Source of the DNA: Sulfurospirillum barnesii SES-3
GTDB lineage: Bacteria > Campylobacterota > Campylobacteria > Campylobacterales > Sulfurospirillaceae
Direction of reading: 5' to 3'
Assembly: GCF_000265295.1 (NCBI RefSeq)
Contig: NC_018002.1
Location: 1,922,001 to 1,986,000, forward strand
Length of the DNA: 64,000 nucleotides
A program made the translations under genes and the position numbers. The notes under the pieces are model-generated. The model did not search any database. It was given only the letters and a program-made list of their open reading frames with translations, and was not told the DNA's origin. Below are positions 1 through 64,000 of the stretch, piece after piece. Every line of letters begins with the position of its first letter. The stretch's first letter is position 1.

Positions 1-287
1 GCTTTCTCTTTTGCCTCGGTAATAAAAAGAGCATCTTTGCCCTCTTTCTCTAAGGCTTGCACCATCTGCTCGTCTCGTAAATTAATCAGGCGTGTTAAAA
101 TCGCCACACGGTTTTCTCGAATCAAAGAGAGCTCAATCTCTTCCAAAAACGCATCAATAAAGGCTTCAACCGCTTTATCGTACGTTTGAGACTCCACAAT
201 GCTAAAGTACGCACCTAACTGCTTTTGGCGCTCTTCTAAAAGGGCATACACACGTTTCAAATCATTTTCAAATCTCTTTTTCATCAT
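1..287 (-). CDS. uncharacterized protein, N-terminal part only
   Basis: A reading frame opens on the minus strand at 287 (ATGATG; position 284 is an equally good start) and runs off the left edge without a stop, giving about 95 residues. The visible part is soluble, charged and helical: it opens MKKRFENDLKRVYALLEER and continues with Glu/Lys/Arg-rich helices, with no signal peptide or membrane segment. A GGA lies a few bases upstream of the start. I do not recognise the family. It is divergent from metY, so the two genes share the short 288-359 spacer. Confidence 0.6.
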   Translation of the reverse strand, partial: MMKKRFENDLKRVYALLEERQKQLGAYFSIVESQTYDKAVEAFIDAFLEEIELSLIRENRVAILTRLINLRDEQMVQALEKEGKDALFITEAKEK

Positions 288-304
288 TCATTCCATATTT
301 TTAG

Positions 305-310
305 TATAAT
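305..310 (+). promoter_or_regulatory. candidate -10 box before metY
   Basis: TATAAT lies about 50 bases before the metY start in the only gap between two divergent genes. No clear -35 element is visible, which is normal for sigma-70 promoters in Campylobacterota. The same AT-rich stretch could also serve the divergent gene. Confidence 0.4.
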
Positions 311-359
311 TAAACCCTTATTTTATCTGATTTTATCTCATGAAGACGTTAAGGAAACA

Positions 360-1637
360 ATGATGCAAAACTCTTGGGAAATAGAAACCAAAACCATTCA
401 ATGCGGATGGGAACCTAAAAACGGTGAACCTCGTGTTTTACCCATCTATCAAAGTACCACATACAAATATGATAATGTCAATGAAGTTGCGATGCTTTTT
501 GATTTGGAAGCTTCTGGGCATATGTACTCACGCATCTCCAATCCAACGTGTGAAGCACTGGAAGCTAAAATTGCCGCACTCGAGGGCGGTGTGGGAGCTT
601 TGGTGACCTCTTCAGGGCAAAACGCTTCCACTATTGCCATTGCCAATATCTGCTCTAGCGGAGACCATTTTATAGCCATTGGCGCCATTTATGGTGGAAC
701 CGTCTCTTTGTTCACCAATACGCTTAAAAAAATGGGCATTGAGGTGAGCTTAGTGGATGCAAGCCTCTCCAAAGAAGAGCTTAAGCGCTATTTTAAACCC
801 AACACCAAAGCGCTTTTTGGCGAAACCATTGCCAATCCAAAACTGGATGTTTTAGATTTTGAAAAATTTGGCGCATTGGCTCGTGAAATGGGCGTTCCTT
901 TTATTGTCGATAACACCTTTGCAACACCTTACTTATGCCGTCCTTTAGAACACGGTGCCAACATTGTCATTCACTCTGCGACCAAATACCTTGATGGGCA
1001 TGCCATTAGCGTCGGTGGTGTGATTGTGGATGGCGGAAATTTTGATTGGAGTAATGGCAAATTCCCTGAATTTACAGAACCTGATAAGAGCTATCATGGC
1101 ATTGTCTACACGGAGAAATTTGGTAACATGGCATACATCATTAAAGCCAGAGTGCAGTGGATTCGTGACATTGGCTCGTACCTCACACCCATGAATGCGT
1201 TTTTGACCAATGTGGGCATGGAGACTTTACATGTAAGAATGGACAGACACTGTGAAAATGCCTACAATTTAGCACAATTTTTAAGCGCACATCCCAATGT
1301 TGCATGGGTCAATTACCCTGCCCTTAGCACCCATAAAGATTACAATTTAATGCTCAAATACCTCAAAGGCGCAAGTGGTGTGCTGAGTTTTGGTGTTAAA
1401 GGAGGACGTGCAGAGGGTGAAAAAGTGATGAATGCCCTCAAACTGGCTGCGATTGTGGTACATGTTGCAGACGTACGCACAGGTGTGTTGCATCCTGCAA
1501 GTATGACCCATCGACAATTAAGCGAAGAAGAGCAACGTCAAGCAGGTGTTACACCTGATTTAATTCGGGTCAGTGTGGGAATTGAACATATTGATGATAT
1601 TATTGCCGATTTTAATCACGCACTTAATTCCATTTAA
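360..1637 (+). CDS. metY: O-acetylhomoserine sulfhydrylase (PLP enzyme)
   Basis: Cytosolic Cys/Met-metabolism PLP enzyme of about 425 residues, the usual length for O-acetylhomoserine aminocarboxypropyltransferases. These make homocysteine (or methionine) from O-acetylhomoserine and sulfide (or methanethiol). Visible landmarks: the N-terminal PIYQSTTYKYDN, YSRISNPT near residue 56, the TSSGQNA cofactor-phosphate loop near 83, VDNTFATP near 183, and the Schiff-base lysine K209 in HSATKYLDGH. AAGGAA lies six bases or so before 360; the second ATG at 363 is also possible. Gamma-lyase or cystathionine gamma-synthase activity cannot be excluded from sequence alone, but the length and the NPTCEALEAKIAALEGG segment favour MetY. 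A TTACATGTAA copy lies inside at 1227. Confidence 0.9.
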   Translation: MMQNSWEIETKTIQCGWEPKNGEPRVLPIYQSTTYKYDNVNEVAMLFDLEASGHMYSRISNPTCEALEAKIAALEGGVGALVTSSGQNASTIAIANICSSGDHFIAIGAIYGGTVSLFTNTLKKMGIEVSLVDASLSKEELKRYFKPNTKALFGETIANPKLDVLDFEKFGALAREMGVPFIVDNTFATPYLCRPLEHGANIVIHSATKYLDGHAISVGGVIVDGGNFDWSNGKFPEFTEPDKSYHGIVYTEKFGNMAYIIKARVQWIRDIGSYLTPMNAFLTNVGMETLHVRMDRHCENAYNLAQFLSAHPNVAWVNYPALSTHKDYNLMLKYLKGASGVLSFGVKGGRAEGEKVMNALKLAAIVVHVADVRTGVLHPASMTHRQLSEEEQRQAGVTPDLIRVSVGIEHIDDIIADFNHALNSI

Positions 1638-1650
1638 AAAGAGTTAGCCC

Positions 1651-2781
1651 ATGCATAAAAGTCGCTACGAATTGATTAATACGTACTTAAACAAAGGCAT
1701 TATTGAAGCGTATATGCAAGAAGCAAAAGAGATGCAAACGCCTTTGTGCCTTGCTCAATTTGACTTTGAAGTCGATTTGGAAGACGGCTTTTTCTTTAAA
1801 AATATTATGACGTTTATGCAAAACCTTATCCATTTTGCCCCTGTGCTTCAATACAAGGAAGATACCTTCATTATTCTCTTTCGCCATACCAACTTGCACG
1901 AAGCCAAAAAACGTCTAAAAAACCTCGAACACACCATTAGACTCGAGTTTAAACACGAGCTTAGAAGCATAGGACTCACCCTGTTTGATGCTAGCGACAC
2001 CTATCACGTTCTTTTAAACCGTCTGGAGCGTTACTATACGCTCTCAAGACTCAGCCTTCGTAAAAAAATCTTTTTTGGAACGATTGATTTTGACTTGCAT
2101 GAAAATGCCAATCTCACGCTTTTGCTCAACACCATTTTTCGCAAGGAAAATAAAGTCACCTTGCACAATCTCTACAAAGGTATGCCCCTTCAAGAAGAAG
2201 CAATTATGGCAAAATTTGAAGGAGGTGTGGCACAACTCAAAGTGGCATCACCTCGAATTTCTTTTTATGAAAAAGAGAGTTTTACGATCATCCAACACGA
2301 TAAAATCCCCTATGTCATTAAGGCAAAAATCATTAAAGTGGACCCTCAAAAATCCTTGTTGGTGTTAAACCGTTTGGAGCTTTTAGAATACTCTGCACTG
2401 GATCGTACGGATATTCGTCTTTTGCCGCATAAAAATATCAATGCGATTCTCTCTTACCAAAAAATTAAATGTTTTGATGGCGTGATTGCTAATATTTCAG
2501 AAAGTTCAGTTGTTTTACATGTAAAGATGCCAGACATTGAAAAACTCCTCCAAAAAGGATGGCTGGATCAAGAGTTTGAAATTGCCTTTCAACTGCCTAC
2601 GAGTAAAGGATTTTTAACACCGCTTAACGCAAAAGCAAACATTTTAAACATCGTGAATGAGACCATTGTGCTCTCTCTCCAACCCAATTCTTTTATGAAA
2701 TCCAAGCTAAAAACCTACATTACCCTTCTTCAAAACAGGCTTTTAGTGGAACTCAAACAACACATAAGGAACCTTATTTAG
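1651..2781 (+). CDS. PilZ-like protein with divergent N-terminal domain
   Basis: A 376-residue soluble protein 13 bases after metY. The C-terminal third looks like a PilZ domain, which binds cyclic di-GMP: an RTDIR (RxxxR) motif near residue 250 is followed by a beta-rich stretch ending in ANISESSVVL, where the usual D/NxSxxG has lost its final Gly. The first 150 residues contain FIILFRHTNLHEAKKRLKNLE, reminiscent of the fold of a GGDEF domain but without GGDEF or other catalytic residues. It could therefore be a c-di-GMP receptor with a dead cyclase-like module. Function is inferred from weak motifs only. It contains TTACATGTAA at 2515, read as Leu-His-Val. Confidence 0.55.
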   Translation: MHKSRYELINTYLNKGIIEAYMQEAKEMQTPLCLAQFDFEVDLEDGFFFKNIMTFMQNLIHFAPVLQYKEDTFIILFRHTNLHEAKKRLKNLEHTIRLEFKHELRSIGLTLFDASDTYHVLLNRLERYYTLSRLSLRKKIFFGTIDFDLHENANLTLLLNTIFRKENKVTLHNLYKGMPLQEEAIMAKFEGGVAQLKVASPRISFYEKESFTIIQHDKIPYVIKAKIIKVDPQKSLLVLNRLELLEYSALDRTDIRLLPHKNINAILSYQKIKCFDGVIANISESSVVLHVKMPDIEKLLQKGWLDQEFEIAFQLPTSKGFLTPLNAKANILNIVNETIVLSLQPNSFMKSKLKTYITLLQNRLLVELKQHIRNLI

Positions 2782-2815
2782 TAGATTTAAAGTGAACTTA
2801 TACTACATTTTCTCC

Positions 2816-2848
2816 TTACAATAAAAGAATTACAGTGTGATTACAAAC
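2816..2848 (+). promoter_or_regulatory. TTACA direct repeats before pitA
   Basis: Three TTACA words start at about 2816, 2830 and 2841, 12-45 bases before the phosphate-transporter start. The first pair reads TTACAAT-N7-TTACA, the same arrangement seen before pstS; the last two form ATTACA-N5-ATTACA with an 11-base period, the period typical of PhoB direct repeats in other bacteria. A Pho-box role is inference. Confidence 0.35.
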
Positions 2849-2859
2849 AAAGGAATTGT

Positions 2860-4467
2860 ATGGAGATTCAATCCATCAAAGATGTGAGAAATGTTAAGGG
2901 CTTTGGTATCAATGACTTTATGAAGCTTGTTGGGTGTGTTATTTTTGTCCTCCTTGTTATTTGGTATGTCTCAACCCTCTCTAGTGAAATTCCCAATAAA
3001 AATATTTTAATTATTGCGGCGATTTTTGGCGGCTACATGGCAATCAATATTGGCGCAAATGACGTTGCTAACAACGTAGGACCTACGGTTGGGGCACAAG
3101 CTGTGACTATTTTTGGGGCGGTGATTATTGCGGCAATTTTTGAAGCAGCAGGTGCACTCATTGCAGGCGGGAATGTTGTCAGTACCATTAAAAATGGCAT
3201 TATTGATACCAAAATGCTCAATGACACCAATGCGTTTATTTGGTTGATGATGGCATCCTTGCTGGCAGGGGCGGTTTGGCTAAACCTTGCCACGGCCTTT
3301 GGCGCACCTGTTTCAACCACGCATGCCATTGTAGGAAGCATTGCAGGGGCGGGTATGGCATCGGCTGGTTTTGATGTGGTACAGTGGCCAAAGCTAGGAG
3401 AAATCGTTTTTAGCTGGGTACTCTCTCCGTTTTTAGGAGGCGTTGTTGCTGCTGGTTTTTTGATGTTTATTAAAAAAAGTGTTATTTATCAAGAGGATAT
3501 GCAAGAAGCTGCCAAAAGAGTTATCCCATGGATGATTGCCATTATGACGTGGTCTTTTGGAACATACATCATTCTTAAAGGGGCTAAACAGCTTATTCAT
3601 ATGAATTTTCTCAATGCCGCTGGCATTAGCTTTATTTTAGCCATTGCCACCTATTTCCTCGTAAAAGCATCCTTGCACCGTAGTGAATCGCTTGAAAACA
3701 CTCGTGCGTCGATTAATCAATTTTTTAATATTCCGCTTATCTTCTCAGCAGCCCTTCTTAGCTTCGCACACGGTGCAAACGATGTCGCAAATGCCATTGG
3801 TCCCTTAGCCGCCATTTACGATGCGCTCTTTACAGGAGGAATCTCCACAAAAGCAGGTATTCCCGTGTGGGTCATGTTGGTAGGTGCTGGCGGTATCGTG
3901 GTGGGATTATCATTGTATGGCCCTAAACTGATTAAAACCGTGGGCAGTGAGATTACTGAACTTGACCAAATTCGTGCCTTTTGTGTTGCCATTTCTGCGG
4001 CACTGACCGTCATTATTGCCTCACAATTAGGATTACCTGTAAGTTCCACACACATTGCAGTGGGTGCGGTTTTTGGGGTGGGTTTTTTACGTGAATATTT
4101 GATGAAAAACCGTGTCAGAGAAACCGAAGAAGATTTTAAACAACGTAAACTTGATGAAGAGATGAATAAACTCGAAGAGTACAAACATGCTTTAGAATCG
4201 CTCGGAAAACTCAAAAGTGTCGACCCTCTTTTGGTAAAAACACTTATGGGGAAAATTAATGATGAAAAAGCTATTATAAAAAATATTTATGAAGGGGAGT
4301 TGGAGCTGAGTAAAATTGAGAAAAAAGCGCTTAAAGCGGTGCGTAAACACGAACTGGTGAAACGCTCTGCCCTTAAAATGATTTTGGCCGCATGGCTCAT
4401 TACTGTTCCTGCTTCTGCTTTGTTATCTGCAATTTTTTATTTTATGATTCGAGGTATGTTACTCTAG
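2860..4467 (+). CDS. pitA: PiT-family inorganic phosphate transporter
   Basis: Inner-membrane low-affinity phosphate permease of 535 residues with the duplicated PiT signature: GANDVANNVGP near residue 65 and HGANDVANAIGP near 304, each followed by a hydrophobic helix bundle with PVSTTHAI or PVSSTHIA motifs. There are about ten membrane segments. A roughly 110-residue hydrophilic, Lys/Glu-rich coiled insert (about residues 415-510) precedes the last membrane helix. AAAGGAAT precedes the ATG. The gene stands alone and ends in a strong terminator. TTACA repeats upstream suggest phosphate control, which would fit the pst, phoU and phoBR genes elsewhere in the window. Confidence 0.92.
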   Translation: MEIQSIKDVRNVKGFGINDFMKLVGCVIFVLLVIWYVSTLSSEIPNKNILIIAAIFGGYMAINIGANDVANNVGPTVGAQAVTIFGAVIIAAIFEAAGALIAGGNVVSTIKNGIIDTKMLNDTNAFIWLMMASLLAGAVWLNLATAFGAPVSTTHAIVGSIAGAGMASAGFDVVQWPKLGEIVFSWVLSPFLGGVVAAGFLMFIKKSVIYQEDMQEAAKRVIPWMIAIMTWSFGTYIILKGAKQLIHMNFLNAAGISFILAIATYFLVKASLHRSESLENTRASINQFFNIPLIFSAALLSFAHGANDVANAIGPLAAIYDALFTGGISTKAGIPVWVMLVGAGGIVVGLSLYGPKLIKTVGSEITELDQIRAFCVAISAALTVIIASQLGLPVSSTHIAVGAVFGVGFLREYLMKNRVRETEEDFKQRKLDEEMNKLEEYKHALESLGKLKSVDPLLVKTLMGKINDEKAIIKNIYEGELELSKIEKKALKAVRKHELVKRSALKMILAAWLITVPASALLSAIFYFMIRGMLL

Positions 4468-4471
4468 TTTT

Positions 4472-4503
4472 TAAGGCTTAGCTTGGTGCTAAGCCTTATT
4501 TTT
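4472..4503 (+). terminator. rho-independent terminator after pitA
   Basis: Perfect 10-bp stem TAAGGCTTAG / CTAAGCCTTA with a 7-base loop, followed by a T run, starting 5 bases after the pitA stop codon. Confidence 0.85.
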
Positions 4504-4595
4504 ACCCCTGCAGTTTTAACTCAAAATGTTTTTACATGTAAAACACTTTTGCTCTTTTTCTGTGACGAAATACCCTTAAAGGAAACCCTTATTTT

Positions 4596-5849
4596 ATGTT
4601 ATTTTCAGATTTAAACCTTAACGCCTCTTTGTTAAAAGCCGTGCAAGAAGAAGGCTACACGACCCCAACACCTGTGCAAGAAAAAGCCATTCCCTTCATT
4701 TTACAGGGGCGTGATATGCTAGCAGGTGCCCAAACAGGTACAGGAAAAACTGCTGGTTTTACCTTGCCAATTTTAGAACTTCTATCGGCTAAACCACGTA
4801 ATAAAGCCAAACCTGCTCTTCGGGTGCTCATCTTAACCCCTACACGAGAACTGGCCGCACAAGTGGGCGAGAGTGTGCAAACGTACGGGAAGTATTTACC
4901 GTTTAAAAGTGCGGTTATTTTTGGAGGCGTGGGCATTCATCCGCAAATTCAAACGCTAAAAAATGGTGTGGATATTTTGGTGGCAACCCCTGGTCGTTTA
5001 CTTGACCACGTCTCACAAGGAACCATTAACCTCAAAGAGATTGATACCTTTGTACTGGATGAAGCAGATAGAATGCTTGATATGGGCTTTATCAAAGACA
5101 TTCGCAAAGTCATTGCCCTGCTTCCCTCTAAACGTCAAAACCTTCTTTTTTCGGCTACCTATTCGGATGAGATAAAAAAGCTCTGTGAGTCCATTTTAAA
5201 AAATCCAGCCGTGGTGGAAGTAGCACGCCGTAACACCTCAAGTGAACTGGTCAATCAGCGTGTCATCATTGTGGATTGTAAGCGAAAAACAGCTCTTTTA
5301 GGCAAACTGATTCAAGAACAAAAATGGGAACAAGTACTGGTGTTTACTCGCACCAAACACCATGCCAATAAAGTCTCTGAATACCTCAACAAAATAGGCA
5401 TTAGCTCATCGGCAATTCATGGCAATAAAAGTCAAGGTGCTCGTACCAAAGCCTTGGCTGATTTTAAAGGTGGCAGCATTAAAGTGCTGGTCGCAACCGA
5501 TATTGCCGCACGAGGACTGGACATTGACCAATTGCCTCATGTTGTGAATTTAGAACTGCCCAACATTGCTGAAGATTACGTGCACCGCATTGGACGAACA
5601 GGACGGGCTGGTAACAATGGTGAAGCCATTTCCCTCGTGTGTGTCGATGAATTTGAGTATTTAAAAGGGATTGAAAAGCTCATTAAACGCTCGTTTGAGC
5701 ATGAAATTATTGAAGGCTTTGAGCCAGACCCTAGCATTAAAGCCGTGCCCATTCAGCAAGGAAGAGGCGCTAAACCTCAGGGACAACCCAAACGCCGTGA
5801 TAATGCACCTCGTGAATACGTTGAAAAAAGAAGAGAAAAAAAGCGATGA
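4596..5849 (+). CDS. rhlE: DEAD-box ATP-dependent RNA helicase (RhlE type)
   Basis: A 417-residue RNA helicase. All core motifs are visible in order: the Q motif [24 protein letters not shown] leading into Walker A AQTGTGKT (about 43-50), PTRELA, GG, TPGRLLD, DEAD (near 154), SAT, the ARGLDI motif and [10 protein letters not shown]. The C-terminal tail is basic and low in complexity ([15 protein letters not shown]), as in RhlE proteins that contact RNA. Likely role: unwinding structured RNA in ribosome assembly or mRNA turnover. The stop overlaps the next start by ATGA. TTACATGTAA at 4532 lies in the leader, about 55 bases before the ATG. Confidence 0.93.
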
Positions 5850-6292
5850 CCATCTTTGTTGATGCCGATGCCTTTCCCAATGTGCTCAAAGACATTTTGC
5901 TTCGCTTTGTACTAAAGCGAGGCATTCGCACACGCTTTATCGCCAACAAAAAGATTTCTATCCCTGATGTAGCGTTTATTAGCATGGAAATTGCCCCACA
6001 AGGCGTGGACGAAGCCGACCACCTCATCGCCTTTACATGTAATGCAAAAGATATTGTCATTACCGCTGATATTCCCTTAGCCGATAGAATTGTAAGCAAG
6101 GGAGCCATTGGGCTAGACCCACGTGGCACACTCTACACACCTGAGAACATTAAAGGTTTACTTGCCATGCGAAATTTGATGCAAGAACTTCGTGACGGTG
6201 GAGAAATCACAGGAGGACCAAGTGCCATTGGAGAGAAGGAAAAAAGAGCGTTTGCAGATGCCCTAAACGCTCTTTTGCAAAAATGCGTCTAA
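5846..6292 (+). CDS. YaiI/YqxD (DUF188) family protein
   Basis: A 148-residue soluble protein of the YaiI/YqxD family. N-terminal [15 protein letters not shown] and the central [13 protein letters not shown]-x-KGA-x-GLDPRG are hallmark segments; the acidic residues suggest a PIN-like nuclease fold, but no activity is established. It overlaps rhlE by 4 bases (ATGA) and is probably translated by coupling. It contains the one intragenic TTACATGTAA copy (6033) that is not read as Leu-His-Val: here it encodes Phe-Thr-Cys-Asn. Confidence 0.85.
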
Positions 6293-6293
6293 C

Positions 6294-6923
6294 TTACGAA
6301 ACGGCTCTAATTTCTTTAATGGGTTTAATACCAAAATAATCCCAGAAGTATTTGAGGGAATCTAAATGCATTTTAATGTAAGGTGAGTCACTTTGTTTAG
6401 CATAGATAAAAAGCTTCAAGCCTGAGACATCGCCTACAAATTGAAAATGCTCAGGTTTATAGAGCTTAGCGTAAAACGCAAGACTCTCCTCTCGTTTTTG
6501 CGCAAAATGTTCCAAACGCTTCGTGTAAAAATCGCTCTGTAAAACCCCGTTGAAACACAGACTCTTGCCTGTATGTGTGCTAATGCCAGGACAATCCGTA
6601 TCCACCAAAATATGCTCAAAATAAGGCGTAATGGGATAAAGCTTACACGCAGGGGTGCGGTGCTCGTAAATACTACACTGATGGTTTTCATAATACCTGC
6701 AATGCCCCTTTCCATCGTTTAAAAGCACGTATGCCATTAAACGCTCATTGTCGATGCCAAATAAGATGGGAAAATGGGTGTAAACCTGTGCAAAATCTTC
6801 TAAAATCAGTGGCGATGCCACAAAGCCTTTGGCGCCATTACAACACGCCCCCTCACACCTCGAACATCCGTTAAAATAAAAATTTTCTACCTGAATGTTG
6901 ACATAATTTCCAGTGCTTCGCAT
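6294..6923 (-). CDS. YkgJ-type cysteine-cluster protein
   Basis: A 209-residue protein with the CxxCxxxCC cluster of the YkgJ / zinc- or iron-chelating family at residues 20-28 (GCSRCEGACC). Further conserved cysteines follow in CRYYENHQCSIYEHRTPACKLYP, typical of the family. Probably binds a metal or Fe-S centre; the physiological role of the family is unclear. No signal peptide. It converges with the YaiI-family gene, stop codons almost touching. Confidence 0.8.
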   Translation of the reverse strand: MRSTGNYVNIQVENFYFNGCSRCEGACCNGAKGFVASPLILEDFAQVYTHFPILFGIDNERLMAYVLLNDGKGHCRYYENHQCSIYEHRTPACKLYPITPYFEHILVDTDCPGISTHTGKSLCFNGVLQSDFYTKRLEHFAQKREESLAFYAKLYKPEHFQFVGDVSGLKLFIYAKQSDSPYIKMHLDSLKYFWDYFGIKPIKEIRAVS

Positions 6924-6988
6924 CTCTGCCCCTTTTTACATGTAAAGGCAAAAGCATTTTTAGTTCCGTATGAGCAGGACATGTAAAG

Positions 6989-7180
6989 CTACTTTTTAAC
7001 CACGCATTCCCTTAAAGTCTCTAGCTTTTCATAGTTCTTTTTTGCTTCTTCTATTGCTTCATCGAAGGCAAAACCTTGCATGATAATTTTATACAAATTG
7101 GGTTTTTCCTTGCGCCAATTGCGAAGGGTCATTGGGGTGATACCGAGTATGCGGGCCATATCTTGTTGGGTTAGTTTCAT
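6989..7180 (-). CDS. small helix-turn-helix DNA-binding protein
   Basis: A 63-residue protein starting at the internal ATG at 7180 (an upstream GTG at 7195 would add five residues; neither has a clear ribosome site). The sequence MKLTQQDMARILGITPMTLR is a compact helix-turn-helix, followed by NWRKEKPNLYKIIMQGF, a pattern common in short Campylobacterota regulators. The C-terminal half is a charged helix. Target unknown. It is divergent from the chemoreceptor gene at 7339. Confidence 0.65.
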   Translation of the reverse strand: MKLTQQDMARILGITPMTLRNWRKEKPNLYKIIMQGFAFDEAIEEAKKNYEKLETLRECVVKK

Positions 7181-7338
7181 AGAAAAAATGTACACAAAAC
7201 CAACTATAAATCAAATTAACAACCATTTATCTTTTTTTTACATAAATAAGCAAATATTTATCCTTTTAGCCATAGAATGAAAACATATTTTCTAAAAAAT
7301 AGGAAATAACGCAAAATTTACAGACAAAAGGAAAGAGG

Positions 7339-8949
7339 ATGTTTGCAACCATAAAGAGGAAATTGATTTTATTGCTTGTTGTTTTAATCATGGGATTTAC
7401 GGCATTAGGGTACTCACTGATCAAGTCAAATGATGATGGTAAAATGGCAGCCCTGAGACTTTCACAAATTGGAAAAGTTCAATCACACCTGTTTGCATGT
7501 ATGATGGAACTACGTGGTTTTCAGCTTTTAGGTAAAAAAGAGCATATTCAAGGAATTGAGTCCCATTATAATGAGACATTAGTCAATATAGAATTACTTC
7601 AATCCAGTCTTCAATCGCCCCAAAATCAAAAGACCTTAAAAGATTTAAAAGAAAAAATGAGTGCATGGTATGCCATCAATACACCCCGTATTGAACTGCT
7701 TAAAACCTATGGTGCCACGATTAACACCTCAACATTTTCACAAGAACATCCAAAAGAGTATGAAAACTTAATGCGACTAACCAAAGAGTCTGCCCTCTTA
7801 TTTGAGGTTATTGAGAAACAAATCGTACAACTTGAAAACGCTGTTCGAGAAAGTAATTTTGCCCGTTTAGACAGCAACAAACTCTTTGCTGAGATTATTT
7901 TAGTGTTTGTTTCACTCATCGCCTTAGGACTTTGCTTGATTATTATTCGCTCCATCAATCACTCTATTTCAAAAACCAAAGATGGTATCGAACACATACG
8001 TAACACGAAAGCTTTACATGTAAAAGTAGAAACAGGGACTAAAGATGAGATGAATGACATCGCACAGATGCAAAACCTCCTTTTAGAAGATATTAAAGGT
8101 GCTATGATAGAAGCAAAACACAATGCACATGAAAATGCTTCTGTAGCAGAAGAGCTTTCCAGTACCAGTTTACAAATTGGTAAGCGGGCAGAAGAGGAAG
8201 CGTCCATTGTCAATGAGACATCTCGTGAAGCGCAAAATATCTCTTCTGAAATTGCTCAAACTAATGATGATGTCCAAACGGTCAAAGAAGTGACCACCAC
8301 CGCACAAAATAGCTTACTCAAAGCCCAATCCATTCTGCAAGAAACCCTAAGTCACCTAGAAGATACCGTACACGTTGAAGCGCAAATCAACGAGAAACTC
8401 AATCAACTCTCCCAAGATGCAGAACAGGTCAAAAGCGTTTTAGATGTTATTGGCGATATTGCGGATCAAACCAATCTATTAGCCTTGAACGCTGCTATTG
8501 AAGCAGCACGGGCAGGTGAGCATGGGCGAGGATTTGCGGTGGTTGCCGATGAAGTACGAAAACTTGCGGAGCGAACACAAAAAAGCCTGATTGAAACCAA
8601 TGCAACCATTAATGTGATTGTTCAATCCATCGGCGATATTAGCGGTGAAATGAATCAAAATACAAAACGTATTCAAACACTCAGCACCTTTTCGAGCAAT
8701 GTCAATTCCCAAACAAAAGATGCCGTATCTTTGCTAAGCCAAAGCGTGAGTGCCACAGAGCGTGTTTCCATAAAATCAAAGCAAAATATGGAGCGCATTC
8801 AAACCATTATTATTCAAAAAATTGAAACGATTAATAATCTCTCAAGTTCTAATGCAAGAAGTGTTGAAGAAATTGCCTCAGCCGCAGAACATCTAGCCCG
8901 CTTATCTGGCAATCTAAACACAACCCTCTCTCAATTTCAAACCGCATAA
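7339..8949 (+). CDS. methyl-accepting chemotaxis protein
   Basis: A 536-residue transmembrane chemoreceptor. TM1 covers about residues 8-28, the periplasmic helical sensor about 29-182 (four-helix-bundle size, no Cache signature), TM2 about 183-204, then a HAMP region and a long coiled coil. The signalling hairpin tip is textbook: [20 protein letters not shown] followed by [19 protein letters not shown]. There is no C-terminal CheR-binding pentapeptide. AAAGGAAAGAGG precedes the ATG. Ligand unknown. It shares architecture with the receptor at 13588, and the two flank the pst operon. TTACATGTAA occurs at 8014. Confidence 0.93.
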
Positions 8950-8980
8950 GTTTGACGCTAAGGATTGTGTGCAAAAAGGA

Positions 8981-9012
8981 TTACATGTAAAGCTTTTTGG
9001 CTTTACATGTAA
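8981..9012. terminator. hairpin built from two inverted TTACATGTAA copies
   Basis: TTACATGTAAAGC (8981-8993) and GCTTTACATGTAA (9000-9012) form a perfect 13-bp inverted repeat with a 6-base loop between the convergent chemoreceptor and pstB genes. It probably works as a two-way terminator or mRNA 3' end stabiliser, although no long T run follows on the plus strand. Confidence 0.6.
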
Positions 9013-9019
9013 GTTATCA

Positions 9020-9838
9020 TCAACCAAAGCGACCTGTGATGTAGTCTTCGGTTTTCTTCTCTTTTGGATTGACAAACAGTGTTTTAGCATCAGAATATTC
9101 GATGAGATTTCCAAGGTGGAAAAACGCTGTATAATCCGCAATACGTGCGGCTTGTTGCATGTTGTGTGTGACGATGATGATGGTGTAATTTTTCTTCAAA
9201 TCTAACATCAAGTTTTCAATCTTCTCGGTTGAAATCGGATCAAGCGCAGAGGTTGGCTCATCCATCAAAATGACATCTGGCTCTACCGCAATCGCACGTG
9301 CAATACACAAACGCTGTTGTTGTCCGCCTGAAAGGGCAGTTCCTGGATCTTTGAGTTTGTCTTTGACCTCGTCCCAAAGGTTAGCACCCTTAAGAGCTTT
9401 TTCAACAAGCTCATCACACTCTTTGCCTTTTTTAACAATATCATGCATTAAAGGAGCATACGCAATATTTTCATAAATGCTCTTAGGAAAGGGATTGGGC
9501 TGTTGAAACACCATCCCCACTCGTTTTCGCACGGCTACAACGTCAATGGATTTATCATAAATATCATGGCCATCTACCCCAATATATCCCTCAACCCGAC
9601 AATTTTGAACCAAGTCATTCATACGGTTGATACAACGCAAAAAGGTCGATTTTCCACAACCACTAGGTCCTATAAGTGCAGTAATTTTTTTGGTATAAAT
9701 ATCCATGTTAATAGAATTTAGGGCTTGTTTTTCACCGTAGAATAGATTCAGATTTTTGACTTCTACTTTAATGGTCTCTTCTGAGCTTGCACCCATTTCT
9801 CGATCACTCATACTGGTGTGAATATAACTCTTTTCCAT
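9020..9838 (-). CDS. pstB: phosphate ABC transporter ATP-binding protein
   Basis: ATPase of the high-affinity phosphate importer, about 272 residues from the ATG at 9838, 5 bases after the pstA stop; the frame is open further upstream to 9889, but that part overlaps pstA. Walker [10 protein letters not shown], the Q-loop [18 protein letters not shown], signature LSGGQQQRL and Walker [14 protein letters not shown] are all present. [13 protein letters not shown] is specific to PstB. The first roughly 20 residues ([20 protein letters not shown]) precede the ABC fold and may be an extension. Last gene of pstSCAB; no phoU follows, unlike many pst operons. Confidence 0.93.
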
Positions 9839-9842
9839 ACTG

Positions 9843-11015
9843 TTACCACTTTCTTTCAAATTTTTTTCGTAAATAGATTGCCACGGCATTTAAGGAGAGC
9901 AAGACTGCCAAGAGCACAACAATCGCAGCGGCTGTTCGCTCCAAATAAGCTTTCTCAGGCATGCCAGCCCACGTAAAGATTTGTGCAGGAAGCACAGTTG
10001 CTGCTTGTGTAACACTCGTTGCAGGGTCGGGAACAAAGGCTATCATCCCCACGATAATCAGCGGTGCCGTTTCACCAATAGCACGAGCGATGGAGATAAT
10101 AGAGCCTGTTAAAATTCCAGGCATTGCCACAGGCAAAACATGGTCTCTTACAATTTGCCATTTGGTCAGTCCCAAACCAAAACCCGCTTGACGAATACTA
10201 GCAGGAACCGATTTTAAAGAGGCTTTCGCACTCACAATAATGACAGGCAAGCTCATCAGTGCCAAGGTCATACCACCCACCAAAGGAGAGCTTCTAGGAA
10301 CTCCAAAAAAGTTAATAAAAATTGCTAAGCCCAACAAACCAAAAAGAATGGAGGGAATGGCGGCAAGGTTATTGATATTCACCTCGATCACATGCGTTAA
10401 ATTGTTCTCAGGCGCAAACTCTTCCAAATAAATAGCTGTCATCACCCCGATAGGAAAAGCTATCACAATGGTCACAAACATGGTAAGTAATGAGCCAATA
10501 ACCGCCGCATAAATACCTGAATTTTCAGGAATTTTAGAATCTCCCGTGGTTAAAAAAATGGTATTAAACTTAAGCTCAACATTGCCTTTTTCTTTCAGTT
10601 CATCCACATACGCTCGATCACGTTCAGAGGTACGAGACTCTTTGCCCTTAAGGTATTGATCAACCTCTGAGTTGGCAAGTGCCCAAAAGGTTTGCGTGCT
10701 ATTCATCCATGAGGGATTTTCTTTAATGAGATTTGGTAAATCCCTAAGCCAAGCACGACTGATAATTTTAAGCTGTTTGGCATTAATTGCCCCGTAAGGA
10801 TTTTCAACAACCTCTTCATTAATTGCTACATCTATTTTAATGTACGTTTGTGAAAACGCAGGATACCCCGCACGGACAATATCCACTAGGAAAAAGACTA
10901 AAAAAGAGATCGAAAAAGCAATGGCAGCCATCGTGGCAAATTTAAAAAGTGCCGCTTTTTGGTTACGTCTTTTAATTTGAGGTATATAAAAATAGTTTTC
11001 GTTGGTATCTTTCAT
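9843..11015 (-). CDS. pstA: phosphate ABC transporter permease PstA
   Basis: A 390-residue inner-membrane permease. The C-terminal 220 residues hold the binding-protein-dependent transport domain with [17 protein letters not shown] and the [13 protein letters not shown] coupling loop typical of PstA. One N-terminal membrane helix (about 28-50) is followed by a periplasmic insert of roughly 110 residues, larger than in E. coli PstA. The gene lies between pstC (11 bases upstream) and pstB. Confidence 0.92.
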
Positions 11016-11026
11016 CTGTCAATCCC

Positions 11027-12283
11027 TTAAAGTGTGGAAACTTTGTATTTTCTGTGGAAACGTCGAATGGTGCTTACAGAGACAATGTTTATAATCAGTG
11101 TTACAACAAAAAGCACAAAACCAAGTGCAAAGGCTGAGAGGGTTAGAGGATTGTTAAACTCTTGATCTCCTGTGAGCGATTCAACAATTTTAACGGTCAC
11201 CGTTGTCATGTCTTCCAATGGATTCCATGATAAATTTGGGCGAAGTCCCGCTGCCATGACCACAATCATTGTCTCTCCAAGCGCACGTGAAACAGCTAAT
11301 AATATCGAAGCAATAATGCCTGGCATTGCAGATGGAAGCACAACAAACCGAATGGTCTCCGCCTTATTCATCCCAAGTGCATACGCACCATTGCGCATAC
11401 TTTGAGGGACAGCACTGATAACATCATCGGAAAGTGAAGAGATAAATGGAATAATCATAACCCCCATAATAATACCGCTTGAGAGTGCATTTTGGTACTG
11501 GGCTTCAATGCCAAAGATGGCAAAAAACTTCACCACCGCAGGTGCAATGGTAAGGGCAGCAAAAAATCCGTACACAACCGTTGGGATACCTGCTAAAATC
11601 TCTAAAAACGGCTTAAGTTGGCTTCTGACTTTTGATGTTGCATACTCTGACATATAAATGGCAGAAAGCAATCCCACTGGAACGGCTAAAATCATTGCCA
11701 TAAGGGTAATATAAAACGTTCCTGCAAAAATAGGCACAGCCCCAAATTTGGCTTGAGCGGCATGAACATCAGAACGCCCAGCTCCTTCTAAAAAGGCAGT
11801 ATCAGGTGCCCACTCTGTACCAAATAAAAAATAACTAAGGCTTTGAGTTTGAAAAAAATGCAAAGCTTCAAAGATGATGGAAAGTAAAATACCAAAAGTC
11901 GTCATGACTGAAATTAACGAAGCAAATAACAACATGCCTTTAATAAAATTTTCAACCAAATCACGAGCCCTTGTTTGTGGAGCCACATTTCTAAAAAAGA
12001 AAAAAAGGGCAACCGCTCCAGCACTCAGAGCGCCTGAAACTAACATAAAAGGGGGAATGGCATGAATGCCAAAAAGATATAAAAATACTCCCACAACACC
12101 AATGGTTATAATAGGAAGTCCTGTATAAAGGGCAACAAACCAACCATACTGATCGGGTTGGGAATGCATTTTAATACCTTCAGAGCGTAACCCTACAGCA
12201 CGTGTTTTACCAATAATATAACCGATAAACATGAGTGGGAAAAGACCACTAAAAAAAATAAGATAAAGTGTTTGAGTGCTCAC
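11027..12283 (-). CDS. pstC: phosphate ABC transporter permease PstC
   Basis: Inner-membrane partner of PstA, about 418 residues from a GTG near 12283 that has AAAAGGA at good spacing; an in-frame upstream GTG at 12322 would add 13 residues lying in the intercistronic hairpin and is less likely. The transport domain shows PVGLLSAIYMSEYA and SRALGETMIVVMAAG, the PstC version of the coupling loop. Several extra N-terminal hydrophobic segments make it longer than the roughly 320 residues of E. coli PstC. Second gene of pstSCAB. Confidence 0.92.
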   Translation of the reverse strand: MSTQTLYLIFFSGLFPLMFIGYIIGKTRAVGLRSEGIKMHSQPDQYGWFVALYTGLPIITIGVVGVFLYLFGIHAIPPFMLVSGALSAGAVALFFFFRNVAPQTRARDLVENFIKGMLLFASLISVMTTFGILLSIIFEALHFFQTQSLSYFLFGTEWAPDTAFLEGAGRSDVHAAQAKFGAVPIFAGTFYITLMAMILAVPVGLLSAIYMSEYATSKVRSQLKPFLEILAGIPTVVYGFFAALTIAPAVVKFFAIFGIEAQYQNALSSGIIMGVMIIPFISSLSDDVISAVPQSMRNGAYALGMNKAETIRFVVLPSAMPGIIASILLAVSRALGETMIVVMAAGLRPNLSWNPLEDMTTVTVKIVESLTGDQEFNNPLTLSAFALGFVLFVVTLIINIVSVSTIRRFHRKYKVSTL

Positions 12284-12304
12284 CAGAGTCCTTTTAGAAA
12301 AATG

Positions 12305-12330
12305 AGGAGGATGTGAGCTCACACCCTCCT
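12305..12330 (-). terminator. pstS-pstC intercistronic hairpin
   Basis: In the minus-strand transcript AGGAGG-G-UGUGAG pairs with CUCACA-U-CCUCCU, a 13-bp near-palindrome with one G-U pair and almost no loop, followed by UCAUUUUUC. It lies between the pstS stop and the pstC start. Likely role is partial termination or protection of the pstS mRNA, giving more binding protein than membrane subunits. Confidence 0.6.
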
Positions 12331-12353
12331 TTTAGTTTTACATGTAATGATAA

Positions 12354-13391
12354 TTAAGGAAGAATGGTATGTTTTTTAACCATTTCTTCGGTTAGTTTTG
12401 TTTTAGCCAAAACCGCTGCTTGAACTTTTTTAAGCTCTTCAGCTGTCATTGGAACCAAACCAATGGTTTTTAAAACACCTTTTTGTCCAACCATTTTGTC
12501 ATCGACGTAAAGTTTAAAGAACTCATCCATCCCTTTAACGCTTGCTCTGTGAGAGTTTTTAGCGTAAATATAAAGGCTTCGTGAGATAGGGTATTTTCCG
12601 CTTGAGATATTCTCAGACGTTGGAGCAACGCCATCAACCGTTGCACCATTGATTTTATCACCATTTTCTTCTAAGAAGCTGTATCCAAAAATACCAAACG
12701 CTGCAGTATCTTTAGTCAATTTTTGAACGATTAAGTTATCATTCTCACCTGCTGGAACAAATGCGCCATCTTGACGAATCGCTTTGTATTTACCTTTTTT
12801 ATCGCCATACGCATCAAATTTTTTAGAAGCAGCTTCCATGACCATTTCATCAAATGAATCTCTGGTTCCTGATGTGGTTGGAGGACCATAAACTGTAATT
12901 TTTCTATTTGGCAATTTTGCATCAATTTCATTCCATGTTTTATACGGGTTTTTCATCAATTTGCCATCTTTACCTGGAACTTCATCTGCAAGCGCTAAGA
13001 AAAGGTGCTCTTTGCTTAGGGCAACTTCACCATTGATTTTTGATTGAGCAATCGCAATACCATCAAAACCAACCATCATTCCAGTAATGTCAGTTACACC
13101 ATTTTTAACACAAATTTCAAATTCATCGGCTTTAATTGGGCGTGACGCATTGGTAAAATCTGGGGTATCAAGACCATCACCTGCACAAAAAAGCTTCATA
13201 CCGCCACCTGTTCCTGTTGATTCAACAACGGGTGTTGGGTTTCCTGTTACGGCTTTAAACTCTTCTGCTACATAGCTTGTAAAAGGATACACTGTCGATG
13301 ATCCAACAATTTTAATCTGATCTCTTGCACTAGCACTAACGCTTAATGCTGCGACGCTTAATAGCGCTACTGCACTCATTTTTATCGTCAT
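12354..13391 (-). CDS. pstS: periplasmic phosphate-binding protein
   Basis: Phosphate-binding subunit, 345 residues from the ATG at 13391, which has GGAG seven bases upstream; the frame continues to 13403 without a ribosome site. The signal peptide is MTIKMSAVALLSVAALSVSA with cleavage after ASA. The mature N-terminus has the PstS phosphate loop VGSSTVYPFTSYVAEEF, then ESTGTGGGMKLFCAG and SGTRDSFDEM, the classic serine/threonine phosphate contacts. First gene of the operon. TTACA repeats and one TTACATGTAA copy precede it. Confidence 0.94.
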   Translation of the reverse strand: MTIKMSAVALLSVAALSVSASARDQIKIVGSSTVYPFTSYVAEEFKAVTGNPTPVVESTGTGGGMKLFCAGDGLDTPDFTNASRPIKADEFEICVKNGVTDITGMMVGFDGIAIAQSKINGEVALSKEHLFLALADEVPGKDGKLMKNPYKTWNEIDAKLPNRKITVYGPPTTSGTRDSFDEMVMEAASKKFDAYGDKKGKYKAIRQDGAFVPAGENDNLIVQKLTKDTAAFGIFGYSFLEENGDKINGATVDGVAPTSENISSGKYPISRSLYIYAKNSHRASVKGMDEFFKLYVDDKMVGQKGVLKTIGLVPMTAEELKKVQAAVLAKTKLTEEMVKKHTILP

Positions 13392-13410
13392 AATACACTC
13401 CATTTAAGAT

Positions 13411-13465
13411 TTTGTAACACGGTCATTGTAAAAAAATTTGGTTACAAGATGATTACATGTAACGA
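13411..13465 (-). promoter_or_regulatory. TTACA repeats before pstS (candidate Pho box)
   Basis: Reading toward pstS, the order is TTACATGTAATC, TTGTAACC, TTTTACAATGACCGTGTTACAA. The last holds two TTACA words 14 bases apart in the same TTACAAT-N7-TTACA form as before pitA. The TTACATGTAA element here (13453) may be an unrelated copy of the genome-wide palindrome. The role as PhoB site is inference from spacing and context. Confidence 0.35.
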
Positions 13466-13587
13466 TTGAGTCCATTACAGAAAAAAGCATTATCTCACAC
13501 ATTATCTCACGATGATTCCTCTGCTATTATGTTAGAATTCACTATTATTATTTTATTTATATAAAATTGGAATTTAAGGAGAATTTT

Positions 13588-15189
13588 ATGTTGCAAACAC
13601 TTCGCGCAAAACTTATTGCTTTGTTCGTGATTATTTTATTGAGTACGTGTTCTTTGAGTTATTTGCTGATTTCAAACACGGCCAGTGCAGAAATTGCCGT
13701 TAAAAAAGTACAGATTATTGAAAAAATTACACGTGATACCGCAGAGCTTCTGATGCATTCAAGAGGTTATCAAATCACTTTTGTGCCTATGTTTATGGAA
13801 AAATCCATTGAAGCAGAAAGAACATTAGCAAGACACCTTCTTGAATTGCAACCTTTATTAAGCTCAGAAAGGGACATTGCACTCTTTAATGAAATCAAAA
13901 TAGGTGTGGATGCCTTTGCAGAATCCACACTGCCTCGTTTTGATCTGCTTACCAAATATAAAAAAGCTACCGATACCCCTGAATTTTTAGCCACCAGTGA
14001 TGGTAAAAAATTTACAGAACTGACCAATAAGGGACGTGATGCATTTATTATTATTGCAAAAAAAGGGGATGAACTCTCTAAAGCAATTGAAATGGAAGAA
14101 AAAGCATCCTTAGCAAAAGCCCGTATAATTGGTATTATTCTTGCTCTAATGGCCTTAATCATTACCAACCTTGCTTTTTGGTATGTTGCCTCTCACATTA
14201 AAAAATCTTTACAAATTGCAACCAACGAATGCCAATACATTGGGGCGACCAAAGATTTAACCCATACTATTAAAACCCATGGTGAAGATGAAATTGCAAG
14301 CATGATGCAAACCGTAAATGCCCTCCTCGCACAACTACGTCAAGCAATTGATGATGCCAAACGTACCGCTATGGAAAATGCAGCAGTCGCAGAAGAACTC
14401 TCTTCTACCTCCCTAGAGATTGGAAGACGTACCGAAGAGAGCGATAAAGAAGTGGACAGAGCCGTGCACACCACTAAAAATGTTGCCACTATTTTACATG
14501 CAAGTGAAGAAAATGCTGAAAAAGCAGGCACTGTTATGCAAAACGTCTCTGCCGAACTTAACGAAGCCTCACAAGAGGTTTTGGCAGTGTCTGCTGATTT
14601 ACAAACCATGGTTGCGAATCAAACAGATCTTTCCGCCCGTTTAGAGCAACTCGATCAAGAAGTTGCACAAGTACAACAAGTACTTTCCGTAATTTCCGAT
14701 ATTGCAGAACAAACCAATTTACTAGCACTCAATGCCGCTATTGAAGCTGCACGGGCAGGTGAACACGGACGTGGTTTTGCTGTGGTTGCGGATGAAGTGC
14801 GAAAACTCGCTGAGCGAACCCAAAAAAGTTTAGTGGAGAGTAATTCAACCGTAGCTGTCATTACCCAATCGGTCAATACCTCTTCAGATTTAATGAAAAA
14901 AAATGCACAAGAAATTCAAGCCTTAGGCGTTCGAGCAGAAAAGACACAACAACTGATGTTAAAAACCGTTAACAATATGAACGAAACAGCAATCATTGCT
15001 CAAGGTGCGGCAAAAGAAGCCAAAAATGGTAGCAAAGAGGCAAGCTCTATGTTAGGACGTGTTGATGCCATTCACAAACTAACCTCCACCAATGCAAGAA
15101 GCGTAGAAGAGATCGCCTCAGCAGCAGAACATCTCTCTAAACTCTCTTCAAACCTTAGCGATGCTCTTTCTACCTTTAAAACATCCTAA
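13588..15189 (+). CDS. methyl-accepting chemotaxis protein
   Basis: A 533-residue chemoreceptor. The ATG at 13588 has AAGGAG six bases upstream, so the in-frame TTG at 13567 is rejected. TM1 spans about residues 7-29, a helical periplasmic sensor of about 150 residues follows, then TM2 (near 183-205), HAMP and a signalling tip with [20 protein letters not shown] and [20 protein letters not shown]. The C-terminal [15 protein letters not shown] segment is nearly identical to the one in the receptor at 7339, so the two are paralogues. Ligand unknown; it is divergent from pstS. Confidence 0.93.
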
Positions 15190-15209
15190 GCGTTTACATG
15201 TAACGCTAG

Positions 15210-15247
15210 AGTCATCTTGATACGTGTATGAAGATGACTTGCTTTTT
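15210..15247 (+). terminator. terminator after second chemoreceptor
   Basis: AGTCATCTT (15210-15218) pairs perfectly with AAGATGACT (15231-15239) across a 12-base loop and is followed by TGCTTTTT. A further hairpin, AGCG-TTTACATGTAA-CGCT, built around the TTACATGTAA copy at 15194, lies just before it. Confidence 0.75.
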
Positions 15248-15329
15248 ATGCATCCATTTCCGCTACACTCTCTTTGATTCGTGCTAAACTATCCTCTAGG
15301 TAAAAGGGTTTTGTCAAAAAATTATTTAA
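15246..15329 (-). pseudogene. relic of a response-regulator receiver domain
   Basis: On the minus strand an open stretch of 27 codons between two stops reads NNFLTKPFYLEDSLARIKES and ends VAEMDA. FLTKPF is the conserved lysine motif of receiver domains and L-x-ARIK is the usual final helix, so this is the last 25 or so residues of a receiver with the rest missing. It lies in the 327-base gap between the chemoreceptor and the hydrogenase operon; the remainder of the gap is AT-rich with nothing else recognisable apart from a weak hairpin. Confidence 0.6.
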
Positions 15330-15440
15330 TTTCTATTTAATAAATTGAATTAAACTGTAAATTTTAAAACTAAGCTATTTTCATGCTACAAAATTTATAT
15401 ATACTTTCAAAGTATGAATAGAGTTAATACGATAATAAAT

Positions 15441-15461
15441 CCCATTTTAGTGGGTTTTTTT
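15441..15461 (+). terminator. weak hairpin with T run before hyfA
   Basis: CCCA-TTTTAG-TGGG followed by seven Ts, about 55 bases before hyfA. It could end a leader transcript (attenuation) or be a leftover terminator from the lost gene. The stem is only four base pairs. Confidence 0.35.
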
Positions 15462-15516
15462 ATCCAATGATTGTACTGGTTTATTCAAAAACTAAACACA
15501 CCATAGAGGATAGTCT

Positions 15517-16167
15517 ATGTCAAAAGTTCATAAATTCGTGATTACAAACCCGCTGATGTGTATTGCGTGTAATGCCTGTGTTAAAGCCTGTGTTAAACAC
15601 GCCTACATACGTGGGAAACTTTCCAAAAAAAGGTTGGATGTGCTCACTCTTGAGAGCGGTAAAATGCCCAACCAATGTCGCCAATGCGATGATGCCCCCT
15701 GTGCCAATGTCTGCCCAACGGGTGCACTTCGTATAGCTAATTCCTGTGTCGAGCTTTGTGAGGAGATTTGCATTGGCTGTAAACTCTGTACCATCGCTTG
15801 TCCCTACGGTGCCATTGTGATTGATGCTGAATTTCCTCCTTCCATTCAAGAAGAAGTGGAAACCCATTTAGAAGCTGGTTGTATCAGTGGTCTTAAAAGC
15901 ATTGCCATTAAATGTGACATGTGCGATGGCATTGAAAGTGGGCCTGCATGTGTGAGTGTTTGTCCAACGGGTGCACTGGTCTTTGTTGATCCTGTATCTG
16001 GAGAGTGTAAATTTGGTAAAAAAGTCAAAGGGGACTTAGCACCCTTTTTAAAAACCATTGTTCCAGATGTAGAGTTTAAAGACATACCTGAGCCTGTTCT
16101 TAAAAAACCTAAAGAACCAGCGCCTACTCCCGTTGAAGAACCCCAAACCACTAAAGAGGAATCATAA
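15517..16167 (+). CDS. hyfA: hydrogenase-4 ferredoxin subunit HyfA
   Basis: A 216-residue polyferredoxin, the electron-transfer subunit of the group 4 membrane hydrogenase. Sixteen cluster cysteines are visible in four groups: CIACNACVKAC, CRQCDDAPCANVCP, CIGCKLCTIACP and CDMCDGIESGPACVSVCP, enough for four [4Fe-4S] clusters. The C-terminal 40 residues are a Pro/Lys/Glu-rich tail. GAGGATAG precedes the ATG. First gene of the operon; its stop shares one base with the next start (TAATG). Confidence 0.9.
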   Translation: MSKVHKFVITNPLMCIACNACVKACVKHAYIRGKLSKKRLDVLTLESGKMPNQCRQCDDAPCANVCPTGALRIANSCVELCEEICIGCKLCTIACPYGAIVIDAEFPPSIQEEVETHLEAGCISGLKSIAIKCDMCDGIESGPACVSVCPTGALVFVDPVSGECKFGKKVKGDLAPFLKTIVPDVEFKDIPEPVLKKPKEPAPTPVEEPQTTKEES

Positions 16168-18107
16168 TGCAAACCATATACACGCTATTTTTGTTAGCCT
16201 CACTTCTTTCTCTTTTGCTTTATAAAAAGCCTCTTCTTGCACAAAAAGTGGGATTTGGCTTAGCCAGCGTCATTTCGCTCTATGCGGCGATTTTTTTCTT
16301 TTCCAATCTACACGATACCTTGTTATGGAAATTACCAGGAAGCTTTATTAGTGCACCTTTGTTTCGACTTGATTCCTTAGGCATGTTTTTTAGTTTTTTA
16401 GTGAGTCTTGTCGCTTTTGCGGTTTCACTGTTTAGCTTTGACTACGCAAAATTTTATGAAAACAAAGCAAACTTAGCCGTTTTTGCGTCACTCTTTAACG
16501 CATTTATTCTTTCCATGCTTTTGGTCATTGCCAGTGACAATGTGTTTTCCTTTATGCTTTTATGGGAAGTTATGACCCTCATCTCAGCCTTGTTAATTTT
16601 GATTAATGATGGTAAGGATGCTGGAAAAAATGTCATGATTTATTTAGGAATTGCTCAAATTGGGGCGTTTTGTTTAATGGTTGCTCTTTTAATTATGGCA
16701 AGCTTTGCAGGTAGCTTTGAGTTTAGTAAATTTGCTGAAATGGAAATTGGGTTTGGCATGAGCTTAACACTGTTTGTCCTTCTGCTCATTGGTCTTGGCT
16801 CAAAAGCAGGCATGTTTCCCTTTCATGTTTGGTTGCCGCTTGCCTACTGCCAATGCCCATCGAATGCTTCAGCACTGATGAGTGGGGTTATGATTAAAGT
16901 CGCTCTTTTTGCCTTTATTAAATTCTCCCTTCTGTTGCCTTCACTGGTTCAATTTGGTTATATATTACTGTTTGTGGGTGCTCTTAGCTGTGTTTTTGGA
17001 ATTATTTACGCACTTGTTTCCAATGACTACAAAGCCGCTATTGCCTATAGCTCCTGCGAGAACGTGGGTATTATCTTTTTAGGACTAGGTGGCGCATTTT
17101 ATGGTCTTGGAACCAACTCACCTACCATCGCTTTACTAGGTTTTGTTGCAGGGTTCTTTCATATTTTAAACCATGCCGTTTTCAAATCACTTCTGTTTAT
17201 GCTCAGTGGTAATGTTTACACCGCCACACAAACACGCAATATGGATCTTCTGGGTGGTTTGCACAAAAAAATGCCTATAACCTCCATAATCTTTTTTGTT
17301 GCAGTGGTTGCTATTTGTGCATTGCCTCCACTCAATGGATTTGCCAGTGAATGGGTTGTTTATAAAACCATGGTCATGGGAGGTATTCATGAGGGCGTTG
17401 TCTCACGCTTCTTCTTTACTCTTGCCATTATTGCTCTTTCCATTACTGGAGCTATGGCTATCATGGCGTTTTCAAAAGTTTATGGTGCTATCTTTTTAGG
17501 TGTTGCACGAGATACCCAAAAAATAGAAGATGCGAAAGAAGTCTCTTTTATCCGACTCTTGCCGCTTGGTTTGTTGGCAAGCTTGTGTGTAGGAATTGGT
17601 GTGTTTATGAATGATGTGATTGGTATGCTCTCAAAAATTGTTTTTACATTAATACCTCAAACCACTACAAGTATCCAAGGCTTAATCTCTATGCCAATCA
17701 TTATCATGGTAATGCTTTTATGCGCCATTATCCCTTTTGTGCTCCTTTATCTTTTAAAGGCGAATCATAAAGAAGCACGTATTACGGATCCATGGGCATG
17801 CGGTTTTCTTTACAACAAAAACATGCAAATTGGTTCCAATGCCTTTACAGGTGACATCAAAAAAGCATTGAGCTTTATTTTAAAATACGAAAGCGAAGTG
17901 AAAATTGATGGGTACTTTTCAAAGGCTGTGTATACGCATAAAACCCATGATCTTTTTTGGGAAAAATTGTATGTACCTGTGATTGATTTTATTATGGTGG
18001 TTGCCGATAAAATAGGTATTTTTCAAAATGGTAGAACCAACCTTTATGCGGGTTATATTTTGATTTACCTTTGTTTAATACTCATGTTTGGGTATTACTA
18101 CCTATAA
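16167..18107 (+). CDS. hyfB: hydrogenase-4 membrane subunit HyfB
   Basis: A 646-residue integral membrane protein of the NuoL/MrpA antiporter-like superfamily, probably part of the proton-pumping arm. The conserved core shows LLWEVMTLISALLIL, GLGSKAGMFPFHVWLPLAY and HILNHAVFKSLLFMLSGNV, with the charged Lys/His residues used in proton transfer. The C-terminal soluble tail (from about residue 540) carries ITDPWACGF, a signature of HycC/HyfB proteins. The next gene's ribosome site overlaps its end. Confidence 0.9.
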   Translation: MQTIYTLFLLASLLSLLLYKKPLLAQKVGFGLASVISLYAAIFFFSNLHDTLLWKLPGSFISAPLFRLDSLGMFFSFLVSLVAFAVSLFSFDYAKFYENKANLAVFASLFNAFILSMLLVIASDNVFSFMLLWEVMTLISALLILINDGKDAGKNVMIYLGIAQIGAFCLMVALLIMASFAGSFEFSKFAEMEIGFGMSLTLFVLLLIGLGSKAGMFPFHVWLPLAYCQCPSNASALMSGVMIKVALFAFIKFSLLLPSLVQFGYILLFVGALSCVFGIIYALVSNDYKAAIAYSSCENVGIIFLGLGGAFYGLGTNSPTIALLGFVAGFFHILNHAVFKSLLFMLSGNVYTATQTRNMDLLGGLHKKMPITSIIFFVAVVAICALPPLNGFASEWVVYKTMVMGGIHEGVVSRFFFTLAIIALSITGAMAIMAFSKVYGAIFLGVARDTQKIEDAKEVSFIRLLPLGLLASLCVGIGVFMNDVIGMLSKIVFTLIPQTTTSIQGLISMPIIIMVMLLCAIIPFVLLYLLKANHKEARITDPWACGFLYNKNMQIGSNAFTGDIKKALSFILKYESEVKIDGYFSKAVYTHKTHDLFWEKLYVPVIDFIMVVADKIGIFQNGRTNLYAGYILIYLCLILMFGYYYL

Positions 18108-18120
18108 GGAGAGGATGAAA

Positions 18121-19044
18121 ATGGATTTTTTTTATTTATTATTACAACTTATCTCAGCAATAATGGTCGCTCCTCTCTTTGATGGAATTTCAAGGAAACT
18201 TCGAGCCAAATTTCAATCCCGTATGGGACCGAGTATTTTTCAAACCTATTATGATATTTATAAATTACTTAAGCGGGGCAGAACAAAATCACACAGCGCA
18301 AGCTATATCTATCAAATAGCTCCCTATGTGTTGTTTATCAGCGCAGCAGCCATGTTTTGTGCCTTACCCATTACCTATGGTACCAAGGCCGTTGCTTTGT
18401 CGCAATTTTCTGACATCTTTGTGTTGCTCTATTTAGGGGCATTGTTTCGATTTACGTTTATTGTGGCGGGTTTTGATACCGCCAACCCTTTCTCAGGCGT
18501 CAGTGCAAGCAGAGAAGGTACTATGGGGTTTTATACTGAAGAAGTGGCAGTCATTTGTCTGATTGTGGTTATGATGGGTGCTGGCAGTACGAATTTACCT
18601 TTTATTGTTCATTCCGTATTGGAGGGACATTATGGATATGCTATTCCCTCTTTTTCTATTGCGGCTACGGCATTTTTGTGGGTGATGTATGTTGAGACTG
18701 GACGAAAACCTTATGATTTAGCTGAGGCTGAACAAGAGTTACAAGAGGGTGTTTTAGGAGAGTTTTGTGGTAAAGATTTTGCTCTGATTGATATAGCAAT
18801 CTTACTCAAACAATTCGCAGTTTTAGGATTTTTTCTTGTTATTTTCGTCCCATGGGGAATTGTTGAAAATCCAATTCTATCGCTCATTATTTTCTTAGCA
18901 GAGGTAGGTTTTCTTTATGTCATGGGTGTATTTATTGATAACTTTGGACCGAGATTTACAATGAATAAAGGTATGAAACGCACAATGCTTTATGCACTGG
19001 CTGTTTCATGTACTGCATTAGTACTTTATATTATGGGAATTTAA
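18121..19044 (+). CDS. hyfC: hydrogenase-4 membrane subunit HyfC (NuoH-like)
   Basis: About 307 residues, homologous to NuoH/HycD, the membrane subunit that anchors the hydrogenase module to the ion-pumping arm. The start is set at 18121 because AAGGAG lies nine bases upstream; 18115 is possible. There are eight or so membrane segments; SGVSASREGTMGFYTEE and the VETGRKPYDLAEAEQELQEG loop are hallmark HycD/HyfC sequences facing the catalytic arm. Confidence 0.9.
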   Translation: MDFFYLLLQLISAIMVAPLFDGISRKLRAKFQSRMGPSIFQTYYDIYKLLKRGRTKSHSASYIYQIAPYVLFISAAAMFCALPITYGTKAVALSQFSDIFVLLYLGALFRFTFIVAGFDTANPFSGVSASREGTMGFYTEEVAVICLIVVMMGAGSTNLPFIVHSVLEGHYGYAIPSFSIAATAFLWVMYVETGRKPYDLAEAEQELQEGVLGEFCGKDFALIDIAILLKQFAVLGFFLVIFVPWGIVENPILSLIIFLAEVGFLYVMGVFIDNFGPRFTMNKGMKRTMLYALAVSCTALVLYIMGI

Positions 19045-19046
19045 CG

Positions 19047-19700
19047 ATGGCAAATTTAAATTTAATCGATATTATCACTGTTTTGATGATGGGAACAAGT
19101 TTTGCGGTCTTTGGCTTAAGGCAATACCGTCATAGCATTCTAGCGTATGCTTTGCAAACACTGCTTTTGGTCATCGTGTTTTTACTTTTATATGTAAAGT
19201 ATGGTGCACATGAATTACTCATCTGGTCAGCAACCGCTTTTGTCATGAAAGTTGTTGTGGTACCGCTGTTTCTATTCAGACTTGTTAAAAAATTGGGGGT
19301 TGTTGTTGAAGATGAACCTGTAGGAGGCTTTTTTATATCGCCTGTTGTAGCGCTCAGCTTTTCACTGGCTGTGGCTATGATGTTTTACAAAGTGTTTATC
19401 AATTTTTCACTCTTTCAAGACACCTTGCCACTCTTTGCGGCTTCCTTTATCTTCATGATGGGTATTTTTGGATTTATCCTAAGAAACTCTTTTATTAAAC
19501 AAATTCTCTCCTACTGCCTCTTTGAAAATGGCATTCACCTAAGCCTTGCACTTATGGCATACAATGCCCATGAGCTGGTTGAAGTTGGAATCTTAACCGA
19601 TGCGATTTTTGCAGTGCTTATTATGGGAATTTTAGCGAAACGTTTTTACGCCACGTATGGAAGTCTTGATACTTCCAAAGCGGTTAATTTAAGGGGATAA
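19047..19700 (+). CDS. hyfE: hydrogenase-4 membrane subunit HyfE
   Basis: About 217 residues from the ATG at 19047, 3 bases after hyfC; the frame extends upstream into hyfC and that part is rejected. There are six or seven membrane helices; the C-terminal half resembles NuoK (YCLFENGIHLSLALMAYNAH with the buried glutamate). HyfE has no counterpart in the smaller Hyc complex, so it marks the operon as Hyf-type. In E. coli hyfD would lie between hyfC and hyfE; it is absent here. Confidence 0.85.
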   Translation: MANLNLIDIITVLMMGTSFAVFGLRQYRHSILAYALQTLLLVIVFLLLYVKYGAHELLIWSATAFVMKVVVVPLFLFRLVKKLGVVVEDEPVGGFFISPVVALSFSLAVAMMFYKVFINFSLFQDTLPLFAASFIFMMGIFGFILRNSFIKQILSYCLFENGIHLSLALMAYNAHELVEVGILTDAIFAVLIMGILAKRFYATYGSLDTSKAVNLRG

Positions 19701-19701
19701 A

Positions 19702-21171
19702 ATGGACATTCTTATATTAATACTCATCGTGCCTTTTGTTTTAGGCATTGTCATGTTTTTTATGCCTTTGCATTTTAAACTTTTACAAAACCTTCATATT
19801 GTTTTTAGTTTTGCTGTCTCATCTCTTTTATTGATGGCCGTTGGCAAAGTTGTAAATGGAAATGAGCTTTTTGCTTTTGAACACTTCTTTTTTCTAGATT
19901 CGCTGGGTGCTATCTTTTTGTCGCTGATTGCGATTACAGGTTTGTTGGTCAATGTCTACGCAACCACCTATATGAAGTGGGAACTTGAAGAGGGTCACGT
20001 CACCTTACGACAAGTGAAAAATTATTTTGCGCTTAGTTTTATTTTTACATGGACGATGAGCCTTAGTGTTGTGTGTAACAATATCGCCTTTATGTGGGCA
20101 GCTATTGAAGCGACAACATTAGCATCGGTCTTTCTTGTTGCGGTCAAAAATGACAAAAAATCCACAGAAAGTGGCTACAAATACATTATTTTATGTAGCA
20201 TTGGTCTTGCATTTGCCCTTTATGCGACTATCTTGCTCTTTGCCGCAGCCAATGGTACCATCGAGGGTGATGCTATGCTCTACACAAACCTTCTTGCCAA
20301 TGCTGAACAAATTGATACGATGGCATTGAAGCTTATTTTCATCCTTGCTTTAATTGGCTTTGGTACCAAAGCAGGTTTTGCGCCAACACATACATGGTTG
20401 CCTGATGTCCATGCCGAAGGTCCTGCTCCAACCTCAGCGTTGCTCTCAGGAATCCTTTTAAAATGTGCTTTACTTGGACTGATTCGTTACTATGCTATCG
20501 TTGCGAATGGTGTAGGGCTTGATTTTGTTCAATCGGTTATGATTGTCAGTGCTACCTTAACACTCTTTGTCTCTGCCTTTTTCTTGATTCGTCAACACAA
20601 TGTCAAACGGATGTTTGCCTACCACTCTGTAGCACACATGGGTGTTATCGCTTTTGGCTTAGGCGTGGGTGGACCCATTGGTCTTTTTGCAGCCTTGTTT
20701 CACTGTGCAGCACACTCATTTACCAAAGCTTTAGCCTTTTGTTCCACAGGCAATATTGCCAAAATTTATGGAACCAAAGATATGACTAAGATGGGGGGCA
20801 TGATACGCATTGCACCTATTACAACCGTACTTTTTGGTATTGCCATTTGTTCACTGGTTGGTGTTCCTGGCTTTGCTATTTTTGTGAGTGAATTTTTAAT
20901 CTTTAAAGCGGCCGCTCTTGATGGAAAGTATGTTTTAATGGGAATTTTTGCACTTGCCTTAGCCATTATTTTTATTGCAGATTTTTCACACTTCTTTCTT
21001 GCTTCCTTTGGTAAAGTAGAAGGAACTGTCGTTCATAATGGTGAGATGAAGCTCAGTGAAAATCTTCCGCTCATCGCACTGGCTGTTTTGATTGTCACCT
21101 TTGGTGTGTGGCAGTTTGAGTCCTTTACGTTCTTGCTTGATCAGAGCGTTAAAAGCATATTAAAACAATAG
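19702..21171 (+). CDS. hyfF: hydrogenase-4 membrane subunit HyfF
   Basis: A 489-residue antiporter-like membrane protein of the NuoN/NuoM branch. Core motifs: WAAIEATTLASVFLVAV, GFGTKAGFAPTHTWLPDVHA, EGPAPTSALLSG and HCAAHSFTKALAFCSTGN. With HyfB this gives two putative ion-translocating channels in the complex, one fewer than in E. coli Hyf (HyfB, D, F). It starts one base after the hyfE stop. Confidence 0.9.
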   Translation: MDILILILIVPFVLGIVMFFMPLHFKLLQNLHIVFSFAVSSLLLMAVGKVVNGNELFAFEHFFFLDSLGAIFLSLIAITGLLVNVYATTYMKWELEEGHVTLRQVKNYFALSFIFTWTMSLSVVCNNIAFMWAAIEATTLASVFLVAVKNDKKSTESGYKYIILCSIGLAFALYATILLFAAANGTIEGDAMLYTNLLANAEQIDTMALKLIFILALIGFGTKAGFAPTHTWLPDVHAEGPAPTSALLSGILLKCALLGLIRYYAIVANGVGLDFVQSVMIVSATLTLFVSAFFLIRQHNVKRMFAYHSVAHMGVIAFGLGVGGPIGLFAALFHCAAHSFTKALAFCSTGNIAKIYGTKDMTKMGGMIRIAPITTVLFGIAICSLVGVPGFAIFVSEFLIFKAAALDGKYVLMGIFALALAIIFIADFSHFFLASFGKVEGTVVHNGEMKLSENLPLIALAVLIVTFGVWQFESFTFLLDQSVKSILKQ

Positions 21172-21179
21172 GATTTTTC

Positions 21180-22919
21180 ATGAAATGCGATACATTTATA
21201 GAAGCTCTTAGTGCTAGAGTAAAGGTTTTAGAAGTTACCAGACAATGCGAAGATCAGGTAACTGCGTTGGTAGAACTCAATGATTTACCTGAAGCAGTTC
21301 GCTTCTTATATTACGACATGGGTGGCTATCTCTCCACCATGATTCCTAATGATGAGCGAAGTATTAATAAACATTATGCCCTTTACTATGCCCTCTCTAT
21401 GGAGGGTGGTAAAATGTTTGAAGGCGATGAAATAGCCCAAGATGAAAAATGCTTTGTCACCATTAAAGTGCTTATTTCACCCGATAGCCTTACCTACCCA
21501 TCCGTAACACCTTTGGTACCTGCTTGTGTGTGGTATGAGAGAGAAGCCTACGATATGTTTGGTCTTGTTGCAGAGGGATTACCCGATAAACGACGTTTAG
21601 CGCTAAGCGATGACTGGCCAGAGGGGCTTTTTCCGCTTCGAAAAGATGCCATGGATTACCGCTACCGTCCAGATATGAAAGATCATTATATGGAACCTGA
21701 ATATGAGTTCTTAAGGCCTGAGGGCTCAGGCATTATTGATGTACCTTTGGGGCCTTTGCACATTACTGCTGATGAGCCAGGGCACTTTCGACTTTTTTGC
21801 GATGGCGATACCATTATTGATGCGGATTACCGCCTTTTTTACCAACACAGAGGCATGGAAAAGCTGGCTGAAAACCGCATGAACTATGACCAAATGGGTT
21901 ATTTGGCTGAGAGGGTCTGTGGAATTTGCGGGTATGCGCACTCTATTGCGTGTATTGAAGCGGCGGAAAAAGCGATTAACTTAGAAATTCCTGCTCGTGC
22001 GCAAGCCATTCGTGTCATTTGTTCTGAAATTGAAAGATTGCATAGCCATCTTTTAAATATTGGTTTGGCGTGCGAAGTCACAGGTAACTACAATGCCTTT
22101 ATGCATATCTTTAGAATTCGTGAATACTCTATGAAACTAGCAGAGCTAGTCACAGGTGGACGCAAAACCTATGGCAATGTGGTGATGGGTGGTCTTAGAC
22201 GAGATATGACAGGCGAAGAGATAAGAGAAAGTCTTAAAATTCTAAAAATCATTGAAACGCAAGCCGATGAAGTCTGGGATGCGGTTATGGATGACCAACG
22301 CCAAATGAAACGCTGGAAGGGTGTGGGTATCCTTGATAAACAAGTCGCCCGTGACTTCTCTGCTGTGGGACCAAACATTAGAGGCAGTGGTATTAAACGA
22401 GATACGCGTTATGACCATCCGTATGATTTTTTCAAACAAATTGAGTTTAATGTAGCCGTGGTTGAGGGTGGTGATGTCTTTGCCAGAGAGATGGTACGTT
22501 ACATGGAACTTAAAAGCTCTGTTTCCATCATCCGCCAATGTTTTGAGTTAATGCCACAAACGGCAATTATTGTCGATCCAAAGTTTCATGTTAAGCCTGA
22601 AAACTATGCTTTAGCGTATGTAGAAGCGCCCAGAGGTGATAACGTGCATTGGATTATGCAAGGTAGTGCGCAAAAAGTATTTCGATGGAGATGCAGGGCT
22701 GCGACCTACAATAACTGGCCAAGCCTTCGTTTTCAATTCCGTGGAAACACTATTGCCGATGCAGCATTGATTGTCTGTAGCCTAGATCCGTGTTATTCGT
22801 GTACAGAGCGTGTGACTGTTGTTGACGTGAAAAGTAAAAAGAGTAAAATTTTAACGCATAAAGATCTAAAAGAATTTTCCAAAACTCAAAAAAATAGTCC
22901 CATGAAGGATTTAAGATGA
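21180..22919 (+). CDS. hyfG: hydrogenase-4 large catalytic subunit HyfG
   Basis: A 579-residue [NiFe] catalytic subunit formed, as in HycE, by an N-terminal NuoC-like domain (about 1-170; VWYEREAYDMFGL and LSDDWPEG) joined to a NuoD-like domain. Both nickel-binding motifs are intact: RVCGICGYAHS (around residue 245) and DPCYSCTERV near the C-terminus. About 25 residues follow the second motif, a tail that the maturation protease (gene at 24617) would be expected to remove. The enzyme couples proton reduction to ferredoxin-level donors; no formate dehydrogenase gene is nearby. Confidence 0.92.
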   Translation: MKCDTFIEALSARVKVLEVTRQCEDQVTALVELNDLPEAVRFLYYDMGGYLSTMIPNDERSINKHYALYYALSMEGGKMFEGDEIAQDEKCFVTIKVLISPDSLTYPSVTPLVPACVWYEREAYDMFGLVAEGLPDKRRLALSDDWPEGLFPLRKDAMDYRYRPDMKDHYMEPEYEFLRPEGSGIIDVPLGPLHITADEPGHFRLFCDGDTIIDADYRLFYQHRGMEKLAENRMNYDQMGYLAERVCGICGYAHSIACIEAAEKAINLEIPARAQAIRVICSEIERLHSHLLNIGLACEVTGNYNAFMHIFRIREYSMKLAELVTGGRKTYGNVVMGGLRRDMTGEEIRESLKILKIIETQADEVWDAVMDDQRQMKRWKGVGILDKQVARDFSAVGPNIRGSGIKRDTRYDHPYDFFKQIEFNVAVVEGGDVFAREMVRYMELKSSVSIIRQCFELMPQTAIIVDPKFHVKPENYALAYVEAPRGDNVHWIMQGSAQKVFRWRCRAATYNNWPSLRFQFRGNTIADAALIVCSLDPCYSCTERVTVVDVKSKKSKILTHKDLKEFSKTQKNSPMKDLR

Positions 22920-23455
22920 TGAAACTTCTTGATATTAGTAAAAAATACGGTGATACAACCCATAAGTATCCCTTTGAACCGTATAATGTTGCAAAGAATT
23001 TTAGGGGAAAGCCTGCATACACCTTTGATTTGTGTATTGGGTGTGCGGCGTGTGGCATTGCGTGTCCTTCTAATGCCATCACGGTGCAATTTAATAACGA
23101 TAAAAGCAAATTGGTATGGGAATTTGATTGCGGGCGATGTATCTTTTGTGGAAGGTGCGATGAAGTCTGCCCCACTGGCGCTATTCGTTTGAGTGAAGAG
23201 TTTGAACTTGCTGTTAAATTTGACAAATCGGCTCTGATTCAAAGAGGAGAACTTGAGGTTCAATACTGCACGCAGTGCCAAAAACCTTTTAGTGCAAAAC
23301 GACTGATTAAATATAGCTTTGAGTGTTTAAGCAAAGCCAATGTCAGTGAAAAAAGATTGGAAGAAGCAAAAGAGTATTTAGGCGTTTGCCCTACATGTAA
23401 AAAAAATGCCACCGTAGCAAACTTTACCAGTGGCAAAGAGATGGTGATAGAATGA
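22916..23455 (+). CDS. hyfH: hydrogenase-4 ferredoxin subunit HyfH
   Basis: A 179-residue NuoI/HycF-like subunit. Two [4Fe-4S] motifs, CIGCAACGIACPS and CGRCIFCGRCDEVCP, are followed by an extra CTQC...CPTC pair near the C-terminus, probably a structural zinc or rubredoxin-like knuckle also known in HycF. It overlaps hyfG by 4 bases. The TACATGTA at about 23392 encodes part of the functional CPTCK and is probably coincidental. Confidence 0.9.
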   Translation: MMKLLDISKKYGDTTHKYPFEPYNVAKNFRGKPAYTFDLCIGCAACGIACPSNAITVQFNNDKSKLVWEFDCGRCIFCGRCDEVCPTGAIRLSEEFELAVKFDKSALIQRGELEVQYCTQCQKPFSAKRLIKYSFECLSKANVSEKRLEEAKEYLGVCPTCKKNATVANFTSGKEMVIE

Positions 23456-24276
23456 AAACCTATGAAGTACCCAGTGCGATTGCACTGGCAAATAACTTAG
23501 AAGAGAAGCTGGAGCTTTTAAAACACATTGGCAGAAGTTTTAGTGTTTTCCGTATAGACTGTGGTAGTTGTAATGGTTGTGAGATTGAAATTTTTGCAGC
23601 CATTACCCCGTTATGGGACCCTGAGCGTTTTGGTTTTAAACTGGTTGCCAACCCAAGACATGCGGATATTTTACTCTGCACAGGTCCTGTTACACGCCAA
23701 ATGTACTACCCACTGCTTCGTGCGTATGAAGCAGCACCTGATCCTAAAATTGTAGTGGCATTAGGAGCTTGTGGCTCCACAGGAGGTATCTTTTACGATG
23801 CCTACAGTGTTTTAAGCGGTATTGATAAAATTATTCCTGTAGATGTCTATATTCCAGGATGTCCTCCACATCCTGCAAGCATTATTTATGGACTAACAAC
23901 AGCCCTTGGCGTCATGGATCAAAGACTTCAAAAAGTAAGCTTTGAAGAAGAAGGAGAAATGCCTTCTTTAGTAGAAACCTCCGTAATAGGCAACACTCTG
24001 TTTGAGAGAGATTTACTCGTTCATGCGAAGCGGTTGATGAGTTATGTTTTTGGACGTAAACTCTTTGATAAATACCTTGATGCCCTCCTTAAAAGCGGTG
24101 ATGTAAAAAATCCAAAAGCAACCAAACGCTCTATTACAGAGGCGATGCAAGCAGAAGATGACCCACGTTATGCCGAGTGTATGGGAATTTTACACAATGA
24201 GGTTTATACCCAGTATGTCCCATGTGATGAAGAAGATCACATCAGTCTTCACCGTGTTGAATGGGGCCCTAAATGA
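23452..24276 (+). CDS. hyfI: hydrogenase-4 small subunit HyfI (NuoB-like)
   Basis: A 274-residue small subunit carrying the proximal [4Fe-4S] cluster: DCGSCNGCEIE, GACGSTGG and PGCPPHPASI supply the ligands. TGPVTRQM matches the NuoB/HycG family. The C-terminal 100 residues after the cluster domain are longer and more charged than in NuoB, as in HycG/HyfI. Overlaps with both neighbours are 4 bases. Confidence 0.9.
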   Translation: MKTYEVPSAIALANNLEEKLELLKHIGRSFSVFRIDCGSCNGCEIEIFAAITPLWDPERFGFKLVANPRHADILLCTGPVTRQMYYPLLRAYEAAPDPKIVVALGACGSTGGIFYDAYSVLSGIDKIIPVDVYIPGCPPHPASIIYGLTTALGVMDQRLQKVSFEEEGEMPSLVETSVIGNTLFERDLLVHAKRLMSYVFGRKLFDKYLDALLKSGDVKNPKATKRSITEAMQAEDDPRYAECMGILHNEVYTQYVPCDEEDHISLHRVEWGPK

Positions 24277-24620
24277 TAGAAGTCTACCAGCTCATGAAAA
24301 GGCACCTTGATGGTGCCAAATCGGGCGATGCAATGCTTGATCAGATTAAAATCTTTTCAACCTGCATTGGACATGGCGTAGGAACCATTGATTTTAGTGA
24401 GAAAGTTTTAGAAATAAACGAAGCTGAATACGAGGAAATACTACAGCATGGGGGAGAGTATTTAAAATTTAAATTGGGAAATTTGAGTAAATATTTTGAA
24501 ATTGAAGTCTTTCCTGAACATGCACATAAACTGTTACCTGAAATGATAGAGTGCCCTTTAAAAGAGATATTTGTCAACCTCAAAGAGGGGTATTTGGTGC
24601 TTCGCAAGGATTTTGCGTGA
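24273..24620 (+). CDS. hyfJ: hydrogenase-4 assembly protein HyfJ/HycH-like
   Basis: A 115-residue cytosolic protein of the HycH/HyfJ family, a little shorter than E. coli HycH. STCIGHGVGTIDF and PLKEIFVNLKEGYLVLRKDF are family-like segments. HycH is needed for assembly of formate hydrogenlyase but has no known catalytic role. Identification rests partly on its position between hyfI and the protease gene. Confidence 0.7.
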   Translation: MIEVYQLMKRHLDGAKSGDAMLDQIKIFSTCIGHGVGTIDFSEKVLEINEAEYEEILQHGGEYLKFKLGNLSKYFEIEVFPEHAHKLLPEMIECPLKEIFVNLKEGYLVLRKDFA

Positions 24621-25063
24621 AAAAAGCACTTTTATGTGTAGGCAATGAGCTCAGAGGAGACGATGGAGTTGCCATTGCGGTGGGAAGGCTTGTTGAAGAG
24701 CATCTACCTGAATGGAAGGTCTTTTTTGGATACGATACACCAGAGAATGAATTTGCCTCTTTACGGGAATTTGCACCCGATGTCATTGTGGTGGTTGATG
24801 CCATGAGTGGATTTAAAGAGGGAAAAATAGAGTTTTTAGACCTAAGCGATGAACGAACCTATGTCTACTCCACCCACAATATTCCAACCCCTATTTTAAT
24901 GAGTTATCTACGAGAAATTTGCATCAAAACGTTTTTTTTAGGGATTGCTGTTTTACTTGAGAATGTCTTGCACTTCAGCGAGGGCTTAAGCCAAAGTGCC
25001 AAAGACTCTTCGCTAAAAGCGCTTGAAAAAATCAAAGAGTTAGATACGCTCCTAAATACATGA
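24617..25063 (+). CDS. hycI: hydrogenase maturation protease (HycI type)
   Basis: A 148-residue endopeptidase of the HycI/HyaD/HybD family that clips the C-terminal tail of the large subunit after nickel insertion. Key residues: CVGNELRGDDGVA (metal-binding Asp) and VVVDAM (second Asp), then YSTHNIPTP, the third metal-ligand region. The GTG start at 24617 overlaps the hyfJ stop (GTGA) and has AAGGA upstream; an earlier ATG at 24551 inside hyfJ is rejected. The operon ends here, with a terminator shared with the convergent gene. Confidence 0.85.
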   Translation: MKKALLCVGNELRGDDGVAIAVGRLVEEHLPEWKVFFGYDTPENEFASLREFAPDVIVVVDAMSGFKEGKIEFLDLSDERTYVYSTHNIPTPILMSYLREICIKTFFLGIAVLLENVLHFSEGLSQSAKDSSLKALEKIKELDTLLNT

Positions 25064-25066
25064 GAA

Positions 25067-25086
25067 AAGCACCCATTATGGTGCTT
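25067..25086. terminator. two-way terminator between hydrogenase and olsF-like genes
   Basis: AAGCACC-CATTAT-GGTGCTT forms a perfect 7-bp stem at the junction of the convergent operons; it overlaps the last codons of the minus-strand gene. Confidence 0.6.
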
Positions 25087-26800
25087 CATCTCCTTTAATG
25101 TAGCGTGTTTTTTTTGCTTCTTTAATTTTTGTTATATCCACTAAAATAAAGCTGTCAATACAATTGGCAAACTCTTTGTCAATATTAAAATCTAAAAAAT
25201 AAATACCCCCCTCATCGCATAATTCTGTGTATTGCTTGTACAAGGTCGGTACACATAAATTCATTAACGAGAGCTGCTCTTTTAATATCACGAAATCTTC
25301 CTTATAATTTTTCCCCGTAAAAAAAGAACGTGCTTCTTCTTGCTCAGCATGGCTTAGAAAATAGCCATTGCGTGCTTTAACCAAAGATTCATTTTTACTA
25401 AAATAGAGCGTATAAAACGTAAGAATAAGATTTTTTGCCACCTTAGGATAAACATCGCTTAAACTCACAGGTCCGTACATGTAACGAATATGTGGATTTT
25501 TATACAAATACGCACCAATGCCTTGCCACAAATAATCAAGCGCTCTACTTCCCCAATAACGAGGCTGTACAAAACTACGTCCTAACTCAATCGCATTATG
25601 CAAATAGGGCTCAAATGCAGGTGTAAATTCAAAAAGAGTTTGTGAATAAAACCCTTCCACACCAAAAAACTCACGAATAAAATTCGCTTCACCAATACGA
25701 TACGCCCCGACCACTTCCAACTCTTCTTCATCCCAAAGAACAATGTGCTTATAGTGCTTATCAAAAAGGTCAACGTCTCTTCTTCCCCCTGTGCCCTCTT
25801 CCACTTTTCTAAACGTAAACTCTCGAAGCCGTCCTATCTCTTTTAAAAGGGCTGAGCCATTTTCTGCTTCGTACAAATAGATTTTTTTACCATCACTGGT
25901 TTGCCCTAAAAGGGTTGATTGTTTCAACTCTGAGCGTATCATTTTACGCTCTTCTGGATGGGCAATGGCTTTTTGTGTTGCAAAAATACCTCGTTTTCCC
26001 TTACTGATTTTATAGAGATGTTTCTTCAAAAGTGTAATAAGAATTGCCTCGCTCATCTCACTCTTTTGTAGACTCTTATACGGAATCATCTCTCCCACTT
26101 TAAAACCAATCACTTTGGAACGCTTTTTAAACATTTCTCGTGCAAGCAAAAAGGTAGAAAGTTTTTTATTGACCATCGAAAAGGTATAAAAAAGCGGTGA
26201 ATTTTTTGCGTCAATAAAGACAGGTAACAAAGGAGCATTACTTTTTTGGGCAAACTTTAAAAAGCCTTTTTTCCATTTACTGTCTTTAATCCCTGTAGGA
26301 CATGCTCTTGAGACTTCACCTGATGGGAATACAATGAGCGCTTCATCTTTTGCCAGTGCTTCATACACTTTCTTAATGGACTCTTTGGTTGTTGCACCAC
26401 TGAGGTTATCAATAGGAATAAGCAGTTCGTTTAAAGGCTCTATTTGCATTAAAACATCATTGGCAAGCACTTTAATATCGCTTCTTATCTCTTTAATGAG
26501 CGAAATCAATGCTAAGGCATCTAATGCACCTAAGGGATGATTGGCAATAATAATCACCCTCCCTGAAGCGGGGATATTTGCCTTATCTTTATTGGAAATC
26601 GTGTACCCAAAATTAAAATACTCTAACACAGCTTCAACAAAATCAAACCCACGGTATGCCTCTCCACGACTTAAAAAGGTATTGATTTCTTCTTGATGAA
26701 GTACCTTTTTTAGAACATACACAAGGCTGTGACGCACGATAGCTGGATAAGAGAGAATGCTAGGATACTTGAGGCTTAAAGCCTTTTCAACATCAACCAT
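25076..26800 (-). CDS. two-domain acyltransferase, OlsF-like (ornithine lipid synthesis)
   Basis: 574 residues, starting at 26800, where AAGGAG is seven bases upstream (26806 has no spacing). Residues 1-270 form a PlsC/LPLAT O-acyltransferase domain: IIIANHPLGALDAL (catalytic His88, Asp94), IPIDNLSGATTKESI and FPSGEVSRACPTG. Residues 300-570 form a GNAT-like N-acyltransferase/hemolysin-type domain with RLREFTFRKVEEGTGGRRD, DEEELEVVGAYRIGEA, ELGRSFVQPRYWGSRALDYL and YMYGPVSLSD. An N-terminal O-acyl and C-terminal N-acyl arrangement is that of OlsF, which makes ornithine lipid from ornithine in two steps. Other acyl-amino lipids are possible products. Its divergence from phoU fits replacement of phospholipid during phosphate starvation. 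Confidence 0.7.
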   Translation of the reverse strand: MVDVEKALSLKYPSILSYPAIVRHSLVYVLKKVLHQEEINTFLSRGEAYRGFDFVEAVLEYFNFGYTISNKDKANIPASGRVIIIANHPLGALDALALISLIKEIRSDIKVLANDVLMQIEPLNELLIPIDNLSGATTKESIKKVYEALAKDEALIVFPSGEVSRACPTGIKDSKWKKGFLKFAQKSNAPLLPVFIDAKNSPLFYTFSMVNKKLSTFLLAREMFKKRSKVIGFKVGEMIPYKSLQKSEMSEAILITLLKKHLYKISKGKRGIFATQKAIAHPEERKMIRSELKQSTLLGQTSDGKKIYLYEAENGSALLKEIGRLREFTFRKVEEGTGGRRDVDLFDKHYKHIVLWDEEELEVVGAYRIGEANFIREFFGVEGFYSQTLFEFTPAFEPYLHNAIELGRSFVQPRYWGSRALDYLWQGIGAYLYKNPHIRYMYGPVSLSDVYPKVAKNLILTFYTLYFSKNESLVKARNGYFLSHAEQEEARSFFTGKNYKEDFVILKEQLSLMNLCVPTLYKQYTELCDEGGIYFLDFNIDKEFANCIDSFILVDITKIKEAKKTRYIKGDEAP

Positions 26801-26849
26801 ATCCATACTCCTTTTACATGTAATCTATGAGACGATTATAAGAGGAGTG

Positions 26850-26900
26850 CATTACAATATGGTAACGCTAAAGTGCTTTTTATGTTACCATATTGTAATG
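26850..26900. promoter_or_regulatory. perfect 17-17-17 inverted repeat between olsF-like gene and phoU
   Basis: CATTACAATATGGTAAC (26850-26866) and GTTACCATATTGTAATG (26884-26900) are exact inverted copies separated by a 17-base spacer. The element is centred between two divergent genes (starts at 26800 and 26943). The arms contain TTACAAT and GTAAC, words also present before pstS and, for TTACAAT, before pitA. Probably an operator read from both sides; a cruciform or RNA hairpin is the alternative. Confidence 0.7.
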
Positions 26901-26942
26901 ATTTCCAACTACAATGATGGCAAACTATTATAAGGAAAATGT

Positions 26943-27611
26943 ATGCTTCAAAACTATGAAGAAAGATTGATTGAGATCAAAAAAATGCTCTTAGACCTAG
27001 GTTCAGAGATTACCATGGCGAGCGAAAAAACACTCAGTGGTATGGAAAGTTTAGATGCTACACGCTTTGAATCTGCAAAAAACCTTTTAAAAAATGTTGA
27101 GAATCAAGCCAATGCCATTGATAATGAAATCGTTGTGGCTTTAGCCCTTTTTGGACCTGAGGCAAAAGATTTACGTAAAATGGTTGCCTACCTTAAAATC
27201 ACCAATGAAATGGTCAAAATTGCCGAAAATATCCGTAGTTTTAGTAAACGTATGGCATTGCATTTACAAAATGGTCTTCCTTTTGTTTCCTTACATGAAT
27301 ACTCCACACATCTGTGCAAAACAGCGATTCAAGCGGTGAATCTTTCCATTTCCACCCTTGACATTTCCGATAAAGAAGCCCTTGAAGATCTCTACCGTAA
27401 AGTCAAAGTTGAAGAGAGTAAAAGCGATGATTTGTACTCCATTTTGGAAAAAAATATTTTAAGTGACATTGCTAAAATGATTGACCAAAGTGCTGATTTT
27501 ATTCAAATTTTAAGTACCATGCGAAAGCTAGAACGTATGGCAGATCGAAGCGTAAACATTGTGCAATTAATGATTTTTGCTCGTGTGGGCGGAGAGATGA
27601 AGACGTATTAA
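26943..27611 (+). CDS. phoU: PhoU-type phosphate signalling protein
   Basis: A 222-residue all-helical cytosolic protein with the two three-helix PhoU repeats: LGSEITMASEKTLSGMESLD and ALFGPEAKDLRKMVAYLKI in the first, then the second repeat ending RKLERMADRSVNIVQLMIFA, with E/DxxxD metal-binding motifs. PhoU links phosphate transporters to PhoR. AAGGAAAA precedes the ATG. It is placed beside phoBR rather than in the pst operon. Confidence 0.88.
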   Translation: MLQNYEERLIEIKKMLLDLGSEITMASEKTLSGMESLDATRFESAKNLLKNVENQANAIDNEIVVALALFGPEAKDLRKMVAYLKITNEMVKIAENIRSFSKRMALHLQNGLPFVSLHEYSTHLCKTAIQAVNLSISTLDISDKEALEDLYRKVKVEESKSDDLYSILEKNILSDIAKMIDQSADFIQILSTMRKLERMADRSVNIVQLMIFARVGGEMKTY

Positions 27612-27689
27612 TGACAATTTTTAACATGCGTTTGAAGCAAAGCTTACAATGCATGTCGTATACGGGGTTTTTCTCTACGAAAAGCCCAT

Positions 27690-27711
27690 ACGCCTTTGGC
27701 GTTTTGATTTT
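27690..27711 (+). terminator. terminator between phoU and phoB
   Basis: ACGCC-TTT-GGCGT followed by a T-rich run, within the 117-base gap before phoB. It would separate phoU from phoBR transcription, at least in part. Confidence 0.5.
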
Positions 27712-27728
27712 TGACACTATGGGGTAAA

Positions 27729-28400
27729 ATGAAGAAAACCATTTTAATCATCGAAGATGAAGAAGATTTACTCGAACTTTTAGAATACAACCTTCAAAAA
27801 GAGGGTTACGAAACGCTAGGCTTTCTCAATACTAAAAATGTCGAAAAATGTTTACAAGAAGAACCAATTGATTTGCTCATTGTCGATCGTAATCTTCCAG
27901 GCATGGAAGGAAGCGAATTTGTTCAAACACTCCGCCAAAAAGGATTTATGCAAGCGGTCATTTTTGTGACCGCTAAAGACAGTGATGCGAACATCGAAGA
28001 GGGATTTTTACGAGGGTGTGATGATTATCTTACCAAACCGTACAATATGAAAGAGCTTTTGCTTCGTATTAAAGCCATTTTAGCACGCACCACCCCCAAA
28101 CAAAACAGCACCCTCTCTTATCGGGATTTGGTGCTTGATTTGGAAGCGCATACCTTACATGTAAACACCAAAGCCGTTGAACTTACCAAACTTGAATTCG
28201 ACCTTTTGCGCACACTGATTGAAAATAAAAATTCTGTCTTAAGTCGAGAGTTTTTGCTCGAACATGTATGGAAAAGCGATGATTTTTTTCAAGATAAAAC
28301 CGTCAATGTGGCGATTAACCGTCTTAAAGCCAAAATTGACCCTACTAAAGAAAAAGAGTATATCAAATCGGTTTGGGGCGTAGGATACAGCCTATGCTAA
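27729..28400 (+). CDS. phoB: response regulator, PhoB-like
   Basis: A 223-residue OmpR/PhoB-family regulator. The receiver has the acidic pocket IEDEED, the phosphorylated Asp53 in IVDRNLPGMEG, the VTAKD threonine and the DDYLTKP lysine; the C-terminal winged helix ends in KTVNVAINRLKAKIDPTKEK and SVWGVGYSL. The start is the ATG at 27729 (GGGGTAA upstream); the TTG at 27711 is rejected. The regulator is named by context: it sits between phoU and a PhoR-like kinase. A TTACATGTAA copy occurs at 28155. Confidence 0.85.
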   Translation: MKKTILIIEDEEDLLELLEYNLQKEGYETLGFLNTKNVEKCLQEEPIDLLIVDRNLPGMEGSEFVQTLRQKGFMQAVIFVTAKDSDANIEEGFLRGCDDYLTKPYNMKELLLRIKAILARTTPKQNSTLSYRDLVLDLEAHTLHVNTKAVELTKLEFDLLRTLIENKNSVLSREFLLEHVWKSDDFFQDKTVNVAINRLKAKIDPTKEKEYIKSVWGVGYSLC

Positions 28401-29794
28401 TGCTTCACCAACACATCACCCGTGCACTTTTTGCTCTTTTCTTAGGGGCACTGTTCTTCTCTAGTTTGGTCAGTTACTTTGCTATTAAAAACGATAACAT
28501 TGAGACATATAAGCGAGAACTGATTTCGCATATACGTATTATCAAACAACAACTCTCCACCACCACCGACCTTGAGGCTTTTGCAAAAATCATCAAAGAC
28601 GGAGCGGGTATCCGTTTTACATTGATTGATGAAAACGGTGTGGTCTTGGTTGATAGTGATAAAGAGAGTGAAAGCATGGACAATCATGCTAGACGTGAAG
28701 AAGTGATTCAAGCACACAAAGTAGAGTTTGCACACGCCATTCGTTTTTCGGATTCGGTAAAGAGCGATTTTCTCTACGTTGCCCACCGCTTTCAACACGA
28801 AGAGCGCACCTTGTTTATACGTCTTGCTATGAATATTGGCTCAATCATGCATAATTTTTATCTACTGTGGGTGAAAATTGCGCTTATTTTTAGCCTCACC
28901 CTGCTTATAGGACTCTATGGGGCGTATCATTTAAGCAAGCAAATTCGCCATGAAATTGACAAAATTATTGCCAACCTTCAACAAATCGCTGATAAAGAGT
29001 ACAAAATCACCCTCTCTTCTCACTTTTGTTTAGAGTTTTTAGAAATTGCTAACTACCTTAAACGCCTTGCTACAAAATTAGAAAAAAGAGCCAAACAAAA
29101 ACGTAAATACACCGCAAAAATAAAACTCATCTCACAACAACGAAGCGATGTCATCTCCGCCATTAGTCATGAGTTTAAAAATCCGATTGCTTCCATTATG
29201 GGGTACGCGCAAACGCTTTTGGAAGACCCTAATGCAAACACGCAAATTAAAGAGCGCTTTTTAGGTAAAATTGTCCAAAATGGACAAAAAATTTCACACA
29301 TGATAGACCGTTTAGCCCTTACTACCAAATTTGAAAATGGCGACTTTACGACCCAAAATTCTACGTTTGATCTTGCTAAAATGAGCCGTGAAATTGCACA
29401 AACCTTTCGAGAAAAACACCCCTTAAGAACCATCGAATGCAACATGCCTGAATACTGTATGGTCAATGCTGATCGCACCATGATAGAACTGGTTATCTCT
29501 AATTTAATCGACAATGCGCTTAAATACTCGGATGATACCATTAAAGTTTACATGGAAAATGAGGCGTTACATGTAAAAGACAATGGCGTGGGAATTAAAG
29601 AAGATGACATTGAAAAAGTCACCCAAAAATTTTACCGTTCAAACTCGCATTCATGGGATAATTCCATGGGATTAGGCTTAGCACTGGTCAATTACATTCT
29701 AAAACTACACAACACCAGCCTAGAGATACACAGCAGCTTTGGTGTTGGCTCCGATTTTTCATTTAAATTGCCTTCAGACAATCCTACGCTTTAG
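28394..29794 (+). CDS. phoR: sensor histidine kinase, PhoR-like
   Basis: About 466 residues. TM1 near residues 8-30, a periplasmic loop of about 120 residues, TM2 near 150-172, then DHp and catalytic domains: ISHEFKNPIASIMGYAQTLL (His near 258), the N box NLIDNALKYSDD, G1 VKDNGVGI and G2 GLGLALVNYIL. It overlaps phoB (ATGCTAATG), so the two are co-translated. PhoR proteins of enterobacteria lack a large periplasmic domain; this one has one, as in the C. jejuni PhosS-type kinases. Phosphate as the signal is inferred from phoU and phoB next door. Confidence 0.85.
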   Translation: MLMLHQHITRALFALFLGALFFSSLVSYFAIKNDNIETYKRELISHIRIIKQQLSTTTDLEAFAKIIKDGAGIRFTLIDENGVVLVDSDKESESMDNHARREEVIQAHKVEFAHAIRFSDSVKSDFLYVAHRFQHEERTLFIRLAMNIGSIMHNFYLLWVKIALIFSLTLLIGLYGAYHLSKQIRHEIDKIIANLQQIADKEYKITLSSHFCLEFLEIANYLKRLATKLEKRAKQKRKYTAKIKLISQQRSDVISAISHEFKNPIASIMGYAQTLLEDPNANTQIKERFLGKIVQNGQKISHMIDRLALTTKFENGDFTTQNSTFDLAKMSREIAQTFREKHPLRTIECNMPEYCMVNADRTMIELVISNLIDNALKYSDDTIKVYMENEALHVKDNGVGIKEDDIEKVTQKFYRSNSHSWDNSMGLGLALVNYILKLHNTSLEIHSSFGVGSDFSFKLPSDNPTL

Positions 29795-29811
29795 AAAATA
29801 AAAGATAACTC

Positions 29812-29833
29812 AGAGGCTTTAAAAAGAGCCTCT
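29812..29833. terminator. two-way terminator between convergent kinases
   Basis: AGAGGCT-TTAAAAAG-AGCCTCT, a 7-bp stem between the phoR-like gene and the minus-strand kinase gene, with T-rich sequence downstream. Confidence 0.6.
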
Positions 29834-29851
29834 TCTACTCTTTTTAAAAGA

Positions 29852-31570
29852 CTAGTCTATATCATCTTTAGGCAGCACAATGGTGACCACCAAACCATCC
29901 TCTTCATTGCCAATAGCAATAGAGCCTTGCATACTCTGCTCAATAATCTGTTTAGCCATATAAAGCCCTGTACCACTCCCTTTTTTTGTCTCTTTTGTCG
30001 TAAAAAAGGGGTCAAAAATATACGGCAATTTTTCATCTTCAATCCCCCCACCATTATCACTGACTTCAATAATAATATAATGCTCTTGCTCGTACGCTCG
30101 AAAACGAATACAGCCATGCTCTACATGATGCTCTTTTATAGCATCTTTTGCGTTATTAATCAGCACTAAAAACACATGAGAAAGCTCTCTTTTAAAGCCA
30201 TACATTGCCAAATCAGCAGGACAATCAATCTCAAATTCTATGCCTTGGTTGGCAACACCTCCATCACTTATTTTAATGCTCTCATCCATACACCCGTTTA
30301 AATAAAAAAGCACTTTCCCTTTATCGGGTTTGAAGAAATCCTTAAAATCATCAATGGTAGAAGACATATGTGCAAGAATACTTCTTAGCTTTCGAATCTC
30401 CTCTTCGAGTATCAACGGGGTCAGTTTTTTGCTTTGGCTCTCTAAAAAAATACGGTTTATAATCACGCTAATGGTACTAAGAGGTTGCCTCCATTGATGC
30501 GCAATGTTATTGAGCATTTCACCTAAAGCAACAAGCTTGGCTTGCTGAAATAAAATTCTGTCTTTAATGCGACTCTTCTCAACCTCTTCTTGAATGGTTT
30601 TGTTTAAATGCCCATTTAAATCTTCTAAAGCGGCTTTGGTATCAAAAGCATCGCACAAGGCTCTTGCGATGGCTCCGTACTCATTGTGTTTTGGAAGGTA
30701 TTTTTGAAGAGGGTCTTTATTTTTTTGGGTTAATGACAGCGTAATATCTCGTAACGGAAAACTAATGTATTTTGCAATAAGCGCCATAAAAATAAGCATC
30801 AACACAAAAGTATGTATAAAATTGAGTTGCATATCTTTGGTCGCATACGTATCAAGCACCTCGCTCATACGATTAGGAATATGCAAATAAAGCGTAGAAA
30901 TTTTCATACCTTTATAATCTCTAAGCGCTATTTCATCGGCAATCGTATAAGAACCTTTCAAAGGTTTTAGCTTATTGAGATGAACCTTTGCAAGCCCATA
31001 AGAACTTAACTCATTGATAAAAGCCTCATCCCAATGTTTAGCAATCACCACAAAACCACTGGCTAAAGCATTCTCACTTACAACATAATGAAGACGCCGA
31101 ATCGGTGCAATATAAACCTCCACCACCTGTTGCTCTTTTTGAATAAAAAAATGCATCAGTTCTTCTTTGTTGAGATTTAAAAGCTCCACATTAAGAAGTT
31201 CACTCAGCATTTGCATAAAAGGTTTGGTTGTTTCAGAAAAAAGAACTTTTTTTGATGCATCTAAAATATAAAACCCATCAATGGAAAACTGCACCGTACT
31301 GCCTGCAAGATTATCCTCAATCCATGTATCATTAGGGTTTTCAATAAAATTCACCAAATCATTCCATATCGCATAATCAAGTGTTTGCCTTTTCATGGGC
31401 TCAGACTTCAATGCTAAGAGCTGTTTCAACCCAGCACTTTGTTCCTTAGCATACGCCTCTGCCATAAGATTGACTTTATCACGTTCATTTTGCCACATAA
31501 AAAATTCTAAACCTATCGCAGCAAAAAAAGTAAGCATTACCAGAAGAAAAAAAGAAGATTTAACACTCAT
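29852..31570 (-). CDS. orphan sensor histidine kinase with CHASE4-like sensor
   Basis: 572 residues from the ATG at 31570 (AAAGGAG upstream; the frame opens earlier at 31606). TM1 lies near residues 5-25, a periplasmic domain of about 230 residues resembles CHASE4 ([20 protein letters not shown] near 55-75), TM2 lies near 255-275. The kinase core has [20 protein letters not shown] as H box, [13 protein letters not shown] as N box, VSDNGGGI and [13 protein letters not shown]. The HQWRQPL class is common in Campylobacterota. There is no response regulator beside it, so its partner is elsewhere or lost. Confidence 0.88.
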
Positions 31571-31798
31571 GAGACGACTCCTTTGTAGAACAAAAAAAAG
31601 GCTCACTATACCTTTACATGTAAAAAGATTGAAGGCTCTTATTTAAAGTTTTTCTAGCAAAAAAGCTAAAGCCTTGTCTTTGCATCTGTAGAGGGATGTT
31701 GTAAACATTATAACACGTATATGGCGTAATACTATACTTAAATCCCGTATGCTGATAAAAATCCATACCACGTTTCAACAAGGAACAAAAGGATTCAT

Positions 31799-31876
31799 AT
31801 GCGCAATACACCCCTATGTTTAAAGGACGCTTTAACACAAATCAAAAGTAAAAAGCATCTTGCTTCTCTTATTTAG
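31799..31876 (+). CDS. possible 25-residue peptide
   Basis: A short frame with AAAGGA five bases before its ATG encodes [20 protein letters not shown] plus five residues, a Lys-rich amphipathic helix. It lies in the 349-base gap between the kinase and the PfpI gene. That gap also holds TTACATGTAA (31614), a TATAAT box and no other convincing gene; a 74-codon minus-strand frame there has no family resemblance. Confidence 0.2.
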
Positions 31877-31882
31877 AAGCGT

Positions 31883-31888
31883 TATAAT
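31883..31888 (+). promoter_or_regulatory. candidate -10 box for the PfpI gene
   Basis: TATAAT 32 bases before the ATG, with a strong AAGGAGG ribosome site between them. No clear -35. Confidence 0.45.
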
Positions 31889-31919
31889 AAAACCTATCTC
31901 TATTTCCAAGGAGGCTTTT

Positions 31920-32498
31920 ATGGCAAAGAAAATTTTGTTTATCGTGGGTGATTATGTTGAGGATTACGAAATTATGGTTCCTTTTCAAGCCCTAGCCGCA
32001 GTGGGTCACACCGTAAGTGCCGTTTGCCCTAACAAAAAAGCAGGTGAGTTCATTCGTACCGCCGTGCATGATTTTGAGGGAGATCAAACCTACAGTGAAA
32101 AACCAGGTCACAATTTTACCCTGAATGGAAGTTTTGATGCGATAAAAGTCGAAGAGTTTGATGCACTGGTCATCCCAGGAGGTCGTGCACCTGAATACCT
32201 TAGACTCAATGAAAAAGTACTGCAGATGGTACGCCACTTTGCTAAAACCAATAAACCTATTGCGGCGATTTGTCACGGAGCACAACTCTTAGCAGCTGCG
32301 GATGTTTTGTCAGGTAAAAGTTGCTCAGCCTACCCTGCATGCGCCCCTGAAGTGACCAAAGCAGGAGGAACATATGCCTCTATTGAAGTGACTGAAGCCA
32401 CTGTTGATGGTAACCTTGTAACCGCACCTGCATGGCCTGCTCATCCACAATGGATTGCTAAATTTCTAGGTGTTTTGGGTACTAAAATTACGCACTAA
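31920..32498 (+). CDS. DJ-1/PfpI family protein
   Basis: A 192-residue class I glutamine-amidotransferase-like protein of the DJ-1/PfpI/YhbO family (deglycase, chaperone or protease activities have been claimed for members). The nucleophile elbow is [13 protein letters not shown] with the catalytic Cys; the acidic partner lies in [11 protein letters not shown]. The ATG at 31920 is set by AAGGAGG. It stands alone with its own promoter, so it probably has a stress role; the substrate is unknown. Confidence 0.88.
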
Positions 32499-32615
32499 AA
32501 CTTCTTATAGCAAGGAGAAAATCTCCTCCTTGCTCTTTTTTCTCCTGTGTTTACATGTAACCAATTCGTAGCGTATTTTCATTATGATTGTCTGTATACC
32601 TATGAGGAGAATTTA

Positions 32616-33038
32616 ATGATTAAAGTTTTATTTGTTTGCATTCATAACAGTGCTCGAAGTCAAATGGCAGAAGCGTTACTGCGTAAATACGGACACGATG
32701 CTTTTGAAGCATACAGTGCAGGCTTTGAACCAGGGGTTTTAAACCCATTGGCAGTCAAAGCATTAAAAGAAGAAGGGCTTGATATATCAACCCATCAAAC
32801 CACATCGGTGTTTGATCTGTTTAAAGAAGGTCGCCTTTTTCATTATGTAATCACCGTGTGTGATGAGAGCAGTTCAGAGCGTTGTCCTGTCTTCCCTGGA
32901 CAAGCACAAAGAATACATTGGAGTTTTAAAGACCCTAGCCGTTTTGAAGGAAGTGATGAGGAAAAATTGGTACAAACCAAAGAGGTTATGCGAGAAATCA
33001 AAGCAGCCGTTTTAACACTAATCGAAACACTGCATTAA
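32616..33038 (+). CDS. arsC: thioredoxin-linked arsenate reductase
   Basis: A 140-residue low-molecular-weight phosphatase-fold reductase. The P-loop CIHNSARSQ gives nucleophile C8 and Arg14; C82 and C90 in VCDESSSERCPVF complete the three-cysteine relay of the pI258-type ArsC, which reduces arsenate to arsenite using thioredoxin. The ATG at 32616 follows GAGGAGA. No arsR, acr3 or arsB gene is adjacent. Arsenate enters by phosphate transporters, several of which are encoded in this window. Confidence 0.9.
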   Translation: MIKVLFVCIHNSARSQMAEALLRKYGHDAFEAYSAGFEPGVLNPLAVKALKEEGLDISTHQTTSVFDLFKEGRLFHYVITVCDESSSERCPVFPGQAQRIHWSFKDPSRFEGSDEEKLVQTKEVMREIKAAVLTLIETLH

Positions 33039-33046
33039 AGCTGCAG

Positions 33047-33062
33047 GGGGATTTATCCCCTC
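33047..33062. terminator. hairpin between arsC and the phosphonate operon
   Basis: GGGGGA-TTTA-TCCCCT, a short GC-rich stem between two convergent stop codons; no T run on the plus side, so only a possible terminator. Confidence 0.35.
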
Positions 33063-34723
33063 CGCCACTTTTGTGAGCTCTTCACACAAAAATACGAAAT
33101 CCCATTAAAACAAAGTGTGACCCCAATGGATGTTGCAACAATAAGCGAAGCCATCGCAGTAGCTGAGCTGATGTCACCTGCATCATCCATATTTAAAACA
33201 GCCACTGAAGCCAGTGTCGTTTGAGGGGAGTATAAGAAGACAACGGCAGAAACGGTAGTCATGGCATTGACAAAAAAATAACGTGCAATTTCCAAAATGG
33301 AGGGAATCGCAATGGGCACGGTCACCCTAAAAAAAGTACGGTAAAACGCAACGCCCATGGATTCTGAAACATCATCAAACTCTGTATCAATTTGCTTTAA
33401 CGTTGTCACGGCTGTGATATAACTGGTGGTAAAAAAATGTGCTATGGTACACACAACCAAAATCGTCATACTTTGATAGATACCGTGCAAAGGATTCAGC
33501 GAATTGTTAAAGAAAAAGATATATCCCAAGCCTAAGACAAGCCCAGGAACGGCCATGGGAAGGAGTGCTAAAAACTTTAATAAGATGCGTACCAAAGCAT
33601 ATACTTTGCTTTTTTCCACCACATAAGCACTCATAAATACAAGCATGGTTCCAAAAAGGGCACTCCAAAACGCTAAACGTAAACTGTTAAAATACGAATC
33701 CCAACCGCCCCCATCCATAGCGTTAAAATCATAATGTTTCAATACAAAACTCAAATCGTATGGCCAAAATTTTATAAACGATGCACACACAGAAACACTC
33801 AAAATAATAACCAGTAATCCAATCACACCTAACGAAAAGAGAAACATGGTCGTATCGAAGAAAAGTGCTTTTTTGGGTTTATACACAACAAATTTTGCGC
33901 TTAAAATAGATGTTTGTTTCTTTTGCATCAAGGCATCAACACCAAATGTGATAACAGAGGGTATCAACAATAAAACCCCTATAGTAGCGCCCAAAGAAAA
34001 ATTTTGTTGACCAATCACTTGCTTATAAATCTCTGTTGCCAAAACTGCATAATCCCCACCAATGACTTTTGGAACACCAAAATCGGTGATGACCAGAGTA
34101 AAACTCACTAAAGCAGCGGAGATAAGCCCATACTTTGCGCTGGGTAAGGTAATGCTCATAAACTTTTTCATACTATTCGCGCCCATACTTTGAGCCGCTT
34201 CATAAAGCCTTGCATCGCATAAAGAGAGCGCACTGAGAAGAATCATCAGAACATGCGGAAAAACATAAAAACACTCACCCATAACAATGCCCCACACCCC
34301 ATAAATAGAAGAATCCCCCATCCATGATTTTAAAAAGCCTTGATTGCCAAATAAATAAACAAACGAAATAGCAGGTAACAAAGACGGTGCCAAAAGAGGA
34401 ATCAAGGCTAAATAACGAAACAGAGGTTTAAGTGGCATGGATGAGCGCATCAATGCATACGCAAATATAAAAGCAACAGGAAGAACTATCAGGGTACTTA
34501 CACACGCAATAAAAAGAGAATTTTGAAGCAATCTAAGCGATTTTGGCTCTTGCATGTAGTGCACAAAATTATCTAAAAAAACAAAACTTCCCACCCTATC
34601 GTAAAAGCTTTGTTGTAAAATTTCTACCAAGGGCAAAAAAATGATAATACCTAGGCTTAGCACTAAAAAAAGGCTCAAAGCAGTCAGAATGATTTTATTA
34701 GAGTCGTGCCAAAGGCTATGCAT
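33053..34723 (-). CDS. phnU: 2-aminoethylphosphonate ABC transporter permease (fused)
   Basis: About 556 residues with two permease domains in one chain, each with six or so membrane helices. The EAA-type loops are EAAQSMGANSMKKFMSITLP (around residue 195) and DVSESMGVAFYRTFFRVTVP (around 480). Fused permeases of this kind serve iron (FbpB) or the PhnU2 class of 2-aminoethylphosphonate importers; the phnWX genes in the same operon favour the latter. The start at 34723 lies inside the end of the ATPase gene with GAGGAAA just before it; 34732 is possible. Confidence 0.75.
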   Translation of the reverse strand: MHSLWHDSNKIILTALSLFLVLSLGIIIFLPLVEILQQSFYDRVGSFVFLDNFVHYMQEPKSLRLLQNSLFIACVSTLIVLPVAFIFAYALMRSSMPLKPLFRYLALIPLLAPSLLPAISFVYLFGNQGFLKSWMGDSSIYGVWGIVMGECFYVFPHVLMILLSALSLCDARLYEAAQSMGANSMKKFMSITLPSAKYGLISAALVSFTLVITDFGVPKVIGGDYAVLATEIYKQVIGQQNFSLGATIGVLLLIPSVITFGVDALMQKKQTSILSAKFVVYKPKKALFFDTTMFLFSLGVIGLLVIILSVSVCASFIKFWPYDLSFVLKHYDFNAMDGGGWDSYFNSLRLAFWSALFGTMLVFMSAYVVEKSKVYALVRILLKFLALLPMAVPGLVLGLGYIFFFNNSLNPLHGIYQSMTILVVCTIAHFFTTSYITAVTTLKQIDTEFDDVSESMGVAFYRTFFRVTVPIAIPSILEIARYFFVNAMTTVSAVVFLYSPQTTLASVAVLNMDDAGDISSATAMASLIVATSIGVTLCFNGISYFCVKSSQKWRRG

Positions 34724-35816
34724 TTTCCTCATCCCTAAAATAGAAAATATCACCAGAAGCAATACAAAGTTTAAGGAAACTCCCCTCTTGTATGACTCCT
34801 TTTACCAAAGCTTTATGCGGTAAATCCAAAAGCAATGTATCTTCCAAAAGCCCTCTTATACGCATTAAAACTCTGCAAAAACTGCCTAAAAATGTGACTT
34901 TTAAAACATCCCCTTCAAGGATATTCCCCTCATCGTTTCTTGTATCATCGTAAAGTTTAATATCCTCAGGGCGAATCAAAAGTTTGATAGCTTCTTCTGC
35001 TTGAGGTTCATTCTTTGCCTGAAGTGCTACTTTAAAGCGCAGTTGACCTACTTGAAAGTACCCATTTCTACTATAAAATGCTTTTAAAAGATTTATTTTT
35101 CCTACAAAATCAGCCACAAATAAACTCTTTGGCTGATGATAAATTTCCAAAGGTGTACCCACTTGTTCAATCACACCCTGATTCATCACCACAATTTTAT
35201 CAGCGATACTTAACGCCTCTTCTTGATCATGGGTAACCATAATGGTTGTAATACCGAGATTTTTTTGAAGTTCACGTATCTCTTGTCGCAGACGCTCTCT
35301 TACCCTTGCATCAAGGGCTGAGAGAGGTTCATCCAAAAGAAGTAAGGCAGGATTTGTCGCAATAGCTCTTGCAAATGCTACACGTTGTTGCTGTCCACCG
35401 CTGAGCTCACTAGGGTATTTTTCTTCACTTCCACTCAAGCCCACAAGTGCTAACAGTTCTTTAACTCTTTTTTTTGCCTCTTTTTTTTCAAAGTCTTTCT
35501 TTTTAAGACCGTACGCAATATTTTTGGCTACAGTTAAATTCGGAAAAAGGGCATAACTTTGAAACACAATGCCATAATCTCTTTTTGAAGGTGGCAAATG
35601 GGTTATGACCTTTCCATGCTGAATAATCTCTCCGTCATCACACTCTTCTAAACCTGCAATAATGCGAAGTAACGTCGTCTTTCCACATCCTGATGGGCCC
35701 AAAAAACAGACAAGTTCACCTTTTTTCACTTCAAGACAAATCTTCTTTAACGCAATAAAATCATCAAAGCGTTTGGTAACATTGTTAATCGTAATAGCAC
35801 TGTGAGACACAAACAT
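34716..35816 (-). CDS. phnT: 2-aminoethylphosphonate ABC transporter ATPase
   Basis: A 366-residue ATPase of the PotA/FbpC/PhnT class. Walker A GPSGCGKTT, Q-loop VFQSYALFPNLTV, signature [14 protein letters not shown], Walker B LLLLDEPLSALDA and H-loop MVTHDQEEAL are all visible; the last 120 residues form a TOBE-like regulatory domain (LIRPEDIKLY). It overlaps the permease gene and follows the binding-protein gene by 39 bases. The substrate is assigned from the operon only. Confidence 0.78.
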   Translation of the reverse strand: MFVSHSAITINNVTKRFDDFIALKKICLEVKKGELVCFLGPSGCGKTTLLRIIAGLEECDDGEIIQHGKVITHLPPSKRDYGIVFQSYALFPNLTVAKNIAYGLKKKDFEKKEAKKRVKELLALVGLSGSEEKYPSELSGGQQQRVAFARAIATNPALLLLDEPLSALDARVRERLRQEIRELQKNLGITTIMVTHDQEEALSIADKIVVMNQGVIEQVGTPLEIYHQPKSLFVADFVGKINLLKAFYSRNGYFQVGQLRFKVALQAKNEPQAEEAIKLLIRPEDIKLYDDTRNDEGNILEGDVLKVTFLGSFCRVLMRIRGLLEDTLLLDLPHKALVKGVIQEGSFLKLCIASGDIFYFRDEENA

Positions 35817-35855
35817 TCCCTTGTATGAAGTGGGGATATTTCCCCACTAACGTAT

Positions 35856-36872
35856 TTATTTTTTTGGTTCAGACTTTGACTCGTAGCGCTTTGACCACTC
35901 TTTTAAAATAGCTTCTCTGTTTTTAGCCGACCATGCAAAATCATTTTCAACCAGCATGGACTCATAGTTCGCTGGGATGTGCTCAATGTTTTGTGAAAGT
36001 CCTTTGTACGCAACCACCGCAAAATTTTGCGCATACAATTTACTTGCTTCTTCACCCGTTGCCCAGTTAACAAACTTTTTAGCGGTTTCTAAATTTTTAC
36101 TTCCCTTCACAATCGCCGTCGCTTCCAAATCCCATCCAAGTCCCTCTTTAGGATAGACAATGGCAATGGGTGCACCCTCTTTTTTAGACTTTGCCGCACG
36201 GTACTCAAAACTGATCCCGATAAGAAATTCGCCAGCGGCTGCCATTTTGCACGGCTTTGAGCCAGAATGGGTGTACTGACCAATGTTTTCATGGAGCTTG
36301 TCCATGTATTCCCACCCTTTTTTCTCACCAAAAATTTTCAACCACGCAGTGACATCTAAAAACCCTGTACCTGAGCTAGCAGGATTTGGCATAACGATTT
36401 TACCCTTGTAAATAGGCTTTGTAAGGTCTTCCCAACTGGTAGGCAACGGGAGGTTTTGTTTTTTAGCTTCTACTTCGTTAAAACAAATAGCACTGCCCCA
36501 AATATCATTGCCAACCCACATAGGAGGGTTTTTACTATCACGGTATTTGGCGTCAATTTTTTCCAAAGAAGTAGGTGCGTAAGGATGGAGCATATCGTTT
36601 TGCTCTAAAAGAACCAAGCTCGTAGCGGCTGTTCCCCAAACCACATCGGCTTGTGGATTGGCTTTTTCAGCTAAAAGTTTTGCCGTAATAACCCCTGTAG
36701 AATCCCGTACAATTTTGACATCAATGTCAGGTTGTGCTTTTTGAAAAGACTCCAAATAAGGTTTGACCTGATCAGATTCCAATGCTGTATAAACTGTTAA
36801 ACTCTCTTTTGCTATTAACGCACTTCCAGCAAGTAGCATACTTGCCACCACACACAATCCTTTTTGAAACAT
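35856..36872 (-). CDS. phnS: periplasmic 2-aminoethylphosphonate-binding protein
   Basis: A 338-residue class II extracellular binding protein starting at 36872 (AAGGAGAGCGT upstream). Signal peptide MFQKGLCVVASMLLAGSALI ends near AKES. The body (LTVYTALESDQVKPYLESF, NPASSGTGFLDV, GISFEYRAAKSKKEG) belongs to the AfuA/FbpA/PhnS2 group; iron-binding tyrosine pairs are not obvious, and the operon partners phnW and phnX point to 2-aminoethylphosphonate. Confidence 0.75.
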   Translation of the reverse strand: MFQKGLCVVASMLLAGSALIAKESLTVYTALESDQVKPYLESFQKAQPDIDVKIVRDSTGVITAKLLAEKANPQADVVWGTAATSLVLLEQNDMLHPYAPTSLEKIDAKYRDSKNPPMWVGNDIWGSAICFNEVEAKKQNLPLPTSWEDLTKPIYKGKIVMPNPASSGTGFLDVTAWLKIFGEKKGWEYMDKLHENIGQYTHSGSKPCKMAAAGEFLIGISFEYRAAKSKKEGAPIAIVYPKEGLGWDLEATAIVKGSKNLETAKKFVNWATGEEASKLYAQNFAVVAYKGLSQNIEHIPANYESMLVENDFAWSAKNREAILKEWSKRYESKSEPKK

Positions 36873-36928
36873 ACGCTCTCCTTGGAACAAAATTTTTCAA
36901 AGCTTACTCATAGATAACCACAATTTGA

Positions 36929-37456
36929 TTACGGTAACCGCTTTGTAATACCTTGGGCTGTTTTAAAAAGTATGTACATATAAACCGTATTGGTCATTAT
37001 TAAACCTACAAAAATAGCCAAACGATCATGCTCAAGAAAGGCTACATGTAAAAAAAGAAAATTGGCGCTAAAAATAAGCAGATAGTGCATAAAACTAACA
37101 TCTTGAGGGGCAATATTTTGAAAACTTTTATAGGCTTGTGCGATACCGCCTATGAGGTTGAGCGAACCAAAGAGTGCCACCAAAAACACACCCGTATCTT
37201 TTTTTGAAAATCGCACTCGTTTGCTTTTGCTAAAAATATACCCAAAGGTTAACGTATGGACAAAAAGCTCTAAAATCTTCACAGTACCGATGTTCCCTTT
37301 ACTCCAAAAAATGTAACCCAATAGTGTAATGAACGTAACCAAATAACCATTAAGCGCTATTCCATCCCCTCTTTTGGTTTTAAATGTTTTATACAATTGA
37401 AAAAGATACGCCATAAAAACCAACGCAAAACCACTCTCTAAAGCATAGGGTATCAC
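36929..37456 (-). CDS. PQ-loop-like membrane protein in phosphonate operon
   Basis: A 175-residue integral membrane protein with five or six hydrophobic helices. [20 protein letters not shown] resembles the PQ-loop/SemiSWEET motif. The GTG at 37456 overlaps the phnW stop by 4 bases (GTGA), so it is translationally coupled to phnW. No phosphonate gene cluster I know of has such a member. It might export a product, import a substrate or sense one; the function is unknown. Confidence 0.6.
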
Positions 37457-38589
37457 CAAAACATTGCCTCTTTGATTGCTTCTAATAAGTTGGTAATATC
37501 TTTGGGGTAAACATCCCCAATGGTCCCAATACGAAAACTATCAATACAAGACACCTTGCCAGGATAAATGACAAAACCACTCTCTTTGAGCCTGTCGTAA
37601 AATGTTTGAAAATCATAAGCGTTGGATAAAGGAGAATAAAAACTTGTAATAATAGGACTTTGAAGCGATTGCTTAACCACGCATGTAAAGCCTAAGGCTT
37701 CCATTCCTTTGACTAAGCATTGCTGATTTTCCACATAGCGTGCATGACGCATGGCAATGCCTCCTTCTAATTGAAGTTCATACAAGGCCTCACCAAAAGC
37801 TCTTACAACATGCGTAGGAGATGTAAAACGCCATTTGCCTTCGTTTTTTTCCATCACCTCCCATTGATCATATGCATCGAGGCTTAAAGATCTTGCATTG
37901 CCTTGACACTGTTTAATGAGCTCTTTTTTAAAGATTATAAACCCAAAACCTGGCACACCTTGAATGCATTTATTAGCACTTGAAATTAACACATCAATTT
38001 CTAAAGCATCCATGTCAATGGGAATGCCACCAAAGCTACTCATCGCATCAACAATAAAAAGTTTATTGTACTGTTTTACAATACGCCCAATCGCCTCAAT
38101 GGGATTTAAAATACCTGTGGTCGTCTCACAATGGGCCACGGATACGGCACGAATAGCAGGGTTCACCTGTAAGATTTGCTCCAAATCTTCAAGGCAAAAG
38201 GTCTGCATCTCTAATTCCGTTTGTTTGATAACATCAATACCCATATACTCCGCAATACGTACCATACGCTCCCCATAAGCCCCATTGCTTAAAACCAATA
38301 ACAGACTTTCATCTCGAGGCATCATAGTTCCAAGGGCAGCTTCCATGCTAAAGGTACCACTTCCTTGCATCAAAACGCTCGTATATTGATTGGTCTTTGA
38401 GGCTAAAGTGACCAATTCTGAGCGAATTTCTTGAACGATTTGGTTGTACTCATGATCCCACGTACACCAATCTTGAAGCATAGATGCTCGCACCCCTTTG
38501 GTCGTACTTAAAGGACCTGGTGTCAATAAAAGATAAGGATTTTCAGGAATCATTTCTGATGTGAAGCTTGTACAAAACCGACGCGGCAT
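37453..38589 (-). CDS. phnW: 2-aminoethylphosphonate-pyruvate transaminase
   Basis: PLP aminotransferase converting 2-aminoethylphosphonate and pyruvate into phosphonoacetaldehyde and alanine. [20 protein letters not shown] followed by [10 protein letters not shown] is diagnostic of Phn[10 protein letters not shown] holds the cofactor Asp and SSANKCIQG the Schiff-base lysine (K207). Start is ambiguous: the ATG at 38589 has AAGGAG seven bases upstream, whereas the ATG at 38553, overlapping the phnX stop (ATGA), matches the family's usual N-terminus. Confidence 0.9.
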
Positions 38590-39386
38590 GGTTTCTCTCC
38601 TTGCATAATTTTTTCATTGATAATTTCCAAAAGAGGTAAAGCCTCCCAAATACCATCAAGTACATAATGCGCTCCAGCATCGTATAAGCGTTTATACGCA
38701 TTTAAGCGTTTCTCTTCTAAAAATTCTTTAGGCAATGTTTGCATTTCTTCGTATGAAAGACCAAGCTCGTTGCCACTCATTGCCACACCCACACTCCAAC
38801 AACCCGCATTTAAACCCTCATGAATGTCACTGATGGTATCACCAATTTTTAGAATAGAGCTAAGCGGATATATCTCAAGTTCAATAGCATTTTTATAAAC
38901 CATAAAGGGATGAGGACGACCAGGAAGATACACCGATGGGGTAACATAACAATCTGTTGTATACCCTCCCTTAGACGCCTCATGCATCACAACCTCTAGC
39001 ATAGCAGCTGTATAGCCTGTGGTTGAGCCTAATTTAATATTACGTTGTTTGAGTATTTGAGCAAAATCAACAGCCCCTCGTATGGGCTTAGAGTAGTGTT
39101 CCAAAGAGTGAAGTAACGCAGGTTCAAAATGTTTATAAATAGTCTTAGCATCATGCTCATCTGGGTATCGCCCAAACTGATTAAAAAAACGCTCTTTCGT
39201 TAATTCTAAAATCGCTTTCGTGTGGTCAAATTTGAGCATTCCCATAAAGCTACGGATCTCCTCAAAACTCACCTCAAAATTATAAAGCTTAAACGCCTCC
39301 TTAAATGCCGCCACAGGAGAGAGAGAACCAAAATCAACCATGGTTCCCGCCCAATCACAAATAACCCCTTGAAGACCTTTTTGCAT
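38550..39386 (-). CDS. phnX: phosphonoacetaldehyde hydrolase (phosphonatase)
   Basis: A 278-residue HAD-family enzyme that splits phosphonoacetaldehyde into acetaldehyde and phosphate. Nucleophile D11 in [15 protein letters not shown], Schiff-base K52 in [12 protein letters not shown], and the late acidic motif [12 protein letters not shown] are all in place. The start at 39386 has AAGGAGG upstream. It leads the operon, so with phnW the pathway from 2-aminoethylphosphonate to phosphate is complete. Confidence 0.92.
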
Positions 39387-39430
39387 GCTCGCACCTCCTT
39401 GATTCTTCAAATTATCCTACATCAAAAGAA

Positions 39431-39450
39431 TCACAAGAACATTACAAAAA
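39431..39450 (-). promoter_or_regulatory. 11-base-spaced repeat before phnX
   Basis: Plus strand ATCACAA-GAAC-ATTACAA: two near-identical 7-mers 11 bases apart (TTGTAAT/TTGTGAT toward phnX), 45-65 bases before the phnX start. The spacing matches PhoB-type direct repeats. A TTACATGTAA copy (39465) lies just upstream. Weak evidence. Confidence 0.3.
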
Positions 39451-39479
39451 AGAATTCAAACAGTTTACATGTAAAACAC

Positions 39480-40148
39480 CTACACCCCCTGCGTGTATGC
39501 CTCCCAGCCTATTTTTCGCAACACACATGCAGGGCATTCTCCACACCCATACCCCCAAGCGTGTTTGTGCGTATGTACTCCGTTGTAACAGGTATGCGAC
39601 TCGTCAATGACCAAATCCAAAACGCCCTCAACCCGTGAGAGCTCAAAGGTTTGCGCTTTGGTGAGATGCATAAGCGGATAGTGAAAGGTAATGTTGGCTT
39701 CACTCCCCAAATTGAGCGCTAATTCTAAGGCTTTAACAAACGGCTCTCTGCAATCAGGATAGCCTGAATAATCGGTCTGATTGACCCCAATGATGATATG
39801 CTCTATACCTTGCTTTTGCGCAAAGGCGTGTGCTAGAGTAAAGAAAATCGCATTGCGATTAGGCACAAACGAAGCTGGCAAGTTGGTATGCGTCACATGA
39901 TGCGCTCCAATATCTTGCGTACCATCAATGAGTGCAGAGTCATTGAGCTGAGAAAAGGCATCCAGACTGAGCAAGGTGTTTTTTACATGTAAGACATGCG
40001 CTATCTTTTGTGCCTGAGCGATTTCAACACGATGCTTCTGACCGTAATCAAAGGTAATGGTTTCCACCTCATCAAAACGGTTTTTTGCCCAACCAAGGCA
40101 GGTGGTACTGTCTTGTCCACCACTAAAAACAACAAGGGCTTTACGCAT
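39480..40148 (-). CDS. queC: 7-cyano-7-deazaguanine synthase
   Basis: A 222-residue ATP-dependent enzyme making preQ0 from 7-carboxy-7-deazaguanine in queuosine synthesis. PP-loop VVFSGGQDSTTC at residues 7-18; zinc site near the C-terminus with CYNGVHTHKHAWGYGCGECP and ACVLRK. It overlaps queE by one base. TTACATGTAA at 39983 is read as Leu-His-Val in the minus frame. Confidence 0.93.
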   Translation of the reverse strand: MRKALVVFSGGQDSTTCLGWAKNRFDEVETITFDYGQKHRVEIAQAQKIAHVLHVKNTLLSLDAFSQLNDSALIDGTQDIGAHHVTHTNLPASFVPNRNAIFFTLAHAFAQKQGIEHIIIGVNQTDYSGYPDCREPFVKALELALNLGSEANITFHYPLMHLTKAQTFELSRVEGVLDLVIDESHTCYNGVHTHKHAWGYGCGECPACVLRKIGWEAYTQGV

Positions 40149-40726
40149 TACTCCACTCCTAAAAACTTATGCAACTGTACACTTAAGATAAAACGTGGAT
40201 ATTTTTTGACAAACTCCACGCAAAAGGCGACATTTTCAAAATTGGGCTTATCGCTCTCATTTTGAGGCTGAATGAAAATAGGCTTATCGCTTTTAAACTC
40301 CAAAATTTTCTCTAAAGGGGCATTTTTCCCCACCACAAACTTCACCTCATGAAATCCCTCTTGAGCGATATGATTCCACTCTTTTGGACTGTAGGTGATC
40401 CAATTGGCATTGGCAATATGCGAAAACCTAAATCCATTGGTCTCCACCGCTACAAAGTAACCATGTCCCTGCAAAAACGCAATAAAATCACGAAGGTCAT
40501 ACAACGTAGGCTCACCACCTGTGATAATCACATTCATCGAAAGATAGGTTTGAATGCGCTCTAACACCGCTTCAAACGAAAGCTCCTCATACGCACCTTT
40601 ATGCAGCTCCTCATCGCAAAAGGAACAACTCAAATTGCACCCATGAAGACGAATAAAAATAGAAGGAACCCCCACTTGCGTTCCCTCACCTTGAATGGAA
40701 TAAAATATTTCTACAACTTTTAACAT
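40148..40726 (-). CDS. queE: 7-carboxy-7-deazaguanine synthase
   Basis: A 192-residue radical SAM enzyme, the step before QueC. The cluster motif CNLSCSFC (CxxxCxxC) lies near residue 30, the SAM-binding ITGGEPTLYD near 70. It is smaller than E. coli QueE, like other short bacterial versions. It is divergent from queD across a 121-base promoter region with AT-rich -10-like boxes on both strands. Confidence 0.92.
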   Translation of the reverse strand: MLKVVEIFYSIQGEGTQVGVPSIFIRLHGCNLSCSFCDEELHKGAYEELSFEAVLERIQTYLSMNVIITGGEPTLYDLRDFIAFLQGHGYFVAVETNGFRFSHIANANWITYSPKEWNHIAQEGFHEVKFVVGKNAPLEKILEFKSDKPIFIQPQNESDKPNFENVAFCVEFVKKYPRFILSVQLHKFLGVE

Positions 40727-40847
40727 AACACTCTTCTTATATTTTTATACCGATATAGTAGTATTTTTAGGCTAAAAAGCACGTCAAAAATCTTCTTTAC
40801 ATCTCTTTTTAGGTATCATTTAAGCATCACATATTAAGGTATATCTC

Positions 40848-41390
40848 ATGCTATGGCAAATCAGTAAAGAGTTCGATTTTTGTTACGGGCACCGTGTCTG
40901 GTCACAACAACTCGACTCAGAATTTTCGCTCACAGGCTGTTTAGCGTGCCGTCATTTGCACGGGCATCAGGGTAAAATTGTCGTTTATTTGCAAAGCAAT
41001 GAACTCAAAAACGGTATGGTCACAGATTTTCACCATCTTAATTGGTTCAAACAATTTTTAGACGCCACGCTCGATCACAAATTTATCATCGACATCCACG
41101 ACCCACTCTTTGAAACGCTTTTACCGCACTTTTCGGACAAACAAAATCTCCTAAGCCATGAGGCAGGCTACCAAACGCCTGATTTAAGTAAAGTCGTACA
41201 GGAAGCAACCCATTTGATTGAGATGTATGAGGGCTACATTATCGTTGATTTTGTTCCTACCAGTGAAAATATCTCAACATGGCTTTTAGGCATTATTCAA
41301 AAGAAAATGAGTCGTTTAGGGGTCAAAGTATCGCATGTGGAGTTTTTAGAAACCCCAAAAAGCAGAAGTATCGTCTACAATCAACAGTAG
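40848..41390 (+). CDS. queD: 6-carboxytetrahydropterin synthase family
   Basis: A 180-residue PTPS-family enzyme. The first zinc ligand lies in FCYGHRVW and the other two in CRHLHGHQGKI; MVTDFHHL and HKFI follow as in QueD, and ETPKS supplies the late catalytic Glu. It makes 6-carboxy-tetrahydropterin, the substrate of QueE. The 30-residue stretch between the zinc sites differs from E. coli QueD but is typical of Campylobacterota. Confidence 0.88.
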   Translation: MLWQISKEFDFCYGHRVWSQQLDSEFSLTGCLACRHLHGHQGKIVVYLQSNELKNGMVTDFHHLNWFKQFLDATLDHKFIIDIHDPLFETLLPHFSDKQNLLSHEAGYQTPDLSKVVQEATHLIEMYEGYIIVDFVPTSENISTWLLGIIQKKMSRLGVKVSHVEFLETPKSRSIVYNQQ

Positions 41391-41406
41391 GGGGACGCCC
41401 TACTGT

Positions 41407-42105
41407 TTACGCTTTAGCGTAAGCACCCTCAAGTTTTTTATAGAGTGCCTCAATCGTTGGGGCATTTTCGCCTGAAAGGAATGAGAGCATTACCTCGTTG
41501 TCCTCTTTACCATTCCACACTTTTTTATAGTGCCCCTCTTTATAACCGTGGTCTTGTCTAAATTGGTTGAGGACATTTTTTGCCACGTAAAATTTGTAAA
41601 GCACTTTAAGATTAATGCCACACTTACGAGAGAGTGCAAAGTACTCTTTTAAGAGCCCATCAAACAAATCCGCTTCAAAACCTGTCATATCGTGGATAAT
41701 CCCCTCAATGTCATTAATGAGCTCCATTGGATCTGCCGAAGAGAAAGAAAGAGGCTCTTTGGTGAAGGCTTCAAAACCTTGAACGTCTAAGACATCATGC
41801 ACCAATTTTTCCAAATCACCTTTTCCATTGGTTTTATAATCTTCCAACAACAAACTCATAATAAAATGCCAAATATCCACAATCTCAACGGTGACATTGT
41901 CCCAATCCGTCGCTTTGTTAATACTCTTCCAATGTTTCCAACTAAAACTATCAATGAGCTCCGCACACTCCATGTAAATACATCGCTTCCAGTTAATCAT
42001 GCGGTTATTTTTGGTGTACCCATTTTCCCAACCAATTCCATTGGTTTCATCGTTGAGTTTTTGTTGCAGGGCAAACATTTGTGTTAAATAATCTCTACTA
42101 GTCAT
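41407..42105 (-). CDS. dut: dimeric all-alpha dUTP diphosphatase
   Basis: A 232-residue helical NTP pyrophosphatase of the dimeric dUTPase class known from Campylobacter and Leishmania, unrelated to trimeric Dut. Metal-binding residues are in YMECAELIDSFSWKHWK (ExxE) and VEIVDIWHFIMS (ExxD). It hydrolyses dUTP to dUMP. AAGGAAAGCG precedes the ATG. First gene downstream of nothing obvious: it stands between queD (convergent) and the patatin gene. Confidence 0.88.
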   Translation of the reverse strand: MTSRDYLTQMFALQQKLNDETNGIGWENGYTKNNRMINWKRCIYMECAELIDSFSWKHWKSINKATDWDNVTVEIVDIWHFIMSLLLEDYKTNGKGDLEKLVHDVLDVQGFEAFTKEPLSFSSADPMELINDIEGIIHDMTGFEADLFDGLLKEYFALSRKCGINLKVLYKFYVAKNVLNQFRQDHGYKEGHYKKVWNGKEDNEVMLSFLSGENAPTIEALYKKLEGAYAKA

Positions 42106-42129
42106 CGCTTTCCTTCGTTTATAAAAACC

Positions 42130-42903
42130 CTAGATTATACTTTTTTGCGCCATAAAAGTCAAAAGAGACTCACTCCCTTTAGCGTATCCTAGCTCAAAAC
42201 AGCGCATCAATTCACCAAAAGTAAACAATCCAAAGGTGGAGAGTTCAGGATCGCTAATGTAAAGATCGCTTTTAGAAATTTGCAACTGAGACGATGCCAT
42301 AAAGAGCAAAAACAACGAGCGTTTTACCATGGAAGTGAGGGTGTGTTTTGTCGTTACATGTAAAGGGTGAAGATTGACACTCACAATAGGATCATCAAAA
42401 TCTAAGAGGGGAGAAATAGGAAGATTATCCATAAATCCTCCATCAATTAAAAGATAGTTTTCATAAACAATAGGGCGAAAAATAGGAATGAGCGCTGAGC
42501 TTGCAATGGCTAGCTTAATAGCATCGCCCTTGCAAAAACGTACCAACTCACCCCTGTTCATATCCACACAGGTGATAAAAGTAGGAATGCGCATCTCCTC
42601 CAGTCGTGAGATAGGTGCAATTTCCCTTAAAATCGCCGCTGTCTCATCAATGCGAAACAAGCCTTTTTGAAAATAATTAAACCCAATCACCTTGCGAAGG
42701 GCTTCACTCTTAAACAGACGTATCATATCAAAAGCACTCACGCCTGAGCCCACGCCTGTGGCAATGACCGCTCCAATGCTTGTTCCTGAAATAGCGCCTA
42801 TTTCAATGCCATGGCGCTCACACGCGGCGATGACACCCAGATGAAAGGCACCCCTAGCCGCACCGCCTGAGAGGGCGAGTGAAATTTTTAGTGTTCCAGC
42901 CAT
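42130..42903 (-). CDS. patatin-like phospholipase
   Basis: A 257-residue RssA-like patatin. Oxyanion loop LSGGAARGAFHLG, nucleophile elbow GTSIG (Ser near residue 42) and dyad Asp in DGGFMDNLP are intact, so lipase or acyl hydrolase activity is expected. No signal peptide; probably membrane-associated from the cytosol. It overlaps the upstream hydrolase gene by 16 bases, suggesting co-translation. TTACATGTAA at 42354. Confidence 0.88.
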   Translation of the reverse strand: MAGTLKISLALSGGAARGAFHLGVIAACERHGIEIGAISGTSIGAVIATGVGSGVSAFDMIRLFKSEALRKVIGFNYFQKGLFRIDETAAILREIAPISRLEEMRIPTFITCVDMNRGELVRFCKGDAIKLAIASSALIPIFRPIVYENYLLIDGGFMDNLPISPLLDFDDPIVSVNLHPLHVTTKHTLTSMVKRSLFLLFMASSQLQISKSDLYISDPELSTFGLFTFGELMRCFELGYAKGSESLLTFMAQKSII

Positions 42904-43655
42904 GAAATAATCTTAAACTCCCCATCATACGTCTCGACAATAGCGGTACACGACTCCACCCAATCGCCACAGTTTAGGTACTTTATACCCTCAATTTCTC
43001 GCATCTCCGCCTTGTGAATATGCCCACAAATGACTCCATCGTAGTGATTACGTCTGGCATGTTCACTTAAAATCGCTTCAAAATCGGTAATAAACGAAAC
43101 CGAACTTTTCACATGGTCTTTGACATACTTGGAGAGTGACCAGTGACGTTGGTAGCGCAATCTTTTACGACACCACGTTAAAACTTGGTTTACATGTAAC
43201 AGCATATCGTACCCAACATCCCCCAAAAGGGCTAACCAGCGTTTGGTCATTGTGACACTGTCAAAAAAATCACCATGTGCGATGTAATACCGCTCATTGC
43301 GAAGACTTACATACGCATACTCATCCCGAATTTCAATGCTATCGCCCAATGCTAAAGGCAAAAAAGAGCGTAAAAACTCATCGTGATTGCCTGTAATGTA
43401 AGTGACCTTTGTCCCTTTTCGTGCCTTTCGCAACACTTTTTGAATGACATCTGAGTGCGATTGCGCCCATTTCATCTTACGCTTAATCGCCCACCCATCA
43501 ATAATATCGCCCACTAAAAAAAGGTGCTCACACTCGCTGCGTCTTAAAAACTCCAACAACTCATGCGCTTGGCAAAAGCGTGTGCCTAAATGCACGTCAG
43601 AGATAAAAATAGAACGAAATGCAAACACCTCTTCATCATTGGCTATTGAACTCAT
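42888..43655 (-). CDS. LpxH-like metallophosphoesterase
   Basis: A 255-residue calcineurin-like phosphoesterase. Metal motifs: FISDVHLGTR, VGDIIDGW, ITGNHDEFLR, AHGDFFD and CGHIHKAEM. This set is that of UDP-2,3-diacylglucosamine hydrolases, the lipid A step after LpxD, although this long-loop subgroup is not proven to be LpxH. It overlaps the PIN-PhoH gene by 4 bases (ATGA). Confidence 0.82.
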   Translation of the reverse strand: MSSIANDEEVFAFRSIFISDVHLGTRFCQAHELLEFLRRSECEHLFLVGDIIDGWAIKRKMKWAQSHSDVIQKVLRKARKGTKVTYITGNHDEFLRSFLPLALGDSIEIRDEYAYVSLRNERYYIAHGDFFDSVTMTKRWLALLGDVGYDMLLHVNQVLTWCRKRLRYQRHWSLSKYVKDHVKSSVSFITDFEAILSEHARRNHYDGVICGHIHKAEMREIEGIKYLNCGDWVESCTAIVETYDGEFKIISWLEH

Positions 43656-45049
43656 GTGCTCTTATCACTCTCCCCAAAAATTTCATCGGCAAAGTGCGAA
43701 AACTTACCACGTACCGATTTATCCAACTCAATCGCAAAAAGCGAGATGTGCGTCTGCTCTTTTTTGGTCTGCTTTAAAAGCGAGGTCAAGCCATTGTTAA
43801 AGCGGTTAAGGTACATATTGTCAATTTGGCGGTTTGAGCCAATCACAATGGCTTTACAGTTGTTATCAAGCCTCGATAAAATAAGCTGTGTCGTGTTGTT
43901 AGAGCTGTTTTGCCACTCATCTAAAATAACAATGGCATTGGAAAGTGTTCGACCACGAGCTTCTCCAGGCCAAAGTTTTTCGATGTTGTATTTGGTGATG
44001 AGCTCTTGCACTTTTTTTTCAATTGCCATTTGAGGCTCTTGGGTATTGTCACGTTTTTTCATACGTTTTTTGGCAATAAACTCTAAGGTATCGTAAAGTG
44101 CCATGTTATAAATACGAAATTTCTCGTCATTTCCTGAGAGATACCCCACATCTGCACCCTTATCAACACTCTCAATGGAGTTGCGCACATAGACAATTTT
44201 TTCGTAACTCCCTTTGCTGACTAAGCGCATCGCTGCCACAAATGCCATCAAGGTTTTACCACTTCCAGCTCTGGCGTCAATGACATGAATATCGTACATG
44301 TTAGAAAGCAGTGCTTTCATAAAAAACTTCTGTTTGAGGTTGATGGGTTTAACCTCTAAACCTCTAAAGTCAAGCTCTTCATTGAGCATATAAATAATCC
44401 CCGCAGGCGAGATAATCGCATGTTCAGAATTGCCATCAGGACTGACAAACTCATAGCAATAATTACTGCTTTTATGCTCAGGATCAAATTCGCTGATAAG
44501 TTTTTTATCTAAGGTATTAAAGAGTGCTGAATCAAGTGGAAGCTGTTTGACAAACTCAAACTCAGGTACATCGCTTCGATCTTCTCTTAAAGACTCCACC
44601 GTGACGTTGTAAAAAAGCCCAAACATACGGGCATACACGTCCAAAGAGAGAAAAATTACTTTATAATCTACATAATACTCCTGCGCCCCCGAGGCAACCT
44701 CAAGAATACGTTTATCGTTGGACTCGTTGATAAATTGGGAGTCAATATCGGAAGTATAGAGAGTTTTGGAGAAGAGGTGAATGGCAATATCATCATCATA
44801 GCGCATCTTCACCACACGGAAAATCTCACCGCTATCGACCTCTTCCACCTTGCACGAAGCAAGCATACGAGCGAAACTTCTAGCCTGATAGCCTAGCTCA
44901 CTAAAGTTCTTTTTAAAATCCTCTAGTTCTATGAGCACCGTCTCGGGAATCACAATGATGTTGTTGCCACCATCACACAACTCTTTGATGAAATTGGTAT
45001 TGTGCAAGATAATGTTGGTATCAAGCACATAAACTTTGTTGACTGACAT
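43652..45049 (-). CDS. PIN-PhoH family ATPase/ribonuclease
   Basis: A 465-residue protein starting at 45049 (AAGGAAGTGGG upstream). N-terminal PIN nuclease domain, residues 1-140: VYVLDTNIILH carries the first Asp. C-terminal PhoH ATPase domain: Walker A DARAGSGKTLMAF and Walker B NAIVILDEWQN. PhoH2-like proteins combine RNA helicase and ribonuclease activity. Despite the name, no phosphate link is implied. It leads a tight three-gene run with the LpxH-like and patatin genes. Confidence 0.88.
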   Translation of the reverse strand: MSVNKVYVLDTNIILHNTNFIKELCDGGNNIIVIPETVLIELEDFKKNFSELGYQARSFARMLASCKVEEVDSGEIFRVVKMRYDDDIAIHLFSKTLYTSDIDSQFINESNDKRILEVASGAQEYYVDYKVIFLSLDVYARMFGLFYNVTVESLREDRSDVPEFEFVKQLPLDSALFNTLDKKLISEFDPEHKSSNYCYEFVSPDGNSEHAIISPAGIIYMLNEELDFRGLEVKPINLKQKFFMKALLSNMYDIHVIDARAGSGKTLMAFVAAMRLVSKGSYEKIVYVRNSIESVDKGADVGYLSGNDEKFRIYNMALYDTLEFIAKKRMKKRDNTQEPQMAIEKKVQELITKYNIEKLWPGEARGRTLSNAIVILDEWQNSSNNTTQLILSRLDNNCKAIVIGSNRQIDNMYLNRFNNGLTSLLKQTKKEQTHISLFAIELDKSVRGKFSHFADEIFGESDKST

Positions 45050-45259
45050 CCCACTTCCTTTCATACGATAATTCTATGCAAACATTATAACAACTTCGTA
45101 ACAAAAAAAATTGTTTTTAAGCGTATTTTATAGGCGCAGACACGCAGACTTAAAGAGGCATCATCTCTTTTTACAAAAGTGTGTGCTTCTTTGCATAGAC
45201 CTATATACTTCTTCTATAAACCTGTAACACCTAAGCTCGGCTTGGGTATGATTTCATTT

Positions 45260-45275
45260 TGTAACATTTATTACA
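45260..45275 (+). promoter_or_regulatory. inverted repeat before MFS exporter
   Basis: TGTAA-CATTTA-TTACA, a short symmetric site 25-40 bases before the exporter start, of a size suited to a TetR- or MarR-type repressor. No regulator gene is adjacent. The rest of the 250-base gap holds small stems (CTAAGC-TCG-GCTTGG and AAGAG-N7-CTCTT followed by Ts) and no gene. Confidence 0.35.
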
Positions 45276-45299
45276 CTTTACGAATTTAGGAATGTTTTA

Positions 45300-46808
45300 A
45301 TGCCGTATTCTTATGAAAAACGATGGGCAGGTCTTGGAGCACTGTGCCTTGCTATGTCCATCATTACACTGGACAATACCGTCCTTGATGTTGCCCTTCC
45401 CTCTATTTCCAACGATTTATCCGCAAGCATGAGTGAACTGCAATGGATTGTTGATATTTATATTCTCTTTTTTGCCTCTATTTTAATTACCATTGGCGCC
45501 CTTGGCGATCAGTTTGGGCGAAAGAGGTTTCTTAAAATTGGCATTGTACTCTTTAGTCTTGCCTCGTTGGGAGCAGGTCTTTCAACCTCAACCGCAGAGC
45601 TCATTCTCTTTCGTAGCCTGAGCGGTTTTGGTGCGGCATTTATTATGCCCTCCACGCTCTCCATCATCACGCATATGTTTACAGATTCTGATGAGCGCAT
45701 GAAAGCCATCGGACTTTGGTCAATGATCTTTGGACTCAGTCAAGGCTTTGGACCGTTAATTGGCGGTTTCATCATCGAATACACTTCATGGCACTGGGTC
45801 TTTTTTATCAATTTGCCCATTGGGTTGATTGCCTTTGTCTATGCCTCATGGGTTCTGCCTGAATCGCACAATAAAAATGCGAAAGCAGACCTTGTGGGCA
45901 TGCTACTTTGTGTGATTTTTTTGTTTGCGCTCACCTATGGCATTATCGAAGCAGGGGTAAAAAGTTTAAGCGATGCAACGGTTCAGATAAGCCTTATCAT
46001 AGGGCTAACCGTTTGTGCTCTTTTTATCTTTTGGGAGAGACGATGCTCTCACGCAATGATTCCTTTTGAGCTTTTTAAAAAACGTACCTTCACCATTCCC
46101 TCTTTTGCAATTGCGCTCATTGTTTTTGGGATGGTTGGCTCCATGTTTTTCTTTTCACAACTCTTCCAAACCGTACAAGGCTACAGCGCTTTACAAGCAG
46201 GTTTATTGCTGATGCCTATGACCTTAGGCGTTGCAATAGGCTCTAAAATTTCACCCAATGCCCTCAAAGCCTATGGCATGCCTTTGAGTATTGGTGGCGG
46301 CATTATTATCTCAGCCCTAGGCATGGTACTTTTTGTGTTCACGATTACGATACATATGCCACTTTGGGCAATTCTGGTTGGATTTTTAATTCAAGGATTT
46401 GGGATGGGTCTTTCTATGCCACCTTCGACACATTCGATTATGAGCTCTATTCCAAAAGAAAAAGCAGGTGTAGGCAGTGCTCTTAATGACACCACCATTG
46501 AGCTTTCTGCGGCAATGAGCATTGCCATCTTAGGGAGTTATGTCAACCATATTTATCTTTTACATGTAAAAGAGATTGAGGCAGAGCCATCGCTTTTAAA
46601 AGCGCTTCAAAACTCTATTCAATCCGCCCATCAGGCAATAGCCTCACTTCCTAATGTTGCGGCGCATGATCATTTGTTAACCCTTGTCAATCAAGCCTTT
46701 ATTGATGGCATGTATCACACGATGATTGTAGGATGTCTTCTCTCGATACTAAGTGGTAGTTTAGCGATTTGGCTCTTACCAAACAATGCGCAAGAGCCAA
46801 AGCAATAA
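45300..46808 (+). CDS. MFS drug exporter, EmrB/QacA (14-helix) family
   Basis: A 502-residue inner-membrane proton antiporter with 14 hydrophobic segments. Motif A GDQFGRKRFLKIG follows helix 2; motif D1 LDNTVLDVALPSI lies in helix 1; motif C-like GPLIGGFIIE lies in helix 5. These are DHA2-family markers. The substrate cannot be read from sequence. It has no EmrA or TolC partner upstream but faces an RND system on the other strand. TTACATGTAA at 46560 and again just after the stop (46813). Confidence 0.88.
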   Translation: MPYSYEKRWAGLGALCLAMSIITLDNTVLDVALPSISNDLSASMSELQWIVDIYILFFASILITIGALGDQFGRKRFLKIGIVLFSLASLGAGLSTSTAELILFRSLSGFGAAFIMPSTLSIITHMFTDSDERMKAIGLWSMIFGLSQGFGPLIGGFIIEYTSWHWVFFINLPIGLIAFVYASWVLPESHNKNAKADLVGMLLCVIFLFALTYGIIEAGVKSLSDATVQISLIIGLTVCALFIFWERRCSHAMIPFELFKKRTFTIPSFAIALIVFGMVGSMFFFSQLFQTVQGYSALQAGLLLMPMTLGVAIGSKISPNALKAYGMPLSIGGGIIISALGMVLFVFTITIHMPLWAILVGFLIQGFGMGLSMPPSTHSIMSSIPKEKAGVGSALNDTTIELSAAMSIAILGSYVNHIYLLHVKEIEAEPSLLKALQNSIQSAHQAIASLPNVAAHDHLLTLVNQAFIDGMYHTMIVGCLLSILSGSLAIWLLPNNAQEPKQ

Positions 46809-46828
46809 CATCTTACATGTAAAGCATT

Positions 46829-48223
46829 TTACGGTTGATTTTGGGTGATTCCACCGCCCAAAACACGGTAAAGCGTGACACGGTTTATAAGCTCTTCAAG
46901 CCTTACATTAATGAACGCTTTTTGTGAACTGTAAAACGAACGCTGAGAGAGAAGCGCATTTAAGTAGGTATCGACCCCTTTTTGATAGCGTGCGTCATAA
47001 ATAGCGTAACTGTTTGCATTGGCTTCCACCAAAGCTTTTTGAGCATCGTACTGTTCAAAAATGGTCGCACGGCGTGAAAGCGCACGCTCCACTTCGCTAA
47101 ACGCCGTTTGTATGGTGGCTTCATAGGTGGCTAGATACAGCGCTTTTTTGGCTTTGGCATAGTCCAAATTCGCATCCCTCTCGCCCATATCAAAAATGGG
47201 GAGCGTCACAGTGGGAGCAAACGACCAAATTTTAGACGTGCCTCCATCAAAAAGCCCTGTTAAGCTGTTCGTCCCAACACCACCTTTGGTTGTAAGCGTA
47301 ATAGAAGGAAAATACGCCGCTCGTGCCACCCCAATGTTAGCATTGGCTGATTTAAGATTGTGTTCAGCACTCAACACATCAGGACGATTCAGTAAAATCT
47401 CTGAAGAAAGCCCCACAGGCACATCTAAAAGCCACGCTTGAGCCTCCTCTTCTAAGCCTTTAGGCAGATGAACATCTGCCACTTTTGCGCCCACTAAAAG
47501 CTCTAACGCACTTCTATCGTGCGCCACTTGAGTCGTATAATTTGCAACATCTACTCTGGCTTGTTGGTAAATACTCTGTGCGTTGTACAAGGAAACCTTC
47601 GTATCTACCCCTAAATCTACCCTTTTTTGCACCACTTCTAAAGAGCGTTTGGCACTCTGTTCTGTCTGTTTAGCAAGGTGTAAAAGCGTGGTATCCGAGG
47701 CATAGCTTAACCATGCATTGATGGTTTCTGCAATGAGTGCAATACGTACGGTTTTTTCTGCCTCCTCTACCCCTTTGTAACTTTCAAGAGACGCCTCACT
47801 TTGGCTTTTTACTTTACCAAAAAAGTCCAACTCATAACTGCTTAACCCAACCGTAGCCGTAGAACTTTCTGAGATAGCAGTACTCTCTCCTGAGATAGAA
47901 CGTGCTTTTGAACCCGTGGCAGAAGCATCAATACTGGGAAACTGTGCACTTCGAGTCACACGATACGTCGCACGTGCCATCTCAATGTTGGCTACTGCTT
48001 TTTTAAGATCACGACTCTGCTCTAGGGCTTGTGCAACCACCGCTTGCAAGGAAGGCTCTTGAATAAACGCTTCCCAGCTTAAATCCTGAGGATTGCTTTT
48101 TTGCACCGAAGTATTCACATCAAAAGTTGATGGAATGGGCGCAGTGGGACGCACATACTCTGGCGCCATACTCATACATCCCACAAACAAAAAGGGGATT
48201 AAAACCAGACTGTATTTTTGCAT
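46829..48223 (-). CDS. cmeC: outer-membrane efflux lipoprotein (CmeC/OprM type)
   Basis: A 464-residue TolC-family channel. The lipobox FLFVGC places the lipidated Cys at about residue 16; MAPEYVRPTAPIPSTF is the NodT-class N-terminus. Two coiled-coil hairpins and the repeat IALIAETINAWL / SYELDFFGKV follow. It starts one base after the RND pump gene, completing a tripartite exporter. Confidence 0.9.
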   Translation of the reverse strand: MQKYSLVLIPFLFVGCMSMAPEYVRPTAPIPSTFDVNTSVQKSNPQDLSWEAFIQEPSLQAVVAQALEQSRDLKKAVANIEMARATYRVTRSAQFPSIDASATGSKARSISGESTAISESSTATVGLSSYELDFFGKVKSQSEASLESYKGVEEAEKTVRIALIAETINAWLSYASDTTLLHLAKQTEQSAKRSLEVVQKRVDLGVDTKVSLYNAQSIYQQARVDVANYTTQVAHDRSALELLVGAKVADVHLPKGLEEEAQAWLLDVPVGLSSEILLNRPDVLSAEHNLKSANANIGVARAAYFPSITLTTKGGVGTNSLTGLFDGGTSKIWSFAPTVTLPIFDMGERDANLDYAKAKKALYLATYEATIQTAFSEVERALSRRATIFEQYDAQKALVEANANSYAIYDARYQKGVDTYLNALLSQRSFYSSQKAFINVRLEELINRVTLYRVLGGGITQNQP

Positions 48224-48224
48224 T

Positions 48225-51200
48225 TTACACCTCCCCTATCATGGTCGCATGATGGCTACGCTTTGGAAAAAGACCACGCACCAAAACGAAAAAGAGTGGT
48301 ACCAGAAAAATGGCTAAAAAGGTTGCACTCAGCGTCCCACCAATAATTCCTGTTCCAATGGAAATACGACTGTTCGCCCCTGCTCCACTGGAAAGTGCCA
48401 AAGGTAAAACCCCTGCAATAAACGCTAAAGAGGTCATCAGAATCGGTCGAAGTCTAAGCTTCGCTCCCTCAATCGCCGCCTCCACCAATCCTTTGCCTTG
48501 ATTGTATGCCATCTCGGCAAATTCCACAATCAAAATAGCATTTTTAGACGAGAGCCCAATGGTCGTAAGAAGTGCCACTTGAAAATAGACATCGTTGTTC
48601 AAATCTCTCAAAGACGCCGCTAAAACAGCGCCAAAAATCCCTAAAGGAATAACCAATAAAACTGAAAAAGGAACCGCCCAACTCTCATACAAAGCAGCCA
48701 AACATAAAAAGACCACTAAAATAGAAATGCTATACAACGTCACCGTTTGACCACTGGATAATCGCTCTTGATACGAAAGCCCACTCCACGCAAAACTTGT
48801 ACCCATAGGCAATGTTTCTTGCAATGCCTCCATCTTATCCATCGCCACACCTGAACTTACCCCTTTGGCAGGTGCTCCTTGAATTTCATACGATGCCAAT
48901 CCATTGTAACGGGTCAACACTTGCGCACCATAACTCCAATACGTCGTTGCAAATGAAGAGAAAGGCGTCATGACATCATTTTTACTTTTTACATACCATA
49001 CATCTAAATCCTCAGGCTTAGAACGATAAGGCGCATCCCCTTGCACATAGACTTTTTTAACCCGACCACGATCCACAAAATCATTGACATACTTGCCTGC
49101 CCATGCGTAACTGAGTGTATCATCAATAGCAGAGAGAGAAAGCCCTAAAGCAACAGCCTTATCTTCATCAATCTTTACATGTAACTGGGGTGTCTCCCCC
49201 AAACTTCCTAAGCGAACAGCCGTAAAAAGGCTCTCTTGACGTACCTTATCTAAAAAAGTCTCTTGAAGATTTTTCAATGTTTCCCTATTCGTATCCGCAA
49301 GCGCTTGAAGCTGAAAATTAAAGCCATTGCTCTGACCTAAACCTCTAATAGCAGGTGGATTGAGTGAGAAAATAGAAGCATCCCGTACCTGTGATAAATT
49401 TTTTGTTGCACGAGAGGCGATGGTATCGGAGCGATTTTCTACCCCTTTACGCACATTCCAATCATTTAATGCAACAAACGCCATACCTGCATTTTGTCCA
49501 TTACCACTGTAATTAAAGCCTGAAATGGTAAAAATAGCTTCGGTATTATTGCTCTCTTTGTTTAAAAAATAATGCTCTACTTGATTAGCAACCGCATTGG
49601 TACGCTTAAAGGATGCTCCCTCAGGTAAATTCATTTGCACCATGATATTGCCCTGATCTTCCTCAGGTAAAAAGCCTGTCGGTAGCCGTAAAATAAGCAG
49701 TGCCATCACAGCAGTAATCATTCCATACACAACAATCCATCGTAACGGTTTTGCAATCACCGATGAAACATTGCGTGTATAACGGGCAATAAAGGCATCA
49801 AACGTGCGGTTAAACCATCCAAAAAAACCATGAGGATGAGTCTCTTGATGCGGTTGTAAAAAAGAGGCACACAAGGCAGGGGTTAAGGTTAATGCCACAA
49901 TCACAGAAAGCACCATCGAAGAGACGATGGTAATGGAAAATTGACGGTAGATAACCCCTGTGGAACCACTAAAAAATGCCATCGGTAAAAAGACGGCTGA
50001 GAGAACCGTTGCAATACCCACCAATGCGCTCGTAATCTCCCGCATTGATTTTTCAGTCGCTTCCATTGCAGAGAGTTTCTCTTCACGCATAATACGCTCA
50101 ACATTTTCCACCACAACAATCGCATCATCCACCAAAAGACCAATGGAAAGTACCATCGCAAACATGGTAAGCGTATTGATCGAGTAACCAAATACTTCCA
50201 AAACACCAAAGGTACCCAAGAGGACAACAGGAACGGCAATCGCAGGAATGAGTGTTGCTCGCCAATTTTGTAAAAAAACAAACATCACCACAACAACGAG
50301 TAAAATTGCTTCAAAAAGAGTTTTAACCACCTCTTCAATGGAAACTCGAATAAACTTTGTACTATCCCGTGGATAGGCGACATCAAATCCTTCAGGCATA
50401 CTTGCTCGCATCTTTTCAACCGTATTTTTAACACGATTGGCTGTAGAGAGGGCATTGGCTCCTGGTGCTAAAACAATGGCTAAACCTGAAGCAGGGTAAC
50501 CATTGAGTTTTGTCATGGTCGTATAACTCTCACTGCCTAATTCAACCCGTGCCACATCACGCAATCGAACAATTGCCCCACTACTATCGCTTTTGACAAT
50601 AATATTTTCAAACTGTTCTGGCGTTTGATATTGAGATTTGGCAGTGACCGTCGCATTGAGTTGTTGTTCATCATTGCTAGGAGATGCACCGATACTTCCT
50701 GCTGATACTTGCACATTTTGATCTGTAATGGCACTGCTTATATCTGAGGGCATTAAGTTATACGAGGCAAGTTTATAGGGATCAACCCATATACGCATGG
50801 CATACTGTGCACCAAACACCTGAACCGTTCCAACACCCTCAAGTCTTGCGATAGGGTCTTGTAAGGTACTCAGCAAATAATCTGCTACATCCACAGATGT
50901 TCGTGTATTGCTTCTATCGTATAAAGAGAGAATCATCAAAAAATCACTTTGTGCCTTACTGACACGCACCCCTTCATTTTGAACCGATTTTGGAAGACGT
51001 GTGGTAATTTGTGCCACTTTATTTTGCACTTGTACTTGTGCGGTGTCGGCGTCTGTTCCTTTTTCAAAGGTAACACTCATGCGAGCACTGCCAGCAGAAC
51101 TGCTACTAGAAGAAAAATATAAAAGACCATCTAATCCTGTGAGCTGTTGCTCAATAATCTGCACCACACTGTTTTCCACCGTTTCAGCAGAAGCCCCTTT

Positions 51201-51350
51201 ATAGGTAGCATCAATACGAATGGTAGGCGGAGCAATATCAGGGTATTGCTCCACAGGTAAGTTTAAAATCGAACCAATACCTGTGAGCATAATAACAAGA
51301 GAGATAACCCATGCAAAAATGGGTCGATGAATAAAAAAGTGAGCGATCAT
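48225..51350 (-). CDS. cmeB: RND multidrug efflux pump (CmeB/AcrB type)
   Basis: A 1041-residue HAE1-family transporter: 12 membrane helices and two large periplasmic loops. N-terminal FIHRPIFAWVISLVIMLTG, the proton-relay DD pair in LLVDDAIVVVENVER (near residue 407) and GLSSKNAILIVEFA near the end are diagnostic. It works with the adaptor upstream and channel downstream. It overlaps cmeA by 4 bases. Confidence 0.94.
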   Translation of the reverse strand: MIAHFFIHRPIFAWVISLVIMLTGIGSILNLPVEQYPDIAPPTIRIDATYKGASAETVENSVVQIIEQQLTGLDGLLYFSSSSSSAGSARMSVTFEKGTDADTAQVQVQNKVAQITTRLPKSVQNEGVRVSKAQSDFLMILSLYDRSNTRTSVDVADYLLSTLQDPIARLEGVGTVQVFGAQYAMRIWVDPYKLASYNLMPSDISSAITDQNVQVSAGSIGASPSNDEQQLNATVTAKSQYQTPEQFENIIVKSDSSGAIVRLRDVARVELGSESYTTMTKLNGYPASGLAIVLAPGANALSTANRVKNTVEKMRASMPEGFDVAYPRDSTKFIRVSIEEVVKTLFEAILLVVVVMFVFLQNWRATLIPAIAVPVVLLGTFGVLEVFGYSINTLTMFAMVLSIGLLVDDAIVVVENVERIMREEKLSAMEATEKSMREITSALVGIATVLSAVFLPMAFFSGSTGVIYRQFSITIVSSMVLSVIVALTLTPALCASFLQPHQETHPHGFFGWFNRTFDAFIARYTRNVSSVIAKPLRWIVVYGMITAVMALLILRLPTGFLPEEDQGNIMVQMNLPEGASFKRTNAVANQVEHYFLNKESNNTEAIFTISGFNYSGNGQNAGMAFVALNDWNVRKGVENRSDTIASRATKNLSQVRDASIFSLNPPAIRGLGQSNGFNFQLQALADTNRETLKNLQETFLDKVRQESLFTAVRLGSLGETPQLHVKIDEDKAVALGLSLSAIDDTLSYAWAGKYVNDFVDRGRVKKVYVQGDAPYRSKPEDLDVWYVKSKNDVMTPFSSFATTYWSYGAQVLTRYNGLASYEIQGAPAKGVSSGVAMDKMEALQETLPMGTSFAWSGLSYQERLSSGQTVTLYSISILVVFLCLAALYESWAVPFSVLLVIPLGIFGAVLAASLRDLNNDVYFQVALLTTIGLSSKNAILIVEFAEMAYNQGKGLVEAAIEGAKLRLRPILMTSLAFIAGVLPLALSSGAGANSRISIGTGIIGGTLSATFLAIFLVPLFFVLVRGLFPKRSHHATMIGEV

Positions 51351-52483
51351 TGCGCTTTACCTAAACTTTGCGTGACATCCACCACGATGACACTATCACC
51401 TTTTTTCACCTTATTGATTCCCTCAACCACCAAACGATCTCCAGCACTAAGCCCCTCACGAATCAACCATTTATCTTCAATGGCACGTTCTGTCCTAATT
51501 TTACGTACTTCTATTTTATTCTCAGCGCTCAGCACCATTGCGGTTGCATTACCCTTTGGATCACGAGAAATACCTTGCTGTGGCGCTAAGAGGGCTTGGG
51601 TCAAAATGGCTTCATCCATCATTGCACGAACATACATCCCAGGAAGCAAAAGTCCTTTTGGGTTTGGGAAAATCGCCCGAAGTGTCACAGAGCCTGTGCT
51701 TTCATCCACCGCTACTTCTTGAAATTGTAACTCACCTTTATGGGCATATATGCTACCATCTTCCAATTTCAACGAAAGATGTACACTGCCTTTTTCAACA
51801 CCTTTTTGTTCCAATAAAGCACGAAGTTTTAAAAGTTGTGTGCTCGATTGTGTCATATCCACATACATAGGATCAAGCGCTCTTATCGTTGCCAAAGCGG
51901 ACGTTTGATTGGTGGTAACCAAAGCGCCCTCTGTTACACTTGAAATACCAATACGCCCACTAATAGGAGCTTTGATTTTGGTATACGCTACATTAATACG
52001 TGCACTCTCTAGGGCTGCTTTTTTCACATCCACCGTTGAGAGCGCTTGCAAATACGCACTTTTAGCATCCTCCACATCTTGTTTGGAGACACCCTCAATG
52101 CTCAGTAACTCTGTATAGCGTTCGTATTTAAGACGACTTGCTTCGACACTGGCTTGCGCATTTGCAAGGCTTGCTTTTGCCTCTTCGTATGCGGCTTGAT
52201 AACTTGCATCATCAATTGTGTATAAGATGGAACCTTGTTTTACCAAATCGCCTTCTTTAAAAAGCCTTTCTTTAATGATGCCTCCAACTTGTGGGCGAAT
52301 CTCTGCACTCATTGAAGCTTTGGTACGACCTGCCATCTCTTGTGTCAGGGTTAAACTCTGAGTGCTCAGTGTATAAGCACCCACCGTTTTTAGTGTCACA
52401 TTGTTTGGTGGAGGTGTTTGTTCGCAGCCAAAAAAGAGAAATGGCAGTAGAAGAAAAAGAGGCTTTAGGGTTTGAAAAACCAT
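51347..52483 (-). CDS. cmeA: RND periplasmic adaptor (CmeA/AcrA type)
   Basis: A 378-residue membrane-fusion lipoprotein, starting at 52483 with AAGGA at proper spacing. Lipobox FLFFGC. The order is lipoyl half-motifs (EMAGRTKASMSAEIRPQVGG and KIKAPISGRIGISSVTEGA), an alpha hairpin between them, then the beta-barrel and membrane-proximal domain. First gene of the cmeABC-like operon; no repressor gene of the CmeR type is next to it. Confidence 0.92.
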   Translation of the reverse strand: MVFQTLKPLFLLLPFLFFGCEQTPPPNNVTLKTVGAYTLSTQSLTLTQEMAGRTKASMSAEIRPQVGGIIKERLFKEGDLVKQGSILYTIDDASYQAAYEEAKASLANAQASVEASRLKYERYTELLSIEGVSKQDVEDAKSAYLQALSTVDVKKAALESARINVAYTKIKAPISGRIGISSVTEGALVTTNQTSALATIRALDPMYVDMTQSSTQLLKLRALLEQKGVEKGSVHLSLKLEDGSIYAHKGELQFQEVAVDESTGSVTLRAIFPNPKGLLLPGMYVRAMMDEAILTQALLAPQQGISRDPKGNATAMVLSAENKIEVRKIRTERAIEDKWLIREGLSAGDRLVVEGINKVKKGDSVIVVDVTQSLGKAQ

Positions 52484-52598
52484 GGTCATTCCTTAGAAAA
52501 TATGTGTGACATTCTAACGCACTTTAGTTAACAAAACCTTACCTAAAAATCTCAAAAGCGTGCTAAAATATCCCTAAACAATTCAAAAGGTAGCGACC

Positions 52599-53027
52599 GT
52601 GATTTTAGAATGGAGTGAACGCTTTAGCCTACACCATGAAAAGCTCGATGCCCAACATCAAGAACTTTTTGCCCTTGCCAATGCCGCACAAAATCTTGAC
52701 CCTAAAACCTCCAGTAAAATAGAACTCTCAAAACTGTTTAAAGAGTTTTACACCTATATGGCAAAACACTTTAAAGAAGAAGAGGCGTACATGCAAAGCA
52801 TTCACTATCCTCTTTATATCCAACACCACAAGATGCATCAAAGTATCATTGAGGGGATGAATCAAATTCTTCAAGAAGAAAAAAGTATGGAAGGCTTGCA
52901 AGAGAAGATGAAATTTATTGCGCAGAAGTGGCTGGTGGAGCATATTTTAGAGAATGATCTTAAGATCGAGAAGTGGCGCAAAAGCATCACCGTAAGCGAT
53001 GAAGACCTTCACGCACCTCTGTCTTAA
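52599..53027 (+). CDS. bacteriohemerythrin
   Basis: A 142-residue single-domain oxygen-binding protein with a GTG start. The di-iron ligands are all visible: His in LHHEKLDAQHQELF, HFKEEE (His, Glu), YIQHHKMHQ and HILENDLKIEKW (His, Asp). Such proteins in microaerophiles store oxygen or deliver it to enzymes. Monocistronic; followed by a hairpin containing TTACATGTAA. Confidence 0.9.
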   Translation: MILEWSERFSLHHEKLDAQHQELFALANAAQNLDPKTSSKIELSKLFKEFYTYMAKHFKEEEAYMQSIHYPLYIQHHKMHQSIIEGMNQILQEEKSMEGLQEKMKFIAQKWLVEHILENDLKIEKWRKSITVSDEDLHAPLS

Positions 53028-53049
53028 GCTTTACATGTAAGCTATTTTT
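53027..53049. terminator. terminator containing TTACATGTAA
   Basis: AGCT-TTACATGTAA-GCT followed by ATTTTTTT, directly after the hemerythrin stop and before a convergent gene. The iterated palindrome itself is the stem, with one bulged base. Confidence 0.55.
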
Positions 53050-53716
53050 TTGAAATCACACTAAATCCAAACAAAAGCCAATCTTGCAAACCACCACGAT
53101 ACCATAGAATTTTCTCTTTAGGATACCCCATTTTCACCAACTGATCGATCATCATATGCGACTGGGCACACCACGAAGCGTTGCAAAAAATAAGTGCTGT
53201 TTTCGCATGGGAAAAGTCGAGTTTTCCCTCATGTGAAACAATGCCAAGCACGTTTTTCATGTGCTCAAAATCTTCGGGAAAATCCGCGTCGTATGCCACT
53301 TCATCAAAAGGAAGGTTCACACTTCCAGGGATGCTCATTTGCTCAAACCACTCTTGTTTGCGCGCATCGACAAGCACATAGCGATCAGGGTGAGGCGTTA
53401 ATTTATGTTGAATAAACTCCAACACCTCCACTTCACCTACGGTGATGATTTTAGGATCTAATTGCATCGGTTGGATTTTCCCCACCGTTGTCACCACACT
53501 TTTTTGGCATAGGGCTGGAACGTTTTTGCCTGCGAGATTGCCGCTAAAAATATCTTCTGGCAAGATATGCACATCCAAACATTCACGAGGAATCTGTCTC
53601 TCAATCGTGACCGCTTGTTGATTGTGTACGGTTTTAACGCCTGTATATTGCAAGACCTGAGGATTTTGTGCAAATGCGTAGACCCCAAACACGCTTAATA
53701 AAAGCCCTCTCTTCAT
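53042..53716 (-). CDS. exported rhodanese-domain protein
   Basis: A 224-residue protein from the ATG at 53716 (AAAGGAG upstream). Signal peptide MKRGLLLSVFGVYAFA. A Cys-bearing region (PRECLDVHILPEDIF, PALCQKSV) precedes a C-terminal rhodanese domain from about residue 100: VLVDARKQEWFEQMSIPGSV and the active-site loop FCNASWCAQS. Probably periplasmic sulfur transfer or thiol redox. Confidence 0.82.
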   Translation of the reverse strand: MKRGLLLSVFGVYAFAQNPQVLQYTGVKTVHNQQAVTIERQIPRECLDVHILPEDIFSGNLAGKNVPALCQKSVVTTVGKIQPMQLDPKIITVGEVEVLEFIQHKLTPHPDRYVLVDARKQEWFEQMSIPGSVNLPFDEVAYDADFPEDFEHMKNVLGIVSHEGKLDFSHAKTALIFCNASWCAQSHMMIDQLVKMGYPKEKILWYRGGLQDWLLFGFSVISKK

Positions 53717-53811
53717 CCGTTCTCCTTTGAAGGGTGTTGGTTTATCATAATGAAGCTGCCATTTAAAAGTGAACAAAAAAATATGTTATACTTTTTTTCA
53801 AAGGAAACACC

Positions 53812-54237
53812 ATGCTTGATCCCAAAATAGAAGCGTTTTTAAAGAAACATCATCTGCTCACACTCGCTACATGTAAAGCAAATCTGCCCTATTGCGCCTC
53901 GTGTTTTTACGCCTTTATTCCAGAGCGTGCGACGTTGGTTATCGCCACCGATGCCAATACAAGACACGGGAGGGAAGCCCTTGAAAATGAACAGGTTGCA
54001 GGGGTGATTGCATTAGAAACAAAACTGGTGGGGAAAATTCAAGGGGTTCAATTTAGCGGTGTTTTTAAAGCAGCGAATGAAGCGGAGAAAAAAGCCTATT
54101 TAAAACGTTTTCCATACGCCATTGCGATGAATCCACAGCTGTGGAGCATCGAAATTGCGTATCTGAAATTTACAGACAATACCCTAGGGTTTGGCAAGAA
54201 ATTGGAGTTTGTAAACCCCAATACCCCACCAAACTAG
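53812..54237 (+). CDS. YhbP-like (UPF0306) flavin-fold protein
   Basis: A 141-residue protein resembling the YhbP/UPF0306 branch of the pyridoxamine phosphate oxidase-like split barrel (HHLLTLATCKANLPYCASCF, VAGVIALETKLVGKIQGVQF, FSGVF). It may bind FMN or heme; function unknown. Own promoter, convergent with sstT. Confidence 0.75.
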   Translation: MLDPKIEAFLKKHHLLTLATCKANLPYCASCFYAFIPERATLVIATDANTRHGREALENEQVAGVIALETKLVGKIQGVQFSGVFKAANEAEKKAYLKRFPYAIAMNPQLWSIEIAYLKFTDNTLGFGKKLEFVNPNTPPN

Positions 54238-54251
54238 TTTACATGTCAAGA

Positions 54252-55457
54252 TTATACTTTAATCGGTGCATCCGAACATGCGGCGGTAAAGACAACATCG
54301 GTTGAGCTGTTAAGCGCTGTTTCTGTAGAATCTTGAACCACACCAATTAAGAAACCAACGGCAACCACTTGCATAGCAATCTCATCACTAATTCCAAAAA
54401 GACCACACGCCAAAGGAATCAGAAGCAAAGAACCACCCGCAACACCTGAAACACCTGCGGCGGAAACACTCGCAAGCACACTTAAGAGTAAAGCCGTGGG
54501 TAAATCCACTGAAATACCTAAGGTATGCACGGTGGCTAGCGTTAAAATGGTAATGGTAACGGCAGCACCTGCCATATTAGCCGTTGCACCTAGAGGAATC
54601 GAGATGGAATACGTATCTTCATGCAATCCCAATTTTTTACACAATGCCATATTCACAGGAATGTTTGCCGCAGAGCTTCTGGTAAAAAATGCTGTCACAC
54701 CACTCTCTTTTAAACACGTAAGTACCAAAGGATACGGATTGCTTTTGGTTTTCAAAAACACCAATAAAGGGTTGATAAATAATGCCACAAAAAGCATCGT
54801 TCCTACCAAAAGCACTAAAAGCTTTCCATACCCTAACAAAGCGGTAAAGCCTGTCTCAGCAAAGGTTTCAGCCACTAAGCCTAAAATACCAAATGGAGCC
54901 AAACGAATCACACCTTGAACGATTTTTGTCATGGCATTGCTGATGTCTTGCATGACTGCTTTAGTCTGTTTGCTGCTATGATGCAACGCAATACCAGCGG
55001 CTACTGCCCATGTAAGCACCCCAATATAATTCCCCTTAGCCAATGCATTAATAGGATTATCAACCATGCTGACCACAAATCCTTTAATCACACCCACAAT
55101 GCTTTGAGGTGGGGTTAAGCCTGCTTCTGGATTAATTAAAACCAAACTTACAGGAAACGAAAAACTAACAAGTACAGCGGCCAATGCAGCTAAAAAAGTA
55201 CCAATAGCATACATGATAATAATGGACTTAATGTTGGTTTGAGCCCCTACTTCTTTGGTTGCAATGGCTGTTGAAACCAGAATAAGAACCAAAACAGGCG
55301 CAACCGCCTTCAGTGCCCCTACAAACAATTTACCTAAAATTGAAACCGCCATGGCAGCACTTGGAGAAATCATAGCAATAACCACTCCTAGCACCATACC
55401 CATTAAAATGAGAACAATCAAATTGCCCTCTTTATACCGTGAAACCAAACGCTCCAT
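54252..55457 (-). CDS. sstT: serine/threonine:sodium symporter SstT
   Basis: A 401-residue dicarboxylate/amino acid:cation symporter. Starts at 55457, AAAGG upstream. Family hairpins are visible: [14 protein letters not shown] (serine-rich loop HP1), [13 protein letters not shown], and [15 protein letters not shown] (HP2). These variants are typical of SstT, which imports serine and threonine with sodium. Amino acids are main carbon sources in many Campylobacterota. Confidence 0.9.
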
Positions 55458-55527
55458 TCTCACACCTTTATTCAAATTGAATCTTAAAAATTAGATTGTA
55501 GTTAAAAAGTTCTTAGAGCCTCTTAAA

Positions 55528-56034
55528 CTAAACGTGAAGATGTTTGAGGTCTAGTTTGAGTGCCGTATTGTCCATCACCCCAATGCCTTTTTCAAGGATA
55601 TTGGATGCAATAGCATGGGCTTCTTCCAAAGAGTGCATGGTGTATGTTCCACATTGGTAGACGTTAAGCTCTGGAATATCGCTTTCTGCCTTTACATGTA
55701 AAACATCTTCCATAGATGCCATCCACGCATCAACAACCCTTTGTGCTTCGGGTGTTCCAATCAAGCTCATATAAAATCCCGTACGACATCCCATCGGAGA
55801 AATATCAATAATTTCTACCCCATCGCCATTAAGATGACTACGCATAAAGCCTGCAAAAAGATGCTCTAAGGTATGAATGCCTCGCTCAGGAAGAATCTCT
55901 TGATTGGGTTTGCAAAAACGCAAATCAAAGACGCTAATGTCATCCCCCTTAGGTGTTTTCATGGTTTTAGCAACCCTTAGTGCAGGGGCTGGCATTTTAA
56001 CGTGATCGACACAAAAACTATCCAATAATGGCAT
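55528..56034 (-). CDS. luxS: S-ribosylhomocysteine lyase (AI-2 synthase)
   Basis: A 168-residue metalloenzyme that splits S-ribosylhomocysteine into homocysteine and the AI-2 precursor. Metal ligands H54 and H58 (HTLEH) and C128 (VYQCGTY), catalytic C83 (MGCRTGFY) and E57 are all present. Homocysteine release connects it with the metY gene at the other end of the window. TTACATGTAA at 55692. Confidence 0.95.
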
Positions 56035-56055
56035 GTTTTATCCTTTTTTTAATGG

Positions 56056-56061
56056 ATTATA
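56056..56061 (-). promoter_or_regulatory. candidate -10 box for luxS
   Basis: TATAAT on the minus strand about 22 bases before the luxS ATG with an A-rich/T-rich stretch upstream; no -35 at normal spacing. Confidence 0.45.
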
Positions 56062-56114
56062 GCAAAAAAAGTGTACAATAATTGGGCATTACACCTTACA
56101 TGTAAAGGAAAGAC

Positions 56115-57938
56115 GTGAAGCGATTTGGGCTTATATTTATAGTCGTTCTCCTCACGTATATCTTTACGCTGAGCCAAAATTTTGTACTCATTTGCGCAGG
56201 CATTGCGCTTTTTTTATTTGGTATGTTCTGCCTGGAAGAGGGATTTCATGCCTTTGCAGGTGGCTTTTTAGAGCGTATATTGCATACCATGACCAACACC
56301 GTATTTAAAAGCCTTCTGTTTGGTGTTCTTAGCACCAGTATTATGCAATCAAGTTCGCTTGTTTCCATTCTCTCCATCTCTTTTATCAGTGCAGGGCTGA
56401 TCTCTTTAGCACAAGGCATTGGCATTATTTTCGGAGCCAATTTAGGAACCACTACGGGGGCGTGGTTGATTGCAGGGCTTGGGCTTAAAGTCGACATTGC
56501 CAGCTATGCAATGCCTTTACTTGTTTTTGGTACCTTGCTGCTCTTTTACAATGAAAATAAAAGTAAGGCATTGGGCTATTTGTTAATGGGCTTAGGGTTT
56601 TTATTTTTAGGTATTGCGTATATGAAAGAGGGCTTTGATGCCTTTAAAGCGCACATAGACCTCACACAGTATGCCATGGGAGGCATGGAGGGTGTTTTAG
56701 TGTTTGCCCTCCTAGGCGTTGTAGCAACCCTTGTGATGCAATCCTCGCATGCCACATTGGTACTGATTATTACAGCACTGTATGCATCGCAAGTGACCTA
56801 TGAAAATGCGCTCGCCCTTGCTATTGGCTCAAATATTGGAACGACGATTACCGCACTTTTAGGCTCATTGAGTGCCAACATTGAGGGGAAAAAATTTGCC
56901 GTTGCGCACCTACTGTTTAATTTTATTACCGCTTTAATTGCCATTGCTTTTATTCAGCCTTTTATCATGCTGATTGATAAAACCGCACAGTTTTTGGGCA
57001 TCGTACCTGATGATTACGCCCTAAAATTGGCTTTATTTCACACCTTTTTTAATCTTTTAGGTGTGGTACTACTTTTTCCATGGACAACACAGCTCGTAGC
57101 CCTTCTTAATGCGCTTTTTCGCCCCTATGAAAAGGCGCTTCCTCAAAAAGACGATGTTTATTATTTGCACGAAAGTGCGCTTGATTTTCCTCTGAGTGCC
57201 CATACGGTTCTTTTCAAAGAGACCAAACACCTGTATCAAAATATCGCCGAGAGTATCGCACACTCTTTGAGCATTACCAAAAACGATATCACTTCAGGTA
57301 TGGAGAGTGATGAAATTATTGCGCTTCGCAATAAAGCACTTCCCTTTAATATGGATGCCTACTATGAACGCAATATCAAAGAGATTTACGGAAAAATTAT
57401 CACCTTTGCCATTATGGCACAAGGGAAATTTTCGCAAGAGAGCATGTACGATTTGGTTGCCATTAAAAATGCCAATTTGAGCCTTGTTGAAGCCTTTAAA
57501 GCGGCCAAACATATGCAAAAAAACATGCTCAAATACCTCGAATCAAGCAATACAGAGATTAAAACCGAGTACAACCATATTCGTAAAAATCTCATTAGCC
57601 ACCTGCGCACCATGCAACTTATTTTCAATACCAATGAAGAAGATGTCGCTATTTTATTGCTAAGCAAATTGCACGTGGATACCCAAAAATACGATATTGC
57701 CTCCAATAAAGCATTGGATAATTTAATTCGCTCCAATAAAATTAATTATGCCATGGCAACCTCTTTAATGAACGATACCAGCTATGCCTATACCATCGCT
57801 TCAGAACTTTCCAAAGCTGCACAACTTCTTTTTGTACATGAGAAAAAAGGGGTTCAAGAAGGGCGTGAAGCACTGATTTTAACCGAGACGGAAGCCGATG
57901 TTTTAGCCCACGAAAATGAACCAAGGAGTCATGGATGA
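56115..57938 (+). CDS. Na/phosphate cotransporter family protein with PhoU-like tail
   Basis: 607 residues with a GTG start after AAAGGAAA. The N-terminal 350 residues are an NptA/YjbB-type transporter: duplicated QSSS/QSSH motifs (STSIMQSSSLVSILS near residue 75 and LVMQSSHATLVLI near 208), and GANLGTTTGAWL and GSNIGTTITALLG. The C-terminal 230 residues are a helical PhoU-like domain. Members export or import phosphate with sodium; direction cannot be told here. It overlaps the next gene by ATGA. Confidence 0.87.
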   Translation: MKRFGLIFIVVLLTYIFTLSQNFVLICAGIALFLFGMFCLEEGFHAFAGGFLERILHTMTNTVFKSLLFGVLSTSIMQSSSLVSILSISFISAGLISLAQGIGIIFGANLGTTTGAWLIAGLGLKVDIASYAMPLLVFGTLLLFYNENKSKALGYLLMGLGFLFLGIAYMKEGFDAFKAHIDLTQYAMGGMEGVLVFALLGVVATLVMQSSHATLVLIITALYASQVTYENALALAIGSNIGTTITALLGSLSANIEGKKFAVAHLLFNFITALIAIAFIQPFIMLIDKTAQFLGIVPDDYALKLALFHTFFNLLGVVLLFPWTTQLVALLNALFRPYEKALPQKDDVYYLHESALDFPLSAHTVLFKETKHLYQNIAESIAHSLSITKNDITSGMESDEIIALRNKALPFNMDAYYERNIKEIYGKIITFAIMAQGKFSQESMYDLVAIKNANLSLVEAFKAAKHMQKNMLKYLESSNTEIKTEYNHIRKNLISHLRTMQLIFNTNEEDVAILLLSKLHVDTQKYDIASNKALDNLIRSNKINYAMATSLMNDTSYAYTIASELSKAAQLLFVHEKKGVQEGREALILTETEADVLAHENEPRSHG

Positions 57939-58180
57939 GTCAAAGAAAATTTATTCACCTACTAAAAGAACTTTTAGGTATTAATGAACCAACACAAGAG
58001 ACGCTACAAACCAAAGAAAATATTAAAATGTTAATGGAAAAGCTGGAAAAACGCTACCTCTTTTTAAAAGATTCCTTAACCAAAGAAGAAGACCCTCTGC
58101 AAAGAGAAAACCTCAAAGAGACGCTCAAAATTATTAAAGAACAACTGAAAAAAGGGAAGGACTTCCTCAATCATGGGTAA
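57935..58180 (+). CDS. small coiled-coil protein
   Basis: An 81-residue, highly charged helical protein (TKENIKMLMEKLEKRYLFLK and ENLKETLKIIKEQLKKGKDF) with no cysteine or signal. It is coupled to both neighbours: 4-base overlap with the transporter gene and 8-base overlap with the lipoprotein gene. It may be a regulatory or scaffold partner of the transporter's PhoU-like domain. Family not recognised. Confidence 0.65.
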   Translation: MSQRKFIHLLKELLGINEPTQETLQTKENIKMLMEKLEKRYLFLKDSLTKEEDPLQRENLKETLKIIKEQLKKGKDFLNHG

Positions 58181-58937
58181 AATACTCAGCCTCTTACTTC
58201 TTTTTTTGCTCATAGGGTGTGGAACAAGTCCTCAAGAAAAAGTGAGCGAAATTTTACAATCCAGAGGGGCTACCAATCTAACGCAAGATTATAAAAAAAT
58301 CACCCAATACCTCTACACTTACAAAGAAAAACTTGACATACGAAATCCCAAAGCCTTTAACAAAGCGTCACAACCCTACATTTTTCATGAAATTAAATAC
58401 GCACAAAATGGCATTCGTATGCACTACAATGGAAACCTGCTTAAAACATATGATGACTACCTTCGCATTGCTTTTGATAAAAATCCCAACATTCCTGAAC
58501 GCAATGATTTTCTTATTTTGGGCTTACATAAACTGCTTTGGGAGAGTTACAAAATTGGTGAAGGCCATCAAATAACCACGCTAAGTTACAAAGAAGAGGA
58601 GTTTAAAAAGCTCTATTACTACCTTGAGGTCATTCGATGGAAAGTTAAAACTGCCAAAGATACTAATGGAAATTTCCTATTTATCACATGGCAAAATAAC
58701 TGGCAAGTAGAGCTTCACCAAAAGCTGCTCAAAGGAGAAATGCTCTCATGGGAGATGATTCAAAACCTCCCTTCTTTGAGAACAAAACGTGAAAGCATTT
58801 TGGATGCGTCTAACTTTAACTTTGAAGTCATCCTTACCCAAATCATTGATCAAGTGAAAAATAGCGCCAAACAAATCGGCAAAGAACCTGTGGATATTGG
58901 CATTGATGCGATGATCAGCTTGGTACTCTTTTTATAG
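58173..58937 (+). CDS. uncharacterized lipoprotein
   Basis: A 254-residue protein with a lipoprotein signal, MGKILSLLLLFLLIGCG, lipidated Cys at 16. The mature part is soluble and helix-rich, with many aromatic and Lys residues (HEIKYAQNGIRMHYNG, LYYYLEVIRWKVKT, FITWQNNWQVELHQKLL). The C-terminus IGIDAMISLVLFL is hydrophobic. No family recognised. Third gene of the Na/Pi-type operon. Confidence 0.7.
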   Translation: MGKILSLLLLFLLIGCGTSPQEKVSEILQSRGATNLTQDYKKITQYLYTYKEKLDIRNPKAFNKASQPYIFHEIKYAQNGIRMHYNGNLLKTYDDYLRIAFDKNPNIPERNDFLILGLHKLLWESYKIGEGHQITTLSYKEEEFKKLYYYLEVIRWKVKTAKDTNGNFLFITWQNNWQVELHQKLLKGEMLSWEMIQNLPSLRTKRESILDASNFNFEVILTQIIDQVKNSAKQIGKEPVDIGIDAMISLVLFL

Positions 58938-58979
58938 CGTTACATGTAAAACATACGCTGCAAAAAAGCTTTTCTTTCT

Positions 58980-59471
58980 TTAGCGTTTTTGCAGTTCAAT
59001 TAAAATCAAACGGGTATTTTTATAACTAAAATAAAGTGTTAAACCCATAAGTATACCTGCGCCTAATAACAGAAAAATCATAGGCATGCTCCACTCTTTA
59101 TTGCCATTTTGAGCTTGCGAAAGTGTACCTTTTTGAGATGCCTTTGCCGTAACACTAAACCCTTCATTAGGAGCAAATCCTTCCTTAACCACGGTATGAC
59201 CAGGGCCACCATCAAGTACAACTTGATAGGGCTCTTTAGGAATAGCTATTAGCAGTTCACTTGATTCGGGTAGGCGTTGTTGAAACAAAACCTCACCACT
59301 GATTAAAGATTCAAGTCGAATCAGTGCTCCTGATGCCAACTCCCCAGTACTAAATTCACCATGAACGGTAAGCGTATTGTCATCATTATTCAGTATATTC
59401 ATTAAAAGCGTATGAGCCTGTAGGCACGTTCCTACGATGCCTAAAGCCATGAGTATCCATATTTTTTTCAT
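58980..59471 (-). CDS. exported single-span protein in siderophore cluster
   Basis: A 163-residue protein from the ATG at 59471 (AAAGG upstream). Signal peptide MKKIWILMALGIVGTCLQA, a beta-rich periplasmic domain (HTLLMNILNNDDNTLTVHGE, GALIRLESLISGEVLF), a low-complexity linker and one C-terminal membrane helix followed by a short basic tail. The layout is like accessory proteins of metal uptake systems. Family not firmly recognised. Last gene of the cluster, overlapping nothing once the start is placed at 59471. Confidence 0.6.
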   Translation of the reverse strand: MKKIWILMALGIVGTCLQAHTLLMNILNNDDNTLTVHGEFSTGELASGALIRLESLISGEVLFQQRLPESSELLIAIPKEPYQVVLDGGPGHTVVKEGFAPNEGFSVTAKASQKGTLSQAQNGNKEWSMPMIFLLLGAGILMGLTLYFSYKNTRLILIELQKR

Positions 59472-59484
59472 TCGTGTACCTTTC

Positions 59485-61047
59485 TTAAAATTTTTGCGTC
59501 CAAAATGCCATGACTTTTGCTCTCTCTTGTGGAAGCTTAAACCCAATCAAGAGTAAAATACTTCCCAAAACAAACAAGCCACAATCCACACTTAAAATGC
59601 TTATCATTCCCTCATTCCAAAGGCGAAGAGGAGAAAAGCCACTGTTATAGAAGTGCATCAAAGGCGCTATCAAAAACAATATTCCACCGAGTTTTAAAAA
59701 CTCTTTGGCTGCTTGATACGAACTAAGGCGATAAAATGCCCATGTAAGGGTGGCTAACCACATCAATGCAAAAGCTCCTTTTTGCCATAAAAAGCGATCA
59801 GACAGCTCAAAGGGCAAACTCCATTGCAAAGCAAATAAAAGCCCTGTTGCAGGGAAGACACCTACCATAACCGCTAAGGAGAGTTTGCCAAACCAATGGT
59901 ATACGGGTATGTTCTGTGGAAACTTTCGAGCCTCTTTTTCCATATAAAGAAGCACACCAAATCCTAAAGCACCTCCAGCAAACACCATCAAAATTGCCAT
60001 CAAAAGTCTGGTAAAAATATCCACGCCAAAAAGAAAATGTAAAAAAAACATAGCCTCATAAAAAAGCCCCGACCAATGCTTATCCATCACCTTATGCTGA
60101 TGCAACACACGACCATCAACCCCACTGAGTGTCACACTAGGAAGATTGGATATACCGTTTAAAAAAGGCATGTACGGATTGTATCCCTCAACTTTAGCTT
60201 GTGCACGTGAATCTTTCCAATTGCTGAGGGTTATTTTTTGAATCGATACTTCAGGCATAGCTGCTTTAGCGTGCTCCAAAATTTCATTCATCGAAAGCAT
60301 TGAAACCCTATCGTGCTTTTTTTCAATGCGTTCAAGAGAGGGATAGAGTATAGGACCTACCAGTTTCCACGTATTAAACGTCTCTCCTTTGGAAGCAAGA
60401 AATGTCATGGGTGCAGACGTAGTGTATCCAATATTCATCAGTGCTCCTGTCAACGTAATAATAATAAAAGGGGGAAACACCCATGTGAAAATTTTACGGT
60501 GCCATTTGGAAAACCGACTCTGCGCATTTTTGCCACTATTTTTATAAGACACTTTCCAAATCAGCATCAATCCACCAATGAGAAGAAACATGGTCGCAAC
60601 AGCCATCAAACCAAACACGATGTAACCAAAGAGCTTAAAAGGTCTACCATAGTGCATGCCGTTTAAGAACATGGCAAGTTGGGACTGTTCGTCTTCATTC
60701 TCAACCTCTTGCGTCGTGTTGGGATTGAAGACTTTTGTCTTCATAAACATGGTTGAAATACGAAGTGCGGGATCGTGCATAGAACCTGGAAGGTTAATGG
60801 TAATGCCATTAATTTGAGGGTAATCAGGATCGCCAAGCACAGAATCAATCATCGCAGAGTAATCTACGTTTTCGATATTAGGCATAGCATAATGGCGTGA
60901 GGGTTTTTCCCAGACCTGAATAAAAGGCAGCAAGATCGCGAAAATACCAAAAAACACCGATACATACAGTAATAAAGAGACATTAATCCCTACAGCAACG
61001 TGAATACGACGAAGCCGTTGTTTAAAAATCTTTTTCGCTTCTTCCAT
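59485..61047 (-). CDS. PepSY-associated transmembrane protein
   Basis: A 520-residue PepSY_TM protein: TM helix at about 20-42, a periplasmic stretch, then GRPFKLFGYIVFGLMAVATM, WHRKIFTWVFPPFIII, a second periplasmic domain and a C-terminal group of helices. SKWHRKIFTW, LHFLFGVDIFTR and PVYHWFGKLS carry membrane histidines seen in FoxB/PiuB-type iron-siderophore reductases, so inner-membrane release of iron from a siderophore is the likely job. The ATG at 61047 overlaps the preceding stop (TGATG). Confidence 0.8.
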   Translation of the reverse strand: MEEAKKIFKQRLRRIHVAVGINVSLLLYVSVFFGIFAILLPFIQVWEKPSRHYAMPNIENVDYSAMIDSVLGDPDYPQINGITINLPGSMHDPALRISTMFMKTKVFNPNTTQEVENEDEQSQLAMFLNGMHYGRPFKLFGYIVFGLMAVATMFLLIGGLMLIWKVSYKNSGKNAQSRFSKWHRKIFTWVFPPFIIITLTGALMNIGYTTSAPMTFLASKGETFNTWKLVGPILYPSLERIEKKHDRVSMLSMNEILEHAKAAMPEVSIQKITLSNWKDSRAQAKVEGYNPYMPFLNGISNLPSVTLSGVDGRVLHQHKVMDKHWSGLFYEAMFFLHFLFGVDIFTRLLMAILMVFAGGALGFGVLLYMEKEARKFPQNIPVYHWFGKLSLAVMVGVFPATGLLFALQWSLPFELSDRFLWQKGAFALMWLATLTWAFYRLSSYQAAKEFLKLGGILFLIAPLMHFYNSGFSPLRLWNEGMISILSVDCGLFVLGSILLLIGFKLPQERAKVMAFWTQKF

Positions 61048-61373
61048 CACATACTTTCCTTAAAAAAGAAAAAAACAATCAGCACAGCAAAACAAAGTGT
61101 AGGAAGGACACTTCGCCATAAGGCACGCAAGCGTGTTGGTGCTAACACAATCCAAAGCGAAGCCAACGCCCATGCTAAAGTGTTAAATAACAAAGGAATC
61201 ACTAAAGACTCCCCAGGGCTTACGGGTAAAATAAAAAGAAGCAATGTCATACCCAAATACGCCACACATAAACCACCAAAGATAGCACAGAGTGTACGAA
61301 ACATCCCAATACGCTTAGCATTTTTCTCAGGAATAGCAAGATGAGAAAAACGCTGTTTTAAAAAATAAAACAT
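61047..61373 (-). CDS. small three-helix membrane protein of siderophore operon
   Basis: A 108-residue protein with three hydrophobic segments (GMFRTLCAIFGGLCVAYLGM; LLFNTLAWALASLWIVLAP; VLPTLCFAVLIVFFFF). Proteins of this kind (DUF3649-like) commonly accompany PepSY genes and TonB receptors. Its exact role is unknown. It starts 47 bases after the receptor gene's stop, across a TTACATGTAA copy at 61387. Confidence 0.65.
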   Translation of the reverse strand: MFYFLKQRFSHLAIPEKNAKRIGMFRTLCAIFGGLCVAYLGMTLLLFILPVSPGESLVIPLLFNTLAWALASLWIVLAPTRLRALWRSVLPTLCFAVLIVFFFFKESM

Positions 61374-61420
61374 AGATAAACATCCTTTACATGTAAAGAG
61401 CTCAAAAGAGCTCTTTTGGG

Positions 61421-63751
61421 TTAGAAGGTATACTTAAAACTAAGGGTAGCATTACGTGGGGCACCGTAAACCATCGAATTATTTCCAATACCTTCATAAT
61501 ATTTTTTATCAAAAAGATTGTTGACGTTGAGTTGAAGTTTCATATTTTTGTCAATAGCATAGGCAACCATTAAGCTTGCTAATGTATAAGCATCTTGCGT
61601 AATTTTTGTTGCGCCACTGCCTGTATAATATTTGCTTTTGTAGTTCAATCCGCCACCTAATGTTAAAGCATTAAACTCATATTTTGCAAATAAATTAGCG
61701 GTAGTTCGAGATGCCTTGGTGTTATACGTTTCTCCATCAGCATCTTCTGCTTTAAAGTTTGCAACCCCAAAATCTAAACTAAAATTATCCGTAATTTGTC
61801 CAATGACATCAAACTCAAACCCTTTACTTGTAACACCACTCGCTTCAACACTGGCCACTGTCGTTGTGCCTGGTACAAAAACACCTAACGGATCATCTTG
61901 AGCAACATTGTCTTGCTTGATTTTAAACAATGAAAAAGACGTATTTAAAAGACCACCAAAATATTCACCTTTAATACCTACTTCATAATTATTGCCAACA
62001 ATGGGATCAAGATAGCTCCCACTCGCATTTTTTTTATCTTGAGGATTAAAGATGTTAGTATAACTTGCATACACAGAGTGGTGCTGATCTAAATCATACA
62101 CTAAGCCCACATAAGGAGTCAGTTCGTTATCAAATTTTCTCGTCTCTTTGGTTGTATCATCGCTGGAGTATTCCCAAGAAGAGACCCTAGCCCCCGTAAT
62201 AAGTTTCAAGTCCTCCATCAACGAAAAATTACCTGCTAAATAAACCGCTTTTTGTTCTATCTCTTCAGGTTTTAATGTATAGGGAACATCCGTTCCCGAA
62301 GGAGCAGGTAGATTTAACGTGTAGTTGTAAAAATTACCCAATGGCGTATAATACCCATTGGGATAGCGTGCATCGTATTTGGTAGTTTTATCGATATTGT
62401 ACGAAACACCAGTAATTATTTCCTGTGCCAATCCAGCCAATTCAAACGGGATATTCACATTTACATCAAAGGTGTGTTGCTTTTTTTTGGTTTGCCCTTC
62501 CCAATCCATGTACCGCAACCCACCGCCAGTGCTTTTATTGACTGCACCCGCAAAATACAACAACGCCGTATCTGTATCTATTTCACTGTATAAGTACCTT
62601 GCATTAAGCGTTATGTCCTTATACAGGACGTGTTCTAAGTCCATAAAAACAGATTTTTCTTCGGTATTCCAATATGTCCAATCTTCTGATACCGTAAGCG
62701 ACCTGCTAAAGTGTGTTCTTGTTCCATCTGTATAAAACGCAGGTAGACCACCCCAACGGATACCATCTCTTTCCAATTTTTGATACGAAAATCCACCAGA
62801 GATGTACGTAAAATCTCCTACATCTGCATCAATAACTCCATAAAAAAGATTGTTCTCTCTTGTATATCCATCCATAAATGATTTTTCATCTTCATGCTTA
62901 GCAATAAGCCGACCTCTGACACTTCCACTTTCATTAATACCTGAACTAATATCAGTGGTTGCACTATAAGCATCCCACGAACCTCCACTTACAACAACAC
63001 TCCCCGTGGGTTCTTTACTGTTTGCCCTTTTACGAACCATATTGATACTCATCGCAGGATTGCCATACCCTGTTGTTAACCCATTTGCACCCCTTACCAC
63101 TTCTATTCTGTCATACATAGACAAGTCTATATCCCGATCATTCCACGTTGAATAAATTGGCAATCCATCAATTTTGTAATAATCTAAATCAAATCCTCTT
63201 GCACTAGAATTAATCCTTTCATCCCATCGGTTTAGGGTAATGCCTGTAATGCTTCCCAACACATCCTGATAAGACGTGACACCTATATCTTCTAACTTCT
63301 GTTGTGTCAGAACCGTAACTGATTGGGGGGTCTCACGCATAGAAAGGCTGAGTTTCGTTGCGGTGTTCGTACTCTTAGTCGTGTACAACCCCGTGCCTTC
63401 TGTCGTTGCATCTTGGCTTGCGCTAATCGAAATCGCATTGAGCGTAGAGACATCTTTTTTCTCTTGAATGATGATTGCCCCATCTTCAATCACCGCCTCT
63501 AAACCACTGTTTTCCAAAAGTTTATTTAAAGCGTTTTTTGTACCCTTAACCTCTTTGATTTCCCTAGATTGTTTCCCTTCCAAAAGTGCGCCTTTCACAA
63601 TATAAGGGGTTTTAGATTGTTTTGAGATTCGCTCAATTGCATCTTTAAGTGGCTGGCTTTGTAAGCTGTAGATGATTTCATCGGCATACATATGTGTACT
63701 CATAAGTAATGCAACCGCTGAACTTAAAAGGCTTTTTTTTAGTAGATTCAT
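61421..63751 (-). CDS. TonB-dependent siderophore receptor with STN domain
   Basis: A 776-residue outer-membrane receptor. Signal peptide ending near THMYA; STN signalling domain at about 25-100 (SLQSQPLKDAIERISKQS, NALNKLLENSGLEAVIEDG); plug domain with RETPQSVTVLTQQKLEDIG and RGFDLDYYKIDGLPIY; 22-strand barrel ending NATLSFKYTF with the terminal Phe. The STN domain implies cell-surface signalling to a FecR-type anti-sigma factor, and a FecR-like gene lies immediately upstream. Closest by style to FpvA/FhuE hydroxamate or catecholate receptors; ligand unknown. Confidence 0.9.
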   Translation of the reverse strand: MNLLKKSLLSSAVALLMSTHMYADEIIYSLQSQPLKDAIERISKQSKTPYIVKGALLEGKQSREIKEVKGTKNALNKLLENSGLEAVIEDGAIIIQEKKDVSTLNAISISASQDATTEGTGLYTTKSTNTATKLSLSMRETPQSVTVLTQQKLEDIGVTSYQDVLGSITGITLNRWDERINSSARGFDLDYYKIDGLPIYSTWNDRDIDLSMYDRIEVVRGANGLTTGYGNPAMSINMVRKRANSKEPTGSVVVSGGSWDAYSATTDISSGINESGSVRGRLIAKHEDEKSFMDGYTRENNLFYGVIDADVGDFTYISGGFSYQKLERDGIRWGGLPAFYTDGTRTHFSRSLTVSEDWTYWNTEEKSVFMDLEHVLYKDITLNARYLYSEIDTDTALLYFAGAVNKSTGGGLRYMDWEGQTKKKQHTFDVNVNIPFELAGLAQEIITGVSYNIDKTTKYDARYPNGYYTPLGNFYNYTLNLPAPSGTDVPYTLKPEEIEQKAVYLAGNFSLMEDLKLITGARVSSWEYSSDDTTKETRKFDNELTPYVGLVYDLDQHHSVYASYTNIFNPQDKKNASGSYLDPIVGNNYEVGIKGEYFGGLLNTSFSLFKIKQDNVAQDDPLGVFVPGTTTVASVEASGVTSKGFEFDVIGQITDNFSLDFGVANFKAEDADGETYNTKASRTTANLFAKYEFNALTLGGGLNYKSKYYTGSGATKITQDAYTLASLMVAYAIDKNMKLQLNVNNLFDKKYYEGIGNNSMVYGAPRNATLSFKYTF

Positions 63752-63831
63752 TTCATTCTCCCATATATTCTAAAACAATTTTGATAACTGTTCTTAACTA
63801 TATAAGAGTGTAAAAAAACAAAAAACGGACA

Positions 63832-64000
63832 TTACTTTTGACTTTTTTTTGAAATTACTATTTTTTCGTCATTTTTTGCGATTTTTAAGGGATATATTTT
63901 TGTAAGATTTTGTAAAAATATATCTAACTGGTTTGAAGAAAACTCTCCCGTAATCACATAATTTTCCAACTCAGGTTCCCCAAAGCTATATGCGATTGTG
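63832..64000 (-). CDS. fecR: FecR-like anti-sigma protein, C-terminal fragment
   Basis: The last 55 or so residues of a gene running in from the right edge. Fragment GEPELENYVITGEFSSNQLD then IFLQNLTKIYPLKIAKNDEK and IVISKKSQK matches the C-terminal domain of FecR proteins, which receives the STN domain of the receptor. It ends 80 bases before the receptor start. A fecI-type sigma gene is expected just beyond the window. Confidence 0.65.
   Translation of the reverse strand, partial: TIAYSFGEPELENYVITGEFSSNQLDIFLQNLTKIYPLKIAKNDEKIVISKKSQK

Follow-up and report, generated by a model that had tools for sequence, protein, structure and literature searches.

The inverted repeat described here lies in the control region between olsF and a phoU-like gene, which are transcribed divergently, within a 64-kb window (the whole analyzed stretch of 64,000 nt) of the Sulfurospirillum barnesii SES-3 genome, a single contig of 2,510,109 bases. 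Genes for a PhoB-like response regulator and a PhoR-like kinase stand behind phoU. The features referred to below, numbered from the first base of the window, are as follows.

12354–13403, − strand: pstS
13425–13456, − strand: pstS Pho box with −10 element (GTAATCATCTTGTAAC, 10 nt, TACAAT), from the pattern match and comparison of pstS regions
25076–26806, − strand: olsF, bifunctional ornithine lipid synthase (NCBIfam NF052615 equivalog, 834.5 bits against a cut-off of 620)
26835–26840, − strand: TATAAT, the predicted −10 element for olsF, 10 nt past the box
26846–26867, − strand: olsF-facing predicted Pho box, two 11-bp units CGTTACCATAT TGTAATGCACT, with direct-repeat geometry and half-sites conserved in 19 loci
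26851–26866, − strand: core GTTACCATATTGTAAT of the olsF-facing box
26867–26883, no strand: 17-nt spacer that sets the four half-sites in an 11-22-11 bp register
26883–26904, + strand: phoU-facing predicted Pho box, two 11-bp units TGTTACCATAT TGTAATGATTT, nearly invariant in the genus
26884–26899, + strand: core GTTACCATATTGTAAT of the phoU-facing box
26910–26915, + strand: TACAAT, the predicted −10 element for phoU, 10 nt past the box
26943–27611, + strand: phoU-like gene (Pfam PF01895 PhoU; TIGR02135 below its cut-off)
27729–28400, + strand: PhoB-like response regulator of the OmpR/PhoB family, the proposed binder (Response_reg and Trans_reg_C domains)
28373–29794, + strand: PhoR/PnpS-like sensor histidine kinase (HisKA and HATPase_c domains; PnpS and PhoR models best, below cut-off)

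The left arm, CATTACAATATGGTAAC, occupies positions 26850–26866, and its exact reverse complement forms the right arm at 26884–26900, with 17 bases between them. The original prediction of a perfect 17-17-17 inverted repeat between divergent genes thus held in coordinates, letters and gene orientation. This is the sole perfect inverted repeat of the window whose arms measure at least 14 bp, with spacers of up to 60 bases considered. First-order Markov shuffles of the window yielded on average 0.2 inverted repeats with arms of at least 12 bp and none with arms of at least 13 bp; a rough extrapolation from these shuffles gives an expected count of ~3 × 10−5 for 17-bp arms, which agrees with the earlier claim that the chance odds are tiny. 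A genome-wide search that allowed at most one mismatch found no further copy of the arm beyond the olsF/phoU locus.

Each arm is in itself a direct repeat with an 11-bp period, GTWAY-N6-GTAAY, and in both arms exactly 10 nt separate the last GTAAY from the hexamer (TACAAT or TATAAT). When every distance was counted, TANNNT stood at exactly 10 nt in 17/17 phoU, 17/17 olsF and 12/12 pstS sequences; none of the remaining distances was common to all members of any of these three sets. The centers of the four half-sites at the locus are 11, 22 and 11 bp apart. In E. coli phoA, the corresponding letters, confirmed against phoA records, are TGTCAC, 10 nt and TATAGT, the last of which is the −10 element. 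As in this PhoB-dependent promoter, two 11-bp direct-repeat units replace the −35 element and end 10 nt before the −10 element; the half-site, in contrast, reads GTWAY in Sulfurospirillum and GTCAY in E. coli, and the olsF and phoU boxes, unlike that of phoA, stand back to back, serving divergent genes and separated by a spacer conserved at 17 nt. A Pho box is defined by two 11-nt direct-repeat units, with a consensus that differs between species (PMC4415409). Two such 11-bp units are present in both arms and before pstS, phoX and phnD-like genes, and the fixed 10-nt distance places them where a −35 element would stand. The half-site letters, TGTWAY at Sulfurospirillum boxes and TGTCA in E. 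coli, do not agree; this counts against the assignment but does not decide it, given a consensus known to vary between species (PMC4415409).

Sites were collected genome-wide with pattern searches in 24 Sulfurospirillum genomes. The box-plus-−10 pattern gave 113 matches, about 40 of them the olsF/phoU sites themselves, against 22 for the reversed pattern. Genes downstream of recurring sites include several with functions in phosphate acquisition, namely pstS, a second pstS (pstS2), two PhoX-family phosphatases and a phosphonate-binding protein; certain species also have an EAL-CBS protein gene at this place. The half-site search upstream of other phosphate genes that had been suggested as a check thus returned boxes of the same geometry. 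Regions upstream of pstS, retrieved through similarity of the encoded protein and independently of the motif, contained 15 GTWAY pairs at 11 bp and no more than two at any other distance, the half-site pairs being GTAAT/GTAAC, GTAAC/GTAAT or GTAAT/GTAAT. The original prediction had further noted that the arms share TTACAAT and GTAAC with the pstS upstream region; a box of the same geometry does precede pstS, but the shared unit is GTWAY-N6-GTAAY and not TTACAAT. A search of the literature library used here returned no paper on a Sulfurospirillum Pho regulon.

Searching for the arm across the same 24 genomes showed the phoU-side arm almost unchanged throughout the genus; almost every genome also has a variant olsF-side arm close by. 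When the loci were aligned without gaps, conservation fell on the half-sites (GTTAY and GTAAY), on a −10-like hexamer at either end and on the length of the spacer. Both arms were present at 19 distinct loci, of which 18 have a spacer of 17 bases and one a spacer of 16, so that arms and spacing are both kept across the genus, the comparison by which the original prediction had proposed to be judged. The two arms are identical to each other at one of these loci only, that of S. barnesii SES-3; elsewhere 12–14 of 16 core bases match, and the differences fall mostly within the middle six bases. Across the phylum, 397 genomes from 68 genera were sampled. Outside Sulfurospirillum, a divergent box pair at exactly 17 bases occurred in two genera of the same family, in both cases again between olsF and phoU, and was absent from all other sampled genera; the reversed control pattern had no match in the 397 genomes. 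In family members where phoU has a neighbor other than olsF (L201 and L202), the phoU box is kept on its own, at the distance seen elsewhere. Each box thus goes with its gene, and the inverted repeat is a consequence of divergent gene order.

Two fragmentary genomes deviate from this layout. One (G019; L044:94–186) has 61 bases between the outer boxes, and the 44 extra bases, equal to four 11-bp units, hold a third GTWAY pair, ATTACAAATTTATAAC (L044:138–153), located 17 bases from the olsF box. The other (L008) has an intact phoU box but lacks the one on the olsF side, and its flanking sequence cannot be aligned to the spacer of the remaining loci; this reflects either a deletion or an assembly error.

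On the basis of these patterns, we estimate a probability of roughly 87% that the inverted repeat represents two outward-facing Pho boxes that stand back to back within the control region common to olsF and phoU. The functional unit is the single arm with its direct repeat and not the symmetric 51-bp element, and the perfect symmetry of the arms looks like a species-level coincidence atop two selected boxes. The element is a real and well-conserved example of an already known kind of switch.

Other explanations were weighed against the same data. At the olsF/phoU locus, each arm is near-palindromic (GTTAC...GTAAT), a property kept in relatives, and could accordingly be read as an operator TTAC-N6-GTAA for a homodimer of another family (TetR, MarR or Crp/Fnr type), with two dimers controlling the divergent genes. 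The sites at phoX, pstS2 and phnD-like genes, however, read GTAAT-N6-GTAAT, a direct repeat without dyad, and only a direct repeat fits all sites including those at pstS. Twofold symmetry is thus not a property of the regulon's half-sites, and a palindromic operator is therefore ruled out as their common element; the 10-nt distance to the −10 hexamer also suits an activator box rather than such an operator. We consider binding by dimers of this kind improbable.

An RNA hairpin (terminator or attenuator) or a DNA cruciform would account for the strong predicted fold (−25.5 kcal/mol, z −7.4). Against this, the repeat is located upstream of both predicted −10 elements, and hence outside both predicted transcripts, and no terminator is expected between divergent genes. 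Even with G–U pairs allowed, the 16-bp stem contains one to three mismatched pairs in 12 of the 19 loci, while half-sites and spacing stay. A conserved hairpin or terminator does not match this record of lost pairing, and we rate a structural role as highly improbable. The confinement of perfect arm identity to S. barnesii SES-3 might point to a palindrome that arose by chance, or to a mobile or repetitive element, but the repeat occurs at a single genomic locus, and both sites are conserved at the same position in the genus and in two more genera. This refutes a chance or repetitive origin for both sites, leaving coincidence as an option only for the exact identity of the arms, and we assign the idea next to no probability.

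The two-Pho-box reading supports the earlier proposal that a single regulator may control both directions. Because the arms are conserved, other phosphate genes have a box of equal geometry upstream and both arms occupy the activator position of their own predicted promoters, one phosphate regulator acting both ways is the best reading. The likely binder of both boxes is, judging from gene neighborhood, the response regulator encoded at 27729–28400. PhoB models are among its best matches, yet score below their curated cut-offs; the protein shares 31% identity with E. coli PhoB, and several recognition-helix positions differ. One may speculate that these differences go with the GTWAY half-site.

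In the proposed mechanism, each box would take the role of the −35 element at its promoter, exactly 10 nt before the −10 element. Low phosphate would activate the kinase and the regulator, and the phosphorylated PhoB-like protein would then occupy each box as two molecules arranged head to tail and direct RNA polymerase away from the center, toward olsF on the left and phoU on the right. Rightward transcription would probably include the regulator's own gene and that of the kinase, with the three genes forming a putative operon. Induction of olsF would lead to replacement of phospholipid by ornithine lipid, which is phosphorus-free, as is known of the PhoB-dependent V. cholerae olsF (PMC12186959). 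Induction of phoU, probably joined by that of the genes for regulator and kinase, would provide feedback on signaling. If true, one regulator switches on both a gene for a phosphorus-free membrane lipid and the phosphate-sensing genes. The conserved 17-nt spacing places all four half-sites on one 11-bp grid, on which four protomers could form a single cooperative complex along one DNA face and couple the induction of olsF and phoU, rather than the boxes serving as two separate activator sites. We regard such an assembly as unlikely. If the element has a novel side, it might lie in the fixed 11-22-11 register, through linked occupation of the two boxes.

Related control is known from other bacteria. 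In Campylobacter jejuni, a member of the same phylum, two reports describe two-component control of phosphate-uptake genes and phoX by PhosS/PhosR (PMC9449129, PMC3197622), resembling the control of phosphate uptake and phoX predicted here. For Vibrio cholerae, the available text of a further report describes PhoB-dependent expression of olsF (VC0489) at low phosphate (PMC12186959). The S. barnesii gene likewise encodes an OlsF-type ornithine-lipid synthase, with PhoB dependence shown in V. cholerae and predicted here; that same part of the V. cholerae report does not mention a control region shared with a divergent phoU (PMC12186959). For Sulfurospirillum and close relatives, our data provide a usable predicted Pho-box definition, GTWAY-N6-GTAAY followed after 10 nt by TANNNT, and a predicted phosphate-starvation regulon that includes ornithine-lipid synthesis, with a candidate regulator named. 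They also illustrate that a striking perfect inverted repeat can consist of two direct-repeat sites facing apart.

The searches returned several further sites. A match upstream of a CHAD-domain gene in this genome (L054) was discounted, as it falls within an extended open reading frame of 327 codons and in sequence that resembles a hairpin. In three relatives (L121, L133 and L140), a Pho box with −10 element precedes an EAL-domain gene, which in L133 also encodes a CBS domain, and suggests a phosphate link to cyclic-di-GMP in these three. Just upstream of the start codon of pit (2860–4467, + strand), a Pho-box-like direct repeat, GTAATCACACTGTAAT (2829–2844, − strand), points away from the gene; the repeat recurs at 10 of the 11 pit orthologues in the genus and may be a site at which the regulator represses pit. 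Lastly, a weaker match (GTTACGAAGTTGTTAT, 10 nt, TAGAAT; 45071–45102, − strand) is located directly before a PIN-PhoH-like gene (43652–45064).
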